64,000 bases of DNA from Spirochaetaceae bacterium. Its GTDB lineage: Bacteria > Spirochaetota > Spirochaetia > Treponematales > Rectinemataceae. Below, piece after piece: positions 1 to 64,000 of this stretch (position 1 is its first letter; the number at the start of each line of letters is the position of its first letter). A program made the position numbers and the translations under genes. The DNA lies in contig JANXYO010000021.1 of NCBI GenBank assembly GCA_025356015.1, positions 1 through 64,000 of the forward strand, read 5' to 3'. Below the pieces are notes generated by a model. The model saw only the letters and a list, made by a program, of their open reading frames with translations, had not been told where the DNA came from and searched no databases.

Positions 1-2
1 AG

Positions 3-464
3 CTCGACCGCTTCCTCATGAAGCTCGCCATCGGCTATCCCAGCCGGGAGGAGGAGCTCGAGGTGGTCATGCGCCGCGCCGAACGCGGGGGCGAGATCCC
101 CGAGCTCAAGACCCTTGACGACCAGGGCCTCCTGCCCCGCCTCTGCGAGGCAGCCGAGGCCGTCCACATCGAAGCCGATGTGGCGCGTTATGCGGTCGAC
201 CTCGCGCGGGCGACGCGGACGGCGGCCAGGGCGGCCGTCGGGGCGAGCCCCCGGGCCTCCCTCGCCATGCTCAAGCTCTCCCGGGCCCGGGCCCTCATGG
301 AGGGCCGTTCCTTTGTCCTGCCCGACGACGTGAAGTGGTGCGCCTTCGAGGTCCTGGTGCACCGGGTCATCCTCAAGCCCGAGGTCTGGGCCGCCGAGAC
401 GAGGGTGGCCGATGTGGTCCGCCAGGCGATCGACGCCGTGGCCGTGCCCAAGACCGAGGAATAG
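3..464 (+). CDS. MoxR-family AAA+ ATPase, C-terminal part (5' end outside window)
   Basis: The reading frame is open from the first full codon of the window, so this is the C-terminal ~153 residues of a larger protein. It begins LDRFLMKLAIGYPSREEE, the segment after sensor 1 in MoxR ATPases (LDRF.MK...GYP), followed by the helical lid domain. MoxR proteins are AAA+ chaperones that help insert cofactors or activate von Willebrand-factor proteins. The gene stops one base before the GTG of a DUF58 protein, the usual MoxR-DUF58 operon order in bacteria with Bat-type systems. Walker A and B motifs lie outside the window. Confidence 0.9.
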   Translation, partial: LDRFLMKLAIGYPSREEELEVVMRRAERGGEIPELKTLDDQGLLPRLCEAAEAVHIEADVARYAVDLARATRTAARAAVGASPRASLAMLKLSRARALMEGRSFVLPDDVKWCAFEVLVHRVILKPEVWAAETRVADVVRQAIDAVAVPKTEE

Positions 465-465
465 G

Positions 466-1710
466 GTGGGAGCTCTCAGGGCCGGCGCGTCGGCGGCCTG
501 CCTCGGCATGGTCATCCTGGGCCTCGCCCTGGTCCAGCCCCTGTGCTTTGTCGCCGCCCTGCCCCTCGCGGCCTGGCTCCTCCTGGGCTTTGTCTCGGGC
601 AGGCCCGAGCCCCTCCTCGAGGCCCACAGGACGCCCTCATCCACCTTCCCCGAGCCCGGCTCGAGGGTCGCTATGAGCCTTGTGGTCAGGAACTCGGGGG
701 CAGCCCTCCCCTTCCTCAGGCTCGCCGACGCCCTCCTCCCCGGCATGAGCCTCGTCGAGGGAGAGCCGACCTGGGAGGGAGAGCTCGCCGAGGGCGGAGA
801 GGCACGCATCGACTACAGCGCGGTCTTCGACCGGGGCGCCTACGAGTTCGTGGCCCTCGAGGCCCTGGCCGAATACCCCGTCTCAGCCATGCGGACTTCC
901 CTCAGCCTGGCCTGCCCGGCTACCCTGATCGCCCCTCCCCCCGCCATGGTCCCGCCCCGGCAGGCCCTGAGCGCCCGCTCCGCGAGGCCCTTCTCGGGGA
1001 CAAGCCGGCTCCGCAGGAGGGGAAGCGGCACCGACTTCGCCGGGACCCGCGAATACAGCCCGGGCGACCCCTTGAGGAGCCTCAACTGGAGGGCCGAGGC
1101 CCTCTGGGACCTGGGCATCGTCAACGTGTTCGAGGAGGAGAGGGCGATCGATGTCGAGATCATCCTCGACGCGAGGGCCGAGGCCTACGAGAGCCTCGGC
1201 CTGTTCGAGGCCGCCGCGGCCGCGGCCGGCTCGATGGCCGAGCGATTCCTCAGCGAGGGGGACAGGGTGGGCTTCCTCTGCTATGGCTCGGCCATCGAGT
1301 GGATCCAGCCGGGCTCGGGAAGGGAGCAGCGCCTCAGGATCAGGCGGGCGGTGGGCAAGGCCGCCCTCGGCACCCACCCGGTCTTCGAGCGCTTCGACAG
1401 CATTCCGGTAGGTCTCTTCCCCCCCGGCTCCCTCATCCTCCTGGTGAGCCCCCTCCTCGGCGTGGACCTCCTTCCCCTGCGCAGCCTGGCCTCGCTCGGC
1501 TACGCTGTCACCGTCCTCAGGCCCGATCCCCTCTCTGCCCAGGAAGCCAGGGCTGAGGGCCCTGGCTCCGAGGCCCTCGCCCGCAGGATTTGTGCCCTCG
1601 AGGCCGAGGTCCTGATGAGCCGCCTCCTGCGCGCCGGGATCGAGATCCTGGACTGGAAGGTCTCGAGGCCCCTCGCCGCCGCCGTCCTCCACGCCGGAGG
1701 CCGCCCCTGA
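466..1710 (+). CDS. DUF58 domain protein, MoxR operon partner
   Basis: 414-residue protein read from a GTG placed just after the moxR stop; the longer in-frame ATG lies inside moxR and is unlikely. The N-terminus has a hydrophobic hairpin of about 35 residues (two membrane segments). The C-terminal half has the DUF58 signature: GTDFAGTREYSPGDPLRSLNW, then an Asp-containing VWA-like stretch (IDVEIILDA). DUF58 proteins are encoded with MoxR ATPases and are thought to act with them at the membrane; the biochemical role is not settled. Translational coupling to moxR is likely from the one-base gap. Confidence 0.9.
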   Translation: MGALRAGASAACLGMVILGLALVQPLCFVAALPLAAWLLLGFVSGRPEPLLEAHRTPSSTFPEPGSRVAMSLVVRNSGAALPFLRLADALLPGMSLVEGEPTWEGELAEGGEARIDYSAVFDRGAYEFVALEALAEYPVSAMRTSLSLACPATLIAPPPAMVPPRQALSARSARPFSGTSRLRRRGSGTDFAGTREYSPGDPLRSLNWRAEALWDLGIVNVFEEERAIDVEIILDARAEAYESLGLFEAAAAAAGSMAERFLSEGDRVGFLCYGSAIEWIQPGSGREQRLRIRRAVGKAALGTHPVFERFDSIPVGLFPPGSLILLVSPLLGVDLLPLRSLASLGYAVTVLRPDPLSAQEARAEGPGSEALARRICALEAEVLMSRLLRAGIEILDWKVSRPLAAAVLHAGGRP

Positions 1711-1979
1711 GCCCCCTGGCGGCCCTTGGCTTTGGGAGCCTCGCCACCCTCCCCGTCGCGACCATCCTCGGCCTGCGCTATCTTTCGCTCCGCAGTGCCC
1801 TCGGGGAGAAGGGGCGGAGGTCCTATCTTGGCGGGTCGGCGCTTCTCCTGGTCTCGAGCCTCGTGGCTTGCTCCGTCCTCGCCTCGGCTTCTGGCAGCCA
1901 GGCCTGGCCGATGGTCGGGGAACTTGTCCTGGTCCTGGCCACGGGCCTCCTCCTGCTCAGGCTCCTGCGGCGCGGCTAA
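1707..1979 (+). CDS. small hydrophobic protein, unknown
   Basis: Reading frame of about 90 residues that overlaps the DUF58 stop. It has no ATG; a CTG at 1707 or 1716, or an upstream TTG at 1590, would have to start it. The sequence has two or three hydrophobic stretches (GSLATLPVATILGL, GGSALLLVSSLVACSVLA, VGELVLVLATGLLLLRLL) ending in RLLRRG, like a small integral membrane protein. Its place as third gene after moxR and DUF58 fits an operon-encoded membrane protein, but I recognise no family and the start is uncertain. Confidence 0.45.
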   Translation: MSPLAALGFGSLATLPVATILGLRYLSLRSALGEKGRRSYLGGSALLLVSSLVACSVLASASGSQAWPMVGELVLVLATGLLLLRLLRRG

Positions 1980-2036
1980 GGAAGCCACTGCGCGCGGCGG
2001 CAGCCCCTTGGCGGGAGGCGGCGGCGAGCGGCGATC

Positions 2037-2435
2037 CTAGTGGGAAGGGCCGCGGACCGAGGCGGCAAGGGCGATGCCCAGGGCCAGGCCGAGGGCGGCA
2101 AGGCCCAGGCCACCGAGGCCGTCGAGGCCAAAGTTGGCAGCCGCCTTGAGCCAGGCTCCCTTTCGCATGAAATCAAGGGTCTCGTAGGCGAAGCTTGAGA
2201 AGGTGGTGAGGCCGCCGAGAAAGCCCACGACAGCGAAGGGCCGCAGCCGCCTGCCCCCGATCCCGTGCTCGACCAGGCCCAGGGTAAAGCCGATCATGAA
2301 GCAGCCGGCGAGGTTGGCGATGTGGGTGCCCCAGGGAAAGGCGCTCCCAAGGAAGCGCGCCGCGGCGCGGGTGAGGAGCCAGCGCGAGGCCGAGCCGAAG
2401 GCCCCGCCGATCATCACAAAGAAGAGGTCGCTCAT
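2037..2435 (-). CDS. fluC: fluoride ion channel FluC (CrcB)
   Basis: 132-residue membrane protein of the Fluc/CrcB family, which forms dual-topology dimeric fluoride export channels in the inner membrane. It shows the expected motifs in order: GGAFGSASRW at the N-terminus, FPWGTHIANLAGCFMIG (helix 2, with the pore Asn), and GFLGGLTTFSSFAYE (helix 3, with the TTFS Phe/Ser track). Its ATG overlaps the stop of the upstream DNA glycosylase gene (ATGA), so the two are coupled. No fluoride riboswitch is visible before it, as expected for an internal operon gene. Confidence 0.95.
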   Translation of the reverse strand: MSDLFFVMIGGAFGSASRWLLTRAAARFLGSAFPWGTHIANLAGCFMIGFTLGLVEHGIGGRRLRPFAVVGFLGGLTTFSSFAYETLDFMRKGAWLKAAANFGLDGLGGLGLAALGLALGIALAASVRGPSH

Positions 2436-3337
2436 AGTGTTCCTTCACCTTGGGGGGGCAGCTTCTTCCAGTCGACGATGCCCTTGCCGGCCCGGTCTAC
2501 CTGGCACTGGGGACAGAAGAAGGCATCAAAACCGAGGACTCCCGCGATGCGGATTGTCGTGCCGCAGCGACGGCAGGGCTCGCCGGCCCGGTTTCGCACA
2601 CGCAGGTGGCCACGCACCTTGTCCTCGATGGGACGGCCTGCCCCTTCGACCTCCTCGATGCCCCATGCGATCACCCTCTGGATCGAATCGAAAAGCCTTC
2701 GCCTCTCATCGGCGGAGAGGGCGGAACAGCTGGCCTTTGGATGGATACCCGCGTCATAAAGGATCTCGTCGGCATAGGCATTCCCGATGGCCGAGAGACA
2801 GCTCTGGTCCATGATAAAGACCCTGGCCTGGCAGCGCTTCTTCGCGATGAGGGCCGAGAAGGCCTCCCAGGTGAAAGCCTCGCCTGTTATGTCCATGCCC
2901 TGGCTGGAATAGCCTGGAATGGCCTCGTAGCTGCCTGTCTCCCCGAGGTAGACCTTGCCCATCTTCTTGTCGTCCCCGTAGTACAGGGTTGAGCCTCCGT
3001 CCAGGCCAAGGCTAAAGGCCGTCGAGGGCAGGGCCTTCTCCCCCTGGCCGGCCAGTCTGAGCCGACCGGCGAGCATGAGGTGCATCACAAGGTCGAGTCT
3101 TGAGGCAACCTGGCCTGCAGCCGCCCCTCCGCCTCCCGGCTCAAGGGCGAAACGCAGGAAAGGGCCGTGGCGCTCGAGGGAGCCAAAGCTCATTCCTTCG
3201 AGGAGGGAAGCAAAGGCCCCGCGGACCAGGATCCGCAGGACAATCGGTTCCTTCACCCCGACCTTGATGATCCGGCGCCCGGCGATGCGGGGACCGAGGT
3301 ATCTCACAATGTGGACAAGATCGGGAAGCTCGGGCAT
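2432..3337 (-). CDS. mutM: formamidopyrimidine/endonuclease VIII-type DNA glycosylase
   Basis: 301 residues. Members remove oxidised bases and cut the strand by beta/delta elimination using the N-terminal proline. The mature N-terminus reads PELPDL (P2 and E3 catalytic; Asp replaces the more usual Glu at the next acidic position). The central part has the helix-two-turn-helix (LSAIGNAYADEILYDAGIHP) and the C-terminus a zinc finger CRRC...CPQC. Several family features differ from textbook MutM, so it could be a MutM paralogue or Nei-like enzyme. It precedes fluC and follows rpmB, separated from rpmB by a terminator. Confidence 0.88.
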   Translation of the reverse strand: MPELPDLVHIVRYLGPRIAGRRIIKVGVKEPIVLRILVRGAFASLLEGMSFGSLERHGPFLRFALEPGGGGAAAGQVASRLDLVMHLMLAGRLRLAGQGEKALPSTAFSLGLDGGSTLYYGDDKKMGKVYLGETGSYEAIPGYSSQGMDITGEAFTWEAFSALIAKKRCQARVFIMDQSCLSAIGNAYADEILYDAGIHPKASCSALSADERRRLFDSIQRVIAWGIEEVEGAGRPIEDKVRGHLRVRNRAGEPCRRCGTTIRIAGVLGFDAFFCPQCQVDRAGKGIVDWKKLPPQGEGTL

Positions 3338-3367
3338 CTGTTTCCAGCACCTCGTCCTGAAAGTATA

Positions 3368-3396
3368 TGAAAAAGGCCGTCCCGGAGGACAGCCTT
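3368..3396 (-). terminator. rho-independent terminator of rpmB
   Basis: Read on the minus strand, a 10-bp stem (AAGGCTGTCC pairing with GGACGGCCTT, one G-U) closes a TCCG tetraloop and is followed by a run of five T. It lies about 30 nt after the rpmB stop and just before the mutM start. Confidence 0.85.
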
Positions 3397-3428
3397 CTCA
3401 TTGCGCCGCGCCTTCGCGCAGTGGGCTA

Positions 3429-3620
3429 TTAGACGTGCTTGACGACCTTGCCGCCCTTGAGGCAGCGGGTGCAGAGCTTGACCGTCTTCACGCTTCCCCC
3501 GACCTTGGTCCTGATCTCGAGGAGGTTGGGGAACCAGGTCCGGCGGGACCGGTTCTTAGCGTGGGAGACAGTATTGCCGAATATGGTGCCCTTGCCGCAG
3601 ATCTCGCATCTTCTTGCCAT
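3429..3620 (-). CDS. rpmB: 50S ribosomal protein L28
   Basis: 63 residues with the L28 signature [20 protein letters not shown] and NLLEIRT, ending [14 protein letters not shown]. It keeps both CxxC pairs (CEIC, CTRC), so it is the zinc-binding form. A GGAG ribosome binding site precedes the ATG, a consensus promoter lies at 3650-3678 and a hairpin terminator follows, making it a single-gene transcript. Confidence 0.97.
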
Positions 3621-3649
3621 GATATAGCTCCGATCGGATTGGTAGACGG

Positions 3650-3678
3650 ATCATATCGAAGGGCGGGTGCAGTGTAAA
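3650..3678 (-). promoter_or_regulatory. rpmB promoter
   Basis: On the minus strand: -35 TTTACA (3673-3678), 17-bp spacer, -10 TATGAT (3650-3655). Predicted start of transcription is about 3643, giving a leader of ~23 nt containing GGAG. Confidence 0.75.
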
Positions 3679-3778
3679 GCCCCGGCGCTGGGCCATCCTG
3701 GCCATGCGGCCCAGCGCCTCGCGGTTTCGCCGATCCTTGGCCGCGAAACTGCACGATATAGGACTGTTGTCCCTGGCT

Positions 3779-4324
3779 TTACGGAACGATTATCCTTCCG
3801 GGCGCACCGCCTACCCCTGACGCGGTATGGCAGAGCATGCAGTTACCGGACTGCTTGGCACCAAGCATCTTCCGCTCGGCTCCCTTGAAGCTGACGAGGG
3901 CATTGATCGGGAGGGCGAGGCTGGCCCCGCCGGCCCTGAGGAAGAAATTCCCAGCCTTGTTGGTCGTCATCTTGAAAATCTGGCCCTTGGCGTCGGTGAT
4001 CTGGACCACGGCGCCCTCGACCCCAAGGATGTTGTCAGCCTCGTTGAGCTTGGTGTAGACGGTACCGGCGCTCAGATAGGACGGCGCCTCCCCCCCGCTC
4101 GCGTTGTGGCAGGTTATGCAGCTCATGCCCGGGTGCATGTAAGGCGAACCACGGTTGCCGGCGATCCACTTGAGCCCCGAGGGGCTGTCGGCCTTGTCCA
4201 CAAAGGACGGATTCAGGGGCCTAGAGCCCTCCTGGGCTGACAGGGCCAGAGCGGACAGCCCTGCAAGGGCGAGGCAGGCGAGGAGAGCGACTGCGATCCG
4301 CAGCGGTTTCCCGGCTATTTTCAT
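3779..4324 (-). CDS. secreted diheme c-type cytochrome
   Basis: 181 residues. Start set at the ATG at 4324 because it has AGGAGG before it and opens a signal peptide (KIAGKPLR, hydrophobic core, cut near ALSA-QEG). Two covalent haem sites are present: CITCH at residues 69-73 and CMLCH at 162-166. Between them, residues ~85-150 look like a carboxypeptidase-regulatory/Ig-like beta domain (VVQITDAKG, TTNKAGNFFL). It is therefore a periplasmic electron carrier or haem sensor with haems at both ends. It has its own promoter (4356-4384) although the hemerythrin gene lies just upstream on the same strand. The redox partner is not evident. Confidence 0.88.
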   Translation of the reverse strand: MKIAGKPLRIAVALLACLALAGLSALALSAQEGSRPLNPSFVDKADSPSGLKWIAGNRGSPYMHPGMSCITCHNASGGEAPSYLSAGTVYTKLNEADNILGVEGAVVQITDAKGQIFKMTTNKAGNFFLRAGGASLALPINALVSFKGAERKMLGAKQSGNCMLCHTASGVGGAPGRIIVP

Positions 4325-4355
4325 GATCCCTCCTTTGAATATGTCATAAGAAGGG

Positions 4356-4384
4356 ATTATAGGCCGCCAGGGCTCAGAGGGCAA
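4356..4384 (-). promoter_or_regulatory. promoter of diheme cytochrome gene
   Basis: On the minus strand: TTGCCC (4379-4384), 17-bp spacer, perfect TATAAT (4356-4361). Predicted transcript start ~4349 gives a 25-nt leader with the AGGAGG site. It lies in the short gap after the hemerythrin stop. Confidence 0.85.
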
Positions 4385-4406
4385 CGTTCGGATCGCTGCC
4401 AAAAGC

Positions 4407-4958
4407 CTAGGCCTGGCGGTGGCGCCTCGCGAGCTCTCCTATGAGGACATGGAAGGCCTCATGCCTCCCGGCGCCGATCCTCTCCTCCTCGATACGTTCG
4501 AAATCGGCGTAGAGAAGCTCGGCCCTGGCGGGGTCGATGATCCTGTCTGCCATGGGAAAGAGGACCTCGTTCTCCTTCCTGATATGGGCACGAAGGAGTT
4601 CGCAGTAGGAGAGGGCGGCCTTCGCGAAGCGGAGCGCCGCACCGGGCCCCTCGCCCAGGACGGCCCTGGCCTCGCCCATCTCGGCCACGAACCGCCTTCC
4701 CTCGGCGTGCTCGGCGAGCATCTGGGCGACCGGCCCGGCGCCCATCGGCCCCCCTGCCTTGAGCGCGGGGAAGAGGAATTCCTCTTCCTTGGCGTGGTGG
4801 CAGCGGTCGACAAAGGTCCGAAGGAAGTCGAGGATTGAGTCGAGCTCAGCCCCATCGGGGCTTGTGCCCCCCTCGGCGGCCCGGGCTATTGCCTCGACTG
4901 AGTCAAGCATCGCGAGCACACCCTCGTGTTCCTCGCGCAGACGGTCTGTTGCCTTCAT
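4407..4958 (-). CDS. hemerythrin HHE domain protein
   Basis: 183 residues of all-helical HHE cation-binding fold with di-iron ligands: EEHEGV near residue 10, CHHAKEEEFLFP near 53-64, an AEHAEG segment near 83, and AHIRKENEVLFP near 120. Proteins of this kind bind O2 or NO or act in iron handling and nitrosative stress repair. It is divergent from an ArsR gene and upstream of a diheme cytochrome, a setting that suits redox or gas sensing; that link is inference. Confidence 0.92.
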   Translation of the reverse strand: MKATDRLREEHEGVLAMLDSVEAIARAAEGGTSPDGAELDSILDFLRTFVDRCHHAKEEEFLFPALKAGGPMGAGPVAQMLAEHAEGRRFVAEMGEARAVLGEGPGAALRFAKAALSYCELLRAHIRKENEVLFPMADRIIDPARAELLYADFERIEEERIGAGRHEAFHVLIGELARRHRQA

Positions 4959-5007
4959 TCTGATGTACCTCTGCCTTGATATTACTCAGGCCATGCGGGC
5001 AAGGGCG

Positions 5008-5021
5008 GTAACCTATGTTAC
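5008..5021. promoter_or_regulatory. inverted repeat in hemerythrin/arsR divergent region
   Basis: GTAAC, four bases, GTTAC: a perfect 5-bp dyad in the 110-bp region between the divergent hemerythrin and ArsR genes. A further ATGTTAC half-site lies at 5052-5058, near the arsR -10. Candidate ArsR operator; position is the main support. Confidence 0.35.
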
Positions 5022-5032
5022 GGTCTCCTCCC

Positions 5033-5061
5033 TTGACTCCGGGCCCTTATCATGTTACCCT
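5033..5061 (+). promoter_or_regulatory. arsR-family gene promoter
   Basis: TTGACT (5033-5038), 17-bp spacer, TACCCT (5056-5061), with the ATG at 5070 only 8 nt further. This implies a leaderless transcript and supports 5070 as the start codon. Confidence 0.55.
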
Positions 5062-5069
5062 TGGGTCAC

Positions 5070-5432
5070 ATGTCGATGTCTGAAGGTAGCGGTGAGGCGG
5101 GCGCAGATGACGCGATGTGGCAGGCCCTGGCCGACCCATCGAGGCGCCTTGTCCTCGATCTTCTGAAAGGCGGCCCCGCGACGACGGGCAGCATCGCAGC
5201 CAGGCTCGAGGCTGAGCGGGGCCTGTCGCGTTTCGCAGCGATGAAGCACATCGGCGTCCTGGTCGAGGCCGGCCTCGTCACAATCAGGCGCGAGGGCAGA
5301 CAGCGCTGGAACTGCCTCAACGCCGCCCCTTTTGTCGCGATGTACCGGCGCTGGGTTTCTGGCTTCGCGGCCCTTCCGGCCGATGTCCTCTTCGGCCTCA
5401 AGGCCCATGTCGAGGGAAAGGAGTTGCCATGA
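5070..5432 (+). CDS. ArsR-family winged-helix regulator
   Basis: 120 residues from the ATG at 5070 (5052 and 5076 are alternatives; 5070 fits the promoter). Winged-helix features: ADPSRRLVLDLLKGGPATTG, recognition helix LSRFAAMKHIGVLVEAGLV, wing IRREGRQRWNCLN. This is the subtype paired with SRPBCC/AHSA1 genes: no metal-binding cysteine motif is evident, and the ligand is unknown. Its stop overlaps the ATG of the SRPBCC gene (ATGA), and a YciI-like gene follows, a common three-gene arrangement in bacteria. Confidence 0.88.
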   Translation: MSMSEGSGEAGADDAMWQALADPSRRLVLDLLKGGPATTGSIAARLEAERGLSRFAAMKHIGVLVEAGLVTIRREGRQRWNCLNAAPFVAMYRRWVSGFAALPADVLFGLKAHVEGKELP

Positions 5433-5862
5433 AAGAGCTCGTCTGCGATTCGATCATGCTCGAATACGACATCGAGGCTGGGCGCGAGCGGGTTTTCCGC
5501 GCCCTGACCGAGGAGATAGGAGACTGGTGGACCCACTCCTTCAAGGACGAAAAACCGTAATCCTCGAGCCGAGGCTCGGCGGGCGCTTCTACGAGGACTG
5601 GGGAGCCGGGGCCCTCTACGCGACGGTCAGCTACTACGAGCCCCCGCTCAAGCTCAGGCTCACCGGGCCGATGGGCATGTCTGGAGCGGTGGCCTGCAGC
5701 ATGGAGTTCGCGCTCGAGGAGCGCTCCGGAGCCACCAGGCTCACCCTGAGCCACGACATCCTGGGCACGATATCCCGCGAGACGGTCGAGTCCTACCGCT
5801 CAGGCTGGAAGAAGCTCCTGGGAACGACCCTTAAGGCCTTTGTGGAGGGGGCGGCCAAATGA
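5429..5862 (+). pseudogene. SRPBCC (AHSA1-like) protein, frameshifted
   Basis: The ATG at 5429 overlaps the arsR stop. Frame 1 encodes MKELVCDSIMLEYDIEAG up to DWWTHSFKDEKP and stops at 5560; the second frame continues the fold with VILEPRLGGRFYEDWG, YYEPPLKLRLTGP and the C-terminal helix ending FVEGAAK. The A5 run at 5550-5554 is the natural shift point: with six A the whole reads as one ~144-residue SRPBCC protein. This ligand-binding fold family usually accompanies ArsR regulators of this type. A true mutation, a sequencing error or programmed slippage cannot be separated here. Confidence 0.8.
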
Positions 5863-6125
5863 CGACGGATCCGATCGTCTACGCGGTGCGCCACCTTCTG
5901 GGCCCGAACTGGGTGCGGGACCTGGATCCCCGGGAGCAGCCCGGGATCGGGGCCCACGTTGCCCACTACGCCGGACTCCTCGAGGCGGGAAAGCTCCTCA
6001 TCGCAGGACCCTTCCTCGAGTCCGACAGGGGCGGCCTGGCCGTCGCCGCGGCGGATCCGACGGTCGCCTCGGGCCTCATCAGCTTCAAGATCTGGACATC
6101 GTTCGCGGCGACGAGGCGGGACTAG
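5859..6125 (+). CDS. YciI-like protein
   Basis: 88 residues, start codon overlapping the SRPBCC stop (ATGA). The sequence has the YciI pattern: H.AHYAGLLEAGKLLIAGPF followed by GGLAVAA and a ferredoxin-like fold. YciI proteins are small alpha/beta dimers of uncertain enzymology with a conserved His/Asp pair. It is the third gene of the ArsR-SRPBCC-YciI set. Its TAG stop shares the CTAG palindrome with the stop of the convergent ffh gene. Confidence 0.82.
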   Translation: MTTDPIVYAVRHLLGPNWVRDLDPREQPGIGAHVAHYAGLLEAGKLLIAGPFLESDRGGLAVAAADPTVASGLISFKIWTSFAATRRD

Positions 6126-7444
6126 GCCTTCCCGAACATCTGCTGCTGGTACTTCTTGTTCTTGGCCATCTTCTTCATCATTAGCTTGGTTTTCTCGAAC
6201 TTCTTCAGGAGGCGGTTCACCTCGGCCACAGAAGTGCCCGAGCCCTTGGCCACCCTGGTCCTGCGGCTCGGGCCGATGATGAGGTGGTTGAGCCTCTCCC
6301 GCTTGGTCATCGAGCGGAGGATGGCCTCCTCGCGTTTCAGGCCCTCCCCGTCGATCTTGTCCTCGTCGATCTGGCCGGCAAGGCCGGGGATCATCTCGAG
6401 CATGTTCTTCACCGAGCCCATCTTCTTGACGCTCGCGATCTGCTCGAGATAGTCCTCGAGGGTCATGGTCTCGTCGGCCATCTTGCGCTCGAGCTCGGCG
6501 GCCTGCTTCTGGTCGAAGACCGCCTGGGCCTTCTCGACGAGGCCGACGATGTCGCCCATGCCGAGGATGCGGCCCGCGATGCGCTCGGGGTAGAAGGGCT
6601 CGAGGCCCTCGGGCTTCTCGCTCGTGCCTATGAACTTGATGGGCTTTCCGGTGACCGTCTTGAGGGAGAGGGCCGCTCCGCCCCGGGCGTCGGAGTCGAA
6701 CTTGGAGAGGATGACGCCGGTGAGGCCAACCTTCTCGTCGAAGGCCTTGGCAATGTCGGCGGCCGACTGGCCGGTCATGGAATCGGCGACGAGGAGGGAT
6801 TCGAGGGGCTTGACAGCGTCCCTGATCCGCAGGAGCTCGTCCATAAGGGCCTCGTCGACCTGGAGACGTCCCGCGGTATCGAAGATCACCGTGTCGAAGA
6901 GCTCGCGTTTGGCCTTCTCCAGCGCGGTCTTGGCGACCTTGACCGGATCCTTCGAGTCCTCGCGATACACCTCGACACCCACCTGGGCGCCAAGCACCGA
7001 GAGCTGCTCGATGGCTGCCGGCCTCTGGAGGTCGCAGGCGACGAGGAGGACCTTGCGGCCGGAGTTCTTGAGGTGGAAGGCGAGCTTGGCCGCCGTGGTG
7101 GTCTTGCCCGAGCCCTGGAGACCGAGAAGGAGGATGACGCTCTGGGTGTCGGGCCCGCGCAGCTGGAGGTCCTGGCGGCTGTCGCCGAGAAGGGCGACCA
7201 TCCTGTCGTGGACGATCTTTATGAACTGCTGGCCGGGATTTACCGACTTCAGGACCTTCTCGCCCTTGGCTTCCTCAAGGGTCGCGTTGACAAAGCGGCG
7301 CACGACGCGCAGGTTGACGTCGGCCTCGAGAAGGGCGAGCTTGATCTGCTCGACGGCGTCCTCGACGTTCTTCTCGGTTATCGAGGCCTTGCCGCCCAAT
7401 GTCCGGACTATATCCGAAAACTTCTCGCTGAGTTTCTCGAGCAT
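6122..7444 (-). CDS. ffh: signal recognition particle protein Ffh
   Basis: 440 residues from the ATG at 7444 (MLEKLSEKFSDIV, the standard Ffh N-terminus; the longer frame to 7537 adds unrelated residues). Domain order N, G, M: GTPase P-loop GLQGSGKTTTAAKLA, DTAGRLQ, and SKFDSDARGG; the methionine-rich M domain contains SGTSVAEVNRLLK preceded by the RNA-binding GPSRRTRVAKGSG. Ffh binds 4.5S RNA and signal sequences and brings ribosomes to FtsY. The SRP RNA gene is not in this window. Confidence 0.97.
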   Translation of the reverse strand: MLEKLSEKFSDIVRTLGGKASITEKNVEDAVEQIKLALLEADVNLRVVRRFVNATLEEAKGEKVLKSVNPGQQFIKIVHDRMVALLGDSRQDLQLRGPDTQSVILLLGLQGSGKTTTAAKLAFHLKNSGRKVLLVACDLQRPAAIEQLSVLGAQVGVEVYREDSKDPVKVAKTALEKAKRELFDTVIFDTAGRLQVDEALMDELLRIRDAVKPLESLLVADSMTGQSAADIAKAFDEKVGLTGVILSKFDSDARGGAALSLKTVTGKPIKFIGTSEKPEGLEPFYPERIAGRILGMGDIVGLVEKAQAVFDQKQAAELERKMADETMTLEDYLEQIASVKKMGSVKNMLEMIPGLAGQIDEDKIDGEGLKREEAILRSMTKRERLNHLIIGPSRRTRVAKGSGTSVAEVNRLLKKFEKTKLMMKKMAKNKKYQQQMFGKA

Positions 7445-7625
7445 GCTCTTAAGCCTCTTGTGGTCGGGAATGGGCGCGGGCCTTGGAGTGAGGCCCGGGC
7501 GGCCTTGAGTATCGCCCGCCTTGCGCGGACTCGTCAATCGAGGAGCTGGCCGGCGATCCGAGGCCCCTCCCGGGGACGCTTCCTGCCCTCGGCGCCACGA
7601 CAGTATCTTGTAACCCGAAGGAGGA

Positions 7626-8663
7626 ATGATGGCTTTCGCACTCTGGCACCCCGAACGATACCAAGGCCAGCGCAGGACGCGCCGCTACTTCGAGGGTTGG
7701 TACTTCAAGCAGGTGAGCGCCGACTTGAGCGAATCCTGGTCCTTCATACCGGGGATCTCCCGGGGCGAGGCTCGTGGCGAGGGCTATTCCTTCGTCCAGG
7801 TAATAGAGGGCTCCCAGGGCAGGACCTGGTGGTTCCAGTATCCCCTCGAGGCCTTCCGCGCCTCGTCCAAGGAGCTCTCGATCCAAGTGGGGGAGAGCAG
7901 CTTCGACTGGTCGGGTGCCCATCTCAGCCTGGCCGACGGGACGGCATCCTTTTACGGGGACATCTCCTACGATTGCTGCAAGCGTCTGCCCACGAGGCTC
8001 TTTTCACCCGGGGTCATGGGGCCCTTCTCCTTCGTGCCCTTCATGGAATGCCGCCACGGCCTTGTGTCCCTCGACCACGGCTTGCGGGGCCAACTTCTCG
8101 CCAATGGCAGGAGGGTCGACTTCGACGGGGGAAGGGGCTACGCGGAGAAGGACTGGGGCTCCTCGATGCCCGAGAGCTGGATCTGGACCCAGTCCAACAA
8201 CTTCGTGAGCTCGGGCGACTCCTTCATGCTCTCCGTCGCGCGCATCCCCTGGCTCGGCTCATCCTTCACGGGCTTTCTCTGCGTGGCCTCCCTCGGCGAC
8301 CGCCTCCTCGTGGAAGCGACCTATACGGGGGCAAGGCTGCGCGAGGTCTGCGTGGGCGATGGTATTGTGAAGGCCGTCATCGAGCGCGGCGGCGAGCTCA
8401 TCGAGGTGGAGGCCACAAGATCACGCGGAGGGATCCTCAGGGCGCCCGTGAACGGCCTGCTCTCGCGGCGCATAGCCGAGAGCATGGACGCCGTCCTAAG
8501 GCTCCGCTGGACGAGCTCGGGCCGTTTAGTCTTCGAGGGAGAGGCGCGCAATGCGGGGCTTGAGGTCGTGGGGAAGGCCGCCGGCCTCGGGTCGGTCGTC
8601 GTGGGCGGGACCGGGATCGCTTCGGCAGGTCTTCCCCTTGGCAGGGCTGCCTGCGGGCCCTAG
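7626..8663 (+). CDS. tocopherol cyclase-like protein
   Basis: 345 residues; AGGAGG precedes the tandem ATG ATG. The N-terminal WHPERYQG, RRYFEGWYFKQV and WSFIPGISRG, and the central GYAEKDWGSSMPESWIWTQSNNF, are the hallmark segments of the tocopherol cyclase family (PF14249), a lipocalin-like beta-barrel. Bacterial members are seldom characterised; a role in modifying or binding a prenyl or lipid compound is inference. No partner gene of tocopherol synthesis is nearby; it stands alone between ffh and an HD-domain gene. Confidence 0.85.
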   Translation: MMAFALWHPERYQGQRRTRRYFEGWYFKQVSADLSESWSFIPGISRGEARGEGYSFVQVIEGSQGRTWWFQYPLEAFRASSKELSIQVGESSFDWSGAHLSLADGTASFYGDISYDCCKRLPTRLFSPGVMGPFSFVPFMECRHGLVSLDHGLRGQLLANGRRVDFDGGRGYAEKDWGSSMPESWIWTQSNNFVSSGDSFMLSVARIPWLGSSFTGFLCVASLGDRLLVEATYTGARLREVCVGDGIVKAVIERGGELIEVEATRSRGGILRAPVNGLLSRRIAESMDAVLRLRWTSSGRLVFEGEARNAGLEVVGKAAGLGSVVVGGTGIASAGLPLGRAACGP

Positions 8664-8669
8664 GCTACC

Positions 8670-9236
8670 CTAAAGGGAGCCCTTGAGCCCGATCTCGGCC
8701 GCGACGGGCCGCATCGCGAGGATGGTCTCGCTGATCATGTCATCGAGGCCAATGCCGAGCCTCTCGGCCCCAAGCTCGATGATGTCCCTGCGCACCTTGG
8801 CGGCGAAGGCCGCAGTGCCCCACTTCTTTTTCACGGAGCGGGCCTCGATGTTGAGGACGCTCTTTGAGGGCCGCACGAGGGCGGCGGCGCCGATGAAGCC
8901 CGTGAGCTCGTCGGTGGCGAAGAGGACCTTCTCCATGTGGCTCACTGGCTCGACGTCGGTGCAGATGGTCCAGCCGTGGCTTTCCACGGCGCGGATAAAG
9001 GCCTCGGGATAGCCCGCGGCGGCGAGGATGGGCCTCGCGTACTTGAGGTGCTCCTCGGGGTGCCTCTGGTAATCGATATCGTGAAGCAGGCCCACGATGC
9101 CCCAGTACTCGATTTCCTCGCCGGCCTTCGCCGCGAAATGGCGCATGACGGCCTCGACGGCGAGGGCGTGGCGGAAGAGGGCCTCATCGTCGTTGTTCGC
9201 CCGCCAGAGTGCTATGGCTTCGTCGCGTGTGTGCAT
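8670..9236 (-). CDS. HD-domain phosphohydrolase
   Basis: 188 residues from the ATG at 9236 (CAGGAG just upstream; the longer frame begins before the terminator-like hairpin). It has the HD metal-binding pattern: RHALAVEAVMRHFA with H23, GLLHDIDYQRHP with H52-D53, and later SHG and ATDELTG. These are typical of small stand-alone HDIG hydrolases acting on nucleotides or other phosphoesters. Substrate unknown. Convergent with the tocopherol-cyclase-like gene. Confidence 0.85.
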   Translation of the reverse strand: MHTRDEAIALWRANNDDEALFRHALAVEAVMRHFAAKAGEEIEYWGIVGLLHDIDYQRHPEEHLKYARPILAAAGYPEAFIRAVESHGWTICTDVEPVSHMEKVLFATDELTGFIGAAALVRPSKSVLNIEARSVKKKWGTAAFAAKVRRDIIELGAERLGIGLDDMISETILAMRPVAAEIGLKGSL

Positions 9237-9257
9237 TTCGGTCTCCTGAAAAGGCAA

Positions 9258-9295
9258 TAAAAAACGGTATGCCTGGACGTCTGGTAGCATACCGT
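9258..9295 (-). terminator. rho-independent terminator of the ABC exporter operon
   Basis: On the minus strand ACGGTATGC pairs perfectly with GCATACCGT around a 14-nt loop and is followed by TTTTTT. It lies ~80 nt after the permease stop and before the HD gene start. Confidence 0.85.
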
Positions 9296-9376
9296 GTGAG
9301 GAGTTGCCCCCTCATTTTTATTTTCGGCATGGTCGATCCAAACTTGAGCACCAATGCGATCCCCCTTGAAGACGGC

Positions 9377-10405
9377 CTATTCCCACTTGAAGAGGGCCGC
9401 GGCGACGGCTGCGAAGCCCACCGTCATCCCGGCCATTACGAGCATGTCGAGGGAGACTGCGGCGAGCCCGGCCCCGTCCAGCATGATGGCCCTCGAGGCC
9501 TCGATGTAGTAGGTGATCGGGAAGATCCGCGACGCGGCCCTCATCACGGCCGGGGTGCCCTCGAGGGAGAAGAAGACTCCCGAGAAGATCATCATGGGCC
9601 AGGTGATGAGGTTCATGAGTCCGCCTGCCACCTCCTCGCTCCTGATCCGCGAGGAGAAGACCAGGCCAAGGGAGATCATGCAGAGGATGGAGAGCACGTT
9701 GACGAGGAAGAGGAGGGCCCAGGAGCCGACCATGCGGAAGTGGAGGAAGAGGTCGGTGCCCAGGAAGACGGCCCCCGACATCACCACGATTATGAAAAAG
9801 CGGGAGAGTACCTGGGAGCTCACGAACTCGAAGGCGCTCAAGGGGGTGGCCTTGAAGCGCTTGAGCACTCCGTTGCGTCTGTAGCGCACAATAACGAAGC
9901 CCACGCCCGAGAGGCTTCCAAAGAGTATGTTGATGCCGATGAGGCCGGGCACGAACCAGTCGACATAGCGTATCGGCGAGCCCGAGACGGTCTTCTTGGA
10001 GTAGGCCGCTTGGCCACCTCCGCCCCCCTGCTCCGCCACGGGTCCCAGCATGCGCTCAAGGACATAGCCGTTCGACGAGCTGGAATTGACGTAGTACTCC
10101 CGCTTGGCGTAGTCGATGACCATGTCGAGCTGGTGGTGGGCGAGCCTGTCCAGGGGCGTCGCCATCTCACCGTAGCCCAGGAACTGCAGGTGCTCATAAT
10201 GGAGGAAGGGGACGTCGCCCGCGCTGAGCGCGATGGGAGCCGGGCCGACCGTCCCTATCTTGTAGCTCGTGCCCCCTCCCCCCGGGAAGGCGAAGGCAAA
10301 GCCGAAGATGAGGAGGACGGGCAGGGCGATGTTCCACACAAGGGTGGACCTGTCCCTGAAAAACTCGAGATTCCTCGCCACGAAGACAGCCCAGAATCGT
10401 TTCAT
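9377..10405 (-). CDS. ABC-2 type exporter, permease subunit
   Basis: 342 residues from the ATG at 10405 (MKRFWAVFVARNLEFFRDR). One N-terminal membrane segment is followed by a ~150-residue extracytoplasmic domain and then five C-terminal segments (SGVGFVIVRYRRNGVLKRFKATP loop, then VNVLSILCMISLGLVF, NLITWPMMIFSGVFFSLEG), the layout of ABC2_membrane_3 permeases. The FSG.FF.LE motif is typical of drug or lipid exporters such as those of the YhhJ/NatB type. Paired with the ATPase gene immediately upstream on the same strand. Confidence 0.92.
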   Translation of the reverse strand: MKRFWAVFVARNLEFFRDRSTLVWNIALPVLLIFGFAFAFPGGGGTSYKIGTVGPAPIALSAGDVPFLHYEHLQFLGYGEMATPLDRLAHHQLDMVIDYAKREYYVNSSSSNGYVLERMLGPVAEQGGGGGQAAYSKKTVSGSPIRYVDWFVPGLIGINILFGSLSGVGFVIVRYRRNGVLKRFKATPLSAFEFVSSQVLSRFFIIVVMSGAVFLGTDLFLHFRMVGSWALLFLVNVLSILCMISLGLVFSSRIRSEEVAGGLMNLITWPMMIFSGVFFSLEGTPAVMRAASRIFPITYYIEASRAIMLDGAGLAAVSLDMLVMAGMTVGFAAVAAALFKWE

Positions 10406-10424
10406 AGCCTTCCCTTTTTGGGCA

Positions 10425-11321
10425 TCATTCCAGACCATAGCCCGTGAGCTTGAGGAAGAGGTCGTCGAGGTTGCGCCTCTCGACCGAGATCCCCCCGAGC
10501 TCGACGCCCTTCGCAACAAGCTCGCGCAGCGACGCGTCGACATCGTCGCATCGCAGGGCGACAAAGCCCTCGGCCGCCTCCGAGGGGCATGAGAAGGAGG
10601 TCCCGGCGGGGATGGCCGCACCGGGCAGGCGGATCACCGCCTCCCCGAAGTGCTTAAGGAGGAGTTCCCTTGGCTTCCCGCTCTCAATGATCCGGCCATG
10701 GTCCATGACGATCACCTCGTCGCAGAGGTACTCGGCCTCGTCCATGTAGTGGGTGGTGAGGATGACCGTCTTGCCCCTGGCCTTGATGCCCTCGATCAGC
10801 TTCCAGAAATTGCGCCTGGCGTGGGGGTCGAGACCCGTCGTGGGCTCGTCCAGGAAGAGGAGGTCGGGATCGTTGACCAGGGCTATGCCGAGAAGCATGC
10901 GCTGGCGCTGGCCGCCCGAGAGCTTGCGGTTGTCCCTGTCGATGAACTCCTCGAGGGAGCAGGCGGCGATGATCTCGTCCATGGGCCGGGGGTCGGGGTA
11001 GAGACGGGAAAAGAGGCCGAGGGTTTCCCTGACCGTGAGGAACTCCTGGAGGGAGGTATCCTGGAACTGGATCCCGATCCTTTCCTTGAAGCCCCGCTCC
11101 ACCGCCCGGCCCCTGTACAGGATCTGGCCAGAGTCGGGTTTGTGGATGGTTTCGATGACCTCGATCGCCGTGGTCTTGCCGGCTCCGTTGGGACCGAGGA
11201 TGCCAAAGCAGGAGCCCTCGCGGACGGAGAAGCTGATGCCGTCGACTGCCTTGACCTTGCCATAGGACTTGCGTAGTTCCCTCACCTCGAGAATGGGCTG
11301 TTTTTCTAGAGTGTCGAGCAT
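10425..11321 (-). CDS. ABC-2 type exporter, ATP-binding subunit
   Basis: 298 residues from the ATG at 11321. Walker A GPNGAGKT (residues 43-50), Q-loop GIQFQDTSL, signature LSGGQRQR, Walker B LLFLDEPTTGLD and the switch TTHYMDEAE, followed by a ~70-residue C-terminal domain as in drug-exporter ATPases (DrrA/CcmA class). It would power the permease encoded 20 bp downstream. Substrate unknown. A promoter at 11331-11360 places the transcript start essentially at the ATG. Confidence 0.95.
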   Translation of the reverse strand: MLDTLEKQPILEVRELRKSYGKVKAVDGISFSVREGSCFGILGPNGAGKTTAIEVIETIHKPDSGQILYRGRAVERGFKERIGIQFQDTSLQEFLTVRETLGLFSRLYPDPRPMDEIIAACSLEEFIDRDNRKLSGGQRQRMLLGIALVNDPDLLFLDEPTTGLDPHARRNFWKLIEGIKARGKTVILTTHYMDEAEYLCDEVIVMDHGRIIESGKPRELLLKHFGEAVIRLPGAAIPAGTSFSCPSEAAEGFVALRCDDVDASLRELVAKGVELGGISVERRNLDDLFLKLTGYGLE

Positions 11322-11330
11322 TGTGGTGGG

Positions 11331-11360
11331 AAAATACTGCCTCTGCCTCGGCTTTGGCAA
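11331..11360 (-). promoter_or_regulatory. promoter of ABC exporter operon, leaderless type
   Basis: On the minus strand: TTGCCA (11355-11360), 18-bp spacer, TATTTT (11331-11336), with 9 nt to the ATG at 11321. No ribosome binding site is seen before the ATG. Confidence 0.65.
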
Positions 11361-11400
11361 AACAAAACGCCCGATCAAAGGCGGCCGCCCGTGCAGATTC

Positions 11401-13275
11401 CTAAGCGGGGCGGCCTTCTCCCAGGACCTCGAGATGGTAGCGGGCCGATTCGGCGACGCTTGCATATACCGCCGCCGATTGCTCGAGGCTCTCCTTGAGG
11501 TCGCGGGCGCGCCTGGCCAGGAGCCTGGACATGGGCGGCATGAGGAATCCCGCGACATCCTTTGCCGCGCTCGCGAGGATGAGTGCGTCGCTCCTGTCAA
11601 GGAGCTCGAGCAGATCCCCAAGGTCTCCCAGGCCAGCCGCGTTCCGGGCCGCGGCCTCGCGTGCGGCAGCATGGGCTGTCTCGGCGGCCCGCGCTATCGC
11701 CTCAAGAGCGGCAAGCAGGGAGACCAGCCCCTCCTCGCCCTTGCCCTCGGCCGAGGCCGGTGCCTGCCAGAGCGCGAGACAATCGAGGGACTGGTCGATC
11801 CTGGGTCGCAGGACCGGTCGGGCAAGAAGCTCCTCGACCGGGCCGCAGATCATGCCCGGTATCGCGAGGCCTCCGGGGCAGAGGGAGAACGTGGTCGGGG
11901 AATCGCTACGCGCAAGACGGCTCTCGAACCACCATGCGTAGAGGCTCATGCGCTCGTCGGTGAGGACCTCTCCCCCCTCGTTCGAGGCCGCCTTGAAACA
12001 GCGGGAATCAAGAAGGGCAGCCGCCAGGCTCGTCGAGCCGGGCCTGAGCCTCCTGCCTGTGGCGAGGGACCTCTGCTCGAAAAGGCTCGCCCCGGCATGG
12101 GTGGAGCCACCGGGAAAGCCGAGGTCGAGACCGGCCATCCATATCTCGGGACAGCCCATGAGACGGGCCAGGTCCCAGGCGCTCGTCGCGACCGAGCCCC
12201 CGGCCCCGAGGGAGCCCCTGATGCCCGAGAGCGACTCGATCGCCCTGCCCAGGGGGAAGAGGCTCCCGCCGAGGAAGAGGCTCCGCGAGCGGCGGCGGAA
12301 CACGGCTGGCCAGGCCGCCGATTCCGAGACCAGGAAGGATCCCGGGCTCTCAAGATCGGCGACGTGTCTCCAGTTCCAGTATTGGGGATCGACGACGACG
12401 AGGAAGTCGGGCTCTATTCCCACGCGGAGGATGCTCCTGAGGGCCGTGTCCACGCAGACGATGAGGGCGCGCCGCGAGATCTCGCGCACATGGGGCAGGA
12501 CGAGGTCGAGGCTCGGGCCAGCCGCGAGGACAAGGGCGGGGATCCCAGCGAAGGCCCCCTCGAGCTCGGAGACCCCCCTCGCCTCGGCTATGTGGCCGAT
12601 GCTGCGCGCGAGGTTTCGCACCCAGAGCCTGCCGAAACGCCTCAGGGTGTTCTCGTTGATCGATGTCTTGGCGAGCCAGCGCCTCGCCGCCGCGGCCGCC
12701 CTCCCATACCAGTCCTCGCGGTACTGCTCGGCCGCCCTCAGGGCCAGGATGCCCGCCTTGGCCGCACCCGAAAGCTCGAGGGCCCCGATGAGGGCCTCGG
12801 GCTCCCCGCCGACCATGAAGCCGAGCCTCTCGTCGCCGAGCAGGGCCGAGAGGTCCCGCAGGCCGAGGGCAGCCTTGAGCATGCCCGCCTCGGCCTCGAC
12901 CACGAGGATGCGCTCGGCACCCGCCTCGAGACAGGCCTCGGCCTGGTAGCCTAGGCCAAAACCGAGGAGGACGGCGCAGTCCTCCCCGCGGGAGAGACAG
13001 GCCGAGGCGAGCCTGCGCGCCTCGGCGCGGGGCGAGCGGGTGGAGTGGAGCCAGGGCCCTCCCGCCAGGCGGGCCGTCGGGTCCCCCGATGGGGTCAGGT
13101 CGGCCTCGAGCCCTTCGGCAGGGCTCGCCTCAAGGATCCTGGCCAGGCCAGGGAAGCGTGCGCCCACTGCCTCGAGGTTGGCGGCCAGGAGGGCTGCCCT
13201 GTCCCAGACGGGGAGTCCAGAGCCGGCGCGAGGACCGGAGCCCGGAGCGGGCTCGGCCCCGGCTGGCGGGCTCAC
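11401..13275 (-). CDS. DUF115 / MptE-like motility-associated glycosyltransferase
   Basis: 624 residues, GTG start overlapping the PBP stop (GTGA). The central part carries the DUF115 (PF01973) core: FAGIPALVLAAGPSLD, a CVDTALRSILRVGIEPDFLVVVDPQ segment, GGSVATSAWDLARLMGCPEIWMAGLDLGF. Proteins of this type are called motility-associated factors (Maf) and transfer nonulosonic acids such as pseudaminic acid to flagellins. An N-terminal Rossmann-like region precedes it (LLGFGLGYQAEACLEAGAERILVVEAE). Flagellin modification fits a spirochaete but no flagellar gene is near. It sits third in a lepB-PBP operon. Confidence 0.85.
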   Translation of the reverse strand: MSPPAGAEPAPGSGPRAGSGLPVWDRAALLAANLEAVGARFPGLARILEASPAEGLEADLTPSGDPTARLAGGPWLHSTRSPRAEARRLASACLSRGEDCAVLLGFGLGYQAEACLEAGAERILVVEAEAGMLKAALGLRDLSALLGDERLGFMVGGEPEALIGALELSGAAKAGILALRAAEQYREDWYGRAAAAARRWLAKTSINENTLRRFGRLWVRNLARSIGHIAEARGVSELEGAFAGIPALVLAAGPSLDLVLPHVREISRRALIVCVDTALRSILRVGIEPDFLVVVDPQYWNWRHVADLESPGSFLVSESAAWPAVFRRRSRSLFLGGSLFPLGRAIESLSGIRGSLGAGGSVATSAWDLARLMGCPEIWMAGLDLGFPGGSTHAGASLFEQRSLATGRRLRPGSTSLAAALLDSRCFKAASNEGGEVLTDERMSLYAWWFESRLARSDSPTTFSLCPGGLAIPGMICGPVEELLARPVLRPRIDQSLDCLALWQAPASAEGKGEEGLVSLLAALEAIARAAETAHAAAREAAARNAAGLGDLGDLLELLDRSDALILASAAKDVAGFLMPPMSRLLARRARDLKESLEQSAAVYASVAESARYHLEVLGEGRPA

Positions 13276-15164
13276 TTGAGCTCCAGGAAGATCTCGGTGC
13301 CGGGAGGCACGGGAGTCCCCGCGGCGGGCCTCTGGGCCGATACATATCCTTCGCCCTCGATGTGGACGATGAGGTCCTTGCGCGCGAGCAAGGGGAGCAG
13401 GAGGCGCTTTGGGGTCCCGGTAAGGTCGGGCATGGTGTCCCCGATGCTCGCTGCCTCGGCCCTCGGGATGGCGATCCTCCCCGGGTGGAGGACGGCTGGA
13501 CTTGCTCCCCGGGGCAGGTCGGTCAGGCTCAGGATGGCCTCGGTCGCGTCCTTGATGACGGGGGCGGCGATGCGGCCGCCGTAATAGGATTCCCCCGTGG
13601 GCTTCACGATAGCGAGGTAAAGGACGATGCGGGGCTCCTCGGCCGGGAAGATGGCGAGGGTCGAGGCTATATAGTCCTTCTCGGAATAGCGCCTTGTCTG
13701 GGGATCGATCATCTGGGCCGTGCCAGTCTTCACGGCCATCCTCACGTCCTTGACCTTGGCCCGCCTGCCCGTCCCGCTCGCGCTTGAGACGGTCTCCATC
13801 GAGGCGAGGATGGAGCTCGCGGTCTCGGCGGACACGGCCCTGCGCACCACCTGGGGGGCGTTCTCGTAGACCGTCGTACCGTCGGGGGCGGCCACCTTCC
13901 TCACGATGATCGGCTTTAGCATCACCCCGCCATTGGCGATCGCAGTCGCTGCCGTGGTCATCTGGAGGGCGGTGACCAGTATCTCCTGGCCCATGGCAAT
14001 GGTCGGCTTCGAGCGCAGGGACCAGGTCTCGGGCGAGCGCAGGGCACCCGGGCTCTCGCCGGCGAGGGCCAGGCCCAGACGGGAGCCGAAGCCAAAGCCA
14101 CGCAGGCGCTCGTAGAAGTCCAGGGCCTGGACCGTGTCCGAGGCGTAGGCGGCGCCGGCGTTGCAGCTGTACTCGAGGATGTGCTCGATGTCCACGGTGC
14201 CATGGACGGCCAGGCACTTGATGGTGATCGGCTCGCCCGAGGGGGCCGTCCTGTGGTAGGCCCCGTCGCAGTAGAAGGTGGAACGGGTGTCTGCCCCGCC
14301 CAGATCGAGGACCGAAGCCATGGAGAAGACCTTGAAGACCGAGCCTGGCTCGTAGGCGTAGACGCTCGGCCAGTCATACCAGGCCTCGGCCGGGGCCATG
14401 AGGTACTCGTTAGGGTCGAAGTCGGGCTCGGCCACATAGGCGAGGATCTCGCCCGAGCGGGCGTCGGCGGCCACGAGGATGACGGATTGGGCCCCCGTGT
14501 CGCTGATCGCCTTGCGCGCGACCTCCTCGAGGGAGAACTGTATGTCCGAGTCGATGGTGAGGCTGACGCTGTTGCCCCGGAAGGGGACGCGGGGGTCGGC
14601 GGGCCTCACCGCCTTCGCCCCGCCCGAGAGGTCCTCGTCGTAGCGAGCCTCGACGCCGGCGAGGCCCTTGTTGGCGTCGCCGACAAAGCCGACGAGGTGG
14701 GAGGCGAGGCGCTTCTCGGGATAGAGCCTGCCTGCGACCTTCTCGACGACGATGCCGGAGAAGGCCCCGGTGGCCCTTCCTTCCTGGATGGCCCGGGCGA
14801 CCTGGGGCTGGACGCGCTTCCTAAGATAGAAGAAATCGGCCTTCTCGGTCTTCAGGCGGCCAAGGAGATCTGCGTCCTCGATGCCGAGTATGGCGGCGAG
14901 GCGCCTGGCCTCGGCAGGGAAGGCATCGCTCTGGATCTCGGGCTTCCAGACGGCGATGTTGTAAAGGGGCGAGTCGAGGGCCAGGTAGCGGCCGGAGCGG
15001 TCGGTGATGGGCCCCCGCTCGACCTCCTGGAAGGCCGAGGCGTCCGTGGCGGTCGGGGAGAGGGCCAGGCTTGCATAGCGGATGACGATGACGAGGGTGA
15101 AAATCCCCAGGAGGGCAATGACTGACCAATAGCGAAAGGCTCGTCGGTTCATTGCTCCGCCCAT
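13272..15164 (-). CDS. class B penicillin-binding protein (FtsI/SpoVD-like) with PASTA domain
   Basis: 630 residues (an ATG at 15152 is an alternative start). An N-terminal membrane anchor (YWSVIALLGIFTLVIVIRYA) leads to a dimerisation domain (RGPITDRSGRYLA), then the transpeptidase: SVFK with nucleophile S275 and K278, the SxN motif YSCNAG, and KTGTAQ. A C-terminal PASTA-like domain (MPDLTGTPKRLLLPLLARKDL) ends the protein. Such enzymes cross-link septal peptidoglycan. It overlaps lepB upstream and the DUF115 gene downstream, so the three are one transcription unit. Confidence 0.95.
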   Translation of the reverse strand: MGGAMNRRAFRYWSVIALLGIFTLVIVIRYASLALSPTATDASAFQEVERGPITDRSGRYLALDSPLYNIAVWKPEIQSDAFPAEARRLAAILGIEDADLLGRLKTEKADFFYLRKRVQPQVARAIQEGRATGAFSGIVVEKVAGRLYPEKRLASHLVGFVGDANKGLAGVEARYDEDLSGGAKAVRPADPRVPFRGNSVSLTIDSDIQFSLEEVARKAISDTGAQSVILVAADARSGEILAYVAEPDFDPNEYLMAPAEAWYDWPSVYAYEPGSVFKVFSMASVLDLGGADTRSTFYCDGAYHRTAPSGEPITIKCLAVHGTVDIEHILEYSCNAGAAYASDTVQALDFYERLRGFGFGSRLGLALAGESPGALRSPETWSLRSKPTIAMGQEILVTALQMTTAATAIANGGVMLKPIIVRKVAAPDGTTVYENAPQVVRRAVSAETASSILASMETVSSASGTGRRAKVKDVRMAVKTGTAQMIDPQTRRYSEKDYIASTLAIFPAEEPRIVLYLAIVKPTGESYYGGRIAAPVIKDATEAILSLTDLPRGASPAVLHPGRIAIPRAEAASIGDTMPDLTGTPKRLLLPLLARKDLIVHIEGEGYVSAQRPAAGTPVPPGTEIFLELK

Positions 15165-15667
15165 TTTCCGAAGGATAGCACCTTACCGCTGACCGCCTCA
15201 ATCGGCACCGGGCCGTAGTCCCGGGAATCGACCGATTCCCGGGGATTGTCCCCAAGAAGGAAAAGGCTGCCCCTGGGGATCTCTGGCCTTGCGCCCAACC
15301 TCTGCACGGCATCGCTGCGCAGCTCGACGTCGATTCCGGGACCAAGGAGGCGCTGGGCCTCGACCACGAGGAAGGCGGGACCGATGGAAACCGCCCGCTT
15401 GACGACCCCAGCCGAGCTTTGGGGGTTGGAGGCTGCCACGAGGTCCCCGCGCCGGGGCATCGCCCAGGTGAGGAAGTAGCCGCCCCCGAAGGGCCGGGCG
15501 AGCCCGTAGGCGCATCGCAGGACGAGGACGACCGAGCCGGGAGAGAGGGAGGGAAGCATCGAGCGGCCATCGACCACGGCCAGGTCAAGGACAAAGGCCT
15601 TGGTAGTGAGGACGATAAGGGTGACGGCTATGACGGCCCTTCCCGGCCGCAAGATCGATCGGGCCAT
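15149..15667 (-). CDS. lepB: signal peptidase I
   Basis: 172 residues. Single N-terminal anchor (AVIAVTLIVLTTKAFV), then GRSMLPSL with catalytic S36, VVKRAV with general base K90, and GDNPRESVDSRDYGPVP (box E). Signal peptidase I cleaves Sec and Tat signal peptides at the outer face of the membrane. It is at the short end of the family. It overlaps the PBP start by 16 bp. The promoter lies so close to the ATG that the mRNA is probably leaderless. Confidence 0.95.
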   Translation of the reverse strand: MARSILRPGRAVIAVTLIVLTTKAFVLDLAVVDGRSMLPSLSPGSVVLVLRCAYGLARPFGGGYFLTWAMPRRGDLVAASNPQSSAGVVKRAVSIGPAFLVVEAQRLLGPGIDVELRSDAVQRLGARPEIPRGSLFLLGDNPRESVDSRDYGPVPIEAVSGKVLSFGKWAEQ

Positions 15668-15675
15668 GCGTGCCG

Positions 15676-15704
15676 ACTATAATGCCCCGCCCCCGAATTG
15701 TCGA
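15676..15704 (-). promoter_or_regulatory. lepB operon promoter, leaderless type
   Basis: On the minus strand: TCGACA (15699-15704), 17-bp spacer, TATAGT (15676-15681), 8 nt before the lepB ATG at 15667. Its -10 overlaps a TATAAT on the plus strand (15678-15683) that serves the divergent endopeptidase gene. Confidence 0.65.
15678..15683 (+). promoter_or_regulatory. -10 box of the M23 endopeptidase gene
   Basis: Perfect TATAAT; the -35 region (TCGATC, 17 bp upstream) is poor. It lies downstream of the first possible start codon (15670), so translation should begin at 15721. Confidence 0.5.
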
Positions 15705-15720
15705 TAAGACAGTAAGCGCC

Positions 15721-17019
15721 ATGGATAGCCTCATAGCCCGACAGAAGATCGCACGCCGCCGCCCCTTCTCCATCGCGCCGGCCCCCAGGAAACAAGCCTT
15801 CCCCAAAATCCTCGGTCCGAAGGGCGGCGGCTCACGCCCCAGGCCTCCCGTTGACTACCTCTTCCTCGAGGGATCGGCGGGCCCATCAAGCGGCGCGAGG
15901 CCGGGACCCAAGACCTCGTGGTTACCGGCGCAGTCCCCCTTCCGCTCGAGGGCGAGGAGGGGTTATTCCAGAAAGGGCCTGGCCCTGAGCGGGATTGTCT
16001 CGCGGATCAAGGCCGCTTTGGGCTCGCTCCTCCTTCGCGCGAAGGTCAGCGCCGCGAGGCCAAAGCCTCCCTTGAGTCCGGTCCGCATACTGATCCTCCT
16101 CGCCGCCGGGACGGCCCTCCTGGGCGCGGGGCTCGCCCTCTCCCTTTCCCTGGCCAGGACTCTCGCCTTCCCCCTGCCCGCGACGGGCCTGCTTCCGAAA
16201 TCCCAGCCGATCGACGCCTTCATCCTTGACTATGTCTCGCCCGAACTTGCCGACGACTTGAGCGATCCCGGCGACCTGGCCCCCGCCCCGCCCCCCACCC
16301 TCGAGGTCTCGACCTACACGGTCAAGGCGGGGGACAGCCTGCCCAGGGTGGCCCAGCGTTTTGGCCTCAATGTCGACACCCTGGTCTCGATGAACGGGAC
16401 CAGCGCGATCAAGGCCTTCAAGACGGGAACAGAGCTCAAGGTGCCCAACATGAACGGCATCGTCCACAGGGTCGCCGCGGGGCAGAGCATGGGCAGCATC
16501 GCCAGGCTCTACAAGAGCGACATCACCCGGCTGGTGGACGCGAACGACCTTGGAACGACCGTGATCAGGCCCGGACAGGTCCTCTTCATTCCCGGGGCCC
16601 GCCTGAGCGAGGCCGAGCTGCGCAAGGTCTTCGGGGACAAGGTCGCCTGGCCCGCCCGCGGCCCCCTTTCCTCGTATTTCGGCTACAGGGCCGACCCCTT
16701 CACCGGGGTCCGCTCCTACCACGCCGGCATCGACATCGTGGTTGCCCCGGGAACCCCGGTGCGCGCCGCCATGGACGGGGTGGTGGCCGACCTTGGCTAC
16801 AATCCCAACTTCGGCAATTACGTGATCCTGAGCCACGCCGACGGCCTGCAGACTCTCTACGGCCACCTGAGCGCCCACAAGACCTCGATCGGGGCGAGGG
16901 TGGCCCAGGGGACGGTCATCGGCCTCTCCGGCAGCACGGGCTACAGCACGGGGCCCCACCTCCACTTCGGCCTGTACCGCAGGGGAGCGCCCATGAATCC
17001 CTTGAAGTTCCTGAAATAG
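15721..17019 (+). CDS. LysM and M23 metallo-endopeptidase, membrane anchored
   Basis: 432 residues from the ATG at 15721, chosen because the promoter -10 lies after the 15670 ATG. A long basic, Pro-rich cytoplasmic N-terminus precedes one membrane segment (ILILLAAGTALLGAGLALSLS). Two LysM domains follow (YTVKAGDSLPRVAQRFGL; VHRVAAGQSMGSIARLY), then an M23 (lysostaphin-type) domain with HAGIDI and HLHFGLY zinc ligands. M23 enzymes cut peptidoglycan cross-bridges or regulate amidases at division. Divergent from the lepB-PBP operon, matching a cell-wall role. Confidence 0.95.
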   Translation: MDSLIARQKIARRRPFSIAPAPRKQAFPKILGPKGGGSRPRPPVDYLFLEGSAGPSSGARPGPKTSWLPAQSPFRSRARRGYSRKGLALSGIVSRIKAALGSLLLRAKVSAARPKPPLSPVRILILLAAGTALLGAGLALSLSLARTLAFPLPATGLLPKSQPIDAFILDYVSPELADDLSDPGDLAPAPPPTLEVSTYTVKAGDSLPRVAQRFGLNVDTLVSMNGTSAIKAFKTGTELKVPNMNGIVHRVAAGQSMGSIARLYKSDITRLVDANDLGTTVIRPGQVLFIPGARLSEAELRKVFGDKVAWPARGPLSSYFGYRADPFTGVRSYHAGIDIVVAPGTPVRAAMDGVVADLGYNPNFGNYVILSHADGLQTLYGHLSAHKTSIGARVAQGTVIGLSGSTGYSTGPHLHFGLYRRGAPMNPLKFLK

Positions 17020-17051
17020 TGTCTAAAATATAACTGACCCGGCGAACGGCC

Positions 17052-17081
17052 TTGAAGCCGGGACCCCGAAGCCGGTATGCT
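17052..17081 (+). promoter_or_regulatory. promoter of 39-aa secreted peptide gene
   Basis: TTGAAG (17052-17057), 18-bp spacer, TATGCT (17076-17081). Predicted start ~17088; GGAG at 17093-17096 then lies 6 nt before the ATG. Confidence 0.6.
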
Positions 17082-17102
17082 GGTGAAGGATTGGAGTGCA
17101 GC

Positions 17103-17222
17103 ATGAGAAAGCTCGTCGTCATCCTCGTCGTTCTCGTCGCGGTGTTCACCTTCATCAGGGATTACCCGGCCGCCCGGGCCGATTCGGCCAATGCCGGGAT
17201 CCGCTCGGCCCTGACGCCCTAG
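17103..17222 (+). CDS. 39-residue peptide with signal sequence or membrane anchor
   Basis: Small open frame with its own promoter, a GGAG site at 6-nt spacing and a terminator 70 bp downstream. It starts MRKLVVILVVLVAVFTFI (two basic residues, then a strong hydrophobic core) and continues RDYPAARADSANAGIRSALTP. ARA-DS is a plausible signal peptidase site that would free a 13-residue peptide; otherwise it is a single-span membrane peptide. I know no homologue. It lies between a cell-wall endopeptidase and the sigma-54-driven sigma factor gene. Confidence 0.6.
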   Translation: MRKLVVILVVLVAVFTFIRDYPAARADSANAGIRSALTP

Positions 17223-17229
17223 TACTGTA

Positions 17230-17275
17230 TGATTGGGTAGACAGCCTCATCGCAATAAAGTGTGATTAAGTAGAC
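17230..17275 (+). promoter_or_regulatory. paired direct repeat upstream of sigma-54 promoter (candidate enhancer sites)
   Basis: TGATTRRGTAGAC occurs at 17230-17242 and 17263-17275, starts 33 bp apart (about three helical turns). They lie ~125-170 bp upstream of the predicted sigma-54 start site, the usual distance for enhancer-binding protein sites. The first copy is framed by CTGT and ACAG. Function is inferred from position and repetition. Confidence 0.5.
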
Positions 17276-17292
17276 GTAAGGCCGACTGATCG

Positions 17293-17321
17293 GAACCGCC
17301 CTCCCGGGCGGTTCTTTTTTT
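17293..17321 (+). terminator. rho-independent terminator
   Basis: GAACCGCCC (17293-17301) pairs perfectly with GGGCGGTTC (17306-17314) around a TCCC loop, followed by seven T. It ends transcription from the small peptide gene and insulates the sigma factor promoter. Confidence 0.95.
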
Positions 17322-17373
17322 ATGTCGTTTTCCGATAATGCTTTACACCGAAACGAAACTGAGTATCCTCCGC

Positions 17374-17390
17374 TTGGCACGCAAGTTGCT
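17374..17390 (+). promoter_or_regulatory. sigma-54 (RpoN) promoter of the sigma factor gene
   Basis: TTGGCACG, four bases, TTGCT: a full match to the sigma-54 -24/-12 consensus (YTGGCACGNNNNTTGCW), with GG at 17376-17377 and GC at 17388-17389. The predicted start of transcription, ~17400, lies just before the GGAG ribosome binding site (17402-17405) of the gene. No comparable match was found elsewhere in the window. Confidence 0.85.
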
Positions 17391-17414
17391 CTATTACTTG
17401 CGGAGACACACGAT

Positions 17415-18257
17415 ATGAAAGCGATGACCATGAACAAGGGACAGGACGACGAACTCCAAGCCTACTACGCCGCGATCAAACGCATAAACCTACTCACACC
17501 CGAGGAGGAGCGCGAGCTTTCCGCCAAGGCCCTCCGTGGCGAGGAGGAGGCGAGGCGCAGGCTGATCGAAGCCAACCTGAGGCTTGTCGTCAAGATAGCG
17601 CGCGGCTACATGACCCCCGACATGCCCCTCCTCGACCTCATCCAGGAGGGAAACATCGGCCTCATCAAGGCGGCCGAGAAATACGACGGGGAAAGGAACG
17701 TGCGCTTCTCGACCTATGCCTCCTGGTGGATCAAGCAGTCGATCACCCGGGCCCTCGTCAACAGCCGCCGCGCGATCCGCCTGCCTCACCGCAAGGAGGA
17801 GCTCATCAGGCGGGTCCAGAGGACCTACAGCGTCCTGACCCAGATCCTCCACAGGGAGCCCACCCAGGCCGAGATAGCCGGCGAGCTGCGGGTGAGCGAG
17901 GAGTTGATCGACGCCGTCATGGCCATGGCCGGAAGCCTGGTCTCCCTCGAGAACGACGGCGGGGACGAGGGAGGGGCTGTCATCGACGTCTACGAGGACT
18001 ACAGCTACAGCCCCGACGCCGAGCTGATGCGCTCCTGTGCCAAGACCGAGACCGTCAGGATGCTGGAGATCCTCCTCGAGAAGGAGAGGAGGATCCTGAT
18101 GTACCGCTTCGAGGCCTTTGGTGGCGAGCGCCATACCCTCAAGAGCATCGGTGCCGAGCTGGGCATCTCGCCGGAGACTGTCCGCCAGATAGAGAAGCGT
18201 GCACTGAGAAAGCTCAAGGATTCGACCCCTGGTTTCGCGATGCCCTACGTGTCCTAA
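17415..18257 (+). CDS. RpoS/RpoD-like group 2 sigma-70 factor
   Basis: 280 residues from the ATG at 17415; the longer frame from 17322 would start upstream of the promoter. Region 1.2 (YYAAIKRINLLTPEEERELSA), region 2 (LIEANLRLVVKIARGY, LLDLIQEGNIGLIKAAEKYD, RFSTYASWWIKQSITRAL), region 3, and region 4 (EERHTL-type: GGERHTLKSIGAELGISPETVRQIEKRALRKL). It lacks region 1.1, so it is a group 2 (RpoS-like) factor rather than the primary RpoD. The only good promoter is of the sigma-54 type, as for rpoS of Borrelia burgdorferi. A poor GATAAT at 17336 might give a basal transcript. Confidence 0.92.
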   Translation: MKAMTMNKGQDDELQAYYAAIKRINLLTPEEERELSAKALRGEEEARRRLIEANLRLVVKIARGYMTPDMPLLDLIQEGNIGLIKAAEKYDGERNVRFSTYASWWIKQSITRALVNSRRAIRLPHRKEELIRRVQRTYSVLTQILHREPTQAEIAGELRVSEELIDAVMAMAGSLVSLENDGGDEGGAVIDVYEDYSYSPDAELMRSCAKTETVRMLEILLEKERRILMYRFEAFGGERHTLKSIGAELGISPETVRQIEKRALRKLKDSTPGFAMPYVS

Positions 18258-18290
18258 GCTCCCTGCCGGGCCGAGCCGATACTAGGGATC

Positions 18291-19485
18291 GTGGCCCCAT
18301 CCCCTTCACGATCAGGACGACGTCCCCGAAACGCCCCGGGCAGGGCCCCGGCGAAGGCCAGGGCCGGAGCCAGGGCCCGACCCTCCCAGCCTCCGTCTCC
18401 TTCATCCACCTGGGTCTTCATCGCCGCCGCCCTCCTCCTGGTCGGTCTAGCCCTTGGCATTGTGGCCCTGGCCGGATCGGTGGCCCCTGCCGGGGCCCGC
18501 GCCATGCCCGTCGCCGAGGGCGCCCTCGACCCCGGGCTCAGGGACGGCGAGGCCCCCGATGCCGCGGGGATCCAGTCCGAGGCCCTCCGCGTCGCGGCCG
18601 CCTCGGCCGAGTCAGGCGCGCCCGCCGCGTCGGCCGAGTCACCCGCATCGGCCGGGTCGGCCGCCCTGCCCGATACCCGATCCGCGACCGCTGCGGCTCC
18701 CCTGGCTGCCGGACAGAAGCCAGGCGGGACCTCGCCCTCTGCAGTTCCGGCCCACAGGGCCACATGCCGGCCCGAGCCGGCCGCGCCCCCCCATCTGCGG
18801 CCGAAAGCGGCGAAAAAGGTCCTCATATTTGTAATTGACGATGCAGGCAACAATTCCCGCCAGCTCGAGCCCTTCCTGAAGCTGCCCTTCCCCCTCACGA
18901 TCGCCGTCCTGCCTGGCCTCCCCTACAGCCTCGCCGACGCCCATGCGGTGAAGGCTGCCAGCAAGGAGCTGATCCTCCACCAGCCCATGGAGGCCGTCGG
19001 AGGCCAGGATCCCGGCCCAGGGGCGCTCAGGCTCGGGATGGATCCCGCCACGGTCGCCCAGGTGATAGACGCGAACCTGAGGACTGTCCCCGGGGCCGTG
19101 GGCATGAACAACCACATGGGCTCAGCGGTGACCGCCGACCCCCAGCTCATGGATGCCGTCGCGGCGGTTGCAAAAGAGCGGGGAATCTACTATCTTAACT
19201 CACTCACCATCTCCGGCACGGCGACCGCCTTGGCCGCGCGCCGGGAGGGAATCCGATATTGGGAGCGTTCCGTGTTCCTCGACAATACGCCTGATCGGGT
19301 ATCGATATTCCGCGCCGTGGATGATGGCAAGAAACGTGCCACCAAGGGCGGGAGCGCTATCATGATCGGCCATGTCTGGTCGGCAGAGCTCGCCCAGGCA
19401 CTCATGGAACTCTATCCCCAGCTCGTCGAGGAAGGTTTCTCCCTCTCCACCATCTCGCGCTTCATGATCCAGGAAGCCGAGGAGG

Positions 19486-19508
<23 letters not shown>
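18291..19508 (+). CDS. divergent polysaccharide deacetylase family protein
   Basis: 405 residues from a GTG. Basic N-terminus, one membrane segment (STWVFIAAALLLVGLALGIVALAG), an Ala/Pro-rich low-complexity linker to about residue 175, then the conserved domain: KKVLIFVIDDAGNN, ILHQPMEA, GMNNHMGSAVTADP, and ATKGGSAIMIGHVW. This is the YibQ/DUF610 'divergent polysaccharide deacetylase' family, often found in the periplasm of Gram-negative bacteria. Enzymatic activity is unproven. It overlaps tsaD by 23 bp. Confidence 0.88.
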
Positions 19509-20517
<1,009 letters not shown>

Positions 20518-20586
20518 GCACGGACTGAACTTCCTGAAGCGCCGCCCCCCTTGAGGCGCGTGATGACCCTAGGGGGCTCCAGAGCC

Positions 20587-21141
20587 ATGCGATCGATAGC
20601 GTCCCTGCTTTTCACCTGCCTCGCGATATCGGCGGCTGCCTCGCCCTTCGGCTTTGAGCTCAAGGGAGGGGGCTGTCTGGGCCTCGACAGAGCCCTGCGC
20701 GGGGTGGGCATCTCGGCCACGCTGAGCCTGGGCTCGGGCAAGCTCGTGCCGGGCATTAGGGCCCGCCTCGACTACGACGCCTCCCTCGGGCCCCTCATCG
20801 CAGGCGCCGAGCTTTCGGTGGCTGTAGGGGACGAGGTCGCCCTCCTGGTCGGGGGCGAGCTGCCCCTCTCTGACCTCAGCCTCGAGACCCAGGGCTCCCG
20901 CATCGCTCTTTCTCCCCGGCCCTGGCCCAACCGCTTCGGCATCTCGGCCCTCCTGGCCAAGCTCGCTCCGGGAGCCGCCGGCCGGCCTGCCTGCCGCCTC
21001 GAGACCGAGTTCTCCTGGAGCGCCTATGGCATCGAGGCCGGCTCGCCGGGAGAGGCCTTGCCTGCGGCAGTGACGGGAGTCGCCGGCTTCGCCGCGGGTT
21101 TCAGGGCCTTCATCTTCCTGGCCCTCTCATGGAGACCCTGA
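20587..21141 (+). CDS. exported hypothetical protein, possible beta-barrel
   Basis: 184 residues from the ATG at 20587 (earlier ATGs lack a signal-peptide pattern). N-terminus MRSIASLLFTCLAISAAASPF is a signal peptide with a likely cut after AAA or AAS. The mature part alternates glycine-rich, amphipathic strands (ISATLSLGSGKLVPGIRARLDYD, LIAGAELSVAVGDEVALLVGGELP), as in small outer-membrane barrels. No family recognised. It follows tsaD by ~70 bp. Confidence 0.55.
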   Translation: MRSIASLLFTCLAISAAASPFGFELKGGGCLGLDRALRGVGISATLSLGSGKLVPGIRARLDYDASLGPLIAGAELSVAVGDEVALLVGGELPLSDLSLETQGSRIALSPRPWPNRFGISALLAKLAPGAAGRPACRLETEFSWSAYGIEAGSPGEALPAAVTGVAGFAAGFRAFIFLALSWRP

Positions 21142-21181
21142 AGACTTGACACGGGCCGCGGCTGGGGGCTAAGTGGAAGCA

Positions 21182-22312
21182 ATGAACAGCCTAAGCGCCG
21201 CAGCCACATTCCCCGAAGACGCCACCCTCGCGGCCGCCGCAGAAGTCGCCGTCCGAGATGTGCTCAAGGCCCGCCCTGGCGAGAAGGCCCTGATCATCAC
21301 CAACCCCGAGCGGGAGGTCCTGCAGATCGCGGCCGCCCTCTACGACGCCCTGGTGGCGGCCAAGGCCAGACCGACCATGCTGATCCAGGGGATCAAGGGC
21401 CAGATGGACAACGCCGAGGAAGCCGTCATCGCAGCCTTCGAGGCCCAGCCCGACATCGTGATGTCAATCTCGGCCGGGAAGATCGGCAAGGATGCCGAGG
21501 GCATCAGGACGCCCTACGACTGGGACGGGGTGTCCTACGACCACGTCTTCCACTACCAGCTCCACGGTTCCAGGACCCTGCGCGCCTTCTGGTCGCCGAG
21601 CATCTCCCGAGCCATGTTCATCAAGACTGTCCCCATCGACTACGCCCAGCTCCAGGAGAGGTGCCGCAGCATCAAGGCCATCCTCGATCGCGCTGTGTCG
21701 GTGCGCGTCACCAACGCCAATGGCACCGACCTCCACATAGGCCTCTTAGGCAGGCTCGCGAAGAGCGACAACGGCGACTACTCCTGCGAAGGCTCGGGCG
21801 GCAACCTCCCCGCGGGCGAGGTCTTTATCTCTCCCGAACTTGGGACGGCACGGGGCAGCCTCGTGTTCGACGGCTCCATCGCGGGAACCAAGGACGACAT
21901 CCTCATAGCCGAGCCCATCAGATGCACTGTCGAAGCCGGCTTCGTGGTCAAGATAGAGGGCGGGGCCGAGGCCCGGGAGCTCCTCGCTGCCCTCGAGACG
22001 GGCGCCGAGGGCGCGAGGCGCATGGCGGGGAAGGGCGAGCTCTCGGCCGAGAAGGCCGAAGCCTATGCCCGGAACGCCCGCTCCCTCGGGGAGCTCGGAA
22101 TCGGCCTCAACCCCGCGGCCGAGGTGGTGGGCAACATGCTGGAAGACGAAAAGGCCTTCAGGACCTGCCATGTGGCCATCGGCTCCAACTACGACGAGGA
22201 CGCCCCCGCCCTCATCCACCTCGACGGCCTTGTCTCCCGCCCCACGATCGCGGCGGTCATGAAGGACGGCAGCCAGGTCATCATCGAGCGCGACGGCGAG
22301 CTCCTCGTCTAG
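21182..22312 (+). CDS. M29-type (AmpS/PepS-like) aminopeptidase
   Basis: 376 residues from the ATG at 21182 (GTG at 21173 possible; GGAAG precedes the ATG). C-terminal half shows the conserved segments of the thermophilic metalloaminopeptidase family: GGNLPAGEVFISPELGTARG, GIGLNPAAEVVGNMLEDEKAFRT, CHVAIGSNYDEDAPALIHLD. Family enzymes bind two metals and cleave N-terminal residues. The N-terminal half (NPEREVLQIAAALYDAL) is typical. Residue-level assignment of the metal ligands is not certain. Confidence 0.82.
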   Translation: MNSLSAAATFPEDATLAAAAEVAVRDVLKARPGEKALIITNPEREVLQIAAALYDALVAAKARPTMLIQGIKGQMDNAEEAVIAAFEAQPDIVMSISAGKIGKDAEGIRTPYDWDGVSYDHVFHYQLHGSRTLRAFWSPSISRAMFIKTVPIDYAQLQERCRSIKAILDRAVSVRVTNANGTDLHIGLLGRLAKSDNGDYSCEGSGGNLPAGEVFISPELGTARGSLVFDGSIAGTKDDILIAEPIRCTVEAGFVVKIEGGAEARELLAALETGAEGARRMAGKGELSAEKAEAYARNARSLGELGIGLNPAAEVVGNMLEDEKAFRTCHVAIGSNYDEDAPALIHLDGLVSRPTIAAVMKDGSQVIIERDGELLV

Positions 22313-22362
22313 GCGCCCCTGCGATGGGGAAGGCCTTCGATGTGAAATTAGGAAGCACCAGA

Positions 22363-22391
22363 TTGTTTCGCGCTATTTTTCGCGATAAAAT
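22363..22391 (+). promoter_or_regulatory. promoter of lipoprotein gene
   Basis: TTGTTT (22363-22368), 17-bp spacer, TAAAAT (22386-22391), in an AT-rich patch. It predicts a start near 22398 and a leader with AGGAGG at 22412-22417. Confidence 0.6.
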
Positions 22392-22442
22392 GGCTAAGGT
22401 CTCAAAAATCCAGGAGGATTTCGAACGCGAATCTCTAAACTC

Positions 22443-23078
22443 ATGTCTCTCGTCGCCATCGTCGCAATTCTCGCCCTGTCCTGTTCCACCGGGGGCGGAA
22501 CCGACAAGCCAGCGGACACCTACACGATCAGCACCCTTCCATCTAAGATCATGATGGACGTCCCAGCCTCACTGGTGAGCACGGCGGCCAAGGGAGTGAC
22601 GGCCAAGGGCGCCGGCCCGACAGACGGATCGTATGTTTTCGTCAAGAGCATGGTCTCGATGATGCAGGACTGCGCGGCCTCTGTCTCGATGATGTTCGTC
22701 CTGGGCGATTTCGCGATCTCGCAGAACAATCTCCAGCTCGACAGCGGCGATCATCCCGATCTCACCATCACCCTGACCGAGGAGCTGTACAACGCCATGC
22801 TGGACGCCGCGCCAGCCGGCACCGAGGGCCCCGACCGCAGCGCCATCGGCGAGACGGCGAAACTGGGCGTGAACTACAAGGCGACCATCGGTGCCTACGA
22901 CCAGGGCGGCTTCATCAATTCCCATGACACCACCTTGACCTTCCCCGACATGTTCCACAGCTTCCTGGCGGACGGAACCTTCATCGACCCCAGCGGAACC
23001 GATGCCTACCAGGCCAAATACAACGAGTCAGCCACCACGGCGGCTCTGAACTCTCTCGTGGCCGACTCGGGAATTTAG
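22443..23078 (+). CDS. putative lipoprotein, unknown
   Basis: 211 residues. The N-terminus MSLVAIVAILALSCSTGGG has a hydrophobic core and a relaxed lipobox ending at C14, of a kind spirochaetes accept, but lacks the usual basic n-region. AGGAGG lies 25 nt before the ATG, too far, and no start codon lies at normal spacing; either the start is odd or a base is missing here. The mature protein has no family I recognise. It has its own promoter and terminator. Confidence 0.6.
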   Translation: MSLVAIVAILALSCSTGGGTDKPADTYTISTLPSKIMMDVPASLVSTAAKGVTAKGAGPTDGSYVFVKSMVSMMQDCAASVSMMFVLGDFAISQNNLQLDSGDHPDLTITLTEELYNAMLDAAPAGTEGPDRSAIGETAKLGVNYKATIGAYDQGGFINSHDTTLTFPDMFHSFLADGTFIDPSGTDAYQAKYNESATTAALNSLVADSGI

Positions 23079-23109
23079 ACAGGCGCCGACCGCGATCCCT
23101 GTGATCGGA

Positions 23110-23136
23110 GGCCCCCGCGAACAGGGGGGCCTTTTC
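23110..23136 (+). terminator. rho-independent terminator of lipoprotein gene
   Basis: GGCCCCC (23110-23116) pairs with GGGGGCC (23125-23131), followed by TTTTC. Located 32 bp after the lipoprotein stop. Confidence 0.85.
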
Positions 23137-23161
23137 TTGGGTGGGCGCCCGGGCGCCTCCG

Positions 23162-23191
23162 TTGCCGCAGGGCCGCGCCTCGGGCTATACT
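23162..23191 (+). promoter_or_regulatory. lysS promoter, leaderless type
   Basis: TTGCCG (23162-23167), 18-bp spacer, TATACT (23186-23191), 7 nt before the lysS ATG at 23199. The predicted transcript starts at or one base before the A of the ATG. Confidence 0.7.
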
Positions 23192-23198
23192 CGGTCCC

Positions 23199-24779
23199 AT
23201 GGAACAACCGAACAGGGCAGGACACTGGGCCGACGCGACGGCCGACCAGATCATCGCGGAGAAGGGCGACAAGGAACTCTATACCTGCGCCTCGGGGATA
23301 ACCCCCTCCGGCACGGTGCACGTGGGCAACTTCCGCGAGATGATCTCGGTCGATCTCGTGGTGCGCGCCCTGCGCGACAAGGGCAAGAAGGTCCGCTTCA
23401 TATATAGCTGGGACGACTACGACACCTTCCGCAAGGTGCCGGTCAACATGCCGGAGCAGGAGATGCTAAGCGCCCACCTGCGCTTCCCCATCACCCTGGT
23501 CCCCGACCCCTGGAAGCGGGACTCGAGCTATGCCCGCCACCACGAGGTCGACGTCGAGACGGTCCTGCCCCTCGTGGGCATAGCGCCGGAGTTCATCTGC
23601 CAATCGGAGCGGTATCGCGCATCGCGCTACGCCGAGGGCATGAGGCGCGCGCTGGAGAAGCGCGAGGCCCTTAAGGTCATCCTCGACAAGTACCGCGACG
23701 AGGACCACAAGATCCAGGGCGAGTGGTGGCCGATCACCGTCTTCTGCGACAGCTGCAACCGCGACACCACCGTGATCGAGGCCTGGGACGGGGACTGGGG
23801 CCTGTCTTACCACTGCGAGACCTGCGGCCACGCCGAGAAGCTCGACCTCCGCAAGGCCAAGGGGGCCAAGCTCCTGTGGCGAGTCGACTGGCCCATGCGC
23901 TGGGCCTACGAGGGCGTCGACTTCGAGCCCGCCGGCAAGGACCACCATTCCCAGGGCGGCTCCTTCGACACCGCCAAACATGTCGTCGAGGATGTCTACG
24001 GCTCCAAGCCGCCGATCAGCTTCCGCTACGACTTCATCGGGATCAAGGGCTCGCCCGGCAAGATGTCCTCGAGCAAGGGCAAGGTCGTCGACCTGCCGGA
24101 CATCCTGCGCGTCTACCAGAGCGAGGTGGTCCGCTACCTCTTCGCGGGCACCAGGCCCAACACCGAGTTCGTCATCAGCTTCGACCTCGATGTCATCAAG
24201 ATCTACGAGGACTACGCCAAGACCGAGAGGATCTACTGGGGCACCGAGGCGGCGAAGGACGAGGAGACCGGGCTCAAGGAGAGGCGGATCTACGAGCTCT
24301 CCCAGGTCGGTGCCGTGCCCGAGCGCATGCCCTACCAGGTCCCCTTCCGCCACCTGTGCAGCCTGCTGCAGATCCACCTGGGCGATGTGGACAGGGTCCT
24401 CGAGGCCCTGAGCGGCATCGAGAAGGACCAGGAGCCGCGCATGCGCGAGCGCTGCGCCTGCGCCTGGTACTGGATCACCGAGTGCTCGCCGGCTGATTTC
24501 CGCTTCTCGATCAGGCCCGAGGGCGAGAAGATGGGCGTCGAGCCCAACGAGGCGGCGGCCCTGCGCGCCCTGCGCGAGCTGGCGATGAGCGGCCCGCGCG
24601 ACGAGAAGCTCCTCGCCGAGGCGATCTACGCCGTGGCCACGGCCAACGGCATCGATTCCAAGGCCCTCTTCAAGCTCGCCTACCGCGCCCTGATCGACAA
24701 GGACCAGGGCCCCCGGCTCGCGGGCTTCCTCCTCTCCCTGGGCGGGGAGCGGGTGGCCAGGATCCTCTCGGCGTACTAA
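23199..24779 (+). CDS. lysS: lysyl-tRNA synthetase, class I
   Basis: 526 residues of the class I (archaeal-type) LysRS, unrelated to the common class II enzyme. HIGH-equivalent TPSGTVHVGN at ~residues 36-45, KMSSSKG signature at ~287-293, zinc-binding CDSCNRD and CETCGH. Class I LysRS occurs in most archaea, spirochaetes and some alphaproteobacteria, so this gene is a strong taxonomic pointer. Stand-alone unit with its own promoter and a downstream terminator. Confidence 0.97.
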   Translation: MEQPNRAGHWADATADQIIAEKGDKELYTCASGITPSGTVHVGNFREMISVDLVVRALRDKGKKVRFIYSWDDYDTFRKVPVNMPEQEMLSAHLRFPITLVPDPWKRDSSYARHHEVDVETVLPLVGIAPEFICQSERYRASRYAEGMRRALEKREALKVILDKYRDEDHKIQGEWWPITVFCDSCNRDTTVIEAWDGDWGLSYHCETCGHAEKLDLRKAKGAKLLWRVDWPMRWAYEGVDFEPAGKDHHSQGGSFDTAKHVVEDVYGSKPPISFRYDFIGIKGSPGKMSSSKGKVVDLPDILRVYQSEVVRYLFAGTRPNTEFVISFDLDVIKIYEDYAKTERIYWGTEAAKDEETGLKERRIYELSQVGAVPERMPYQVPFRHLCSLLQIHLGDVDRVLEALSGIEKDQEPRMRERCACAWYWITECSPADFRFSIRPEGEKMGVEPNEAAALRALRELAMSGPRDEKLLAEAIYAVATANGIDSKALFKLAYRALIDKDQGPRLAGFLLSLGGERVARILSAY

Positions 24780-24825
24780 AGGACGGGGGAAGCACACACA
24801 GGCTGGAGGACTCTGGAGACGATTA

Positions 24826-24860
24826 GGCCCGGCCAGGGTAGTGATCCCGGCCGGGCCTTT
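24826..24860 (+). terminator. terminator of lysS
   Basis: GGCCCGGCC (24826-24834) pairs perfectly with GGCCGGGCC (24849-24857), 14-nt loop, followed by TTTCGCTTTT. It lies 47 bp after the lysS stop in a convergent gap. Confidence 0.8.
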
Positions 24861-24880
24861 CGCTTTTCGCGGAGCGCGAA

Positions 24881-25470
24881 TCAGAAGAAGATGCCGAGCT
24901 CGATGCCGAAGTTGCGGCGTCGACCTTCGAGAGCCCCGATTGCTTTGGCTCATACGATATTAAAGTGTAGCGCAGCCCGAGGGCCATGCCCTTCATGAAC
25001 ATGTAGTCGGCCTGCATCGTCAGGCCGAGGGCATAGTTGAACTTGAAGTCGTAGCCCGAGAGCTGGCCGCTCCCGGAGAAGGAGTTGGCGATGTGATAGG
25101 CCGGCCCCACGCCAACCCGCAGCTCCTTCCAGTGCGCGAAGGCCAGGAGCTCGAAGGGGAAGCGGAAGAAATCGGCGTTCGCGTTGCTAGCTTCTTTTAT
25201 TGTGCTGTACTTGAGCCCGACCGTGCCCTGGAGATCGAGTGCGACCGGACCGAGCCTCGCGAGGTCCTGGGCCACGGCGCCCCCAAAGACACAGAGACCC
25301 TGGCCGGCCTTCACATCGGAAGTCGAGCCATCGCTATACGTGAGTGACAGCAGCTTCTCGCCCCCGAACTCGGCCCCGAGGCCAATGAGGCCCCTCACCG
25401 AAATTCCAAAGGCAGGCATCGCCAGTGCCAGGATCGCGCCCAGGGCCAAAGCCATCTTTCGCTTCGTCAT
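24881..25470 (-). CDS. outer-membrane beta-barrel-like protein, frameshifted at the C-terminus
   Basis: Start set at the ATG at 25470, preceded by GGAGGAAGC, with signal peptide MTKRKMALALGAILALAMPAFG. The body is rich in alternating strands (LDLQGTVGLKYST, ALGLTMQADYMFMKGMALGLRY). As sequenced, the frame runs on into Ser-rich residues to 24823. The next frame instead reads RNFGIELGIFF and stops at 24881; a terminal Phe strand is what a barrel protein should have. One missing base near 24915-24918 (GCC to GCCC) would join the two. Likely a surface barrel of a treponeme-type family; function unknown. Confidence 0.65.
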
Positions 25471-25487
25471 GCTTCCTCCTTCCAAGT

Positions 25488-25507
25488 GGAACCACAATCG
25501 TGGTCCC
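25488..25507 (-). promoter_or_regulatory. leader hairpin of the barrel protein gene
   Basis: Inverted repeat GGAACCAC, four bases, GTGGTCCC (7 of 8 pairs) in the 5' leader, directly upstream of the ribosome binding site (25472-25480). Possible RNA hairpin or operator. Confidence 0.35.
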
Positions 25508-25638
25508 GCATTCCCGAGATAGCGCCTCGCGGCGTCATTGGTCTGTTTACTTTATTCGAATCGAGGAATCGCGTTTTCGGGAACCAAGCATGCCAATCCG
25601 AAGCTGTAAATGGGTCGGGAGATTCCAGGTCCCGATGC

Positions 25639-25667
25639 TTGACATAGGCCAGTTTGTTGGAGATATT
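25639..25667 (+). promoter_or_regulatory. marR-family gene promoter
   Basis: Perfect TTGACA (25639-25644), 17-bp spacer, GATATT (25662-25667), 7 nt before the ATG at 25675, so a leaderless transcript. The -10 overlaps the palindromic operator. Confidence 0.75.
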
Positions 25668-25687
25668 TGGTTCGATGTCGAACCAAA
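25666..25687. promoter_or_regulatory. MarR operator, perfect 10-bp palindrome
   Basis: TTTGGTTCGA, two bases (TG), TCGAACCAAA: a perfect dyad that covers the end of the -10 box, the transcript start and the start codon. Size and location suit an autoregulated MarR dimer. A degenerate copy lies at 26148-26169. Confidence 0.8.
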
Positions 25688-26136
25688 CTTCTGAGAACTC
25701 CAGGGAGTTTCTCGGCTCCGAATTTCTTGGCTGGTTTCGGATCGTGGAAGATCACTCCCACGACCTGATCGAAGAGCACTTGAGGCCCTTCGGGCTTTCC
25801 CTTTCCCAGGGTTTCCTGTTCGGGCTGATAGCCGATTGTGCACTCAAGGGCATCGCTCCCCTTCAAAAGGATCTCGAGAAGGACATGCGCCTGGTTACCT
25901 CGTCCATCACCAATCTGGTCCAGGGCCTCGAACGGAAAGGCATGATCTTTCGCGTGGATTCGCCAACGGACGGCCGGGCCAAGGAACTGCATGTGTCAGA
26001 AAAGGGCTGGAAGATGCGCGAGGAGCTGGGCCGCAACCGCATTGACTGGCAGCTTGCCTTGACGGCGCCCTTGTCCGACGAAGAACTGGCTCTCATCGTT
26101 CAACTGCTGCGAAAAATGGGCCGCAGCTACGACTGA
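25675..26136 (+). CDS. MarR-family transcriptional regulator
   Basis: 153 residues from the ATG at 25675, which lies inside its own operator; a TTG at 25654 would fall upstream of the -10 box. Winged helix with IAPLQKDLEKDMRLVTSSITNLVQGLERKGMI (helix-turn-helix) and DSPTDGRAKELHVSEKG (wing, with the DxRxK pattern typical of MarR). Base composition is lower in GC than the neighbours. It is followed by a truncated multidrug transporter, the usual target of such a regulator, so the pair was probably acquired as a repressor-pump cassette. Confidence 0.92.
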   Translation: MSNQTSENSREFLGSEFLGWFRIVEDHSHDLIEEHLRPFGLSLSQGFLFGLIADCALKGIAPLQKDLEKDMRLVTSSITNLVQGLERKGMIFRVDSPTDGRAKELHVSEKGWKMREELGRNRIDWQLALTAPLSDEELALIVQLLRKMGRSYD

Positions 26137-26147
26137 TCATTACGGCA

Positions 26148-26169
26148 TTTAGTTCGAAATAGAACTATA
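26148..26169. promoter_or_regulatory. second, degenerate MarR operator
   Basis: TTTAGTTCGA, AA, TAGAACTATA keeps the GTTCGA and GAAC half-sites and the spacing of the 25666-25687 palindrome (15 of 22 positions). It ends at the first possible ATG of the pump remnant (26169). Confidence 0.55.
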
Positions 26170-26708
26170 TGCCACCAAGATGGAGACCACTAATGAATCC
26201 TGATATGAAAACTCATCCAAAAGCCGGGCCATTGGGTTCTCCACGAACGCTGCGCGAGGCCTGGATCGCCTTGGCAGGACCGGACTTGTCCTTCTCGGCC
26301 TGGCGAGCCTCGCGACCGCGTTTGTCTCGCGCCGCGTGGCTCAGTGCCGTAGCTGTCGTGTTCGGGCTCGCCGTCTACGCTCTTCTGGGCAGCTTCGGAT
26401 ACCTGTGGATCGCGATCGCCCTTGTGCTCGTGGCCGCCGGGCTGCGCGTGGTCGGCGTTGTCGCCGCGACCAACGTTCTCCGTGGTCTGCCAAGGAATCG
26501 GACCACGATCGGCGCCGCCCTCGCCGACACCGCCACCGAAGTCGCCTCTGCCCTCGGCCCAGCCCTCACCGGCACCATAATTGCGGCGCTTTTCACCGGT
26601 GAGATCGCCAGCGCGAGCTGGAGTCCGCGGCAGAGATCGGAGTTCCGCGAGGCGGTCACGATAGCCGGTCTCGGGCTCACCCTTGTGGCCGCAGCCCTCG
26701 TCGCCTGA
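26169..26708 (+). pseudogene. MFS (DHA2/QacA-like) efflux pump remnant
   Basis: 179 codons against ~450-500 for a full 14-helix pump. The last ~90 residues match the C-terminal end of DHA2 drug pumps: VVGVVAATNVLRGLPRNRTTIGAALADTATEVASALG, TGTIIAALFTGEIASASWSPRQRSEFREAVTIAGL. The first ~25 residues (MKTHPKAGP...LREAWIALA) look like a pump N-terminus, so an internal deletion has removed most of the gene. It follows a MarR gene and a degenerate operator. The remaining two or three helices are unlikely to transport anything. Confidence 0.75.
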
Positions 26709-27227
26709 GGCATTGAACGCACCCGTGGCCTGCCTTCCACTTGATGATCCCATTCCTCTTCTATTCTTCTTCTCCCCTAGACAGCGAAAAAAGAATTTGC
26801 TAATCTCGCTTCACTAGCTACCAATGGGGTACCTAGTAGCGGGCCGCGACACGCCTGCCGGACCCTCCGGTCCAGAATCCCTATCCCTTTTGGAGGACCA
26901 TATGATCCAGTTTGCCACCCCTTGCGCCGCCCTTGGACTCCGGGGATATCGGGAAGACTACAGAGCAAGACTGTAGCCGCTCTCCAGCGCCGGGAACACG
27001 CGAAAGGCCCACGCGCCTCGTAGCGGCCCCTCCGCTCTAAGCTGAACAACCCGATCTCCCCACACGTCCCACGCGGCCTCGCAAGCAGGTCCGTTTCGCC
27101 GTTTCCCATTGGCCACAGCGCCGCCTGGGATGCCTGCGATGCGGTCCTCAAGAGCGGGTGAAATGCGGTTTGGCGGGACTGGCGTGGCCATAGGCGCGCC
27201 GGATGTCCGATCCGAATCACGAGGGCG
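26709..27227. other. largely empty intergenic region
   Basis: This is the longest gap in the window, with lower GC near 26750-26830. No ORF here has convincing coding character. A 24-codon frame at 26902-26976 has a good GGAGG site at 5-nt spacing. A minus-strand frame (26958-27308) contains a protein-like stretch (WDVWGDRVVQLRAEGPLRG) but its ribosome binding site and family are unclear. I see no tRNA fold, IS end or integrase. It may be debris left with the neighbouring pump remnant. Confidence 0.5.
26902..26976 (+). CDS. possible 24-residue peptide
   Basis: ATG with GGAGG five bases upstream (26892-26896), encoding MIQFATPCAALGLRGYREDY and four more residues. No promoter of note. It is listed because of the good ribosome binding site in an otherwise empty region; it may be chance or the start of a decayed gene. 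Confidence 0.2.
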   Translation: MIQFATPCAALGLRGYREDYRARL

Positions 27228-27264
27228 GTCTGCCAGGGGGGATTCCCCGTTCCCCCTGGCGGAC
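27228..27264. other. strong stem-loop upstream of rsgA
   Basis: GTCTGCCAGGGGG (27228-27240) pairs with CCCCCTGGCGGAC (27252-27264), 12 of 13 pairs plus one G-U or mismatch, 11-nt loop. No T run follows on either strand. It lies 29 bp before the rsgA ATG and could be an mRNA leader structure. Confidence 0.5.
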
Positions 27265-27293
27265 GGCCCGCGAGTTAAACAAAGGAACTGATC

Positions 27294-28493
27294 ATGCATC
27301 ACATCCACGTCGAGTTCGACGACGGGCCGAGGATAGGCGCACTGCGCGACTTCGGCTTCGACGACGGCTTCCTCCTCGGTTTCGCTGCCGAGGCACGATC
27401 CGGCGAGCTGCCAGGCAGGGTAATCGGGGTCCAGAGGGGCCGCTGCACTGTCGTGGTCGAGGCCGGCGGGTCCTTGCGCGAGGTCGAGGCCAGCTCATCA
27501 CCCACGGCTGTCCCGGAGGCCTACGGCGGGCGGCCCGCCGTGGGCGACTGGGTCGCCCTGAGGCTCTCCGACGAGAGGGGCGCGCCACCCGCCGAGGAAG
27601 CCTTCTCCTCGCCCGAGAGCGAGCTCCGCGGCTCCATAAGGGCCATCCTCCCAAGAAGGACCTCCTTCTCCCGCAAGGGCCCGGGAGACGTCTCCCACGA
27701 CAAGGTCGAGGAACAGGTTATCGCGGCCAACGTCGATGTCGCCCTCATCGTGATGGCGGCCGGCAGGGACTGGAACCCGCGGCGTCTCGAACGCTATCTC
27801 GCCCTGGCCCGCGGGTCGGGGGCCGCCCCCGTCCTCGTCATAACCAAGACAGACCTCGCCGAGGACGCCGAGGCCCTCATCAGTGAAGCCTCGCGGATCG
27901 CGGTGGGAGTTCCCTGCGCCGCCGTCTGCGCCCCGGAAGGGATCGGCCTGGACTCGCTCTCGCCCTGGCTCGAGCCTGGCCAGACGGCCGTCCTCCTCGG
28001 CTCCTCGGGCGCCGGCAAGTCCACCCTGCTCAACGCCATCGCGGGCAGACAGCTCGCGAAGACGAAGGAGGTGCGGGCCGACGACGAGAGGGGCCGGCAC
28101 ACGACTAGCCACCGCCAGCTCTTCAGGCTGGATTCCGGGGCCCTCGTCATCGACACCCCCGGGATGAGGGAGATCCAGCTCTGGGCCGAACAGGAGGCCG
28201 TCGACTCGGTCTTCGCCGAGATCGAGGGACTCGCCTCGGCATGCCGCTTCCGGGACTGCGCCCACGAGGGCGAGCCGGGCTGCGCCGTGCTCGCGGCCCT
28301 CGAGACGGGTTTGATCGACACGAGCCGCTACGAGGCCTGGCAGAAGCTCAAGGCCGAACTGCGCTTCCTCAAGCGCAGGGAGGACCCCGCCGCGCGCAGG
28401 GCCGAGGCCGAGAAGTGGAAGGCCATCAACAAGTCGATGCGGGGATACACCAAGGAACGCCGGGCCGCCGTAGGGAAATCCCGCGATGCCTAG
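27294..28493 (+). CDS. rsgA: ribosome small subunit-dependent GTPase RsgA
   Basis: 399 residues. RsgA (YjeQ) is a circularly permuted GTPase that checks 30S subunit maturation. An OB-fold N-terminus is followed by the permuted G motifs: TKTD (G4), SSGAGKST (G1), DTPGMRE (G3), and a C-terminal zinc knuckle CRFRDCAHEGEPGC. AAAGGAACTGATC precedes the ATG. Ends with the basic tail INKSMRGYTKERRAA. Monocistronic, with a stem-loop in its upstream region. Confidence 0.96.
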   Translation: MHHIHVEFDDGPRIGALRDFGFDDGFLLGFAAEARSGELPGRVIGVQRGRCTVVVEAGGSLREVEASSSPTAVPEAYGGRPAVGDWVALRLSDERGAPPAEEAFSSPESELRGSIRAILPRRTSFSRKGPGDVSHDKVEEQVIAANVDVALIVMAAGRDWNPRRLERYLALARGSGAAPVLVITKTDLAEDAEALISEASRIAVGVPCAAVCAPEGIGLDSLSPWLEPGQTAVLLGSSGAGKSTLLNAIAGRQLAKTKEVRADDERGRHTTSHRQLFRLDSGALVIDTPGMREIQLWAEQEAVDSVFAEIEGLASACRFRDCAHEGEPGCAVLAALETGLIDTSRYEAWQKLKAELRFLKRREDPAARRAEAEKWKAINKSMRGYTKERRAAVGKSRDA

Positions 28494-28495
28494 CG

Positions 28496-29548
28496 CTAGG
28501 CCCCCTGGGAGGCGAGATAGCTTTCGAGGAAGGCCAGGGGCTCGACGCGTCTGTCGAGGATGCTGTGAACCCCTCCCATGATGGGAAGCTCGAGTCCGAG
28601 GGAGGCGGAGAGGGCGGCAACCTGCTTACAGGCTACCGCCCCCTCGGGGAGGTAGCCGATCTCGCCGATGCGGGCGAGGAGGTCGTCGAGGTCGCGGAAG
28701 GGGGAGAGGATGGCCTTGCCCACGATCTCGCGGCCGAAGCGGCGGTTGCGCCCGTGGACGGAGCGGCAGGTCACATCGAGGTCGCCGACCCCGGCGATCG
28801 AGGTGAAGGTCTCGGGGTGGGTCGCGCCGAGGGCGAGGCCGAGGCTCTGCATCTCGTTGAGACCCGCGGCCAGGAGGAGGGACTCGGTGTTGTCGCCGAA
28901 GTCGGGGTCGTCGGCGGCGAGGGCGTCGAGCATGCCAAAGGCTATGGCGACGACGTTCTTCGAGGCTGCGCAGACCTGGACCCCGGTCGTGTCGAGGCAG
29001 GGGAAGACGAGGACCCTGGAGCCGCGGAAGAGCTCGCGCACGCGTATGGCGTTCCTGCCATTCTGGCTCGCCGCCGCAAGACCCGTGATGCGGCCGCGCG
29101 AGACCTCCTCGGCGTGGCTGGGCCCCGAGAGATAGACGAGGCCACCGCGGTAGAAGCCCGGCAGGTGGTCCTCGAGGGCGTCGAGGATGAGACGGGGGCC
29201 CCGGCTTCCCGGGATGAAGCCCTTGGTGACGACGACGACGAGGGTCTCGCCCTTCATGATTCCCGGCGCGCCGAGGATCAGTTTGACGACCCCCATGAGC
29301 CAGGGCGAGGGGACGGCGAGGAGGACCACGTCCTTGCCCGTGGCCGCGGCCAGTACATCGGTCTCTGCCACGAGGCCCGAGGGGAGCTTCACGCCGGGAA
29401 GGTATTTCTCGTTCTCGGCCCGATCGCGGATCGAGGCGGCCACCTCGGCCTCGAGACACCAGAGGCTGACCTCGTGGCCGCACTCGGACAGGACCTTGGC
29501 GAGGGCAGTGCCCCAGGCTCCGGCCCCGATCACTCCTATCTTCTCCAT
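28496..29548 (-). CDS. gpsA: glycerol-3-phosphate dehydrogenase [NAD(P)+]
   Basis: 350 residues. GpsA reduces dihydroxyacetone phosphate to sn-glycerol 3-phosphate for phospholipid synthesis. Rossmann motif IGVIGAGAWGTALA at the N-terminus, GPSHAEEVSRG, catalytic Lys in CAASKNVVAIA, and AGVGDLDVTCRSVHGRNRRFG. Encoded head-to-tail with ndk (8 bp apart) and convergent with rsgA. Confidence 0.96.
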   Translation of the reverse strand: MEKIGVIGAGAWGTALAKVLSECGHEVSLWCLEAEVAASIRDRAENEKYLPGVKLPSGLVAETDVLAAATGKDVVLLAVPSPWLMGVVKLILGAPGIMKGETLVVVVTKGFIPGSRGPRLILDALEDHLPGFYRGGLVYLSGPSHAEEVSRGRITGLAAASQNGRNAIRVRELFRGSRVLVFPCLDTTGVQVCAASKNVVAIAFGMLDALAADDPDFGDNTESLLLAAGLNEMQSLGLALGATHPETFTSIAGVGDLDVTCRSVHGRNRRFGREIVGKAILSPFRDLDDLLARIGEIGYLPEGAVACKQVAALSASLGLELPIMGGVHSILDRRVEPLAFLESYLASQGA

Positions 29549-29555
29549 TTGGTAC

Positions 29556-30005
29556 CTAGATCCAGCTGTCGTTGCCGTCTTCCCACTCGAAGATCTCGGC
29601 GAGCTGGAAGAAGAGGCCTATCTCGCGCAATGCGCTGTCGACCGAATCGGAGGCGTGGATGATGTTGAGACCGGTGTGCTCGGCGTAGTCGCCGCGGATC
29701 GTGCCGGGCAGGGCCTCCTCGGCCTTGGTCGCTCCGCAGAGCTTGCGCAGGACCCCGATGGCCCCGTCGCCCTCGACCACCATGGCGACAACGGGCCCGG
29801 AGATGATGAAGTCGACGAGCTCGTCGAAGAAGGCCTTCTCGCGGTGCTCCGCGTAGTGGGTCTCAGCGAGAGCGCGGTCAATGTTCATCATCTTGAGGGC
29901 GACAATCCGCAGGCCCTTGCGCTCGATCCTCGCCAATATCTCACCGACAAGCCTGCGTTGCACGACGCCCGGCTTGAGCATGCTGAAAGTGCGTTCTAAC
30001 GCCAT
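29556..30005 (-). CDS. ndk: nucleoside diphosphate kinase
   Basis: 149 residues from the ATG at 30005 (GGAGGC upstream). K11 in FSMLKPGVV and the phospho-accepting H117 in NIIHASDS mark the active site. It exchanges the terminal phosphate between nucleotides. The promoter is at 30028-30056; gpsA follows in the same unit. Confidence 0.97.
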   Translation of the reverse strand: MALERTFSMLKPGVVQRRLVGEILARIERKGLRIVALKMMNIDRALAETHYAEHREKAFFDELVDFIISGPVVAMVVEGDGAIGVLRKLCGATKAEEALPGTIRGDYAEHTGLNIIHASDSVDSALREIGLFFQLAEIFEWEDGNDSWI

Positions 30006-30027
30006 GATGCCTCCGCTTTGAGGTCCA

Positions 30028-30056
30028 ATCTTAGCACGGGGGCGGGAAAGCGGTAA
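30028..30056 (-). promoter_or_regulatory. ndk-gpsA promoter
   Basis: On the minus strand: TTACCG (30051-30056), 17-bp spacer, TAAGAT (30028-30033), giving a ~16-nt leader with GGAGGC. Confidence 0.65.
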
Positions 30057-30139
30057 GGCCGGCGGCGCAAAAGGAGGCCCCACGCATCGGGGGCGCATGC
30101 TCCCTTGAAGCGCCTCGTCTTGGCCGATCGGTCCCGCTC

Positions 30140-30169
30140 TTGCTGGCTCGTGGAAGTGGGTAGTATGCT
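30140..30169 (+). promoter_or_regulatory. promoter of activase-like gene, leaderless type
   Basis: TTGCTG (30140-30145), 18-bp spacer, TATGCT (30164-30169), 9 nt before the ATG at 30179. Confidence 0.6.
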
Positions 30170-30178
30170 CGAATTCCC

Positions 30179-33100
30179 ATGACAGAGGCGAAGAGGCTCG
30201 GGATCGATGTCGGCTCGACGACGGTGAAGCTCGCCCTCGTCGGGGATGGCGGCTCCATCCTCCTCGGCCGCTACGAGCGCCACCGCTCCGATGTGGGCCG
30301 GACCCTCTCCCGCCTCCTCCACGAGGCCGCCCATGCCCTCGGCTCGGGCTTCGGACCTGTCCTCGCGAGGGTGACGGGCTCGGCCGGGATAGGCACCGCC
30401 GAGCGCCTTGGCCTGCCCTTTGTCCAGGAGGTCATGGCCTGCTCACGGGCAGTCGAGGCCCTCCTCCCGGGGACAGAGGTCGCCGTCGAGCTCGGAGGAG
30501 AGGACGCGAAGATCACATATTTCGGCGACCGTCTCGAGCAGCGCATGAACGGCAGCTGCGCGGGGGGCACGGGTGCCTTCATCGACCAGATGGCCGTCCT
30601 CCTCGGGACAGATCCCGCTGGCCTCGATGCCCTCGCCGCGGGAGCCACCTGCGTCTACCCGATCGCGGCGCGCTGCGGGGTCTTCGCCAAGGCCGACGTC
30701 CAGCCCCTCGTGAACGAGGGCGCCCGCCGCGAGGACATCGCCGCGAGCATTCTCCAGACGGTCGTCAAAACAGTCCATCTCGGGCCTGGCCTGCGGGCGG
30801 CCGATCAAGGGGAGGGTAGCCTTCATTGGCGGCCCCCTGCACTTCCTGCCCCAGCTCAGGCGGCGTTTCGCTGAGACCCTCAGCCTTAGCCCCGAGGAGA
30901 GCCTCGTTCCCGAGGACGGCCGGCTCTTCGTCGCCCTCGGCGCGGCCCTCCACGCGAATCCCTCCTCCCCCGATCCAGCGATCAGCCTGGCCGAGCTCGC
31001 CCGGCGCTCCCTGTGTTCCCATTCGCCACTCGAGGCGCCACGCATGCCTGCACTCTTCGCCTCGGCCGCCGAGCGGGCCGAGTTCCAGACACGGCACGGC
31101 TCGAGCTCCCTGCCTAGGGCCGGTCTCGCCGCCGCCCTGGGACCGGTCTTCCTCGGCATGGACGCTGGCTCGACCACCACCAAGCTCGCCCTCGCCGACT
31201 CCGAGGGGAGGCTCCTCCACTCCTTCTACGCCCCCAACGGCGGCCACCCCCTCTCAGTCCTCGCCGAGGCATTGAAGGGCCTCTACGCCCTCCTCCCGCC
31301 CCGGGCCTGGATAGCCCGCTCCTGCGCCACCGGCTACGGTGAGTCCCTCGTCAAGGCCGCCCTCGGGGCCGACGAGGGCGAGGTGGAGACCGTCGCCCAC
31401 TGCGGGGCTGCCGAGGCCGTCCTCCCGGGTGTCGGGTCCGTCCTCGACATCGGCGGCCAGGACATGAAGTTCCTGCGGGTGAGGCAGGGGGTCATCTCCT
31501 CGGTCATCCTCAACGAGGCCTGCTCCTCGGGCTGCGGCTCCTTCCTCGAGACCTTCGCCCATTCCATGGGCCTCTCCGCTCGGGAGTTCGCCACCCTCGC
31601 CCTCGAGTCGGCCTCGCCGGTCGACCTCGGCTCGAGATGCACGGTGTTCATGAACTCCCGCGTGAAACAGGCCCAGAAGGAGGGCGCGAGCCCGGCTGAC
31701 ATCGCGGCCGGCCTCGCCTACTCCGTGGTCCGAAATGCCCTCCAGAAGGTGATCCGTCTGCGCAGGCCAGAGGATGTCGGCACCAGGGTCGTGGTCCAGG
31801 GGGGGACCTTCGCGAGCGAGGCGGTGCTGCGCTGTTTCGAGCTGGTCTCCGGCTGCCGTGCCGTGAGGCCGGCCCAGACCGGCCTCATGGGGGCCTACGG
31901 CGCGGCCCTCATCGCCGCGGAGAGGCGCTTCCGCGCCGCCCGCCGTGGCGGGGGCCCGGGGAACAGTGCTCGGCCCCCCAGTATCCGGCCCGCCCGAGCT
32001 CTTCGCCTGGAAGTACTCCCGCCTCTTCTCAATCGAGAACCTGTCTCCGGAGCAGGCGCCCCGGGGAAGGATGGGGATCCCGCGGGTCCTCAATCTCTAC
32101 GAGAACTATCCCTTCTGGGCCGCCCTTCTCGCGAGCCTCGGCTTTTCGGTCAAATTGAGCCCTCGCTCGTCGAAAACCTTGAGCGAGCGGGGCATGGACA
32201 GCATCCCCTCGGAGTCGATCTGCTATCCGGCCAAGCTCGCCCACGGCCACCTTGTAAGCCTCGTCGAGGGCAGCGGCAATCCGGTATTCTACCCCTGCAT
32301 CCCCCGTGAGCGGCGTTTTGTCGAAGGCTCGGATAACCGCTTCAACTGCCCCGTCGTCACTTCCTACCCCGAGGTCCTCCTCAACAACATCGATGCCCTG
32401 AGGGCCGGCCGCCTTCCCTACCTGAATCCCTTCCTGCCCATCGACTCGCGAGCGAGACTTGCCAGACGCATCATCCAGGAATTCTCGGCCTGGGACGTCC
32501 TGTCGCACGAGGCCCTCGCCGCCGTCGACGCGGCCTTCGCCGCCCAGGAGGAGTACCGCCGTGAGCTGCGCGAGCGGGGCGAGGCCGCCCTGTCCTGGGT
32601 CGAAGGCTCGGGCGGCCACGGCATCGCCCTGGCGGGCAGGCCCTACCACGCCGACCCCGAGGTCCACCACGGCATCCCCTCCCTCATCACCGGCCTGGGC
32701 ATGGCGGTCCTGAGCGAGGACTCGATCTGCCACCTGGCCCGTGTCGAGCGCCCCCTGCGCGTCGTCGACCAGTGGGCCTACCACTCGCGGCTCTACGCCG
32801 CGGCCTCCTTCGTCGCGCGCCGCGACGACCTGGACCTCGTCCAGCTTGTTTCCTTCGGCTGCGGCCTCGACGCGGTCACGGCCGACCAGGTCGAGGAGAT
32901 CCTTGACCGCAGCGGCAAGAGCTACACGGCAGTAAAGATCGACGAGCACGCCAACCTTGGCGCGGCGCGCATCCGCATGCGTTCCCTCGCCGCGGCTATC
33001 GCCGACCGCAGGGCCGCGGGACGCCGAGCCCTTCCCTGTGCCCGCTTCCCGCTCGCGCGCTTTTCACCAAGGAGATGCGGCGGGACTACACCATACTCGC

Positions 33101-34073
33101 GCCCCAGATGTCGCCCATCCACTTCCGCCTCGTCGAGGCGGCCTTAAGGGGATCTGGCTACAATTTGGAGATCCTCCCGGTCGCAGGACGAGAGGACCTC
33201 GACGAGGGCCTTAGGGGCGTCAACAACGACGCCTGCTTCCCCTCGATCCTCGTCACCGGCCAGCTCATGGCTGCCCTGCGCTCGGGGCGCTACGACCTGG
33301 GACGCACCGCCCTCATGGTCAGCCAGACCGGAGGGGGCTGCAGGGCGACCAACTACATTGCCTTCGTGCGCAAGGCCCTCGCCGACGCGGGTTTCGGAGC
33401 CGTACCGGTGATTTCGCTCAACGCGGGCGGCCTCGAGCGCCAGAGCGGGTTCCGCCTGAGCCCCCGGCTTGTCACATCGGGGCTCTCCGCCCTCGCCTAT
33501 GGCGACGCCCTCATGCGCTGCCTGTACCGCACGAGGCCCTACGAGGCCGCCCCCGGCTCGGCCCGGGCCCTCGCCGAGGCCTAGTCGATCCGCTGCGCGG
33601 CGACACTCTCGCGCGGGGTGCTGGGCCCATTGGCCTGGCGGCGCTACGCTGCCGATCTCGCGGGGATCGTGCGCGACTTCGACCGCCTCCCCTTGAGGAC
33701 GGAAGACAGGCACACGAGGATCGGGGTCGTCGGCGAGATACTCGTGAAGTTCCATCCCGACGCCAACGGCCACATCGTGGAGACCATCGAGGCCGAGGGT
33801 GCCGAGGCCCTCGTGCCCGAGCTCTACGACTTCTTCATCTACTCGGGCTATGGCGGGGTGTTCAGACACAGGAAGCTGGACGGCAGCCTGAAGGACGAGC
33901 TGCGCTCTCGGATCGCCGCTTCCTTCCTCGAGCTCAGGCGGCGCTACCCTGCTGTGCCGATAGCGCCGATAGACTTCGATCCGGGGGCCTCCGAGGTGAA
34001 CCAGCTCAACCGGCTCAAGCTCCTCGTAGAGAGCGCGCGCCGCGGCCAGGCGGCCCAGGGCCGCGGCACTTAG
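30179..34073 (+). pseudogene. giant 2-hydroxyacyl-CoA dehydratase activase-like gene, broken at four sites
   Basis: One ancestral gene read in pieces. Domains in order: BadF/BcrA-type ATPase 1 (GIDVGSTTVKLALV, 30179-30790); ATPase 2 ([27 protein letters not shown], ~31140-31930); DUF2229 ([21 protein letters not shown], ~32070-33050); dehydratase-type C-terminus (NNDACFPSILVTGQL, SQTGGGCRATNY, ending DFDPGASEVNQLNR). Breaks: +1 at an A4 run (30767-30770), a shift at ~31945-31965, a shift at ~33050-33064, and an in-frame TAG at 33582-33584. In addition, ELRSRIAASFLE runs straight into LRRRYPAVPIAPIDFDPG near 33935, where full-length relatives have a further segment with a conserved cysteine. 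The promoter still looks sound. Confidence 0.85.
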
Positions 34074-34141
34074 GACGATGACAGGCCCCGGCATCCGGCC
34101 CGCGAATCCTAGCTGCCCGAGGCCAGCATCCGGTCGGGCCT

Positions 34142-35176
34142 TTAGCCGGAAGCTTTCCAGTCTTCCTTCACGGCGTCGAAGATCGCGTTGAGGAGGGAGT
34201 CCCTGCCGCGGGCATCCTGGTTCAGCTGCCAGATCATCACACCTCCGCCCTTGGCGCGCGCAAGACCAAGGGTCTTGGCCCTTATGGTCGCGAAACCGTT
34301 GTAACCGTACTCGCCCGAGAGGTCACTTCCCCCGGCCATCCCGTCCTGGGCGAGGATGCTCCTGAAGGTGCGCGCATCGCGGTCGAAGAGGTTTCGGCCG
34401 TAGAAGGGCAGGCCGAGCACGGCCTTGGACGCGGGGATGCCCCGCCTCACGAGCCAGTAGTCGAGGGACTCCTCCGCGTAGAGGTAGGTCGAGTGGTGGA
34501 CGCCAAACTGGCCATAGCCGTCGTCGTAGGCCATGATGTTCATGAAGTCGACGTCCTCGACCACAGAGTCGAGATAGTCGCGGCCGTGGAAATTAGTGCC
34601 CGTCACCGCGACGGTGAGGAGCTTGTGCCGGGCATGGAGGGCCTCTGAGAGTGAGCGCATGAGGAGGGCGAAATTGACCGCAGTGTCGCTCCTGGGGAAT
34701 TCCCAGTCCATGTCGATGCCGTCGAGCTCGAAGCCCTCCAGCAGGGCCAGGCTGCTCACGCAGAAAGCCGAGACCAGGAGGGGATCGGCAGCGATGCTGT
34801 CGTAGGCGTTGGCGCCACCATCATTCCAGCCACCAAGGGAGACCAGGACCTTGACGCCGAAGGCGTGGGCGTAGGTGACGAGGCGCACGAGCTTCTCGGG
34901 GGCAGGCACCGGGGCATAGCCGCCCTCCATGGTCGGTTCCACGAAGGCGTAGTTGATGTGGGTGAGGGCCCGGTACTGGACCTGGTCGGGATCGCCCGAC
35001 CAGGAGGGGAAATAGCCGACGACGCGGAAGTCGCTCGGCGTCCTGTAGCCCATGCCCACCACGGGGAAGCCCCTGCTCTCGCCTGAAGTGGCGCAGCCGG
35101 CCAGGGCCGAGAGGCCGAGACCGGCGAGGAGGGACAGAAGAAGGGCTGTGGCGCGGGGGCGCCGCACTGGGGTCAT
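34142..35176 (-). CDS. GH18 (chitinase-like) lipoprotein
   Basis: 344 residues from the ATG at 35176 (GGTGGAAG before it). Signal peptide with lipobox LSALAGC. The TIM-barrel shows VVGYFPSW, ALTHINYAFV, VKVLVSLGGWNDG, the catalytic DGIDMDWE at ~residues 151-158 (Glu as proton donor), VDFMNIMAYDD and GLPFYGRN, ending GVMIWQLNQDA. Such enzymes hydrolyse chitin or N-acetylglucosaminyl bonds of glycans or peptidoglycan. Anchored at the cell surface or periplasm. Divergent from the molybdenum hydroxylase operon. Confidence 0.94.
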   Translation of the reverse strand: MTPVRRPRATALLLSLLAGLGLSALAGCATSGESRGFPVVGMGYRTPSDFRVVGYFPSWSGDPDQVQYRALTHINYAFVEPTMEGGYAPVPAPEKLVRLVTYAHAFGVKVLVSLGGWNDGGANAYDSIAADPLLVSAFCVSSLALLEGFELDGIDMDWEFPRSDTAVNFALLMRSLSEALHARHKLLTVAVTGTNFHGRDYLDSVVEDVDFMNIMAYDDGYGQFGVHHSTYLYAEESLDYWLVRRGIPASKAVLGLPFYGRNLFDRDARTFRSILAQDGMAGGSDLSGEYGYNGFATIRAKTLGLARAKGGGVMIWQLNQDARGRDSLLNAIFDAVKEDWKASG

Positions 35177-35199
35177 GAGGTCTTCCACCTTCACTTTCG

Positions 35200-35214
35200 C
35201 TGGCTTGCAGCCAG
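35200..35214. promoter_or_regulatory. palindrome at GH18 transcript start
   Basis: CTGGCT, TGC, AGCCAG: 6-bp perfect dyad covering the predicted start (~35206) and touching the -10 box of the GH18 gene. Candidate operator. Confidence 0.4.
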
Positions 35215-35241
35215 TGTATCCCTCCGTGGTCCAATTTTCAA
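35213..35241 (-). promoter_or_regulatory. GH18 gene promoter
   Basis: On the minus strand: TTGAAA (35236-35241), 17-bp spacer, TACACT (35213-35218). Confidence 0.7.
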
Positions 35242-35311
35242 TCAGGAGCGGTTTCATCCCGCGCCCTGTGCCCTCTTTGCGCCCTCCGCGCCCGGCTCGG
35301 AAGTCCGGGCC

Positions 35312-35340
35312 TTGCCCCCACGCAGAAGCGGTCCCATACT
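35312..35340 (+). promoter_or_regulatory. molybdenum hydroxylase operon promoter
   Basis: TTGCCC (35312-35317), 17-bp spacer, CATACT (35335-35340); predicted start ~35347, leader ~28 nt with GGAGGG before the ATG at 35375. Confidence 0.7.
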
Positions 35341-35374
35341 GTGGCGGACTCTAGGGAAGAGCAGGAGGGAGCAC

Positions 35375-35938
35375 ATGAGCGAAGCCCGGACAGCGAGCAC
35401 TGCCGAAGGCCTGAGCGTGGCCGATGCGGGCCTGGACCGCGCAATAAGAATGCGGGTGAACGGCTCGTGGCATGAGTTCGGTCCCGCCTCGGGCATCGGC
35501 GGCTCGATGACCCTCGCCTGGCTCCTGCGCGAGAAGCTCGGCCTCACGGGCCTCAAGGTCTCCTGCGACGAGGGGGCCTGCGGGGCCTGCACCGTCCTTC
35601 GCGACGGAAAGGCCGTCCTCTCCTGCATGATCCTCGCGGTCGAGGCCGACGGGCACGAGTTCCCCACCATCGAGGGCCTCCCCGCCGACGACCCCGTCGT
35701 CGAGGCCTTCGCAGAGCAGTGCGAGAGCGGCCACGGCACCGCCTTGCAGTGCGGCTACTGCACGCCCGGCTTCGTCCTGACCGCGCGCGCCTTCCTCAAC
35801 GAGAACCCGAGCCCCAGCCTCGCCGAGATCAAGGAGGCCCTCTCCGGCAACATCTGCCGCTGCGGCTGCTACCAGGCTATCGCCCAGGCCGTCCTCAAGG
35901 CCGCCGCCAAGATCGCCCTGCGCGGGAGGAAGGCATGA
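35375..35938 (+). CDS. molybdenum hydroxylase, [2Fe-2S] subunit
   Basis: 187 residues from the ATG at 35375 with AGGAGGG upstream. Plant-type ferredoxin cluster CDEGACGACTV with a later Cys (LSCM), then the second all-helical cluster domain CGYCTPGFVLTARAFL and NICRCGCYQ. This is the small electron-transfer subunit of xanthine dehydrogenase-type enzymes. Its stop overlaps the next ATG (ATGA). The ~20-residue N-terminal extension before the beta domain is unusual. Confidence 0.95.
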   Translation: MSEARTASTAEGLSVADAGLDRAIRMRVNGSWHEFGPASGIGGSMTLAWLLREKLGLTGLKVSCDEGACGACTVLRDGKAVLSCMILAVEADGHEFPTIEGLPADDPVVEAFAEQCESGHGTALQCGYCTPGFVLTARAFLNENPSPSLAEIKEALSGNICRCGCYQAIAQAVLKAAAKIALRGRKA

Positions 35939-38352
35939 GCAAGCCCTTCGAGCCCCGGGTCGAGCGCGCCTTTATCGGCAAGTACAGACCCAAGATCGAC
36001 GGAAAGGAAAAGGCCTCGGGCAAGGCGGTCTACGCCGACGACCTCTCCATCGCCAGCCGCATCCCCGGCCTCCTCTACGCGAAGGTCATGCGCAGCCCCC
36101 ACGCCCACGCGCGCATCAAGAGCCTCGACATCGGCGAGGCCCTCGCCTACCCCGGGGTCGTCGACATCCTTAGGTACTGCGACGAGGATGTCGCCTCCCT
36201 CGCGCCAACAAACGCGGGCTGGACCGACGGGGTGGATACGGTCTCCTACCGCAAGATGATGTGGGGTAGCTTCCGCGACCGCAGGGTGCTCGGAGACCAC
36301 GCCTGCTGGGTGGGGGACGAGGTCGGTGTCGCCATCGCGGCCGAGACCGAGCTCGCGGCCGAGGAGGCCATGCGGCTCGTGAAGGTCGAATGGGAGGTCC
36401 TGCCCTTCGTCCTCGATCCCCTCGAGGCCATGCGCCCTGGAGCCCCCCTGGTCCACCCCGAGATCTCCAAGGACAACGTCTTCCCCGCCGACCCCTTCGG
36501 GGGCGAGGAGGTCTTTGTCGACAAGGGCCGGGTCGAGGATGGCTTCGCCGAGGCCGAAGTAACGATTGAGGCGAAGTCGGTCTACCACAACGCGACCCAG
36601 AGCTCGCTTGACAACTGGTGCTGCGTCGTCGACTGGAAGGAGGATCAGGTCTCGGTCTGGTCCAACTCCTACGCCGTCGACCAGACGCGGATGCACGTCA
36701 GCCAGATGCTCGGCCTGCCCCTGCACCGTGTGCGCGCTGTGAGCCCCTACGTGGGCGGACAGTTCGGCAGGGGGGACACTGGCGACCAGCCCTTCTTCCT
36801 TTTCACGGCCCTCCTTTCGAGGCGCACGGGCAGGCCGGTCAAGTTCAAGCACACGAGGCGGGAGAGCTTCCACGACTCTCGCCAGCCCGCCATCTACTTC
36901 GCCAAGGCCGGAGCCACGCGGGACGGGAGGATCACGGCCATGCACTTCAGGTCGATCGGCAACGCCGGGGCCTACGCAGACCACACGATGTTCGCCCTGA
37001 AGTACGCGCCCAAGGAGATCACCGAGGTAGCCCTCGCCCACATCCCCAACGTGAGGTTCGAGTCAAAGGGAGTCTACACCAACAAGCTCCCCGCCTGCAT
37101 GATGCGGGGTGTGGGCAACTCCCAGTTCAACATCATCTTCGGCCACGTCGTCGACATGCTCGCCGAGAAGCTCAGGCTCGACCCCATCGACCTGTGCATC
37201 CGCAACTTCGGCCACGAGTGGGAGAGCCTGCCCGACAGGAGCCTCGAGAAGGTCCTCGCCGAAGGATCAGATCGCATCGGCTGGAAGGAGAAGCGCCACG
37301 CCCCCGGCTCGGGAGAGCTGCACGAAATGACCAGGCGCCGTGGCGTCGGCTTCTCCTGCCATCCCGCCTGGCACGCCGAGTGGCAGGAGACGAGACGGGG
37401 CAAGGTCCAGGTGGCGATCACCCTCAATCCCGACTTAAGCGTCCTCCTCTCGGCCCCGAGCGTCGAGACAGGCAACGGCTCGAACACCTGCAATGTCCTC
37501 GGCTGCGCCGAGGCCTTGGGCTTCCTCGGCATCTCGCCCTCCGACATACGCTGGGCCTCGACCGTGGACACGAACGCAGGCCTCAAGGACTGCGTCCAGA
37601 CAGACAGCGCCGTCTCATACCTGCAGTCCGAGGTGATGGCCATGGCCGCCCTCGAGCTCAAGGCCAAGTTGCGCGATCTCGCTGCCGTCGAGCTCGCTGT
37701 CCCCCCCGGCGAGGTCGAGATAGCAGCTGGCATCGCCTTCCCGGCCGGGAGCCCGGAGCGCGGCCTCGCCGTGAAGGAGATCCTCCTGCGCGGCGACCTC
37801 GCCCCCATCACCGTCCACATGAGCAGGGCACCCCTTGCCACCAAGACGGGCGTTCCCTTCATCGCCAACTTCGCCGAGGTCGAGGTCGACGAGTCCACGG
37901 GCAGGGTCGAGATCCTGAAGCTCGTCGTCGTCAACGACTGCGGCACCGTGATGTACGCCTCGGGGGCCGAGGCCCAGCAGATCGGCGGCCAGTGCATCGC
38001 CGTCGGCGAGACTTTGAGCGAGGAGATCATCTACGACCAGGCCACGGGAGTCCCCTTGAACTTCAACTGGCTCGACTACCGCATCCCCACGATGGCCGAC
38101 ATGCCCGAGATCGAGCCTGTCCTCCTCGAGGTCTGGAAGGGCGGGGGCGAGTACGGGGCCTGCGGCATCGGCGAGGGCACCCTCACCTGCACGCCGAGGG
38201 CCATCCTCAACGCGATCTACAACGCCATCGGCACAAGGATAGACGAGATTCCGGTCACGCCCGAGAAGGTGCTGCGAGCTCTTGCCGAGCGCGGCGCCAC
38301 AGCCGCGGCCACGGCCGCGGGCGGCGGGCCCGGCGCGGGGGTGGCGCCATGA
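35935..38352 (+). CDS. molybdenum hydroxylase, molybdopterin-binding catalytic subunit
   Basis: 805 residues of the xanthine dehydrogenase/aldehyde oxidase large-subunit family. N-terminal a/b hammerhead domain (GKEKASGKAVYADDL, RSPHAHARIKSLD), then cofactor loops YVGGQFGRGD, CMMRGVGNSQ, QTDSAV, and the catalytic-Glu loop GACGIGEGTLTCTPRA near the C-terminus. It hydroxylates an aromatic heterocycle or aldehyde with water as oxygen donor. Substrate not predictable from sequence; a nearby ygeY-type gene suggests a member of the selenium-linked purine-type group. Overlaps both neighbours by ATGA. Confidence 0.93.
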   Translation: MSKPFEPRVERAFIGKYRPKIDGKEKASGKAVYADDLSIASRIPGLLYAKVMRSPHAHARIKSLDIGEALAYPGVVDILRYCDEDVASLAPTNAGWTDGVDTVSYRKMMWGSFRDRRVLGDHACWVGDEVGVAIAAETELAAEEAMRLVKVEWEVLPFVLDPLEAMRPGAPLVHPEISKDNVFPADPFGGEEVFVDKGRVEDGFAEAEVTIEAKSVYHNATQSSLDNWCCVVDWKEDQVSVWSNSYAVDQTRMHVSQMLGLPLHRVRAVSPYVGGQFGRGDTGDQPFFLFTALLSRRTGRPVKFKHTRRESFHDSRQPAIYFAKAGATRDGRITAMHFRSIGNAGAYADHTMFALKYAPKEITEVALAHIPNVRFESKGVYTNKLPACMMRGVGNSQFNIIFGHVVDMLAEKLRLDPIDLCIRNFGHEWESLPDRSLEKVLAEGSDRIGWKEKRHAPGSGELHEMTRRRGVGFSCHPAWHAEWQETRRGKVQVAITLNPDLSVLLSAPSVETGNGSNTCNVLGCAEALGFLGISPSDIRWASTVDTNAGLKDCVQTDSAVSYLQSEVMAMAALELKAKLRDLAAVELAVPPGEVEIAAGIAFPAGSPERGLAVKEILLRGDLAPITVHMSRAPLATKTGVPFIANFAEVEVDESTGRVEILKLVVVNDCGTVMYASGAEAQQIGGQCIAVGETLSEEIIYDQATGVPLNFNWLDYRIPTMADMPEIEPVLLEVWKGGGEYGACGIGEGTLTCTPRAILNAIYNAIGTRIDEIPVTPEKVLRALAERGATAAATAAGGGPGAGVAP

Positions 38353-40757
38353 TCAGCCCACGCTTTACCCACATCAGGGCCAGGACCCGGGGCGAGGCCC
38401 TCGCCGCCGCCACGAAATCCAGCCACGCCTGCTTTGTCGCGGGCGGCACCGACCTCCTCGGCATCCTAAAGGACAGGGTCCACGGCAGCAGGGGGAGCGA
38501 GCTCCTCGTCGACCTCAAGACCATATCCGGCCTCTCCTTCGTCCGCGAGGAGGGAGGCCGCCTCACCCTCGGCGCCCTCACGAGCATAGCCGAAATCGCC
38601 GCAAGCCAGACAGTCCGCGAGGGCTGGCCACTCCTCGCCAGGGCCGCGGCCTCGGTCGCCTCGCCCCAGCTGCGCAACATGGGGACCCTGGGTGGCAACA
38701 TCTGCCAGGAGCCCCGCTGCTGGTACTACCGCTACCCCGACGACCGCTTCCACTGTCTTCGCAAGGGAGGCCGCGAGTGCGCCGCCCTCCTGGGCGAGAA
38801 CCGCTTCCACTCGGTGTTCGGCTCGGCGAGGGTGGGACTGCCCTCCTGCTCCGACGAATGCCCCGGCGGGGTCTCGATACCGAGCTACATGGCCGAGATA
38901 CGCTCGGGGGACCTGGCTGCCGCGGCGCGCATCCTCCTTCGCAACAACCCCATGCCCGCGGTCACCGGCAGGGTCTGCCCCCACTACTGCGAGCAGGCCT
39001 GCAACCGCAATCAGCTCGACGACTCGGTATCGATCCGCGCCGTCGAGCGGAGCATGGGCGACTTCGTCCTCGAGAACGCCACCGCCCTCTACGAGATGAC
39101 GGCCCCTTCCTCGGGGAAGAGGGTCGCCGTGGTGGGTTCGGGTCCCGCTGGCCTCGCCGCGGCCTTCTACCTTCGGCGCGCCGGCCACGAGGTGAGGGTC
39201 TTCGACCGGATGAGGGAGGCCGGAGGCATGCTCAGGTACTCGATACCAGCCTACCGCCTGCCATCATCGGTATTGAATTCGCTCATAGCGTCCTACGAGG
39301 GGGCCGGCGTCGTCTTCGAGCTCGCCTCCGATGTTGGCAGTGCCCAGCTGCCCCTCGAGGCCCTGCGCAAGGGACACGACGCCGTCTTCCTCGCGAGCGG
39401 GGCCTGGGAGCAGAAGACTGTCGAAATCGAGGGCTCGGAGCTCCTCGAGTCGGGCATCGACTTCCTGGAGCGGATCCGCGAGGGGGCCAGGGAGCCCGCA
39501 GGGGAGAATGTCCTCGTCATCGGCGGGGGCAATGTCGCCGTCGATGTCGCCATCTCGGCGATGAGGCTCGGCGCCCGCACCGTGACCATGGCCTGCCTCG
39601 AGAGCAGGTCGGAGATGCCGGCCTTCCCCGAGGAGCTCGAGCAGGCCCTGCGCGAGGGGGTGAGGCTCCTTCCCTCCTGGGGCCCCAAACGCCTCGTATC
39701 CTCGCTCTCGGGGCTCGAGGGCATGGAGCTTGTCGCCTGCGGCTCGGTCTTCGACTCAAAGGGCCGCTTCGCCCCCGTCTTCGACGAGGCAAGGCCGATG
39801 CGCGTGGCCGCCGACAGGGTCATCCTCGCCATAGGCCAGGCCCCCGAACTCGGCTACCTCGGCGGCGCCCTAGAGCCCCAGCGAGGCAGGATAGTGGCCG
39901 ACCCAGCGACTCAAGCGACATCGGAGCCGGGCCTCTTCGCCGGCGGAGACGCCACCACGGGCCCAGCCTCGGTCGTCGCCGCGATCGCCGCGGGCAGGAG
40001 GGCGGCCGAGGCCATCGACGCATCGCTCGGCGGCCCCCTCGCCGGACGCCCCGTCTCAGGCCTGGCGACGAGCTCGGTGAGGCCGGTGCGGGCCGAGTCA
40101 ATCCAAAACCAGGAGAGGCAGGCCGCCACCGAGATCCCGGTCTCGATGCGGGGCCTAGACGCAGAGGACCTCGTGGGCCTCGACGCGAGGGCGGTCGCCG
40201 CCGAGGCGGGGCGCTGCATGGACTGCGGCTGCGTGGCCGTCAACGCCTCCGACCTCGCTCCCGCCCTCCTGGCCCTCGGGGCCTCGATCCAGACCGACAG
40301 ACGCCTCATAGCCGCCGAGGACTTCTTCGCTGTAAAGCCGCGAGGCACCACGGTCCTCGAGGATGGCGAACTCGTCACCGAGCTCAAGGTCCCGGCCCAG
40401 GGCGAAGGGGCCATCTCGGCCTACCGCAAGTTCAGGTTGAGGAACTCGATCGACTTCCCCATAGTCAGCCTGGCATCGCTCATCGTGCTCAAAGGAGGGA
40501 GGATAGAGTCGGCGCGCATTGCCTTCGGCGCGGTCTCGCCCCTGCCCCTGCGGGCCCGAGGGCTCGAGCGCTTCCTCCTTGGCAGGGCGCCCGACGCCGA
40601 GACCGCCGAGGCGGCGGCGGACATGGCGGCGCGCGGGGCCTTCCCCCTCGAGAGGAACGCCTACAAGCTTCAGATCCTTAAGGGCCTCGTGAAGAAGACG
40701 ATCCTGGAGCTTGAGACGGGCGAGAATGCGAAGGCAACCACGGAGGCACAAAGCTAG
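38349..40757 (+). CDS. FAD subunit of molybdenum hydroxylase with an inserted GltD/YgfK-like oxidoreductase module
   Basis: 802 residues. Residues 1-158 are the N-terminal FAD-binding half (FVAGGTDLL, LGGNICQEPRCWYY, GENRFHSVFG). Residues ~165-628 are a complete GltD-like module: iron-sulfur Cys segments CSDECPGG and CPHYCEQAC (167-218), FAD fold VVGSGPAGLAAAFYL (261-275), NAD(P)H fold VLVIGGGNVAVDVA (388-401), second FAD segment GLFAGGDATTGPASVVAAI (528-546), C-terminal CMDCG (623-627). From residue 628 the first domain resumes (CVAVNASDLAPALLALGAS) through its C-terminal domain (FRLRNSIDFPIVSLA). The insert sits at the FG/C loop of the flavin domain. In E. coli the matching parts are separate proteins (YgfK and YgfM). 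Confidence 0.92.
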   Translation: MISPRFTHIRARTRGEALAAATKSSHACFVAGGTDLLGILKDRVHGSRGSELLVDLKTISGLSFVREEGGRLTLGALTSIAEIAASQTVREGWPLLARAAASVASPQLRNMGTLGGNICQEPRCWYYRYPDDRFHCLRKGGRECAALLGENRFHSVFGSARVGLPSCSDECPGGVSIPSYMAEIRSGDLAAAARILLRNNPMPAVTGRVCPHYCEQACNRNQLDDSVSIRAVERSMGDFVLENATALYEMTAPSSGKRVAVVGSGPAGLAAAFYLRRAGHEVRVFDRMREAGGMLRYSIPAYRLPSSVLNSLIASYEGAGVVFELASDVGSAQLPLEALRKGHDAVFLASGAWEQKTVEIEGSELLESGIDFLERIREGAREPAGENVLVIGGGNVAVDVAISAMRLGARTVTMACLESRSEMPAFPEELEQALREGVRLLPSWGPKRLVSSLSGLEGMELVACGSVFDSKGRFAPVFDEARPMRVAADRVILAIGQAPELGYLGGALEPQRGRIVADPATQATSEPGLFAGGDATTGPASVVAAIAAGRRAAEAIDASLGGPLAGRPVSGLATSSVRPVRAESIQNQERQAATEIPVSMRGLDAEDLVGLDARAVAAEAGRCMDCGCVAVNASDLAPALLALGASIQTDRRLIAAEDFFAVKPRGTTVLEDGELVTELKVPAQGEGAISAYRKFRLRNSIDFPIVSLASLIVLKGGRIESARIAFGAVSPLPLRARGLERFLLGRAPDAETAEAAADMAARGAFPLERNAYKLQILKGLVKKTILELETGENAKATTEAQS

Positions 40758-40789
40758 GCAGGGAGAGCCCGTGGTTGCCTTAGCCATCC

Positions 40790-41962
40790 TCAAAACCGCG
40801 CGGCGAGGGCGGTGTAGAACTCGAGGGCCTTCACTATCTGCTCGACAGGGCAGTGCTCGTCGACGCAGTGGGCCTGTTTCGAGTCACCGGGGCCAAAGCC
40901 TATGGTGGGGATGCCGAGCCTCGCGCTGGCGACCCCGTTGGTGCTGAAGTCCCATTTCGAGAGCCTGGCCTTCCCGGGAAAGAGCTCCTCCCAGACGCCT
41001 ATGGAGGCGAGGCCGAGGGGAGATGATGCCTCGAGCTCCCAGGCGGGCAGGAAGGACTCGAGGACCACGGTCCTGTCGGTCCAGCTCTTGCCCACGACCC
41101 TGTGGACCTCCCACTTCGCCGGAGTGCCGGCGACGATGCCGTCCATCTCCCTTGCGATGGCAGCCTCGTCCTGGCCCTTGACGAGCCTCCGGTCGACATA
41201 GGCGGTGCAGGACGCGGGTATCGCGTTGAGCGATGCCGTTTCGCATGAGATGCTGGTGAGGGCGATCGAGCCCCCCTCACCATGGCCCTCCATGAGGCGC
41301 AGGCCCAGCTCCTCGATCCGAGCGATCACCGCTTTCATCCTGTACACGGGGTTGTCGCCCTTCTCGGGGGCGCTGCCGTGGGCGGAGCCGCCGGGCATGT
41401 CGATGCGCAGCAGGGCCCTGCCCTTCTGGCCAAGGGAGACCGTGCAGTCGCTCGGCTCGCAGATGACCACTGCCTCGGGCCGGAGGCCCCCCTCGCCGAG
41501 CTCGTGGACGAGGGACTCTCCGTCGTAGTCCTCCTCCATCACCGAGGTCGAGACCAGGACTGTCCTGCCCGCGAGGAGGCCGAGGCGCTTTAGGGCCCGG
41601 CCTGCGTAGACACTCGCCGCCACAGCGCTCTTCATGTCGACCGAGCCGCGGCCATAGAGCCTGCCCTCGACGATGTGGCCGCCGAAGGGATCATGGGTCC
41701 AGCGCGGGGCGTCGGTCACGCCCACGGTGTCGACATGGGAATCAAAGAGGATGGTCCTCGCGCCCGAGCCGACGCGGCCGACCAGGTTTCCCATCGCATC
41801 GATGCCGACCTCATCGTAGCCAAGCGCCTCCATCTCGGCCTTGATGCGCCTGACGATGGCCTCCTCGCCGCCGGTGAAGCTCTTGATGCGCACAAGGTCG
41901 GAGGCGAAACGCAGCATCCCCTCGCTAAGCTCATGCGCGCAGCGCCTGATATCGTCCACCAT
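40790..41962 (-). CDS. ygeY: YgeY-type M20 peptidase/deacetylase
   Basis: 390 residues from the ATG at 41962 (GGAGGGGGGATTCAC upstream). M20 metal site: DSHVDTVG, GRGSVDMKS, VMEEDYDGES, CEPSD, and HCVDEH at the C-terminus, with a dimerisation lid (GRALLRIDMPGGSAHGSAPEKGDNPVYRM). The sequence resembles the YgeY selenium-metabolism hydrolase group, which is encoded with selenium-dependent molybdenum hydroxylases. It is convergent with such an operon here. Substrate unknown. A strong hairpin lies in its upstream leader. Confidence 0.85.
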   Translation of the reverse strand: MVDDIRRCAHELSEGMLRFASDLVRIKSFTGGEEAIVRRIKAEMEALGYDEVGIDAMGNLVGRVGSGARTILFDSHVDTVGVTDAPRWTHDPFGGHIVEGRLYGRGSVDMKSAVAASVYAGRALKRLGLLAGRTVLVSTSVMEEDYDGESLVHELGEGGLRPEAVVICEPSDCTVSLGQKGRALLRIDMPGGSAHGSAPEKGDNPVYRMKAVIARIEELGLRLMEGHGEGGSIALTSISCETASLNAIPASCTAYVDRRLVKGQDEAAIAREMDGIVAGTPAKWEVHRVVGKSWTDRTVVLESFLPAWELEASSPLGLASIGVWEELFPGKARLSKWDFSTNGVASARLGIPTIGFGPGDSKQAHCVDEHCPVEQIVKALEFYTALAARF

Positions 41963-41985
41963 GTGAATCCCCCCTCCCGAAAACA

Positions 41986-42016
41986 GGATACCGCGGCCCT
42001 CGGGGCGGCGGTATCC
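41986..42016 (-). terminator. hairpin between DUF2917 gene and ygeY (terminator or attenuator)
   Basis: GGATACCGC pairs perfectly with GCGGTATCC and an inner GCCC/GGGC pair adds to the stem. On the minus strand TGTTTTC follows. It lies 58 nt after the DUF2917 stop and 24 nt before the ygeY ATG, so it could end the first transcript or control the second. Confidence 0.6.
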
Positions 42017-42073
42017 ATGAGTCCGGGGGAATTGTAGTGGGGAGGCCCTCCACAAGGAAGGGCCAGGGAGTTT

Positions 42074-42355
42074 CTAGCGCACCTCGAAGACGAGGGCCTC
42101 GCCGTCCATCGCCTGGACGAGGGCCTGGTCGCCGGCCGTCTCGAGGGCGAGATCCTGGCCAGGCCCGAGGTCGTAGTCCTTGCCGTCATAGGAGACCCAG
42201 GCCCGGCCGGACACGACGCGGAGCTGGCGCTCCTTCCTCGGGACGGAGATCAGCTCCCCCGAAAGGAGAACGACGCGAAAGGCGTCCCTAAGCGACCTGT
42301 CCAACGACGAAATGGCGAAGTTCTCGAAGCTCAGGCTCATCTGAAGCTTGTTCAT
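42074..42355 (-). CDS. DUF2917 domain protein
   Basis: 93 residues from the ATG at 42355 with AGGAGG upstream. The pattern SGELISVPRKERQLRVVSGRAWVSYDGKDYDLGPGQDLALE is that of the small cupin-like DUF2917 family. These are often encoded divergently from LysR or AraC regulators; function unknown. Here it is divergent from an ArgP-type LysR gene across an AT-rich 120 bp, so it is a likely target of that regulator. Confidence 0.82.
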   Translation of the reverse strand: MNKLQMSLSFENFAISSLDRSLRDAFRVVLLSGELISVPRKERQLRVVSGRAWVSYDGKDYDLGPGQDLALETAGDQALVQAMDGEALVFEVR

Positions 42356-42475
42356 GGCCGCATCCTCCTTCTTCCTGGGCTCTCGCTGTCCCTGCTCGGG
42401 AGAAACATAGCAGAACCGCAAATATTAGTGAAATGAATAATTCTAATCCATCATGAATTGTGCTAATGTAACCCC

Positions 42476-43378
42476 ATGCTGGATTACCGTCTCATCGAGG
42501 CCTTCGCCGCAGTCATCGAGGAGGGCGGCTTCGAGCGCGCTGCCAACAAGCTTCATATCACCCAGTCTGCGGTCTCGCAGCGGATAAGGCAGCTCGAGGA
42601 CGAGGTGGGCAGGATCCTCGTCCTCCGGGAGAGCCCACCCCGGGCAACCGAGGCCGGGGAGCGCCTGATACGCCACTACCGCCAGGTGGCGAGCCTCGAG
42701 GGCGAGGCGATCGAGGAGCTCGGCATGAGCGGACGCTCGGGCTATCAGCACCTGCCAATCGCCGTCAACGCGGACTGCCTCTCAGTCTGGCTCCTCGAGG
42801 CGATCCTCCCCTACCTGCTCAAGACCGCCGTCACCCTTGAGATCATGGTCGACGACCAAGACAGGACCCTGCGCTTCCTGCGCTCGGGCGAGGCGGCTGG
42901 CTGCGTGAGCGCCCAGAAGATGGCGATCCAGGGCTTCACGACGACGCGGATCGGGATCCTGCGCTATCTCATGTGCGCCTCCCCCGGCTTTGCCGAGCGC
43001 TGGTTCCCAGGTGGCATCGACAGGGAGAGCGCGGGCAGGGCGCCCTGCATCCACTTCACCCGCTTCGACCAGCTCCAGTACAGGGGCCTCGAGCGCCTCT
43101 TCGGCGAGCCCAGGATCGAGCCCCCCGCCTTCTACATACCCTCGACCGAGAAATTCATCGGTGGCGCAGTCGCGGGCCTCGCCTATGCGATGATACCCCA
43201 GGTCCAGGCGGCCCCCCTCATAAATGCGGGCTCCCTGGTCGAGCTCGATCCTGGCGCAAGGCTCGAGACCACCCTCTGGTGGTACAGCTGGAACAGGCCC
43301 TCGGTCCTCTTGAAGGAGCTCAGCGAAGCCATCCTCAAGGAGGGGGCAAGGGTCCTGAGTTCTGCCGAGGGGGCCTAG
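42476..43378 (+). CDS. LysR-family regulator, ArgP/LysG type
   Basis: 300 residues. N-terminal winged helix LDYRLIEAFAAVIEEGGFERAANKLHITQSAVSQRIRQLEDEVG is the ArgP-type signature; the effector domain follows (HLPIAVNADCLSVWLLEAI). ArgP/LysG proteins usually sense lysine or arginine and control an amino-acid exporter; no exporter is near, so the target may be the divergent DUF2917 gene. A possible promoter TTCTAA-17-TAATGT lies close before the ATG. Confidence 0.9.
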   Translation: MLDYRLIEAFAAVIEEGGFERAANKLHITQSAVSQRIRQLEDEVGRILVLRESPPRATEAGERLIRHYRQVASLEGEAIEELGMSGRSGYQHLPIAVNADCLSVWLLEAILPYLLKTAVTLEIMVDDQDRTLRFLRSGEAAGCVSAQKMAIQGFTTTRIGILRYLMCASPGFAERWFPGGIDRESAGRAPCIHFTRFDQLQYRGLERLFGEPRIEPPAFYIPSTEKFIGGAVAGLAYAMIPQVQAAPLINAGSLVELDPGARLETTLWWYSWNRPSVLLKELSEAILKEGARVLSSAEGA

Positions 43379-43395
43379 CCGGCAGGCAGGGCACC

Positions 43396-43417
43396 CCACC
43401 AACAATCTTCGAGGCAC
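43396..43417 (+). promoter_or_regulatory. shared 22-bp upstream element, copy 1
   Basis: CCACCAACAATCTTCG followed by A and GGCAC. The same element with one change (T for A) lies upstream of the alpha-2-macroglobulin operon at 54937-54958. Here it ends 12 bp before the -35 box of the DUF6765 operon. Candidate activator site. Confidence 0.7.
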
Positions 43418-43429
43418 TTTAGGCCAGCC

Positions 43430-43458
43430 TTGTGGCGCCACCGCGGGCGCGGCATACT
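43430..43458 (+). promoter_or_regulatory. DUF6765 operon promoter, leaderless type
   Basis: TTGTGG (43430-43435), 17-bp spacer, CATACT (43453-43458), 8 nt before the ATG at 43467. Confidence 0.65.
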
Positions 43459-43466
43459 TCCTGTCG

Positions 43467-44447
43467 ATGAATGCCGAGTTCCACTACTACGCGGTCTGCT
43501 ACCTCTGCCTCAAGGCGGGCTTCGATGAGGAAGAGTCGAGGTCGATAGCCTTCTCCTCCCAGTACGTCGACAACGCGATCCACGAATACGAGGTCGACGA
43601 CGGGGGCTTCGATTACATCACCCAGGTCACCCAGAACTATGTGTTCTGGGACGAGACGACCTTGAGGCAGATCTACCTCCCCTTCCACTTCATCCCCGGA
43701 GAGGAGGAGCGCGCCGCGGCCGAGCGCCTCGACGGGAGGGCCACGAGGTGGACAGTCACCCCCGACTCACCCATCGTGAAGCAGCTCCTCGTCGCTGCCC
43801 TGCGCAGCTCGAACCCCTTCAGGATTGGCGTGGCCCTCCACTCCTACGCCGACTCCTGGGCCCACCAGCACTTCTCGGGCCGCATGGAGGAGGGCAATGT
43901 GGTCGACCCCGCCTCCCCCCTGCCCCCCGCCGGCCACCTCCAGGCCCTCCGCAATCCCGACGACGCGGGGGGGCGCTGGACCGACCCAAGGCTGAAGGAC
44001 GGCTATTCCTCGATCGTGAACAGCGAACGCTTCCTCGCGGCCGCCAGGAAGATCTACCGCTACCTCTGCACCTACAGGCGCAGGGCTTTCGCCGACGAGG
44101 AGCTTGTCCTGTCTTCCCTTGGCTCCCTCTGGTCGAAGGGCGGCGACATGCAGACCCGCCTTGCCGACTTCACCATCGAACTCGACGTGATGCCCTACGA
44201 GAGGCGCGAATGGCTCTCGCTCGCGGGCATCGACGACGAGACCTCCGAGGAGGGTCCCTTCGCCGGCTACGACAAGTTCCTGTGGCTTCGCAAAGAGCTC
44301 GCCCACCGAGCCGGCCTCGGCTCGGGCGCGCGCCGGGTGAACACCAAAGGCCGCTTCAGGAACTCGGCACTCCACCGCTGGAACGAGGCGGCCCGTGAGC
44401 ACCGCGCCCTCGCCCTCTCGATACTTTCTTCCCAGGGCCTCGCATGA
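43467..44447 (+). CDS. DUF6765-like protein
   Basis: 326 residues. The opening MNAEFHYYAVCYLCLKAGFDEEESRSIAFSSQYVDNA and the middle RIGVALHSYADSWAHQHFSG are the recognised segments of this uncharacterised family; the spaced His and Asp residues suggest a metal-binding helical fold like zinc phospholipase C. No signal peptide, so probably cytoplasmic. First gene of a three-gene operon with two lipoproteins; stop overlaps the next start (ATGA). Confidence 0.75.
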   Translation: MNAEFHYYAVCYLCLKAGFDEEESRSIAFSSQYVDNAIHEYEVDDGGFDYITQVTQNYVFWDETTLRQIYLPFHFIPGEEERAAAERLDGRATRWTVTPDSPIVKQLLVAALRSSNPFRIGVALHSYADSWAHQHFSGRMEEGNVVDPASPLPPAGHLQALRNPDDAGGRWTDPRLKDGYSSIVNSERFLAAARKIYRYLCTYRRRAFADEELVLSSLGSLWSKGGDMQTRLADFTIELDVMPYERREWLSLAGIDDETSEEGPFAGYDKFLWLRKELAHRAGLGSGARRVNTKGRFRNSALHRWNEAAREHRALALSILSSQGLA

Positions 44448-45445
44448 GGGACAGCAGGACCCTGGCCGCGCGCGCCCTGGCCGCTGGCGCCCTGTGCGCC
44501 CTCATCCTCGGCTGCGCCGCTCCAGTGAACATCCAGCGCTCCATCGACCCCCTCGAGATACTGGGGCCCGGAGCCCTGGTCTACGCGAGGCTCGACGGAG
44601 AGGCGGCGAGGAGCCTCGCCCCCGCCATGCTCCCCGCGGAGCAGGGCAAGGCGATTGCCCCCCTCCTCAAGCGCACCGACAGCATGGCCTTCGCCCTGGG
44701 CTCTGCCCCGGCGCCCGATCCCTCGTCCACCCGCGCGGAAGGGACGGGACCCGGGGCTGCGGCCCCCGGCCCCGGAACTGCAGCCGACAGAGCCGCGGCG
44801 GCCAGGCCCCTGGCTGCACTCGAGGCTGTCTTCATCGGGGACTACCCCTTCAGGATGGCTGGCCTCGTCCTCGGTTCCCAGCCGGGCTGGAAGAAGGACG
44901 GAGAGGCCTTCGCCAACGCGGCGACGGGCATCAGGGCAGCCGTGCCGGGGCCCTCGGTGATGCTCGCGACCACCGGGGACTACAAACAGCTGCTCGCCCA
45001 GGTAAGGACGCCCCCTGGCTCTCCCATACCGCGCCGCCTCGAGGCCTTCGCCTCGAAACAGCTCCTCGTCTGGGTTCCCGATCCCTTCAAGGGCCTCGCC
45101 TCGGTCTTCGTGGGCGAGTCGATGAACGTGCCCGCCCAGGGCCTCCTCATCTCGGCGACGAGGAAGGCTGCCCCTGCGGGCGCGCCGGCCCTGGCCGGAG
45201 CGGAGAGGGCCTATGTCCTCACCGTGGCCTTCGCGATGAGCGACGCCGGCACAGCCAGGATCTTCAGGCCCGCCTTCCGCCTCGCCTGGTATGTCATCGC
45301 CAAGAGCCTCCTTTCCGAGGAGGCCGACTCGGCCCTCGCCCTCAAGTTCGCCCTGGATGGGGAGCTCTACTGGGCCTCGGGGCTGGAGCTGAAGGAATCG
45401 ACCCTCGCGGCTGCGCTTGGGAGACTGAGTGCTGGCATGAAATGA
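44444..45445 (+). CDS. lipoprotein, unknown
   Basis: 333 residues with signal peptide and lipobox ALILGC (Cys24). An Ala/Pro-rich patch at ~90-120 interrupts the globular part. Recognisable segments: PGALVYARLDGEAARSL, AVFIGDYPFRMAGLVLGS, GPSVMLATTGDYKQLL; no family known to me. The periplasmic or surface location and the operon with a HExxH lipoprotein suggest an envelope role. Overlaps the next gene by ATGA. Confidence 0.75.
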   Translation: MRDSRTLAARALAAGALCALILGCAAPVNIQRSIDPLEILGPGALVYARLDGEAARSLAPAMLPAEQGKAIAPLLKRTDSMAFALGSAPAPDPSSTRAEGTGPGAAAPGPGTAADRAAAARPLAALEAVFIGDYPFRMAGLVLGSQPGWKKDGEAFANAATGIRAAVPGPSVMLATTGDYKQLLAQVRTPPGSPIPRRLEAFASKQLLVWVPDPFKGLASVFVGESMNVPAQGLLISATRKAAPAGAPALAGAERAYVLTVAFAMSDAGTARIFRPAFRLAWYVIAKSLLSEEADSALALKFALDGELYWASGLELKESTLAAALGRLSAGMK

Positions 45446-46569
45446 CGGGGGTGCATCAGGTGAAGACGAGACTGTTCTGGACCATCGGAATCCTGCTTTT
45501 TGTGGCTGCCTGCTCCAGCCCTCCTCCCCCTCCCCCCGGGGCCCCGCCGGCATCCTACTCTGGGATCGGTCCTGCCAACGATCCGAGAGCCCAAAGGCTG
45601 AGGGAGATCGGCATGGAGATGCTGCGTCTCCACGCCCCCTCGAGCCACGCCCTCATGACGCGCTATCTGGGCCTGCCCGAGGACGTGAAACTTGGCGGGA
45701 TCACTTTCCATTTCGGGAAGGCTGATATGTTCGGCCTCGCGTCTGGCACCGAGGAGCCCGTCATGGCCCAAAGCCTGGCTACGATAGTCCACGAGAGCGA
45801 CCACGCCTTGACGAGTTGTCTTGGATTCCACATGGGCCAACCCAAGGGCCTGTCTCCCACGGCCAAGCGCTACGGCCTTCTCGCGATCGACGGCTCGGAA
45901 ACCCTGGTGACCCTCAGCCCCGTCTTCCCCAGCCGCGACATCATCCCCGCGATGGGGCCGGAGCTGCGGGCGACCTCCCGCTTCTCTCCCTACATCCAGA
46001 GTCCGGACCCGAGCCAGAGCACCCAGATGGACGGCATCTATGGCCTTCTTGATGAGTTCAACGCCTATTCGTGGTCGACCCGGACCAACCTCGAGCTTAT
46101 CCGCAACTACTGGCCCACCGTGGCCGCGGGGCTGGACCTCTCGGCGATAAACACCATCCTCTCCAGAAGCGACGACAATTACCACGCCTACCTTGAGTTC
46201 AGGTATTTCATCCTCAAATACCTGATCCAGGCCAAGACGGTCAGGGCAGAGGTCTACGCCGGCATCATGGGCAACAAGTCCTTTGCGCAAGCCTTCCGGA
46301 CCATAGACAAGGCCTACGCCGCGTGCGCCGCCGAGGAACTCAAGGCGAGCATCGACCTCGTCACTGCCTTGCCCCGGGAAGTCTTCAATACCGCCCCCTG
46401 GCCAGAAGGCGGCTGGCATCTGCGCATGCAGGCAGGGTCCTCGACAGACCACTCCAGCGGAATCATCATAAGTTTCCGCAACGACAGGATCTGGCACCAC
46501 GCTGTCATCGAAGCCGAGCTTGCCAGGGCCGAGTACCAGTCAATGCTAAAGAACCTCGGCTTGCCCTGA
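45442..46569 (+). CDS. lipoprotein with HExxH motif (possible metalloprotease)
   Basis: 375 residues from the ATG at 45442 (GTG at 45460 is possible). Lipobox LFVAAC, then a Pro-rich tether (SSPPPPPPGAPPAS). At residues 117-121 is HESDH in the context LATIVHESDHALTS, a HExxH zinc-protease motif inside a predicted helix; the third ligand is not assigned. The rest (DGIYGLLDEFNAYSWSTRTN) matches no family I know. Convergent with the alpha-2-macroglobulin/PBP1C operon, whose promoter carries the same upstream element. Confidence 0.75.
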   Translation: MTGVHQVKTRLFWTIGILLFVAACSSPPPPPPGAPPASYSGIGPANDPRAQRLREIGMEMLRLHAPSSHALMTRYLGLPEDVKLGGITFHFGKADMFGLASGTEEPVMAQSLATIVHESDHALTSCLGFHMGQPKGLSPTAKRYGLLAIDGSETLVTLSPVFPSRDIIPAMGPELRATSRFSPYIQSPDPSQSTQMDGIYGLLDEFNAYSWSTRTNLELIRNYWPTVAAGLDLSAINTILSRSDDNYHAYLEFRYFILKYLIQAKTVRAEVYAGIMGNKSFAQAFRTIDKAYAACAAEELKASIDLVTALPREVFNTAPWPEGGWHLRMQAGSSTDHSSGIIISFRNDRIWHHAVIEAELARAEYQSMLKNLGLP

Positions 46570-46581
46570 GTGATGAGGACA

Positions 46582-49041
46582 CTACTTCTCGCTGAGCACC
46601 GTAAAGCTCCTCGTCACGCTCCGGCCTGAGTCATCCACCACGGTGAGCGAATGCGGGCCCGGCCCCGGCCTCGATTCGATGCGGTGCTCCCCCTTCGTAG
46701 AGCCCAGATAGTTCCCATCGAGCTGCCAGAAGACGGTTGCCCTGCGCTCCCTGTCGGCGGCGACAAAGATGGTGGCCCCGGGCTTGCCGCTGAGCTCGAT
46801 GGGGATGTAGATCGAGGCGCCCCGCTCGGGCTGGACGAGGTCGAGTCCGCCGTCGGCCTCGCCGCGAAGGGCGCCCCGTCGCCAGGGTGGCAGGGGGCGG
46901 TAGTCCAGGTGGCCGCGGCGGTAGTAGAGCTCCATGGCCGGCGTCAGGACAAAACGGCGCTCGACGCGGACTGAGCCGGGCGCCTCGTCCTCGGCGCGCA
47001 CCCGCCAGGCCCCGTCGGCGCTCAGCGCGACCCGTCGGCAATAGGGACAGAGGGGCAGGGCAACCGAGGCCTTCGGGACGAGGGCCAGCTCGGTGCGGGG
47101 GCAGTCGGGTCCCGCGGCCCAGCCCGAGTCGGCGCAGACCTCGACCTGTCTGAAGGCCGAGTCGAGGGCGGCGGCGCTAGTTCCCCCGCCGGCGTTCGCG
47201 AGCTTCTCTCCCGACTGTCCCGGCTCGGCGAGGCCACGGGAGCCCGAGGCCGAGAGGAAGCTGAAGACCTCGAAGAGCAGGGGCGCGGCGGAGGCCGAGC
47301 CCCGCAGAGAAGGCCTGCCCTCGCCGCTCGCGTTGCCCGCCCACACGCCCACGACGAAGTTGCCGTCGACCCCGATCGCCCAGGCGTCGCGGTTGCCAAA
47401 GCTTGTGCCCGTCTTCCAGGCGATGCGGCGAGAGGAGGCATAGTCGGCCCAGGCCGCCTCCTCCTCGGGCCGCGCGACCCGGGTGAGGGCGTCGAGGGTG
47501 AGGGCGGCCGAGCCACGCGAGAAGGGGTCGTTCCGGTAGGGGACGGCCGCGGCCTCGGCCCTGGTGAGGGCGAGGTCGAAGCGCTGCAGCCCCTGTCTCG
47601 GGCCTGGCCCTTCCGAGCTCCGGGCGAGGGCGGCGTAGCGGCCCGCCATGTCCCAGAGGCTGGTCTCGGCCCCGCCAAGGATGAGGGCGAGGCCATAGTC
47701 CTCCGGAGGCCGTCCCAGGGTCCTCATCCCGGTGGAGGCGAGGATGGCGTGAAAGCGCTCGATGCCGAAGCTCCGCAGGAGCCTGACAAAGGGCACGTTG
47801 AGCGACCTCGCCAGGGCCTCGTCGGCCCGTATGGCCCCTGACCAGGAGCCCGTGTAGTTCTCGGGCTCGTAGGAGCCGTAGCGCGTGGGCAGGTCGGGCA
47901 GGAGGCTCCTGGGTCCCAGCTCCCCCGCCTCGAGGGCGGCGGCGTAGAGAAAGGGCTTGAAGAGGCTGCCGGAACTGCGCGGGGCCCGTATCAAATCGAC
48001 GAGGGAACCGGGGCTTGCCCCATCCGCGCTCTCGCTCGAGGAGTTGGCGACATAGGCGAGGACCTCGCCCGAGTCGATGCGGGCCACGATGCAGGCGAGG
48101 TTCCTCACCCCACCAGCGGCGAGCCTCTGCCTCCGCCTTTCGGTAATGTCGGCCACCCTGTCCTGGAGCCCCGCGTCGATCGTGGTCTCGACACGGGAGG
48201 CTCCCTCTCCGCCCCCCTCCCTTGCCGAAGCATAGCGGGCCACGAGCTGGGGAGCGGTGCGGGGCATGTCGCAGAGGCCCTCTCCCAGGGGCTCGGCGAG
48301 GGCTAGCTCGAGGTCGGCGCCCGAGATGGAGCCGCGCTCGCGCAGGGATCGGAGCAGGCGGTCGCGCTTGGCGAGGAGGCGGTCGCGGTTCTTGCCGGGG
48401 TGGGCCATCGAGGGGGCGTTGGGCAGGACTGCGAGGGTGGCAGCCTCGGCCCAGGAGAGCAGCTCAGGCGAGCGGCCGAAGTAGCGGAAGCTCGCAGCCT
48501 CGATGCCGACGACGTTGCCTCCAAAGGGGGCGTTGCGCGCGTAGAGCTCGAGGACGCCCCGCTTGCCGTGGAGGAACTCGAGGCGGAGCGCCATCCACAG
48601 CTCGGCGAGCTTCTCCCCGACGCTGCGCTCATGGCCGTAGCGCGCGATGCGCGCCACCTGCATGCTCAAAGTTGATCCGCCGGAGACCCTGCGGCCAGCC
48701 TTTAGGTTCTGGCCGAGGGCCCGGATGAGGGCAGCGCTGTCGAAGCCCGGGTGGTAGAAGAAGCGCCTGTCCTCGAAGCATGTCAGGGCCTCCACGAATT
48801 TCGGGCTCAAAGCGGCCCCGGGGGGGAAGCGCCACATGCCATCGCTTGAGACCGAGGCGCCGAGGAGGAAGCCGCGCCTGTCATATACCGCTGTCGCGAG
48901 ATCGGGGGGGAAGGCCGCGCGGGGCCAGGCGAAGAAGAGCAAGGCGAGGACGAGGGCAGCCGCCGCCGGCGGGACGAGGCCCAGAGGGTCGCGCCTCAAG
49001 GCCCCGGCGGCGGCCTCGATCATGACGAGAAGGCGCTTCAC
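46582..49041 (-). CDS. pbpC: penicillin-binding protein 1C
   Basis: 819 residues, GTG start overlapping the upstream stop (GTGA). Signal anchor at ~20-40; GT51 glycosyltransferase with EDRRFFYHPG and GGSTLSMQV; transpeptidase with SGSLFK, SLNVP and KTGTSFGNRDAW; C-terminal BiPBP_C domain (GASIYIPIELSG, PHSLTVVDDSGRSV). PBP1C is a bifunctional peptidoglycan synthase that accompanies bacterial alpha-2-macroglobulin, with a presumed repair role after envelope breach. Here the pair is translationally coupled. Confidence 0.95.
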   Translation of the reverse strand: MKRLLVMIEAAAGALRRDPLGLVPPAAAALVLALLFFAWPRAAFPPDLATAVYDRRGFLLGASVSSDGMWRFPPGAALSPKFVEALTCFEDRRFFYHPGFDSAALIRALGQNLKAGRRVSGGSTLSMQVARIARYGHERSVGEKLAELWMALRLEFLHGKRGVLELYARNAPFGGNVVGIEAASFRYFGRSPELLSWAEAATLAVLPNAPSMAHPGKNRDRLLAKRDRLLRSLRERGSISGADLELALAEPLGEGLCDMPRTAPQLVARYASAREGGGEGASRVETTIDAGLQDRVADITERRRQRLAAGGVRNLACIVARIDSGEVLAYVANSSSESADGASPGSLVDLIRAPRSSGSLFKPFLYAAALEAGELGPRSLLPDLPTRYGSYEPENYTGSWSGAIRADEALARSLNVPFVRLLRSFGIERFHAILASTGMRTLGRPPEDYGLALILGGAETSLWDMAGRYAALARSSEGPGPRQGLQRFDLALTRAEAAAVPYRNDPFSRGSAALTLDALTRVARPEEEAAWADYASSRRIAWKTGTSFGNRDAWAIGVDGNFVVGVWAGNASGEGRPSLRGSASAAPLLFEVFSFLSASGSRGLAEPGQSGEKLANAGGGTSAAALDSAFRQVEVCADSGWAAGPDCPRTELALVPKASVALPLCPYCRRVALSADGAWRVRAEDEAPGSVRVERRFVLTPAMELYYRRGHLDYRPLPPWRRGALRGEADGGLDLVQPERGASIYIPIELSGKPGATIFVAADRERRATVFWQLDGNYLGSTKGEHRIESRPGPGPHSLTVVDDSGRSVTRSFTVLSEK

Positions 49042-52000
49042 GGAGAGGAGGGCTGGGGGACGCCCAGGTCCCTTGCCTCCCCCGCCCCAGCGGGTGCGGC
49101 GAGCCAGCGCCCGGGGACGAGGGCCTGCCAGCGCTCGTCGTACATCGCCTGCACCGAGGCCGCAGGCAGCCAGAAGGAACCCTCGTAGGTCTTGTTCACG
49201 TAGGTCTTGATCGTCCGCGTTTCCTTGGCATCGAGGTCGAAATAGCTGTAGACCCTGTCGTCCCTGATGTCCCTGTACATGAAGGAGGGCTCGGGCGCCT
49301 TTGAGGGCCGGGCCGTGGCCTCCTCATCCTCGCTCTTGCTCTTGGGCTTGGCGAGCTCCTTCGCGGGCCTGAAGTCCACGATCTCCCAGCCCGAGGGGAT
49401 GAGCTGGCTCAAGGCCATGTTGGCGAGATCCTGGCCCGAGCGGTTGCGGACCGTCGCCTCGATGAGGAAGTCGGAGCCCGAGCTCAGGGCATTGGGGTCG
49501 ACGACCTTGCCATCCATCGAGAGATAGCGGATGCCGAGGGAGAGGCCCTTCGAGACCGCCTTCTCTGTCCCCGCGGCGGGCGTGCCGCGAGCGATGAGCC
49601 GCACGAAGACTGGGGTGGAGCCGCGGTTCTCGAGGGTCACGGTGGCGCTCGCTCCCGCGTTCGCGCCGGGGCTTCCGGCCGGAGCCGCCTTGTCGGCGAC
49701 GGCGTCGAGCCTGGCCAGGGCCTTGGTGAGGCGCAGGGTTTTCGTCCATGGGGCCTGGCCCGGGACCGAGACCGAGGCGCGGATCTCAGGCGAGTCGGCC
49801 TTGGCCGCGAGGACGATGTAAGGCAGGGCGGCCGCCAGGGCGGGGCCGAGATCCTGGGTCGAGTACCAGCGGCTGGAATCAAGGTCGGCGGCGAGGCGGT
49901 TGTAGACCGGAAGGGCACGGTCGGTGTCGCCCATCGCGAGGAGGGCGTCGAGGACGACGGCCCGCTCGCGCACCGCGGTCCCGTAGGTGTGCTCCTCGAG
50001 GCCCTCGTAGTCCTCGACCTCGGTGCTCCTGCTGGACAGCAGGCTGGCCGCCGCCTCCCTCATGCCGGCGCCTGAATAGGAGGCGGCGAGGCGGAAGCGC
50101 ACGGAAGTCGGAAGGGTCGGGAAGTCCCGGAAGCGGTTCATCGCCCCGATGGCGGCCCGCCCCGCCATGGCGAGGTCGTAGAGCCTGTAGGCCTGGATGG
50201 CCTGGGACCAGGCCTCGCTCGAGTTCCACACCTTTGCGTTTCGCTCCATGTAGTCGAGGCCAGCGTCGAGCATGCCCGAGGGCACGGCATAGCCTTCGCG
50301 TCTTGCGGAGAGCAGGAAGTGGCTCACGTAGGCGGTGATCCACTCGTCCTCTTCTCCCTGTCCCGGCCAGAAGGCGAAGCCACCCCTGGGGGTCTGGAAG
50401 CCCCGCAGACGCTCGATCGCGGCCGCGACGTTGGACTTGGCCTTGGCCGCGCTCGCCTCGTCGAGGCTCGCCGCGGCGGCAAGGTATATCTGGGGGAAGG
50501 CCGCCGAGGTCGTCTGCTCCGCGCAGCCGTGGGGATACTGAAGGAGCCAGTCGACGCGCTGGGAAAGGCCGATGCTGCGGAGCTTCGAGAGCTCGATCAC
50601 GACGCTGTTGGTTCCCGCCTCGCCGGGGAGCTGCAGGGGCCCGGTCCAGGTCTTGCCAGCGTCGAGGCTCAAGGGGCTCACAGCGTAGACGGGCAGCCCC
50701 ACTGCCCTCACCTCGAGGTCGACGGCGCTCTCGGCCGTCTTGCCCTCGGCGCTCGCCTTCAGGACCAGACGGCCCCTGCCAGGGGCGCTGCCCGCGCTCA
50801 CGGCGAAGCTAGTCGAGAGGTCGCCGTCCTTGTCGAAGTCGATGCTCTTTCGCGCATCGCCCGTGAGGCTCAAGGCCCCCTCGGCGCTCAGCTCGACAGC
50901 GACCCGTTTCTTGCCAAGGAAGGCGAAGACGGTCGCCGGTATCGAGGCCTTCTCGCCAGGGCTTAAGACCCGGGGAGCCGTGAGCTGGGCCATCAGGTCT
51001 GCCTTGACCGGGACGCTCGCCTCGGCGGCGCCGAAGGCGGAGCCGCTCGAGGAGGATGAGCCAGAGAAGGCCGAGATGCCCGAGATGCCGCCAGCCGGCC
51101 TCGCGGCTGCCACCGGGCCTGAGCCCGCGACGACCATGATGCGGACAGCCCCTATGTAGGGACCCATGGTGAAGCTCTCGCGGCGGATCTCGCCCGCCTT
51201 GAGCTCTCTGGGGGCGAAAAACCAGACGACGGGGGGGAACCTCGAGGGCTTGCGCTCGGCACCGCCAAGGCCCTCGTCGGAGCCGCCTATGGCCAGGAGG
51301 GTCTCGAGACTGCCGGCGTAGGCACCGGCGACGTTGTTGTAGAGGTCCCAGGACGTGAGGGCGCTCGCCTCCTTCTTGTAGAACTCGTCCCAGGGATCCT
51401 GGGTCTTGAACCTCGTGATCCCCAGGAGGCCCTCGTCGACGACCGCGACCGTGTAGGTCATGGGACGGCCCGAGTCCTCGCGGACCGTGAAGGAGGCTTC
51501 CTTCCCGGGTGCCATGGTCGCGGGGGCCTCGATGACGGGAAGGAGCCTCGTCTGGGCATCCTCGACCATCACGGGCACGACCCCGTAGAGCCTGATGGGG
51601 AGGTCGTTCGCGGTCTGGAGGTGGGGCTGGACGAAGGTCACGTGGGCGTAGACGTTGGGCGCCATCGCAGGAGTCACAGGGAACTGGTAGACCGTGGTGT
51701 CCTTGCTGGTCTTGATCCACTCCTCCTTGAGGATCTTTCCGCCCCGCTCGATCGCGACCAGGGCCCCGCCGTTCTCGTTCGAGGGGAAGGTGAAGGATGC
51801 CGTGTCGCCGGGGGCATACTTGGCCTTGCCGACCGTGAGCTCGAGCATGGCCTGGGCCCCGCCCGAGTCCCTGCTCTTGCCGGCCCAGCCCGGCCAGTCG
51901 ATATAGACCACCTGGCCCGAGGCGTGGCCCTGGTCTGTGCTGCCGATCGAGCCGCCGCCCTTGTCCTCGACCCGCACCAGGAAGCGACCCCAGGCGGGGT

Positions 52001-54860
52001 ACTTCACCTGGAAGGTCCAGGACCCGCGGCCGTCGCTCCCTATCTTCACCCTCTCCTTCTTGAGGGGCCTCGAGTAGATGTCGTCGGCCCTCTGGGCGAG
52101 GCTGTCCTCGCCCTTCTCCCACCACCAGCGCCACTCGAGCTGGTAGAGGGCGACCTCGACCTCGCCGCCGCCCTTGACGAGCTTGCCGTCGCGGTCGACG
52201 AGGGCAAGGTCCACCCTCTGGTCCTTGTCGGTGAGGAGCATGCCCCTGGCCTGGTCGCCCTTGGGGAGGCGCATGCCCACGTAGCGCTCGTAGGGATGGA
52301 AGTCGACCGTAGTCGTCTCGCTGGAGAAGAGGCCCGAGGGCTCGAAGACCCGGGTGAGAATGTCGGCCTTGAGCTTGCCGGGGGCCAGGCCCTGGGGCGC
52401 GAGCTCGACGTCGAAGACGGCGCTGCCGTCATTGCCAAGCCTGCCGTCGAAGAGCACGAGACGTTCGCCTCCTACCTCGCGGGTCGGGTCGGAGAAGCTG
52501 TAGTCGCTCAGGGTCGAGAAGCCCTCGCCTGAGTCCCTGAAGACGGCCGAGGCGTCGGCCTTGAAGGGGCCGCCGGGGGCTCCCGTGAGCCAGGAGGCGG
52601 CCAGGGAGAGCTTTGTCGTGTCGCCGGAGAGATAGGCCGCCTTGCCCCAGTCCAGGGCGAGCTTGAGCCTGTTGGGCATGATCGACTCGACCTTCAGGGT
52701 CTTGCCGAAGCTCTTGCCCCCGGCGGTGACTGTCGCACGGTAGGTGCCGGTGGGGGCGTCGGGAGTGGTGCCCGCCTCGATGGCGTAGAAGCCGTTCACG
52801 GAGTCGGTGTAGGTGCTCGATCGCACAACTCGTCCGAGCGGGTCCTCGAGCTCGAACTTCACCGGGTACTTCGAGGGCAGCTTGCCCGTCCTGTCCTGGA
52901 GGACGAACACCAGATGCATGTCGTCGCCGGGGCGCCAGACCCCGCGCTCGCCATAGAGGAAGCCCTTCAAGCCCGTGCCCGATTCCTCGCCTGACACGTC
53001 GAAATGCCCCACGGCCAGGCTCGAGCCCTGGTCCACCTTCAGCCAACTGGTCTGGCCTCCTGCTTGGACGCTCGCGAAGGCGGGCTCGCCATCGCCTTGG
53101 CCTGAGGTCTTGAGGACGACGAGGCCCAAGGGGCCGGTGCTCCCCGAGGCGAGGGATCGCCTCTGGAGGCTATACAGGGTGACAAGGGCGCCCGAAAGGG
53201 GCTTCGCCGTCCGCAGGTCGCTTGCCGCGACATGCCAGGTGCCGTCGCTCTCGCGCTTCACCGCGGCCCCGATGTCGGAGACCACGACGTTGCGGCGTAT
53301 GGTGATGTCATGGTCGTAGGTGGGCAGGTAGTAGGCGGGATGGTTCGGGTCGGTCTTGTGGGCGTTGAAGTCGTCGTAGCCGTTCGCCCACTGTTCGGCG
53401 TAGCTCCAGAAGCTCTGCTCGCCCTCGTCGGGGTCGACGACCCTGTCGTCGGGGAAGCGCAGCTTGCCGTAGTCGGCGCCCTCGGGACCCGTGTAGCGTA
53501 TGTCGACGGGGCGGAAGGTAATGCGTATCTGGAACATGCCGTCCTTGTGGGCGGCGAGGAGGGGCCCCAGGTCGAGGCCCTGCCTCACCCAGGTGTTCTT
53601 CCTGTCGTCCTTCCAGCCGAGGTCGATGCGCTTGCTCCACACGACAGCGCCCACCCTCTTCATCTCCTTCGACTCCCCGAGGTCGTTCACCTGGAGGAAC
53701 TGCATCATGTTGTCCCCGTAGACCTGGAGGGCCTCGACGACGAGTCCCGCGAGGTTCATCGTCTCGATCGGGAGGACAAGGCCTTGGCTCGTGGGGAGGA
53801 TGGTCCCCTTGGTGAGGAAGCGCACCAGGGGCTTCTCCCAGGTGACAGCAACCTCGGCGGCGACGGGAACGGCGAGCCTGCGGCCCAGGGAGTCGCGGAG
53901 TCCCGGGGCCACCTTGATCTTGGCCGAGGCCGGCCATTTCTCCGAGTAAAGGGAGACGAGGGATCCGCTCACGTTCATGCGCAGGTCGTCCACCCCCTCA
54001 ACCGAGACGATGCCGCGCAGGTCCTGGGAGCGGTCGAGGCTGCGGGAGAAGGCCAGCTCGATGCCCGAGGAGCGTCCCGATTCCCCGCTGTAGTCGTCTA
54101 TGGCCCTGCTGGCAAGGAGCTCGAAGGAGGCTTCGGCGGGGAGGCGCAGCCCCGTGCTGCCCTTGCCGTTTCCGCCGACCGATCTGGCGTTCCAGCTTAT
54201 CGTGAGCTTGCGCTCGCGCTGGCCCAGCTTGAGCCCCGCGACCGTGAAACGATGGATGCGCTCTCCCTCGTGGCGCCAGGAGATCTTTCCCTCCGAGGCG
54301 GAGAGCATGCCCTCGGCCGCCTTGTCCGAGGCCCCGTCCGCGAGACTGACCGTCCCCTGGACCTCGACGGCCCCGTCCTTGGCGATGCGCGGAGGGAGGG
54401 TCTCGACCTCGGCCTTCTGCTCGGTCGCCATCACCGAGAAGCTGAAGTACTCGCTGCCTCCCGCAGCCTGGCCATCAAGGAGGCCGAGGTCGACGTCGAC
54501 CCGGTAGCGCTGCCCGCGCGCGAGGGCCGGGACGGGAACGAAGACCAGGCTCCTTGAATCCTGCCAGCGCGCCTCGCCCTTGACCGCGGGATACAGCCGG
54601 AACGCCCCAGCGGGCCCCGCCTCGCCGGCGCGCCCACGGTCGCTCGTGAAGACCACCTTGAGAGGGCTGGCCGAGGCCACGATGCCCGCCGAGTGGGCCA
54701 CCACGAGGGCGGGATCGGCCGCCTTCGCGGGCGGGAGCGCCCTGAGGCCACCGCAGCCCGCGGCGAGGAGCAGGGCGAGGCTGGCGAGGACCGCGAAGGA
54801 TGAGAGAGCCGCGAGGCCCCTGGGGCCTGCCTGGCTGGAGCCGGCTGCAGGTTCGGACAT
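49038..54860 (-). CDS. yfhM: bacterial alpha-2-macroglobulin (YfhM-type) lipoprotein
   Basis: 1940 residues from the ATG at 54860 with AGGAGG upstream. Lipobox LLLAAGC anchors it in the envelope. MG-type beta domains run through the protein; the family core LTAPRVLSPGEKASIPATV and DLMAQ lie before the thioester PHGCAEQTTS (Cys ~1445), followed by the alpha/alpha toroid complement-like domain (GGFAFWPGQGEEDEW) and a C-terminal receptor-like region. Such proteins trap attacking proteases after bait cleavage. The family member that keeps CxEQ forms a covalent trap. Encoded with pbpC. Confidence 0.96.
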   Translation of the reverse strand: MSEPAAGSSQAGPRGLAALSSFAVLASLALLLAAGCGGLRALPPAKAADPALVVAHSAGIVASASPLKVVFTSDRGRAGEAGPAGAFRLYPAVKGEARWQDSRSLVFVPVPALARGQRYRVDVDLGLLDGQAAGGSEYFSFSVMATEQKAEVETLPPRIAKDGAVEVQGTVSLADGASDKAAEGMLSASEGKISWRHEGERIHRFTVAGLKLGQRERKLTISWNARSVGGNGKGSTGLRLPAEASFELLASRAIDDYSGESGRSSGIELAFSRSLDRSQDLRGIVSVEGVDDLRMNVSGSLVSLYSEKWPASAKIKVAPGLRDSLGRRLAVPVAAEVAVTWEKPLVRFLTKGTILPTSQGLVLPIETMNLAGLVVEALQVYGDNMMQFLQVNDLGESKEMKRVGAVVWSKRIDLGWKDDRKNTWVRQGLDLGPLLAAHKDGMFQIRITFRPVDIRYTGPEGADYGKLRFPDDRVVDPDEGEQSFWSYAEQWANGYDDFNAHKTDPNHPAYYLPTYDHDITIRRNVVVSDIGAAVKRESDGTWHVAASDLRTAKPLSGALVTLYSLQRRSLASGSTGPLGLVVLKTSGQGDGEPAFASVQAGGQTSWLKVDQGSSLAVGHFDVSGEESGTGLKGFLYGERGVWRPGDDMHLVFVLQDRTGKLPSKYPVKFELEDPLGRVVRSSTYTDSVNGFYAIEAGTTPDAPTGTYRATVTAGGKSFGKTLKVESIMPNRLKLALDWGKAAYLSGDTTKLSLAASWLTGAPGGPFKADASAVFRDSGEGFSTLSDYSFSDPTREVGGERLVLFDGRLGNDGSAVFDVELAPQGLAPGKLKADILTRVFEPSGLFSSETTTVDFHPYERYVGMRLPKGDQARGMLLTDKDQRVDLALVDRDGKLVKGGGEVEVALYQLEWRWWWEKGEDSLAQRADDIYSRPLKKERVKIGSDGRGSWTFQVKYPAWGRFLVRVEDKGGGSIGSTDQGHASGQVVYIDWPGWAGKSRDSGGAQAMLELTVGKAKYAPGDTASFTFPSNENGGALVAIERGGKILKEEWIKTSKDTTVYQFPVTPAMAPNVYAHVTFVQPHLQTANDLPIRLYGVVPVMVEDAQTRLLPVIEAPATMAPGKEASFTVREDSGRPMTYTVAVVDEGLLGITRFKTQDPWDEFYKKEASALTSWDLYNNVAGAYAGSLETLLAIGGSDEGLGGAERKPSRFPPVVWFFAPRELKAGEIRRESFTMGPYIGAVRIMVVAGSGPVAAARPAGGISGISAFSGSSSSSGSAFGAAEASVPVKADLMAQLTAPRVLSPGEKASIPATVFAFLGKKRVAVELSAEGALSLTGDARKSIDFDKDGDLSTSFAVSAGSAPGRGRLVLKASAEGKTAESAVDLEVRAVGLPVYAVSPLSLDAGKTWTGPLQLPGEAGTNSVVIELSKLRSIGLSQRVDWLLQYPHGCAEQTTSAAFPQIYLAAAASLDEASAAKAKSNVAAAIERLRGFQTPRGGFAFWPGQGEEDEWITAYVSHFLLSARREGYAVPSGMLDAGLDYMERNAKVWNSSEAWSQAIQAYRLYDLAMAGRAAIGAMNRFRDFPTLPTSVRFRLAASYSGAGMREAAASLLSSRSTEVEDYEGLEEHTYGTAVRERAVVLDALLAMGDTDRALPVYNRLAADLDSSRWYSTQDLGPALAAALPYIVLAAKADSPEIRASVSVPGQAPWTKTLRLTKALARLDAVADKAAPAGSPGANAGASATVTLENRGSTPVFVRLIARGTPAAGTEKAVSKGLSLGIRYLSMDGKVVDPNALSSGSDFLIEATVRNRSGQDLANMALSQLIPSGWEIVDFRPAKELAKPKSKSEDEEATARPSKAPEPSFMYRDIRDDRVYSYFDLDAKETRTIKTYVNKTYEGSFWLPAASVQAMYDERWQALVPGRWLAAPAGAGEARDLGVPQPSSP

Positions 54861-54897
54861 TGGGGGCCTCCTTTGGGGAGCTGTGCGCATGGGCCAA

Positions 54898-54926
54898 ACA
54901 ATAACGCCCAGGGGAGGCCGTATCAA
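54898..54926 (-). promoter_or_regulatory. alpha-2-macroglobulin operon promoter
   Basis: On the minus strand: TTGATA (54921-54926), 17-bp spacer, TATTGT (54898-54903); leader ~31 nt with AGGAGG. The shared 22-bp element lies 10 bp upstream of the -35. Confidence 0.7.
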
Positions 54927-54936
54927 GCCAGAGTGT

Positions 54937-54958
54937 GTGCCACGAAGATTGTTGGTGG
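54937..54958 (-). promoter_or_regulatory. shared 22-bp upstream element, copy 2
   Basis: On the minus strand CCACCAACAATCTTCG, T, GGCAC, 21 of 22 identical to 43396-43417 and in the same orientation relative to the promoter it precedes. It starts immediately after the stop of the phospholipase-D-like gene. Confidence 0.7.
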
Positions 54959-56086
54959 CTAGTTGCCCGAGGCCCCGGCCCTTGCCCAGACCCTCTCGAA
55001 CTCCGCCTCGAATGACCTGGCCATGCCGGGGTCGTCGACGACAAGGAGGTTCTCGTCGTTCTCGGTCTTCGCGTTCTTCGTGAAATTGTAGGAGCCGAAG
55101 GCGACATAACGCCCGTCGACGATGAAGGCCTTGATGTGCATAAGGTAGGCGTTGCCGTCCTGGCGGACCTCCATGCCTGCCTTCTTCATGGCCCCGTACT
55201 CGCTGTATTTGGTGAGCGAGCCCGTCTTCTCGAAAACGCCGCGCACAGCGACGCCGGAGGTGGCACGCTGGAGCACGGCGGCGCCGATGTCGTCGTCGGT
55301 GAAGGAAAAGGCGAGGAAATCGATCTTCTTGCGCGCGCCCGCAATGAGCTCGACGAGCCGGCCCTCGGTCCTGTCCTCGGGGGAGTACCAGACCTCGATG
55401 GGGGCGCCCCCCACGGTAATCCTCTGTGCCGGGCCACCCGCCTCCCTGTGGCCGCCGAACTCCCCCTTCTCGAACATCTTGTTGAAGGTCACCGAATAGC
55501 TCGCGGCCAGTGCCGCCGAATCGATGGCGACGCCCGTGTTGTCGTAGCGGTAGCTGTCGTTTGTGGTGAAGTTCCAGCTTCCCGTCCAGACCGCCCTGCC
55601 GTCGACGACGACGAACTTGTCATGCATGATCCCGCTCGGGTTGCCTGCGACAATGGCTATGCCCAGACCCTTCAGGCTGAGGAAAGCGGGGTTCTCCCTC
55701 GGGTCGTTCAGGATGTCGATGTCGGTCACCATCCGCACCCTCGCCCCCCGGGAATTCGCCGCGGCGAGGGCATCGACGACGAGGGGGGCGTCGAGCTGGT
55801 AGATGGCCACGTCGACTCTGCTCTTGGCCGTGGAGATGAAGGCGGCGAGCTTCTCGTCGAGGCCGCCGCGGTGGGCCGAGACGGAGTCGGGGTAGGCGGG
55901 AGCGGTGAAGTAGAGCCTGTACCAGGAGGGCTCGGCCGCGGCGGGGGGCGAGCCGGGGCCCCGGGGCGCAAGCATCGCGGCCGTCCCGTTTGGGCCGGCT
56001 TTGAGCAGGACGGAGCCGAGCGCGATGCCCGCCGCCGCAAGGAGGAGGAGGGCCGTGAGGAGCAGTGTCTTCCTGTTTGTCTTCAT
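54959..56086 (-). CDS. phospholipase D-like protein with signal anchor
   Basis: 375 residues from the ATG at 56086. N-terminal membrane segment (TLLLTALLLLAAAGIALGS), then two HKD motifs: MHDKFVVVDGRAVWTGSWNFT and MHIKAFIVDGRYVAFGSYNFT. Two copies in one chain make a complete active site for phosphodiester hydrolysis or transfer on lipids or nucleic acids; the extracytoplasmic location favours a nuclease of the Nuc type or a lipid enzyme. Upstream of the alpha-2-macroglobulin gene on the same strand, but that gene has its own promoter. Confidence 0.92.
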   Translation of the reverse strand: MKTNRKTLLLTALLLLAAAGIALGSVLLKAGPNGTAAMLAPRGPGSPPAAAEPSWYRLYFTAPAYPDSVSAHRGGLDEKLAAFISTAKSRVDVAIYQLDAPLVVDALAAANSRGARVRMVTDIDILNDPRENPAFLSLKGLGIAIVAGNPSGIMHDKFVVVDGRAVWTGSWNFTTNDSYRYDNTGVAIDSAALAASYSVTFNKMFEKGEFGGHREAGGPAQRITVGGAPIEVWYSPEDRTEGRLVELIAGARKKIDFLAFSFTDDDIGAAVLQRATSGVAVRGVFEKTGSLTKYSEYGAMKKAGMEVRQDGNAYLMHIKAFIVDGRYVAFGSYNFTKNAKTENDENLLVVDDPGMARSFEAEFERVWARAGASGN

Positions 56087-56164
56087 TGTCCCCCGCCTTC
56101 CCTTCTTCCCGGGAGCCTTGAGCATAGCCGCGAATGAGGGGGTCGGAACAGGGCGGGGACCTCG

Positions 56165-56199
56165 CCCTGGCCCTGGCCCTGGCCCTGGCCCTGGCCCTG
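56165..56199. repeat. tandem hexanucleotide repeat (CCCTGG), 5.8 copies
   Basis: Five perfect CCCTGG units plus five bases of a sixth in the intergenic region before the class V aminotransferase gene. No ORF with support covers it. A candidate for slippage in copy number; it is ~76 bp upstream of the -35 of the downstream gene. Confidence 0.9.
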
Positions 56200-56219
56200 C
56201 GAAAGTTTAATGCGCCTGC

Positions 56220-56249
56220 AAATGGCATTCTGCTGGCAGAATGCCATTT
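56220..56249. promoter_or_regulatory. perfect 14-bp inverted repeat upstream of class V aminotransferase
   Basis: AAATGGCATTCTGC, TG, GCAGAATGCCATTT: 30 bp, all paired, 25 bp upstream of the -35 box (56275). No T run beyond four, so an operator is more likely than a terminator, though in RNA it would fold strongly on either strand. Confidence 0.75.
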
Positions 56250-56274
56250 TACATACCAAATACGCGCGATGCCC

Positions 56275-56304
56275 TTGAAAGGAAGAGCTCTGTTCCCCTA
56301 TAAG
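56275..56304 (+). promoter_or_regulatory. class V aminotransferase promoter
   Basis: TTGAAA (56275-56280), 18-bp spacer, TATAAG (56299-56304). Predicted start ~56311, leader ~75 nt with GGGGAAG before the ATG at 56386. Confidence 0.7.
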
Positions 56305-56385
56305 GAAACTGACTAGAATGGTGCGGATCGCGCTGGGATTCGAAGCCCGCCGCTGCGGCGTCCAGCACAGCAAAAAGGGGAAGAC

Positions 56386-57852
56386 ATGAGCCTTGAATCC
56401 AGCTTTGCTCCATACCGAGCGCGCATCGTCGGAATCGACGCGGAAATGCGGCTTGCCGACGGCAGCAGCCATCCCATCGTCTATGCCGACTGGACGGCCT
56501 CGGGCCGGCTCTACCGCCCCATCGAGGACTTCATGCTCGCCCAGATCGGCCCCCTCGTGGCCAACACCCACACCGAGACCACCTACACTGGTGTCGCCAT
56601 GACCCGGGCCTACCACCGGGCCCGCGAGATCCTCAAGGAGGGGGTCGGCGCCGGGAGCGGGGATTCCCTCATCTTCTCCGGCTTCGGGATGACCTCGGCT
56701 ATCAACAAGCTCCAGCGGCTCATTGGCCTGGGACGGAGGCTGGCCCGCGGTCCCGGCGAGCAGGCGCGGCCAAGGCCCCTCGTCCTCGTGACCCACATGG
56801 AGCACCACTCGAACCAGATCACCTGGGAGGAGTGCCAGTGCGACGTGCGTATCATCCCGCGCGACGAGGCGACCGGCCTGCCCGACCTCGAATGGCAGGA
56901 AAGGATCCTGAAGGAGAATGCCGACCGTCCCCTCCTCATCGGCGCCTTCACCGCCTGTTCCAACGTCACGGGCATCCTCACGCCATACAGGAAGATGGCG
57001 GCCCTCATGCACCGCCACGGCGGCCTCTGCTTCGTCGACTTCGCCGCATCGGCGCCCTACGTCGAGATCGACATGCACCCCGCCGACAGCGACGAGCGCC
57101 TCGACGCGATCACCTTCTCCCCCCACAAGTTCCTCGGGGGGCCGGGTTCCTCGGGCGTCCTCGTGCTCTCGAACGCCCTCTACAAGAATGCCGTCCCCGA
57201 CCAGCCGGGAGGGGGCACTGTGAAGTGGACGACCCCCTTCGGCACCCACCGGTATTTCGAAGACATCGAGTCGAGGGAGGACGGGGGCACCCCGGGATTC
57301 CTCCAGGCGATCCGCGCCGCCCTGGCCATGGAGCTCAAGAAATCCATGGGCATCGCAAAAATCGCCGAGCGGGAGGAGGAACTCAAGGCCATAGTCCTGG
57401 CTGAGTTCAAGGCCGAGCCCTCGGTCATGCTCCTTGACGGCGGCAACATGGACCGCCTGGGCATCTTCTCCCTCTACGCCCCCGGCGAGCACCACAACCT
57501 CATCGTTCGCCTGCTCAACGACCGCTACGGGATCCAGACCAGGGGCGGCTGCAGCTGCGCGGGCACCTATGGCCACTTCCTCTTCGACATCAAGAAGACG
57601 AAGTCCCTCCACATCACCGACATGATCGACTCGGGCGACCTGAGCGAGAAGCCAGGATGGGTCCGCGTCTCCATCCACCCGACCATGACCGACGCCGAAG
57701 CCCGCTACGTCGGCAAGGCCGTCGTCGAGGTGATCAGGAACTACCGCGTCTGGGCTGCCGGCTACGAGTTCTGCAAGGAATCGGCCGAGTTCGAGCCAAA
57801 GGCCCGGACCGCGCGGGGCCCCGACCTCCTCTCGGCCTTCTCTCCCCTCTAG
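56386..57852 (+). CDS. class V aminotransferase, cysteine desulfurase-like
   Basis: 488 residues, PLP-dependent fold type I. Landmarks: YADWTASGRLYRPIE, ANTHTETTYTG, GFGMTSAINKLQRL, THMEHHSNQITWEE, VDFAASAPYVEID and the PLP lysine in FSPHKFLGG (~residue 247), then RGGCSCAGTYGHFL. Longer than IscS/SufS (~400), with an extended C-terminus, and close to the uncharacterised group of class V enzymes seen in Bacteroidetes and spirochaetes. The Cys near RGGCSCAG is where desulfurases hold the persulfide, but activity is unproven. No Fe-S assembly genes are near. Confidence 0.88.
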   Translation: MSLESSFAPYRARIVGIDAEMRLADGSSHPIVYADWTASGRLYRPIEDFMLAQIGPLVANTHTETTYTGVAMTRAYHRAREILKEGVGAGSGDSLIFSGFGMTSAINKLQRLIGLGRRLARGPGEQARPRPLVLVTHMEHHSNQITWEECQCDVRIIPRDEATGLPDLEWQERILKENADRPLLIGAFTACSNVTGILTPYRKMAALMHRHGGLCFVDFAASAPYVEIDMHPADSDERLDAITFSPHKFLGGPGSSGVLVLSNALYKNAVPDQPGGGTVKWTTPFGTHRYFEDIESREDGGTPGFLQAIRAALAMELKKSMGIAKIAEREEELKAIVLAEFKAEPSVMLLDGGNMDRLGIFSLYAPGEHHNLIVRLLNDRYGIQTRGGCSCAGTYGHFLFDIKKTKSLHITDMIDSGDLSEKPGWVRVSIHPTMTDAEARYVGKAVVEVIRNYRVWAAGYEFCKESAEFEPKARTARGPDLLSAFSPL

Positions 57853-57869
57853 CCGCAGGATCAAGGCCG

Positions 57870-57901
57870 GGCCGATGCCCTCCCTATCGTGGGCATCGGC
57901 C
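57870..57901. terminator. hairpin after class V aminotransferase gene
   Basis: GGCCGATGCCC (57870-57880) pairs perfectly with GGGCATCGGCC (57891-57901) around a 10-nt loop, 17 bp after the stop codon. No T run follows, so termination strength is uncertain. Confidence 0.55.
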
Positions 57902-58069
57902 GCCGCATGCTCCATAGTCTGGGCCCAATTCCTGACTTCTTCGGTAATAGTACAGAAATATTAATTTTATGGACGCTGTCAATATCGCCTGACTATATTC
58001 CAAGTCGAGCGCGTGGGAGCCCCTGCGGCATTGGCGATCCACTAACGCGAGAGAACAAGGGGGGACTGG

Positions 58070-58309
58070 ATGGGAGCAGCAATCGGCGGTGCAGATGGTG
58101 CGATGATGTCCAAGCTTCTGGACCTGCTCGCCGAGGCAAAATGGCAGGGAGAGATCAGCCCTGGAGAGTACCGCTGGTTCCTCGATTATCTGTGCGGCCA
58201 GACGGTCCCCAGCCAGTCCCGCGGCCGCTCCCGCGAGAGCGCCCGGACAGAGGCCATTGTGTCTGGCCAGGGCCTCTCCCTCCAGCGCCCCCCAGCAGAA
58301 ATCGCCTAG
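58070..58309 (+). CDS. small hypothetical protein
   Basis: 79 residues, with AAGGGGGG about 6 nt before the ATG and an AT-rich region upstream (a possible TATATT -10 near 57991). The first 45 residues look folded and helical (MMSKLLDLLAEAKWQGEISPGEYRWFLDYL), the rest is polar and Ser/Arg-rich. No family recognised. Convergent with a sensor kinase gene. Confidence 0.45.
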   Translation: MGAAIGGADGAMMSKLLDLLAEAKWQGEISPGEYRWFLDYLCGQTVPSQSRGRSRESARTEAIVSGQGLSLQRPPAEIA

Positions 58310-58326
58310 GGCGGAGGTCGGCATGG

Positions 58327-60651
58327 CTAGCCCTTGCCGACATCGCATCGTGGCAGGTGTACCATGAACTTCGCGCCCTGCGCGTGGTCGCCCGGTACCC
58401 TATCCTCGATTTCCACCTTTCCGCCAAAACCTTCGACCACGCTCTTGACGATGTAGAGACCCAGACCAGTGCCACGGGCCTTGGTCTTTCCCCGCTTGAG
58501 ACGCTGGAAAACCTCGGCCTTCTTGTCGTCGGGAATGCCACTGCCATTGTCGGCGATCGAGACGCTGCAGAAGCTGCCTAGCTTCTCGCTGCACTTTCGC
58601 AGCTCGATCCCGATCTCGAGCCTGCCCGCGGAATGCTTGACGCAATTGTCAAGGAGGTTGGCGAAGACCTCTTTAAGTATGGGATTGGCGTGCACAAAGC
58701 AGTTCCCGTTGGGCTTGAAATCGACCCTTAGCTCGCGATCGGGGATGGTCTTGTAGACCACGAGGACTTCCTCGAGCAGTCGACCCAGCTCCACTACCTC
58801 GTTCGAGTAGGCGCCCGCTCGGAGCTTCTGCAGGCTGCGCACATTGTCGATGAGGCGTGCCGCCCTACCAAGGGTCTCGACCGAGGTGTCGATGAGGCTC
58901 CTGTCCCCGTAGTCGAGGCAGCCCTTCTCGTCGACAATGGACCTCGCTAGCTGGAGCTGGAGCAGCATGATCTGGTGCATGTTGCTTATGTCGTGGCCCA
59001 TCAGGTCGAGGTAGAGCTCGGCCTGGGCCTTGGCCTCCTCCAGTTCGTGCTCGGCCCTCCTACGGTCGGTCACGTCAAGGACGAGGGAGAGGATGGACTG
59101 CAGCCTACCCGACTCGTCGAGCAGTGAGGAGTTGTACCACTCGCACCAGAGGAGGGAACCATCCTTGCGGTAGTTGCGGTTGGCGGAGAAGCGGCTTGCC
59201 GATGAGCCCGACATGAGGCCGGCCTCGACCTCACCAACTTGGCCCTTGTCTTCCTCGTAGATCCAGCGGAAATCCTCCATCCTCTTTCCAAGGACCTCAT
59301 CGCTCCTCCAGCCGAAGATGCGTTCGGCCTCGCCCGCCCAGCGGCTCAGCCTCATGTCGCTTCCCCACTCGATAACTGCCAGGGGCGAATGCTCCACGTG
59401 GAAGGTGAGACGCTTGGACACCTCGCGAAGGGCATCGTCACCCCGCTTGCGCTCGGCCGCCACCCGGGAGGCGAGCTCGGCGTCGCGGGCACGATAGAGG
59501 GCCACACGCATGGCACCGGTGAGGGCGACGACCAGTGCAGAGCCCAGGAGGAAGGCGGCGATCGCGGTCAGCTCGGGCAGGTCGGGATAGGCCAGGCCCG
59601 AGGGCAGGGGTGTGAAGAAAAGATATGAGAAAATGGCGGCCAGGAAGGTTGCGAGGAAGCCCGCGCCCAGGCCCCCGTAGAGGGCGGTGAGAAAGACGGC
59701 GGGGGAGAAGGTCACGAAGGGCGCCTTCCACTGGAGGGCGGAGAGGAGGATCAGCCGAAGGGCCGCCGACCCGAGGACGAGACAGAAGGCCAGGAGGTAC
59801 CTGTACCTGGCCCTGCCTGGCTCATCGTCCATCGAGGCGACGGGAATGTCGGGCTCGCGGAGCCCAGCCAGGGCAGCCAGGAGCATATACAGGCCGCCGA
59901 GGTACTGGGCTATGCGGCCGACCCAGCCAAGGAGGCTGCCGACGACGGTCTGCATCCCCACGCCAAGGAGGCCCAGGGCCAGGAGGAGGAGGGCGAGGGA
60001 ATACAGGCGGGCGAAGGAGGTGGCTCTTCTCCCCTTCTCGGGCTGGAGCAGGGCCGCCGTGAGCACGAGCATCGAGATGGCCGAGCCCAGGGTGAACTGG
60101 CGCACCAGGGTCCCGCCCTCGCCCGGGATGAAGAAGGCGGGAATGAGGCCGGCGAGGGAGAGGCGCGCGACGAGGGACACCAGGCCAAGGACCAGGGAGA
60201 AGGTCAGGACCAGGGTCGCCGCAGGACGGGGCAGGAGACGCTCCCGCTTGCGCGCGAGGCTCGCCCCGGCGAGAAGGACGCAGGCCCCGAGCCAGACGCC
60301 GAGATTGTGGATGGTGAGGATGATGTTGTAGTCGTCACCGCCAAGCAGGGGAGCTAGGACGCTGCACAGCCCCCAGATCAGGCCCCCGCTGCACAAGAGG
60401 AGGATGTCCGGAACCGGGCGGGCAAGGAAGCTGCGGCCAAGGAGGAAGGTGACGGCGACCGATGCGAGGGTCGAGAAGAGGAAATTCATGACAATGAGGG
60501 TGACAAGGGATTCGTGGGGGGTCTGGAGCCGCGCAGCCCAGAGGCTCAAGATCAAACACAGCAGCACCGGTATGGGCAGCCATGCACGTCGGTCCGGGCT
60601 GGGGGCGGGGATACTGGCGTTGCTGGAAGCGAGTCCGGTTCGCTCTCCCAT
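58327..60651 (-). CDS. membrane sensor histidine kinase (multi-TM, DUF4118-like, PAS)
   Basis: 774 residues from the ATG at 60651. About 8 N-terminal membrane segments form a 7TM-like sensor region, followed by another 4 or so (DUF4118-like: FVTFSPAVFLTALYGGLGAGFLATFLAAIFSY). A PAS domain (LSRWAGEAERIFGWRSDEVLG) follows, then the dimerisation helix with the phospho-accepting His in LMGHDISNMHQI (~residue 555) and HATPase (DNCVKHSAGRLEI, ADNGSGIPDD, GTGLGLYIVKSV). The SXX box is of the kind in membrane-embedded energy or quinone sensors, but the ligand is unknown. No response regulator is adjacent. Confidence 0.9.
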   Translation of the reverse strand: MGERTGLASSNASIPAPSPDRRAWLPIPVLLCLILSLWAARLQTPHESLVTLIVMNFLFSTLASVAVTFLLGRSFLARPVPDILLLCSGGLIWGLCSVLAPLLGGDDYNIILTIHNLGVWLGACVLLAGASLARKRERLLPRPAATLVLTFSLVLGLVSLVARLSLAGLIPAFFIPGEGGTLVRQFTLGSAISMLVLTAALLQPEKGRRATSFARLYSLALLLLALGLLGVGMQTVVGSLLGWVGRIAQYLGGLYMLLAALAGLREPDIPVASMDDEPGRARYRYLLAFCLVLGSAALRLILLSALQWKAPFVTFSPAVFLTALYGGLGAGFLATFLAAIFSYLFFTPLPSGLAYPDLPELTAIAAFLLGSALVVALTGAMRVALYRARDAELASRVAAERKRGDDALREVSKRLTFHVEHSPLAVIEWGSDMRLSRWAGEAERIFGWRSDEVLGKRMEDFRWIYEEDKGQVGEVEAGLMSGSSASRFSANRNYRKDGSLLWCEWYNSSLLDESGRLQSILSLVLDVTDRRRAEHELEEAKAQAELYLDLMGHDISNMHQIMLLQLQLARSIVDEKGCLDYGDRSLIDTSVETLGRAARLIDNVRSLQKLRAGAYSNEVVELGRLLEEVLVVYKTIPDRELRVDFKPNGNCFVHANPILKEVFANLLDNCVKHSAGRLEIGIELRKCSEKLGSFCSVSIADNGSGIPDDKKAEVFQRLKRGKTKARGTGLGLYIVKSVVEGFGGKVEIEDRVPGDHAQGAKFMVHLPRCDVGKG

Positions 60652-60776
60652 GGTTGTCCTCAAATCCTGACGTCCGTCCACGCGCGACGCAAACTCTAGC
60701 GTCTGGGTATCAGGCGGTCAAGGGCGGAGATGCTAAACGCCTGTGCGTGCTGTAGGTCGGGCGAAGGGACGCGGCT

Positions 60777-62207
60777 TCAATGCTCGGGGAAGACAACCTC
60801 GACCCTTGTCCCTGATCGGCTTTCGAAGAGCAAGGTGCCGCCAAGCTGCCCGACGAGGGCCTCCACAAGCTGGAGGCCGATCCCGGCCGCACTGCCAAGG
60901 CCAGGGCCTGAGTGCCCGCTCAGAGCCTTCTCGGGGCTCACGCCATCGTCGCTGACGCAAAGCGATATCCTGCCTTCATCGATCCGGCGGACGGTCAGGG
61001 CGAAATGCCCGGGAGCGGTGCCGGCAAAGGCGTGCTTTATCACGTTCGTCACGAGCTCGTTCACAATGAGGCCGCAGGGGATCGCCTTGTCGATCTCGAT
61101 TTCGACCTTTTCGACGTCCACCGAATAGCCAATCTCCCTATGGCCTGGGCGGCCAGACTCGATGACCGTGGAGACTATGGACTTCAGGTATTCCCCCAGG
61201 TCGAGGCGGTCGAAATGCTCGGACTGGTAGAGCCTCTCGTGGAGGAGGGCGAGGGCGTAGATCCTGTTCTGGGCCTTTATGAACTCCGCCTGGAGACCGC
61301 CCTCCTTTGTCGTGTCCAGCTGGAGGCTCAGCATGCTGGAGATGATCTGGAGGTTGTTCTTCACCCTGTGGTGGAGCTCCCTGAGGAGGATGTCCTTCTC
61401 GGCAAGGGAGGTCCTGAGCTCGGCCTCGGCCGCGAGCCGCGCCGTGACGTCGTGGATGATCGAGAAAAGGACGGTCTCGCCATTTGACACGATGGTTCCC
61501 GTATGGACCTCGACATCGCGCGCCGAGCCATCGGCCAGACGGTGCCTGGCCATGAAGAAGTCCTTCCTCCTGGAGGCGACGAGATCGAGACGCTCCCTGA
61601 CCTGGTCGCCGGACATCTCGTTCAGGTCAAAGGCGCTCATGGAGAGGAGACCGTGGCCGGGGTAGCCGTAGAAGTCGGTCGCGGCCTGGTTCGCGGCCAG
61701 GATCCTCCCGTCGGACGGCCGGATGATGAGCATCATGACATGCCTGTTGTCGAAGATATTGCGGTAGCGCTCCTCCTGTTCCCGCAGCCGGGCTCCCGTG
61801 GCCCTTGTCTCGCGCTCGAGCGTGGCCTTCTCGGACGCGAGAGCCCCTGCCTGGAGGCGGTTCTCAAACAGGACAGCCAGGAACTGGAAGGCGTTCCTGA
61901 CGCCCGCGAGCCCCTCTTCGGCCAGCCCCCCGGCCTGGACGCGAGGCGCCTTGTCGCAGGCCAGGGCATAGCCGAAGGACGAATGCAGGGTAGCGATCGG
62001 GATCAGCTCGGCGCCCGGAGGAGGGGCCGTCGCCTCGGCCTGGTAGCTATAGGCGCGGGAAGGGTCAATCTCGCGCAGGGACTCGAAAAACCTTGAGCGG
62101 AGCTCGTCAGGATCTGCGATGCGCGAAACATAGGCGAGGCCCAGGAGGAGGTCGCTTGATACCCGTGGCATCTTGGCTTCATGCGCTTCGAAGGAATTCG
62201 GGTGCAT
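60777..62207 (-). CDS. PAS histidine kinase, HisKA_2 type
   Basis: 476 residues (an ATG at 62171 is an alternative). N-terminal GAF-like region (residues ~15-115), coiled-coil with AGALASEKATLERETRATGARLREQ, PAS domain (YRNIFDNRHVMMLIIRPSDGRILAAN), then HisKA_2: LLRELHHRVKNNLQIISSML, and HATPase (NELVTNVIKHAFAG, GSAAGIGLQLVEAL). HisKA_2 kinases are soluble and often light, redox or gas sensors. The start overlaps the MEDS gene upstream by 29 bp, so the two proteins are co-expressed. Confidence 0.92.
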   Translation of the reverse strand: MHPNSFEAHEAKMPRVSSDLLLGLAYVSRIADPDELRSRFFESLREIDPSRAYSYQAEATAPPPGAELIPIATLHSSFGYALACDKAPRVQAGGLAEEGLAGVRNAFQFLAVLFENRLQAGALASEKATLERETRATGARLREQEERYRNIFDNRHVMMLIIRPSDGRILAANQAATDFYGYPGHGLLSMSAFDLNEMSGDQVRERLDLVASRRKDFFMARHRLADGSARDVEVHTGTIVSNGETVLFSIIHDVTARLAAEAELRTSLAEKDILLRELHHRVKNNLQIISSMLSLQLDTTKEGGLQAEFIKAQNRIYALALLHERLYQSEHFDRLDLGEYLKSIVSTVIESGRPGHREIGYSVDVEKVEIEIDKAIPCGLIVNELVTNVIKHAFAGTAPGHFALTVRRIDEGRISLCVSDDGVSPEKALSGHSGPGLGSAAGIGLQLVEALVGQLGGTLLFESRSGTRVEVVFPEH

Positions 62208-62862
62208 GCTCGGCGAGCCATTTCTCCGGTCTCACGAAATAGGGGTTCTCGTAGATGCTGCCGCCGGTGATGACAAAGGGATGGGTCTGCAGCAGCTTCA
62301 TGATGGTCGAGCCCGGGAAGCGGTTTAGGTCGTAGAGGCAGATGCTGATCCAGGTCTTGCCCCAGATAAAGTGGTTGAGCATGGATTCATAGGCCATGAG
62401 ATGCTCGATCCCGGGGATCTTCGCGAGCGACCAGCCCATCTCGGCCGTGCCCCGGGCGTTCCGCGCGCCCGAGGCCAGGTTCTCGGCCCAGATGTCCTCG
62501 TGGGCAGCCAGCATGGCCTTGGGGGAGAATACCCCTTTGGCGTAGTAAAGGGCTGGTGGCCTGAAGAGCCTGAAGGAGGAGGGCTCGGGGGCCTCTGCCT
62601 CGGGGCAGAGGGAGCAGACCTTCCCAAGTGCGTGGTTGTGCTGCGCCTCCTCGGGACAGCAGACCAGGAGTTCCCCCTTGCGCAGGCCTCCCGCGAGGAA
62701 GCCGTACATGATCTCGTCCCTCTCGGCCTTGCTCTCGTACAGGGCGCAGAAATGGCTTCCCCAGTTGGCGCTGTGGCCGCCAAAGCCCAGGTCGAGGAAG
62801 GGGAGATCAGATGTCTTGATATGCAAAGAGCCACTCCCGGGTGCCTCGAAGGGGGCGCCCAC
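62179..62862 (-). CDS. MEDS-domain sensor protein
   Basis: 227 residues, GTG start. The stretch GSHFCALYESKAERDEIMYGFLAGGLRKGELLVCCPEE matches the MEDS domain (methanogen/methylotroph, DcmR sensory domain), known from the dichloromethane regulator DcmR and archaeal sensors. The rest (AMLAAHEDIWAENLASG, YESMLNHFIWGKTWISICLYDLNRF) is also MEDS-type. No DNA-binding domain. Overlaps the downstream histidine kinase, so it probably senses and passes a signal to it. Confidence 0.85.
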   Translation of the reverse strand: MGAPFEAPGSGSLHIKTSDLPFLDLGFGGHSANWGSHFCALYESKAERDEIMYGFLAGGLRKGELLVCCPEEAQHNHALGKVCSLCPEAEAPEPSSFRLFRPPALYYAKGVFSPKAMLAAHEDIWAENLASGARNARGTAEMGWSLAKIPGIEHLMAYESMLNHFIWGKTWISICLYDLNRFPGSTIMKLLQTHPFVITGGSIYENPYFVRPEKWLAEHAPEFLRSA

Positions 62863-62935
62863 GCGCAGATATTCATATCTTCGACAATACGGTCCGTGAA
62901 GTCAATGTGCCGGGACGGGGCGAGGGGCCGATCCT

Positions 62936-64000
62936 TCAGCCGCCCCAGCGCTCCCTGGTGGACCAGAGCCCGGCGGCGGGGTTTGCGACGTAGAAGACCT
63001 CCTCGCCCCCCGGAAGGGTGTTGAAGCCGGGCGAGAGGGCTTCCGGCCTGTACTCGACCAGGGCGGCTTCAAGGTCGCGATACAGATAGCCCACCCCTTC
63101 GACCTCCTCGCGCGTGAGGCCGCCCGGGCAGTAGGTGATGGTAAAGCGGCCCTCGCCCGAGCCGTGGATGAGATGGGCAGCGGCCGAGAGGTTGGCGGCG
63201 AGCTCGGCGTCGGAATCGACGGCGGCGAGGGTCGCCTCGGTCCCGCGGTAGCCGTGCTTCCTGATAAGGCGGTCGATGGTCGGGTCCTCGCCGAAACGGC
63301 CGATGCCCGGGCCCAGGACGACGAGCTCGCCCCCGTCGGCCATCGCCATCCTGGTGCGGTAGACGCTCTTGTTGCCGAGCCAGGTCGACTTGAACTCGCC
63401 CGCCTCGAGGCTGACTATGGCCTTCCTGATCGGCCTGTCGATGAGCTTGACGTTGAGCTTCCTCGAGAGCTCGCAGGCTTCCTCAAAGCATTTCCTGCCC
63501 TCGCCGGCAAAGAAGCCCTGGAGCCTCCCCTCGCCCACGACGGTGAGGGCGTAGAAGACTGGAAGAGAGGAGGCGAACTCCCGGCTCGCATAGTCGAAGA
63601 GGGCCCGCACCGGGGTGTCGACCCGGCCCATGATCCTTTCCATGCCGTAGACGGCGCCCAGGTAGTGGCTCCTGTGGATGCCCTCGACTCCGCCAGCGCC
63701 CACGAAGAGGTTCTTCGCGTGGTTGGCCATCCCCGCCACCTCGTGGGGCACGACCTGGCCGATCGAGACGATGAGGTCGTGGCCTCCCTTGGCCACGAGG
63801 GCGTTGAGCTGGGCAGGCCAGTCATAGGAGAGCCTGCCTTCGGAGAGCTCTCTCACGAAGTCGGCGGGGACGCGGCCGAGGGTGACAAGGTCCTTCCTCC
63901 AGTCGTGGACACGGAAGAGGGAAGCCGGCAGGCCCGGGTACATGCACTCGATCTCGGCCGCGCTCATCGCCTCGTGGGTGCCGAGGGCGGGCAGGATGTC
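62936..64000 (-). CDS. LarA-family protein (nickel-pincer lactate racemase-like), partial
   Basis: C-terminal 354 residues; the 5' end lies beyond the window (frame open to base 64000, beginning DILPALGTHEAMSAAE). LGTHEAM corresponds to the LarA metal-site region; NHAKNLFVGAGGVEGIHRSHYLGAV and DLIVSIGQVVPHEVAGM are the other conserved segments. LarA-type enzymes bind a nickel-pincer nucleotide and racemise or epimerise 2-hydroxy acids. Whether this one acts on lactate is unknown; the family contains many other substrates. LarB/C/E are not in view. Confidence 0.85.
   Translation of the reverse strand, partial: DILPALGTHEAMSAAEIECMYPGLPASLFRVHDWRKDLVTLGRVPADFVRELSEGRLSYDWPAQLNALVAKGGHDLIVSIGQVVPHEVAGMANHAKNLFVGAGGVEGIHRSHYLGAVYGMERIMGRVDTPVRALFDYASREFASSLPVFYALTVVGEGRLQGFFAGEGRKCFEEACELSRKLNVKLIDRPIRKAIVSLEAGEFKSTWLGNKSVYRTRMAMADGGELVVLGPGIGRFGEDPTIDRLIRKHGYRGTEATLAAVDSDAELAANLSAAAHLIHGSGEGRFTITYCPGGLTREEVEGVGYLYRDLEAALVEYRPEALSPGFNTLPGGEEVFYVANPAAGLWSTRERWGG

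Follow-up and report, generated by a model that had tools for sequence, protein, structure and literature searches.

Genes and features at the locus

The window, i.e. the whole stretch of 64,000 nucleotides that was analysed, comprises bases 1-64000 of contig C69 in a 4.17 Mb genome of 150 contigs, and the named genomes closest to it are Spirochaetes assembled from metagenomes (L032, L034). A spacer of ∼300 bp separates a leftward phospholipase-D-like (PLD) gene from a rightward class V aminotransferase gene, and the gene order from left to right is PLD gene, hexamer tandem repeat, palindrome, promoter candidate, and aminotransferase gene. The PLD-like protein (open reading frame and translation at 54959-56125, minus strand) carries two PLDc_2 stretches (Pfam PLDc_2, 4.8e-47), and its true start is likely the ATG at ∼56086, from which a signal-like N terminus is predicted. 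The aminotransferase (56386-57852, plus strand) is a class V aminotransferase or cysteine-desulfurase-like protein of 488 aa (Aminotran_5, 6.2e-39); it is SufS-like and has SufS among its PDB relatives (2.4e-27), yet scores far under the NCBIfam cut-offs.

The neighbors scanned, from ∼46.6 to 64 kb, include penicillin-binding protein 1C (scanned with NCBIfam only), alpha-2-macroglobulin, the PLD protein, a MEDS-domain protein, and two sensor histidine kinases; no Pfam HTH domain or recognized DNA-binding regulator was detected among them. Rfam gave no match at E≤1 across 55900-56600, and a full-text literature search yielded no paper recognizable, by title or the start of its abstract, as describing the region. 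Taken together, palindrome and repeat resemble commonplace regulatory or spacer DNA specific to the species, and any role for them is putative.

The palindrome and the candidate aminotransferase promoter

The perfect inverted repeat spans 56220-56249, with 14-bp arms at 56220-56233 and 56236-56249 that are 100% complementary around an unpaired TG centre, such that 28 of its 30 bases pair. The initial annotation had reported both this 30-bp palindrome and a downstream promoter, TTGAAA-18-TATAAG, and both are borne out. The promoter lies at 56275-56304 on the plus strand (TTGAAA at 56275-56280, 18 bp, TATAAG at 56299-56304) and is a good sigma-70-type candidate for the aminotransferase, with a score of 10.5 that is attained by 0.5% of the sequences obtained by shuffling the upstream 150 nt. 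Sites scoring at least 10 occur at 0.064 per kb of strand in the genome sample (335,285 bp at 65.5% G+C, consisting of the window and 18 further stretches). A stricter consensus scan, whose rule demands T as the last base of the -10 element, omitted the candidate. The palindrome ends 25 bp from this promoter, the best in the region, and its centre falls at ∼-77 if the start is taken 7 nt after the -10 element. Such a position would fit an upstream activator rather than a repressor that overlaps the promoter.

Both the palindrome and the hexamer repeat exceed chance in the genome sample. Perfect inverted repeats with arms of at least 14 and a loop of at most 10 occur four times in the 335,285 bp, none with arms longer than 14, while five first-order Markov replicates of the sample produced no arms of at least 14 and a single case of 13. 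None of the four lies inside a gene; the palindrome's three counterparts range from 68 to 85% G+C, and each follows at least one gene end, with gene calls based on a simple ORF and codon-position heuristic. At 43% G+C, the palindrome is the sole one below 50% among the 14 sample repeats with arms of at least 11, as well as the only one of them between divergent genes; one repeat with arms of 10 is also so placed. An AT-rich perfect inverted repeat with 10-bp arms, TTTGGTTCGATGTCGAACCAAA, is present in the window at 25666-25687 and is unlike the usual GC-rich ones.

As RNA, the palindrome folds into a stable hairpin (-18.9 kcal/mol over 61 nt, z -2.84) that could serve as a weak bidirectional terminator insulating the two divergent units, or, should PLD transcription begin rightward of the palindrome, as a hairpin in the 5′ leader of the PLD mRNA. 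Intrinsic bidirectional terminators, as generally described, have in common with the palindrome a stem preceded by an A-tract and followed by a T-tract, and AAA and TTTT flank the stem here. Further points in favor are a terminator-like match on the plus strand (one found, 0.5 expected) and the position of the other three 14-nt-arm repeats behind gene ends. In contrast with such terminators, the palindrome lies between divergent starts, away from any gene end, with modest G+C and a tract of just four T after the stem. The lack of an Rfam match and the poor minus-strand promoter candidates at or right of the palindrome (at most 4.1) also weigh against a transcribed hairpin, which is considered unlikely, albeit plausible.

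The palindrome also contains TGGCATTCTGCTGGCA at 56223-56238, with the GG-N10-GC spacing of a sigma-54 promoter on both strands. The genome encodes an RpoN DNA-binding domain, the spacing is exact, and 9/12 consensus positions agree on the plus strand and 8/12 on the minus strand, relative to a general -24/-12 consensus that was not derived from the source organism. However, 123 sites in the 335 kb match at 9/12 or better, so the match is at background level, and a sigma-54 promoter at the palindrome was rejected as highly improbable. Full 12/12 matches to this consensus exist elsewhere, with one in the window at 17375-17390 on the plus strand (TGGCACGCAAGTTGCT) and another in L134.

The initial annotation proposed a genome search for other copies, with occurrence at many unrelated sites, as in a dispersed repeat, counting against an operator. 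The search found a single copy. The 24-base core occurs at one genomic place at up to three mismatches (on both strands of that place), and the outer arms alone likewise occur once; relaxing the pattern to 18 positions adds two places at three mismatches, which is about chance by estimate. Queried as DNA, the entire spacer retrieved itself, the reverse strand of the palindrome, and weakly scoring hits to the repeat tract and its left flank. Across 394 genomes of the class, the exact palindrome is restricted to its own genome, with three others matching distantly, at three mismatches. Viral contigs held no exact match, and a plasmid search returned nothing matching the palindrome, its one weak match falling in another part of the spacer. 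Such dispersal is thus seen neither in the genome nor in the class or viral contigs, and a REP-like element, defined by many copies, was rejected. That the palindrome is a dispersed repeat, a MITE, or the end of a mobile element is suggested by its palindromic form only; with a single copy, no match in plasmids or (exactly) in viral contigs, and no flanking duplication seen, this origin is largely refuted and scarcely credible.

The hexamer repeat

The tandem repeat consists of 5.83 units of CCCTGG at 56165-56199, a pure run of 35 nt with five full units and 5 nt more, in agreement with the ∼5.8 units first described; TRF calls the array at 56160-56199 with one mismatch. It is the sole run of at least four pure units of any 4-9-mer in the 335,285 bp sample, and four hexamer units at up to two mismatches occur nowhere else in the whole genome. 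The repeat was rejected as PLD coding sequence; the open frame of the PLD gene extends upstream through the repeat without a start codon there. The repeat does precede the palindrome as annotated, but the gap measures 20 bp instead of 21 bp.

The initial annotation further suggested that slippage in the repeat could change spacing. The palindrome has the repeat on its PLD side, away from the aminotransferase promoter, and slippage therefore cannot alter the distance between palindrome and promoter; it could change the PLD side only. A phase-variable promoter of the spacing type holds its repeat between two interacting elements, while the order here is repeat, palindrome, promoter. In the nadA promoter of Neisseria meningitidis, NadR operators flank the repeat, so that repeat number alters operator spacing (PMC2791445). 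In both regions, a promoter is preceded by a simple repeat and by an element resembling an operator; in contrast to nadA, the present region has one palindrome on one side, no second site found on the other, and no repeat between palindrome and aminotransferase promoter. A search for a second operator-like site across the repeat, in nadA fashion, found none on the PLD side (best match 10/24) and none on the aminotransferase side (best match 11/24), both scores being equalled in more than 96% of shuffles.

Read on the minus strand, the array consists of GGGCCA repeats, which constitute a G-quadruplex motif; motifs of this type are no rarity in the sample, with 60 clusters in 335 kb. The array also forms a plain hairpin in the folding model, and with the quadruplex option enabled, the quadruplex is favored only in a 175-nt leader (-83.3 versus -79.4 kcal/mol) and not in a short stretch. 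As the motif, the alternative hairpin, and the preference in the longer leader coexist, a two-part switch can be conceived in which GGGCCA repeats in the PLD leader would toggle between hairpin and G-quadruplex as slippage alters their number, making PLD phase-variable, while the palindrome would isolate the aminotransferase promoter. This arrangement is regarded as very improbable.

Conservation and the origin of the spacer

The orthologue survey covered 91 loci, including the window's own, of which 79 are distinct by their upstream 100 nt, the other 12 being dropped as identical in that stretch to a counted locus; up to 350 nt were scanned, and some loci had shorter upstream sequence. A perfect inverted repeat with arms of at least 10 is found upstream in 4/79 distinct loci, counting the window's own; the repeats of the remaining three bear no sequence relation to the palindrome, and 75 of the 78 further distinct loci lack such a repeat. 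The palindrome is absent upstream of all seven close orthologues (L003-L008 and L032; 74-77% identity), where the upstream sequence differs, and by reading, the hexamer repeat is absent from these seven regions as well. Promoter-like sites near the orthologous starts score 11.5 in L032 and 10.6 in L005; those of L004 and L008 are moderate, and L003, L006, and L007 do no better than shuffled sequence. The PLD gene has weak matches in 5/57 other related genomes, a comparison set with no member of the same genus; its plasmid relatives are below 60% identity, and matches at E≤1e-20 occur in 80/391 other genomes of the phylum sample, the best-scoring one at 40% identity. The differing upstream sequences and the weak PLD matches indicate that the left half of the spacer is lineage-specific. 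In one relative (G002), the sequence immediately ahead of the orthologous aminotransferase contains an 18-bp tandem array of 6.1 units (GGACATAGGCCCTTTGCA; L151:4532-4641) that has no sequence relation to the hexamer array.

These patterns are compatible with a neutral by-product, in which replication slippage built the hexamer array and a template switch turned a quasi-palindrome into a perfect one within an unconstrained, lineage-specific spacer free of selection. Array and palindrome are both perfect and hence probably young, and neither is common to any relative examined; the upstream block varies among the orthologues read, the PLD gene has few and weak matches among the related genomes, and an unrelated array occupies the same place in one of them. 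Template-switch mutation at quasi-palindromes in Escherichia coli is the subject of PMC7202029. Against a neutral origin stands the location of the palindrome, which lies close to a promoter within AT-rich sequence separating divergent genes, a setting otherwise devoid of repeats with arms of at least 11 in the sample. A neutral origin is a genuine possibility that nonetheless leans toward doubtful.

The reading ranked just above it, and above a transcribed hairpin, is that the palindrome is a single, recently evolved operator, peculiar to the species, which lies in a divergent spacer that changes fast and serves a dimeric regulator encoded at an unlinked place; this reading is tentative, at somewhat less than an even chance. 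The initial annotation had likened the palindrome to an operator for a large dimeric regulator, and this is possible since the palindrome is single-copy, non-coding, between divergent genes, and just upstream of a plausible promoter, where an inverted repeat of this length exceeds chance. Other aspects fit less well: the centre at ∼-77 is not a simple-repressor site, conservation at orthologous promoters (0/7) or at regulon sites is lacking, and no Pfam HTH regulator was found among the neighbors scanned. The absence from seven orthologues and of a related site elsewhere in the genome makes a self-controlling regulator a poor fit. Divergent operators of the TetR/MarR type, as usually described, resemble the palindrome in being inverted repeats placed between divergent genes, where the DNA is AT-rich and a promoter is near, but here no linked regulator gene or second site was found, and the arms are unusually perfect and long. 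Perfect symmetry over 28 bases exceeds what most operators need and counts against an operator.

If the palindrome is an operator, the region would be the divergent control region of the PLD-like gene, which is lineage-specific, and of the aminotransferase. The regulator, a dimer whose gene lies elsewhere, would bind at ∼-77, and once bound, may assist polymerase at TTGAAA-TATAAG, influence transcription running left toward the PLD gene, or both; the layout, uniqueness, position, and gene order are observed, and binding, activation, and the promoter served are predictions from sequence. The hexamer array would be a separate, slippage-prone spacer that at most tunes the PLD side. As it stands, the significance is little: a single spirochaete-like genome carries a palindrome of its own and a short repeat. 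Should the repeat prove to vary and to tune the divergent PLD gene, the region would provide an example of repeat-driven variation in a spirochaete-like lineage.

Elsewhere in the window, the top-scoring tandem array spans 18595-18664 and can be described as 2.5 units of 27 bp or 7.8 units of 9 bp. In a further relative (G007, L011), the orthologous aminotransferase is seemingly broken by stop codons into two overlapping pieces.
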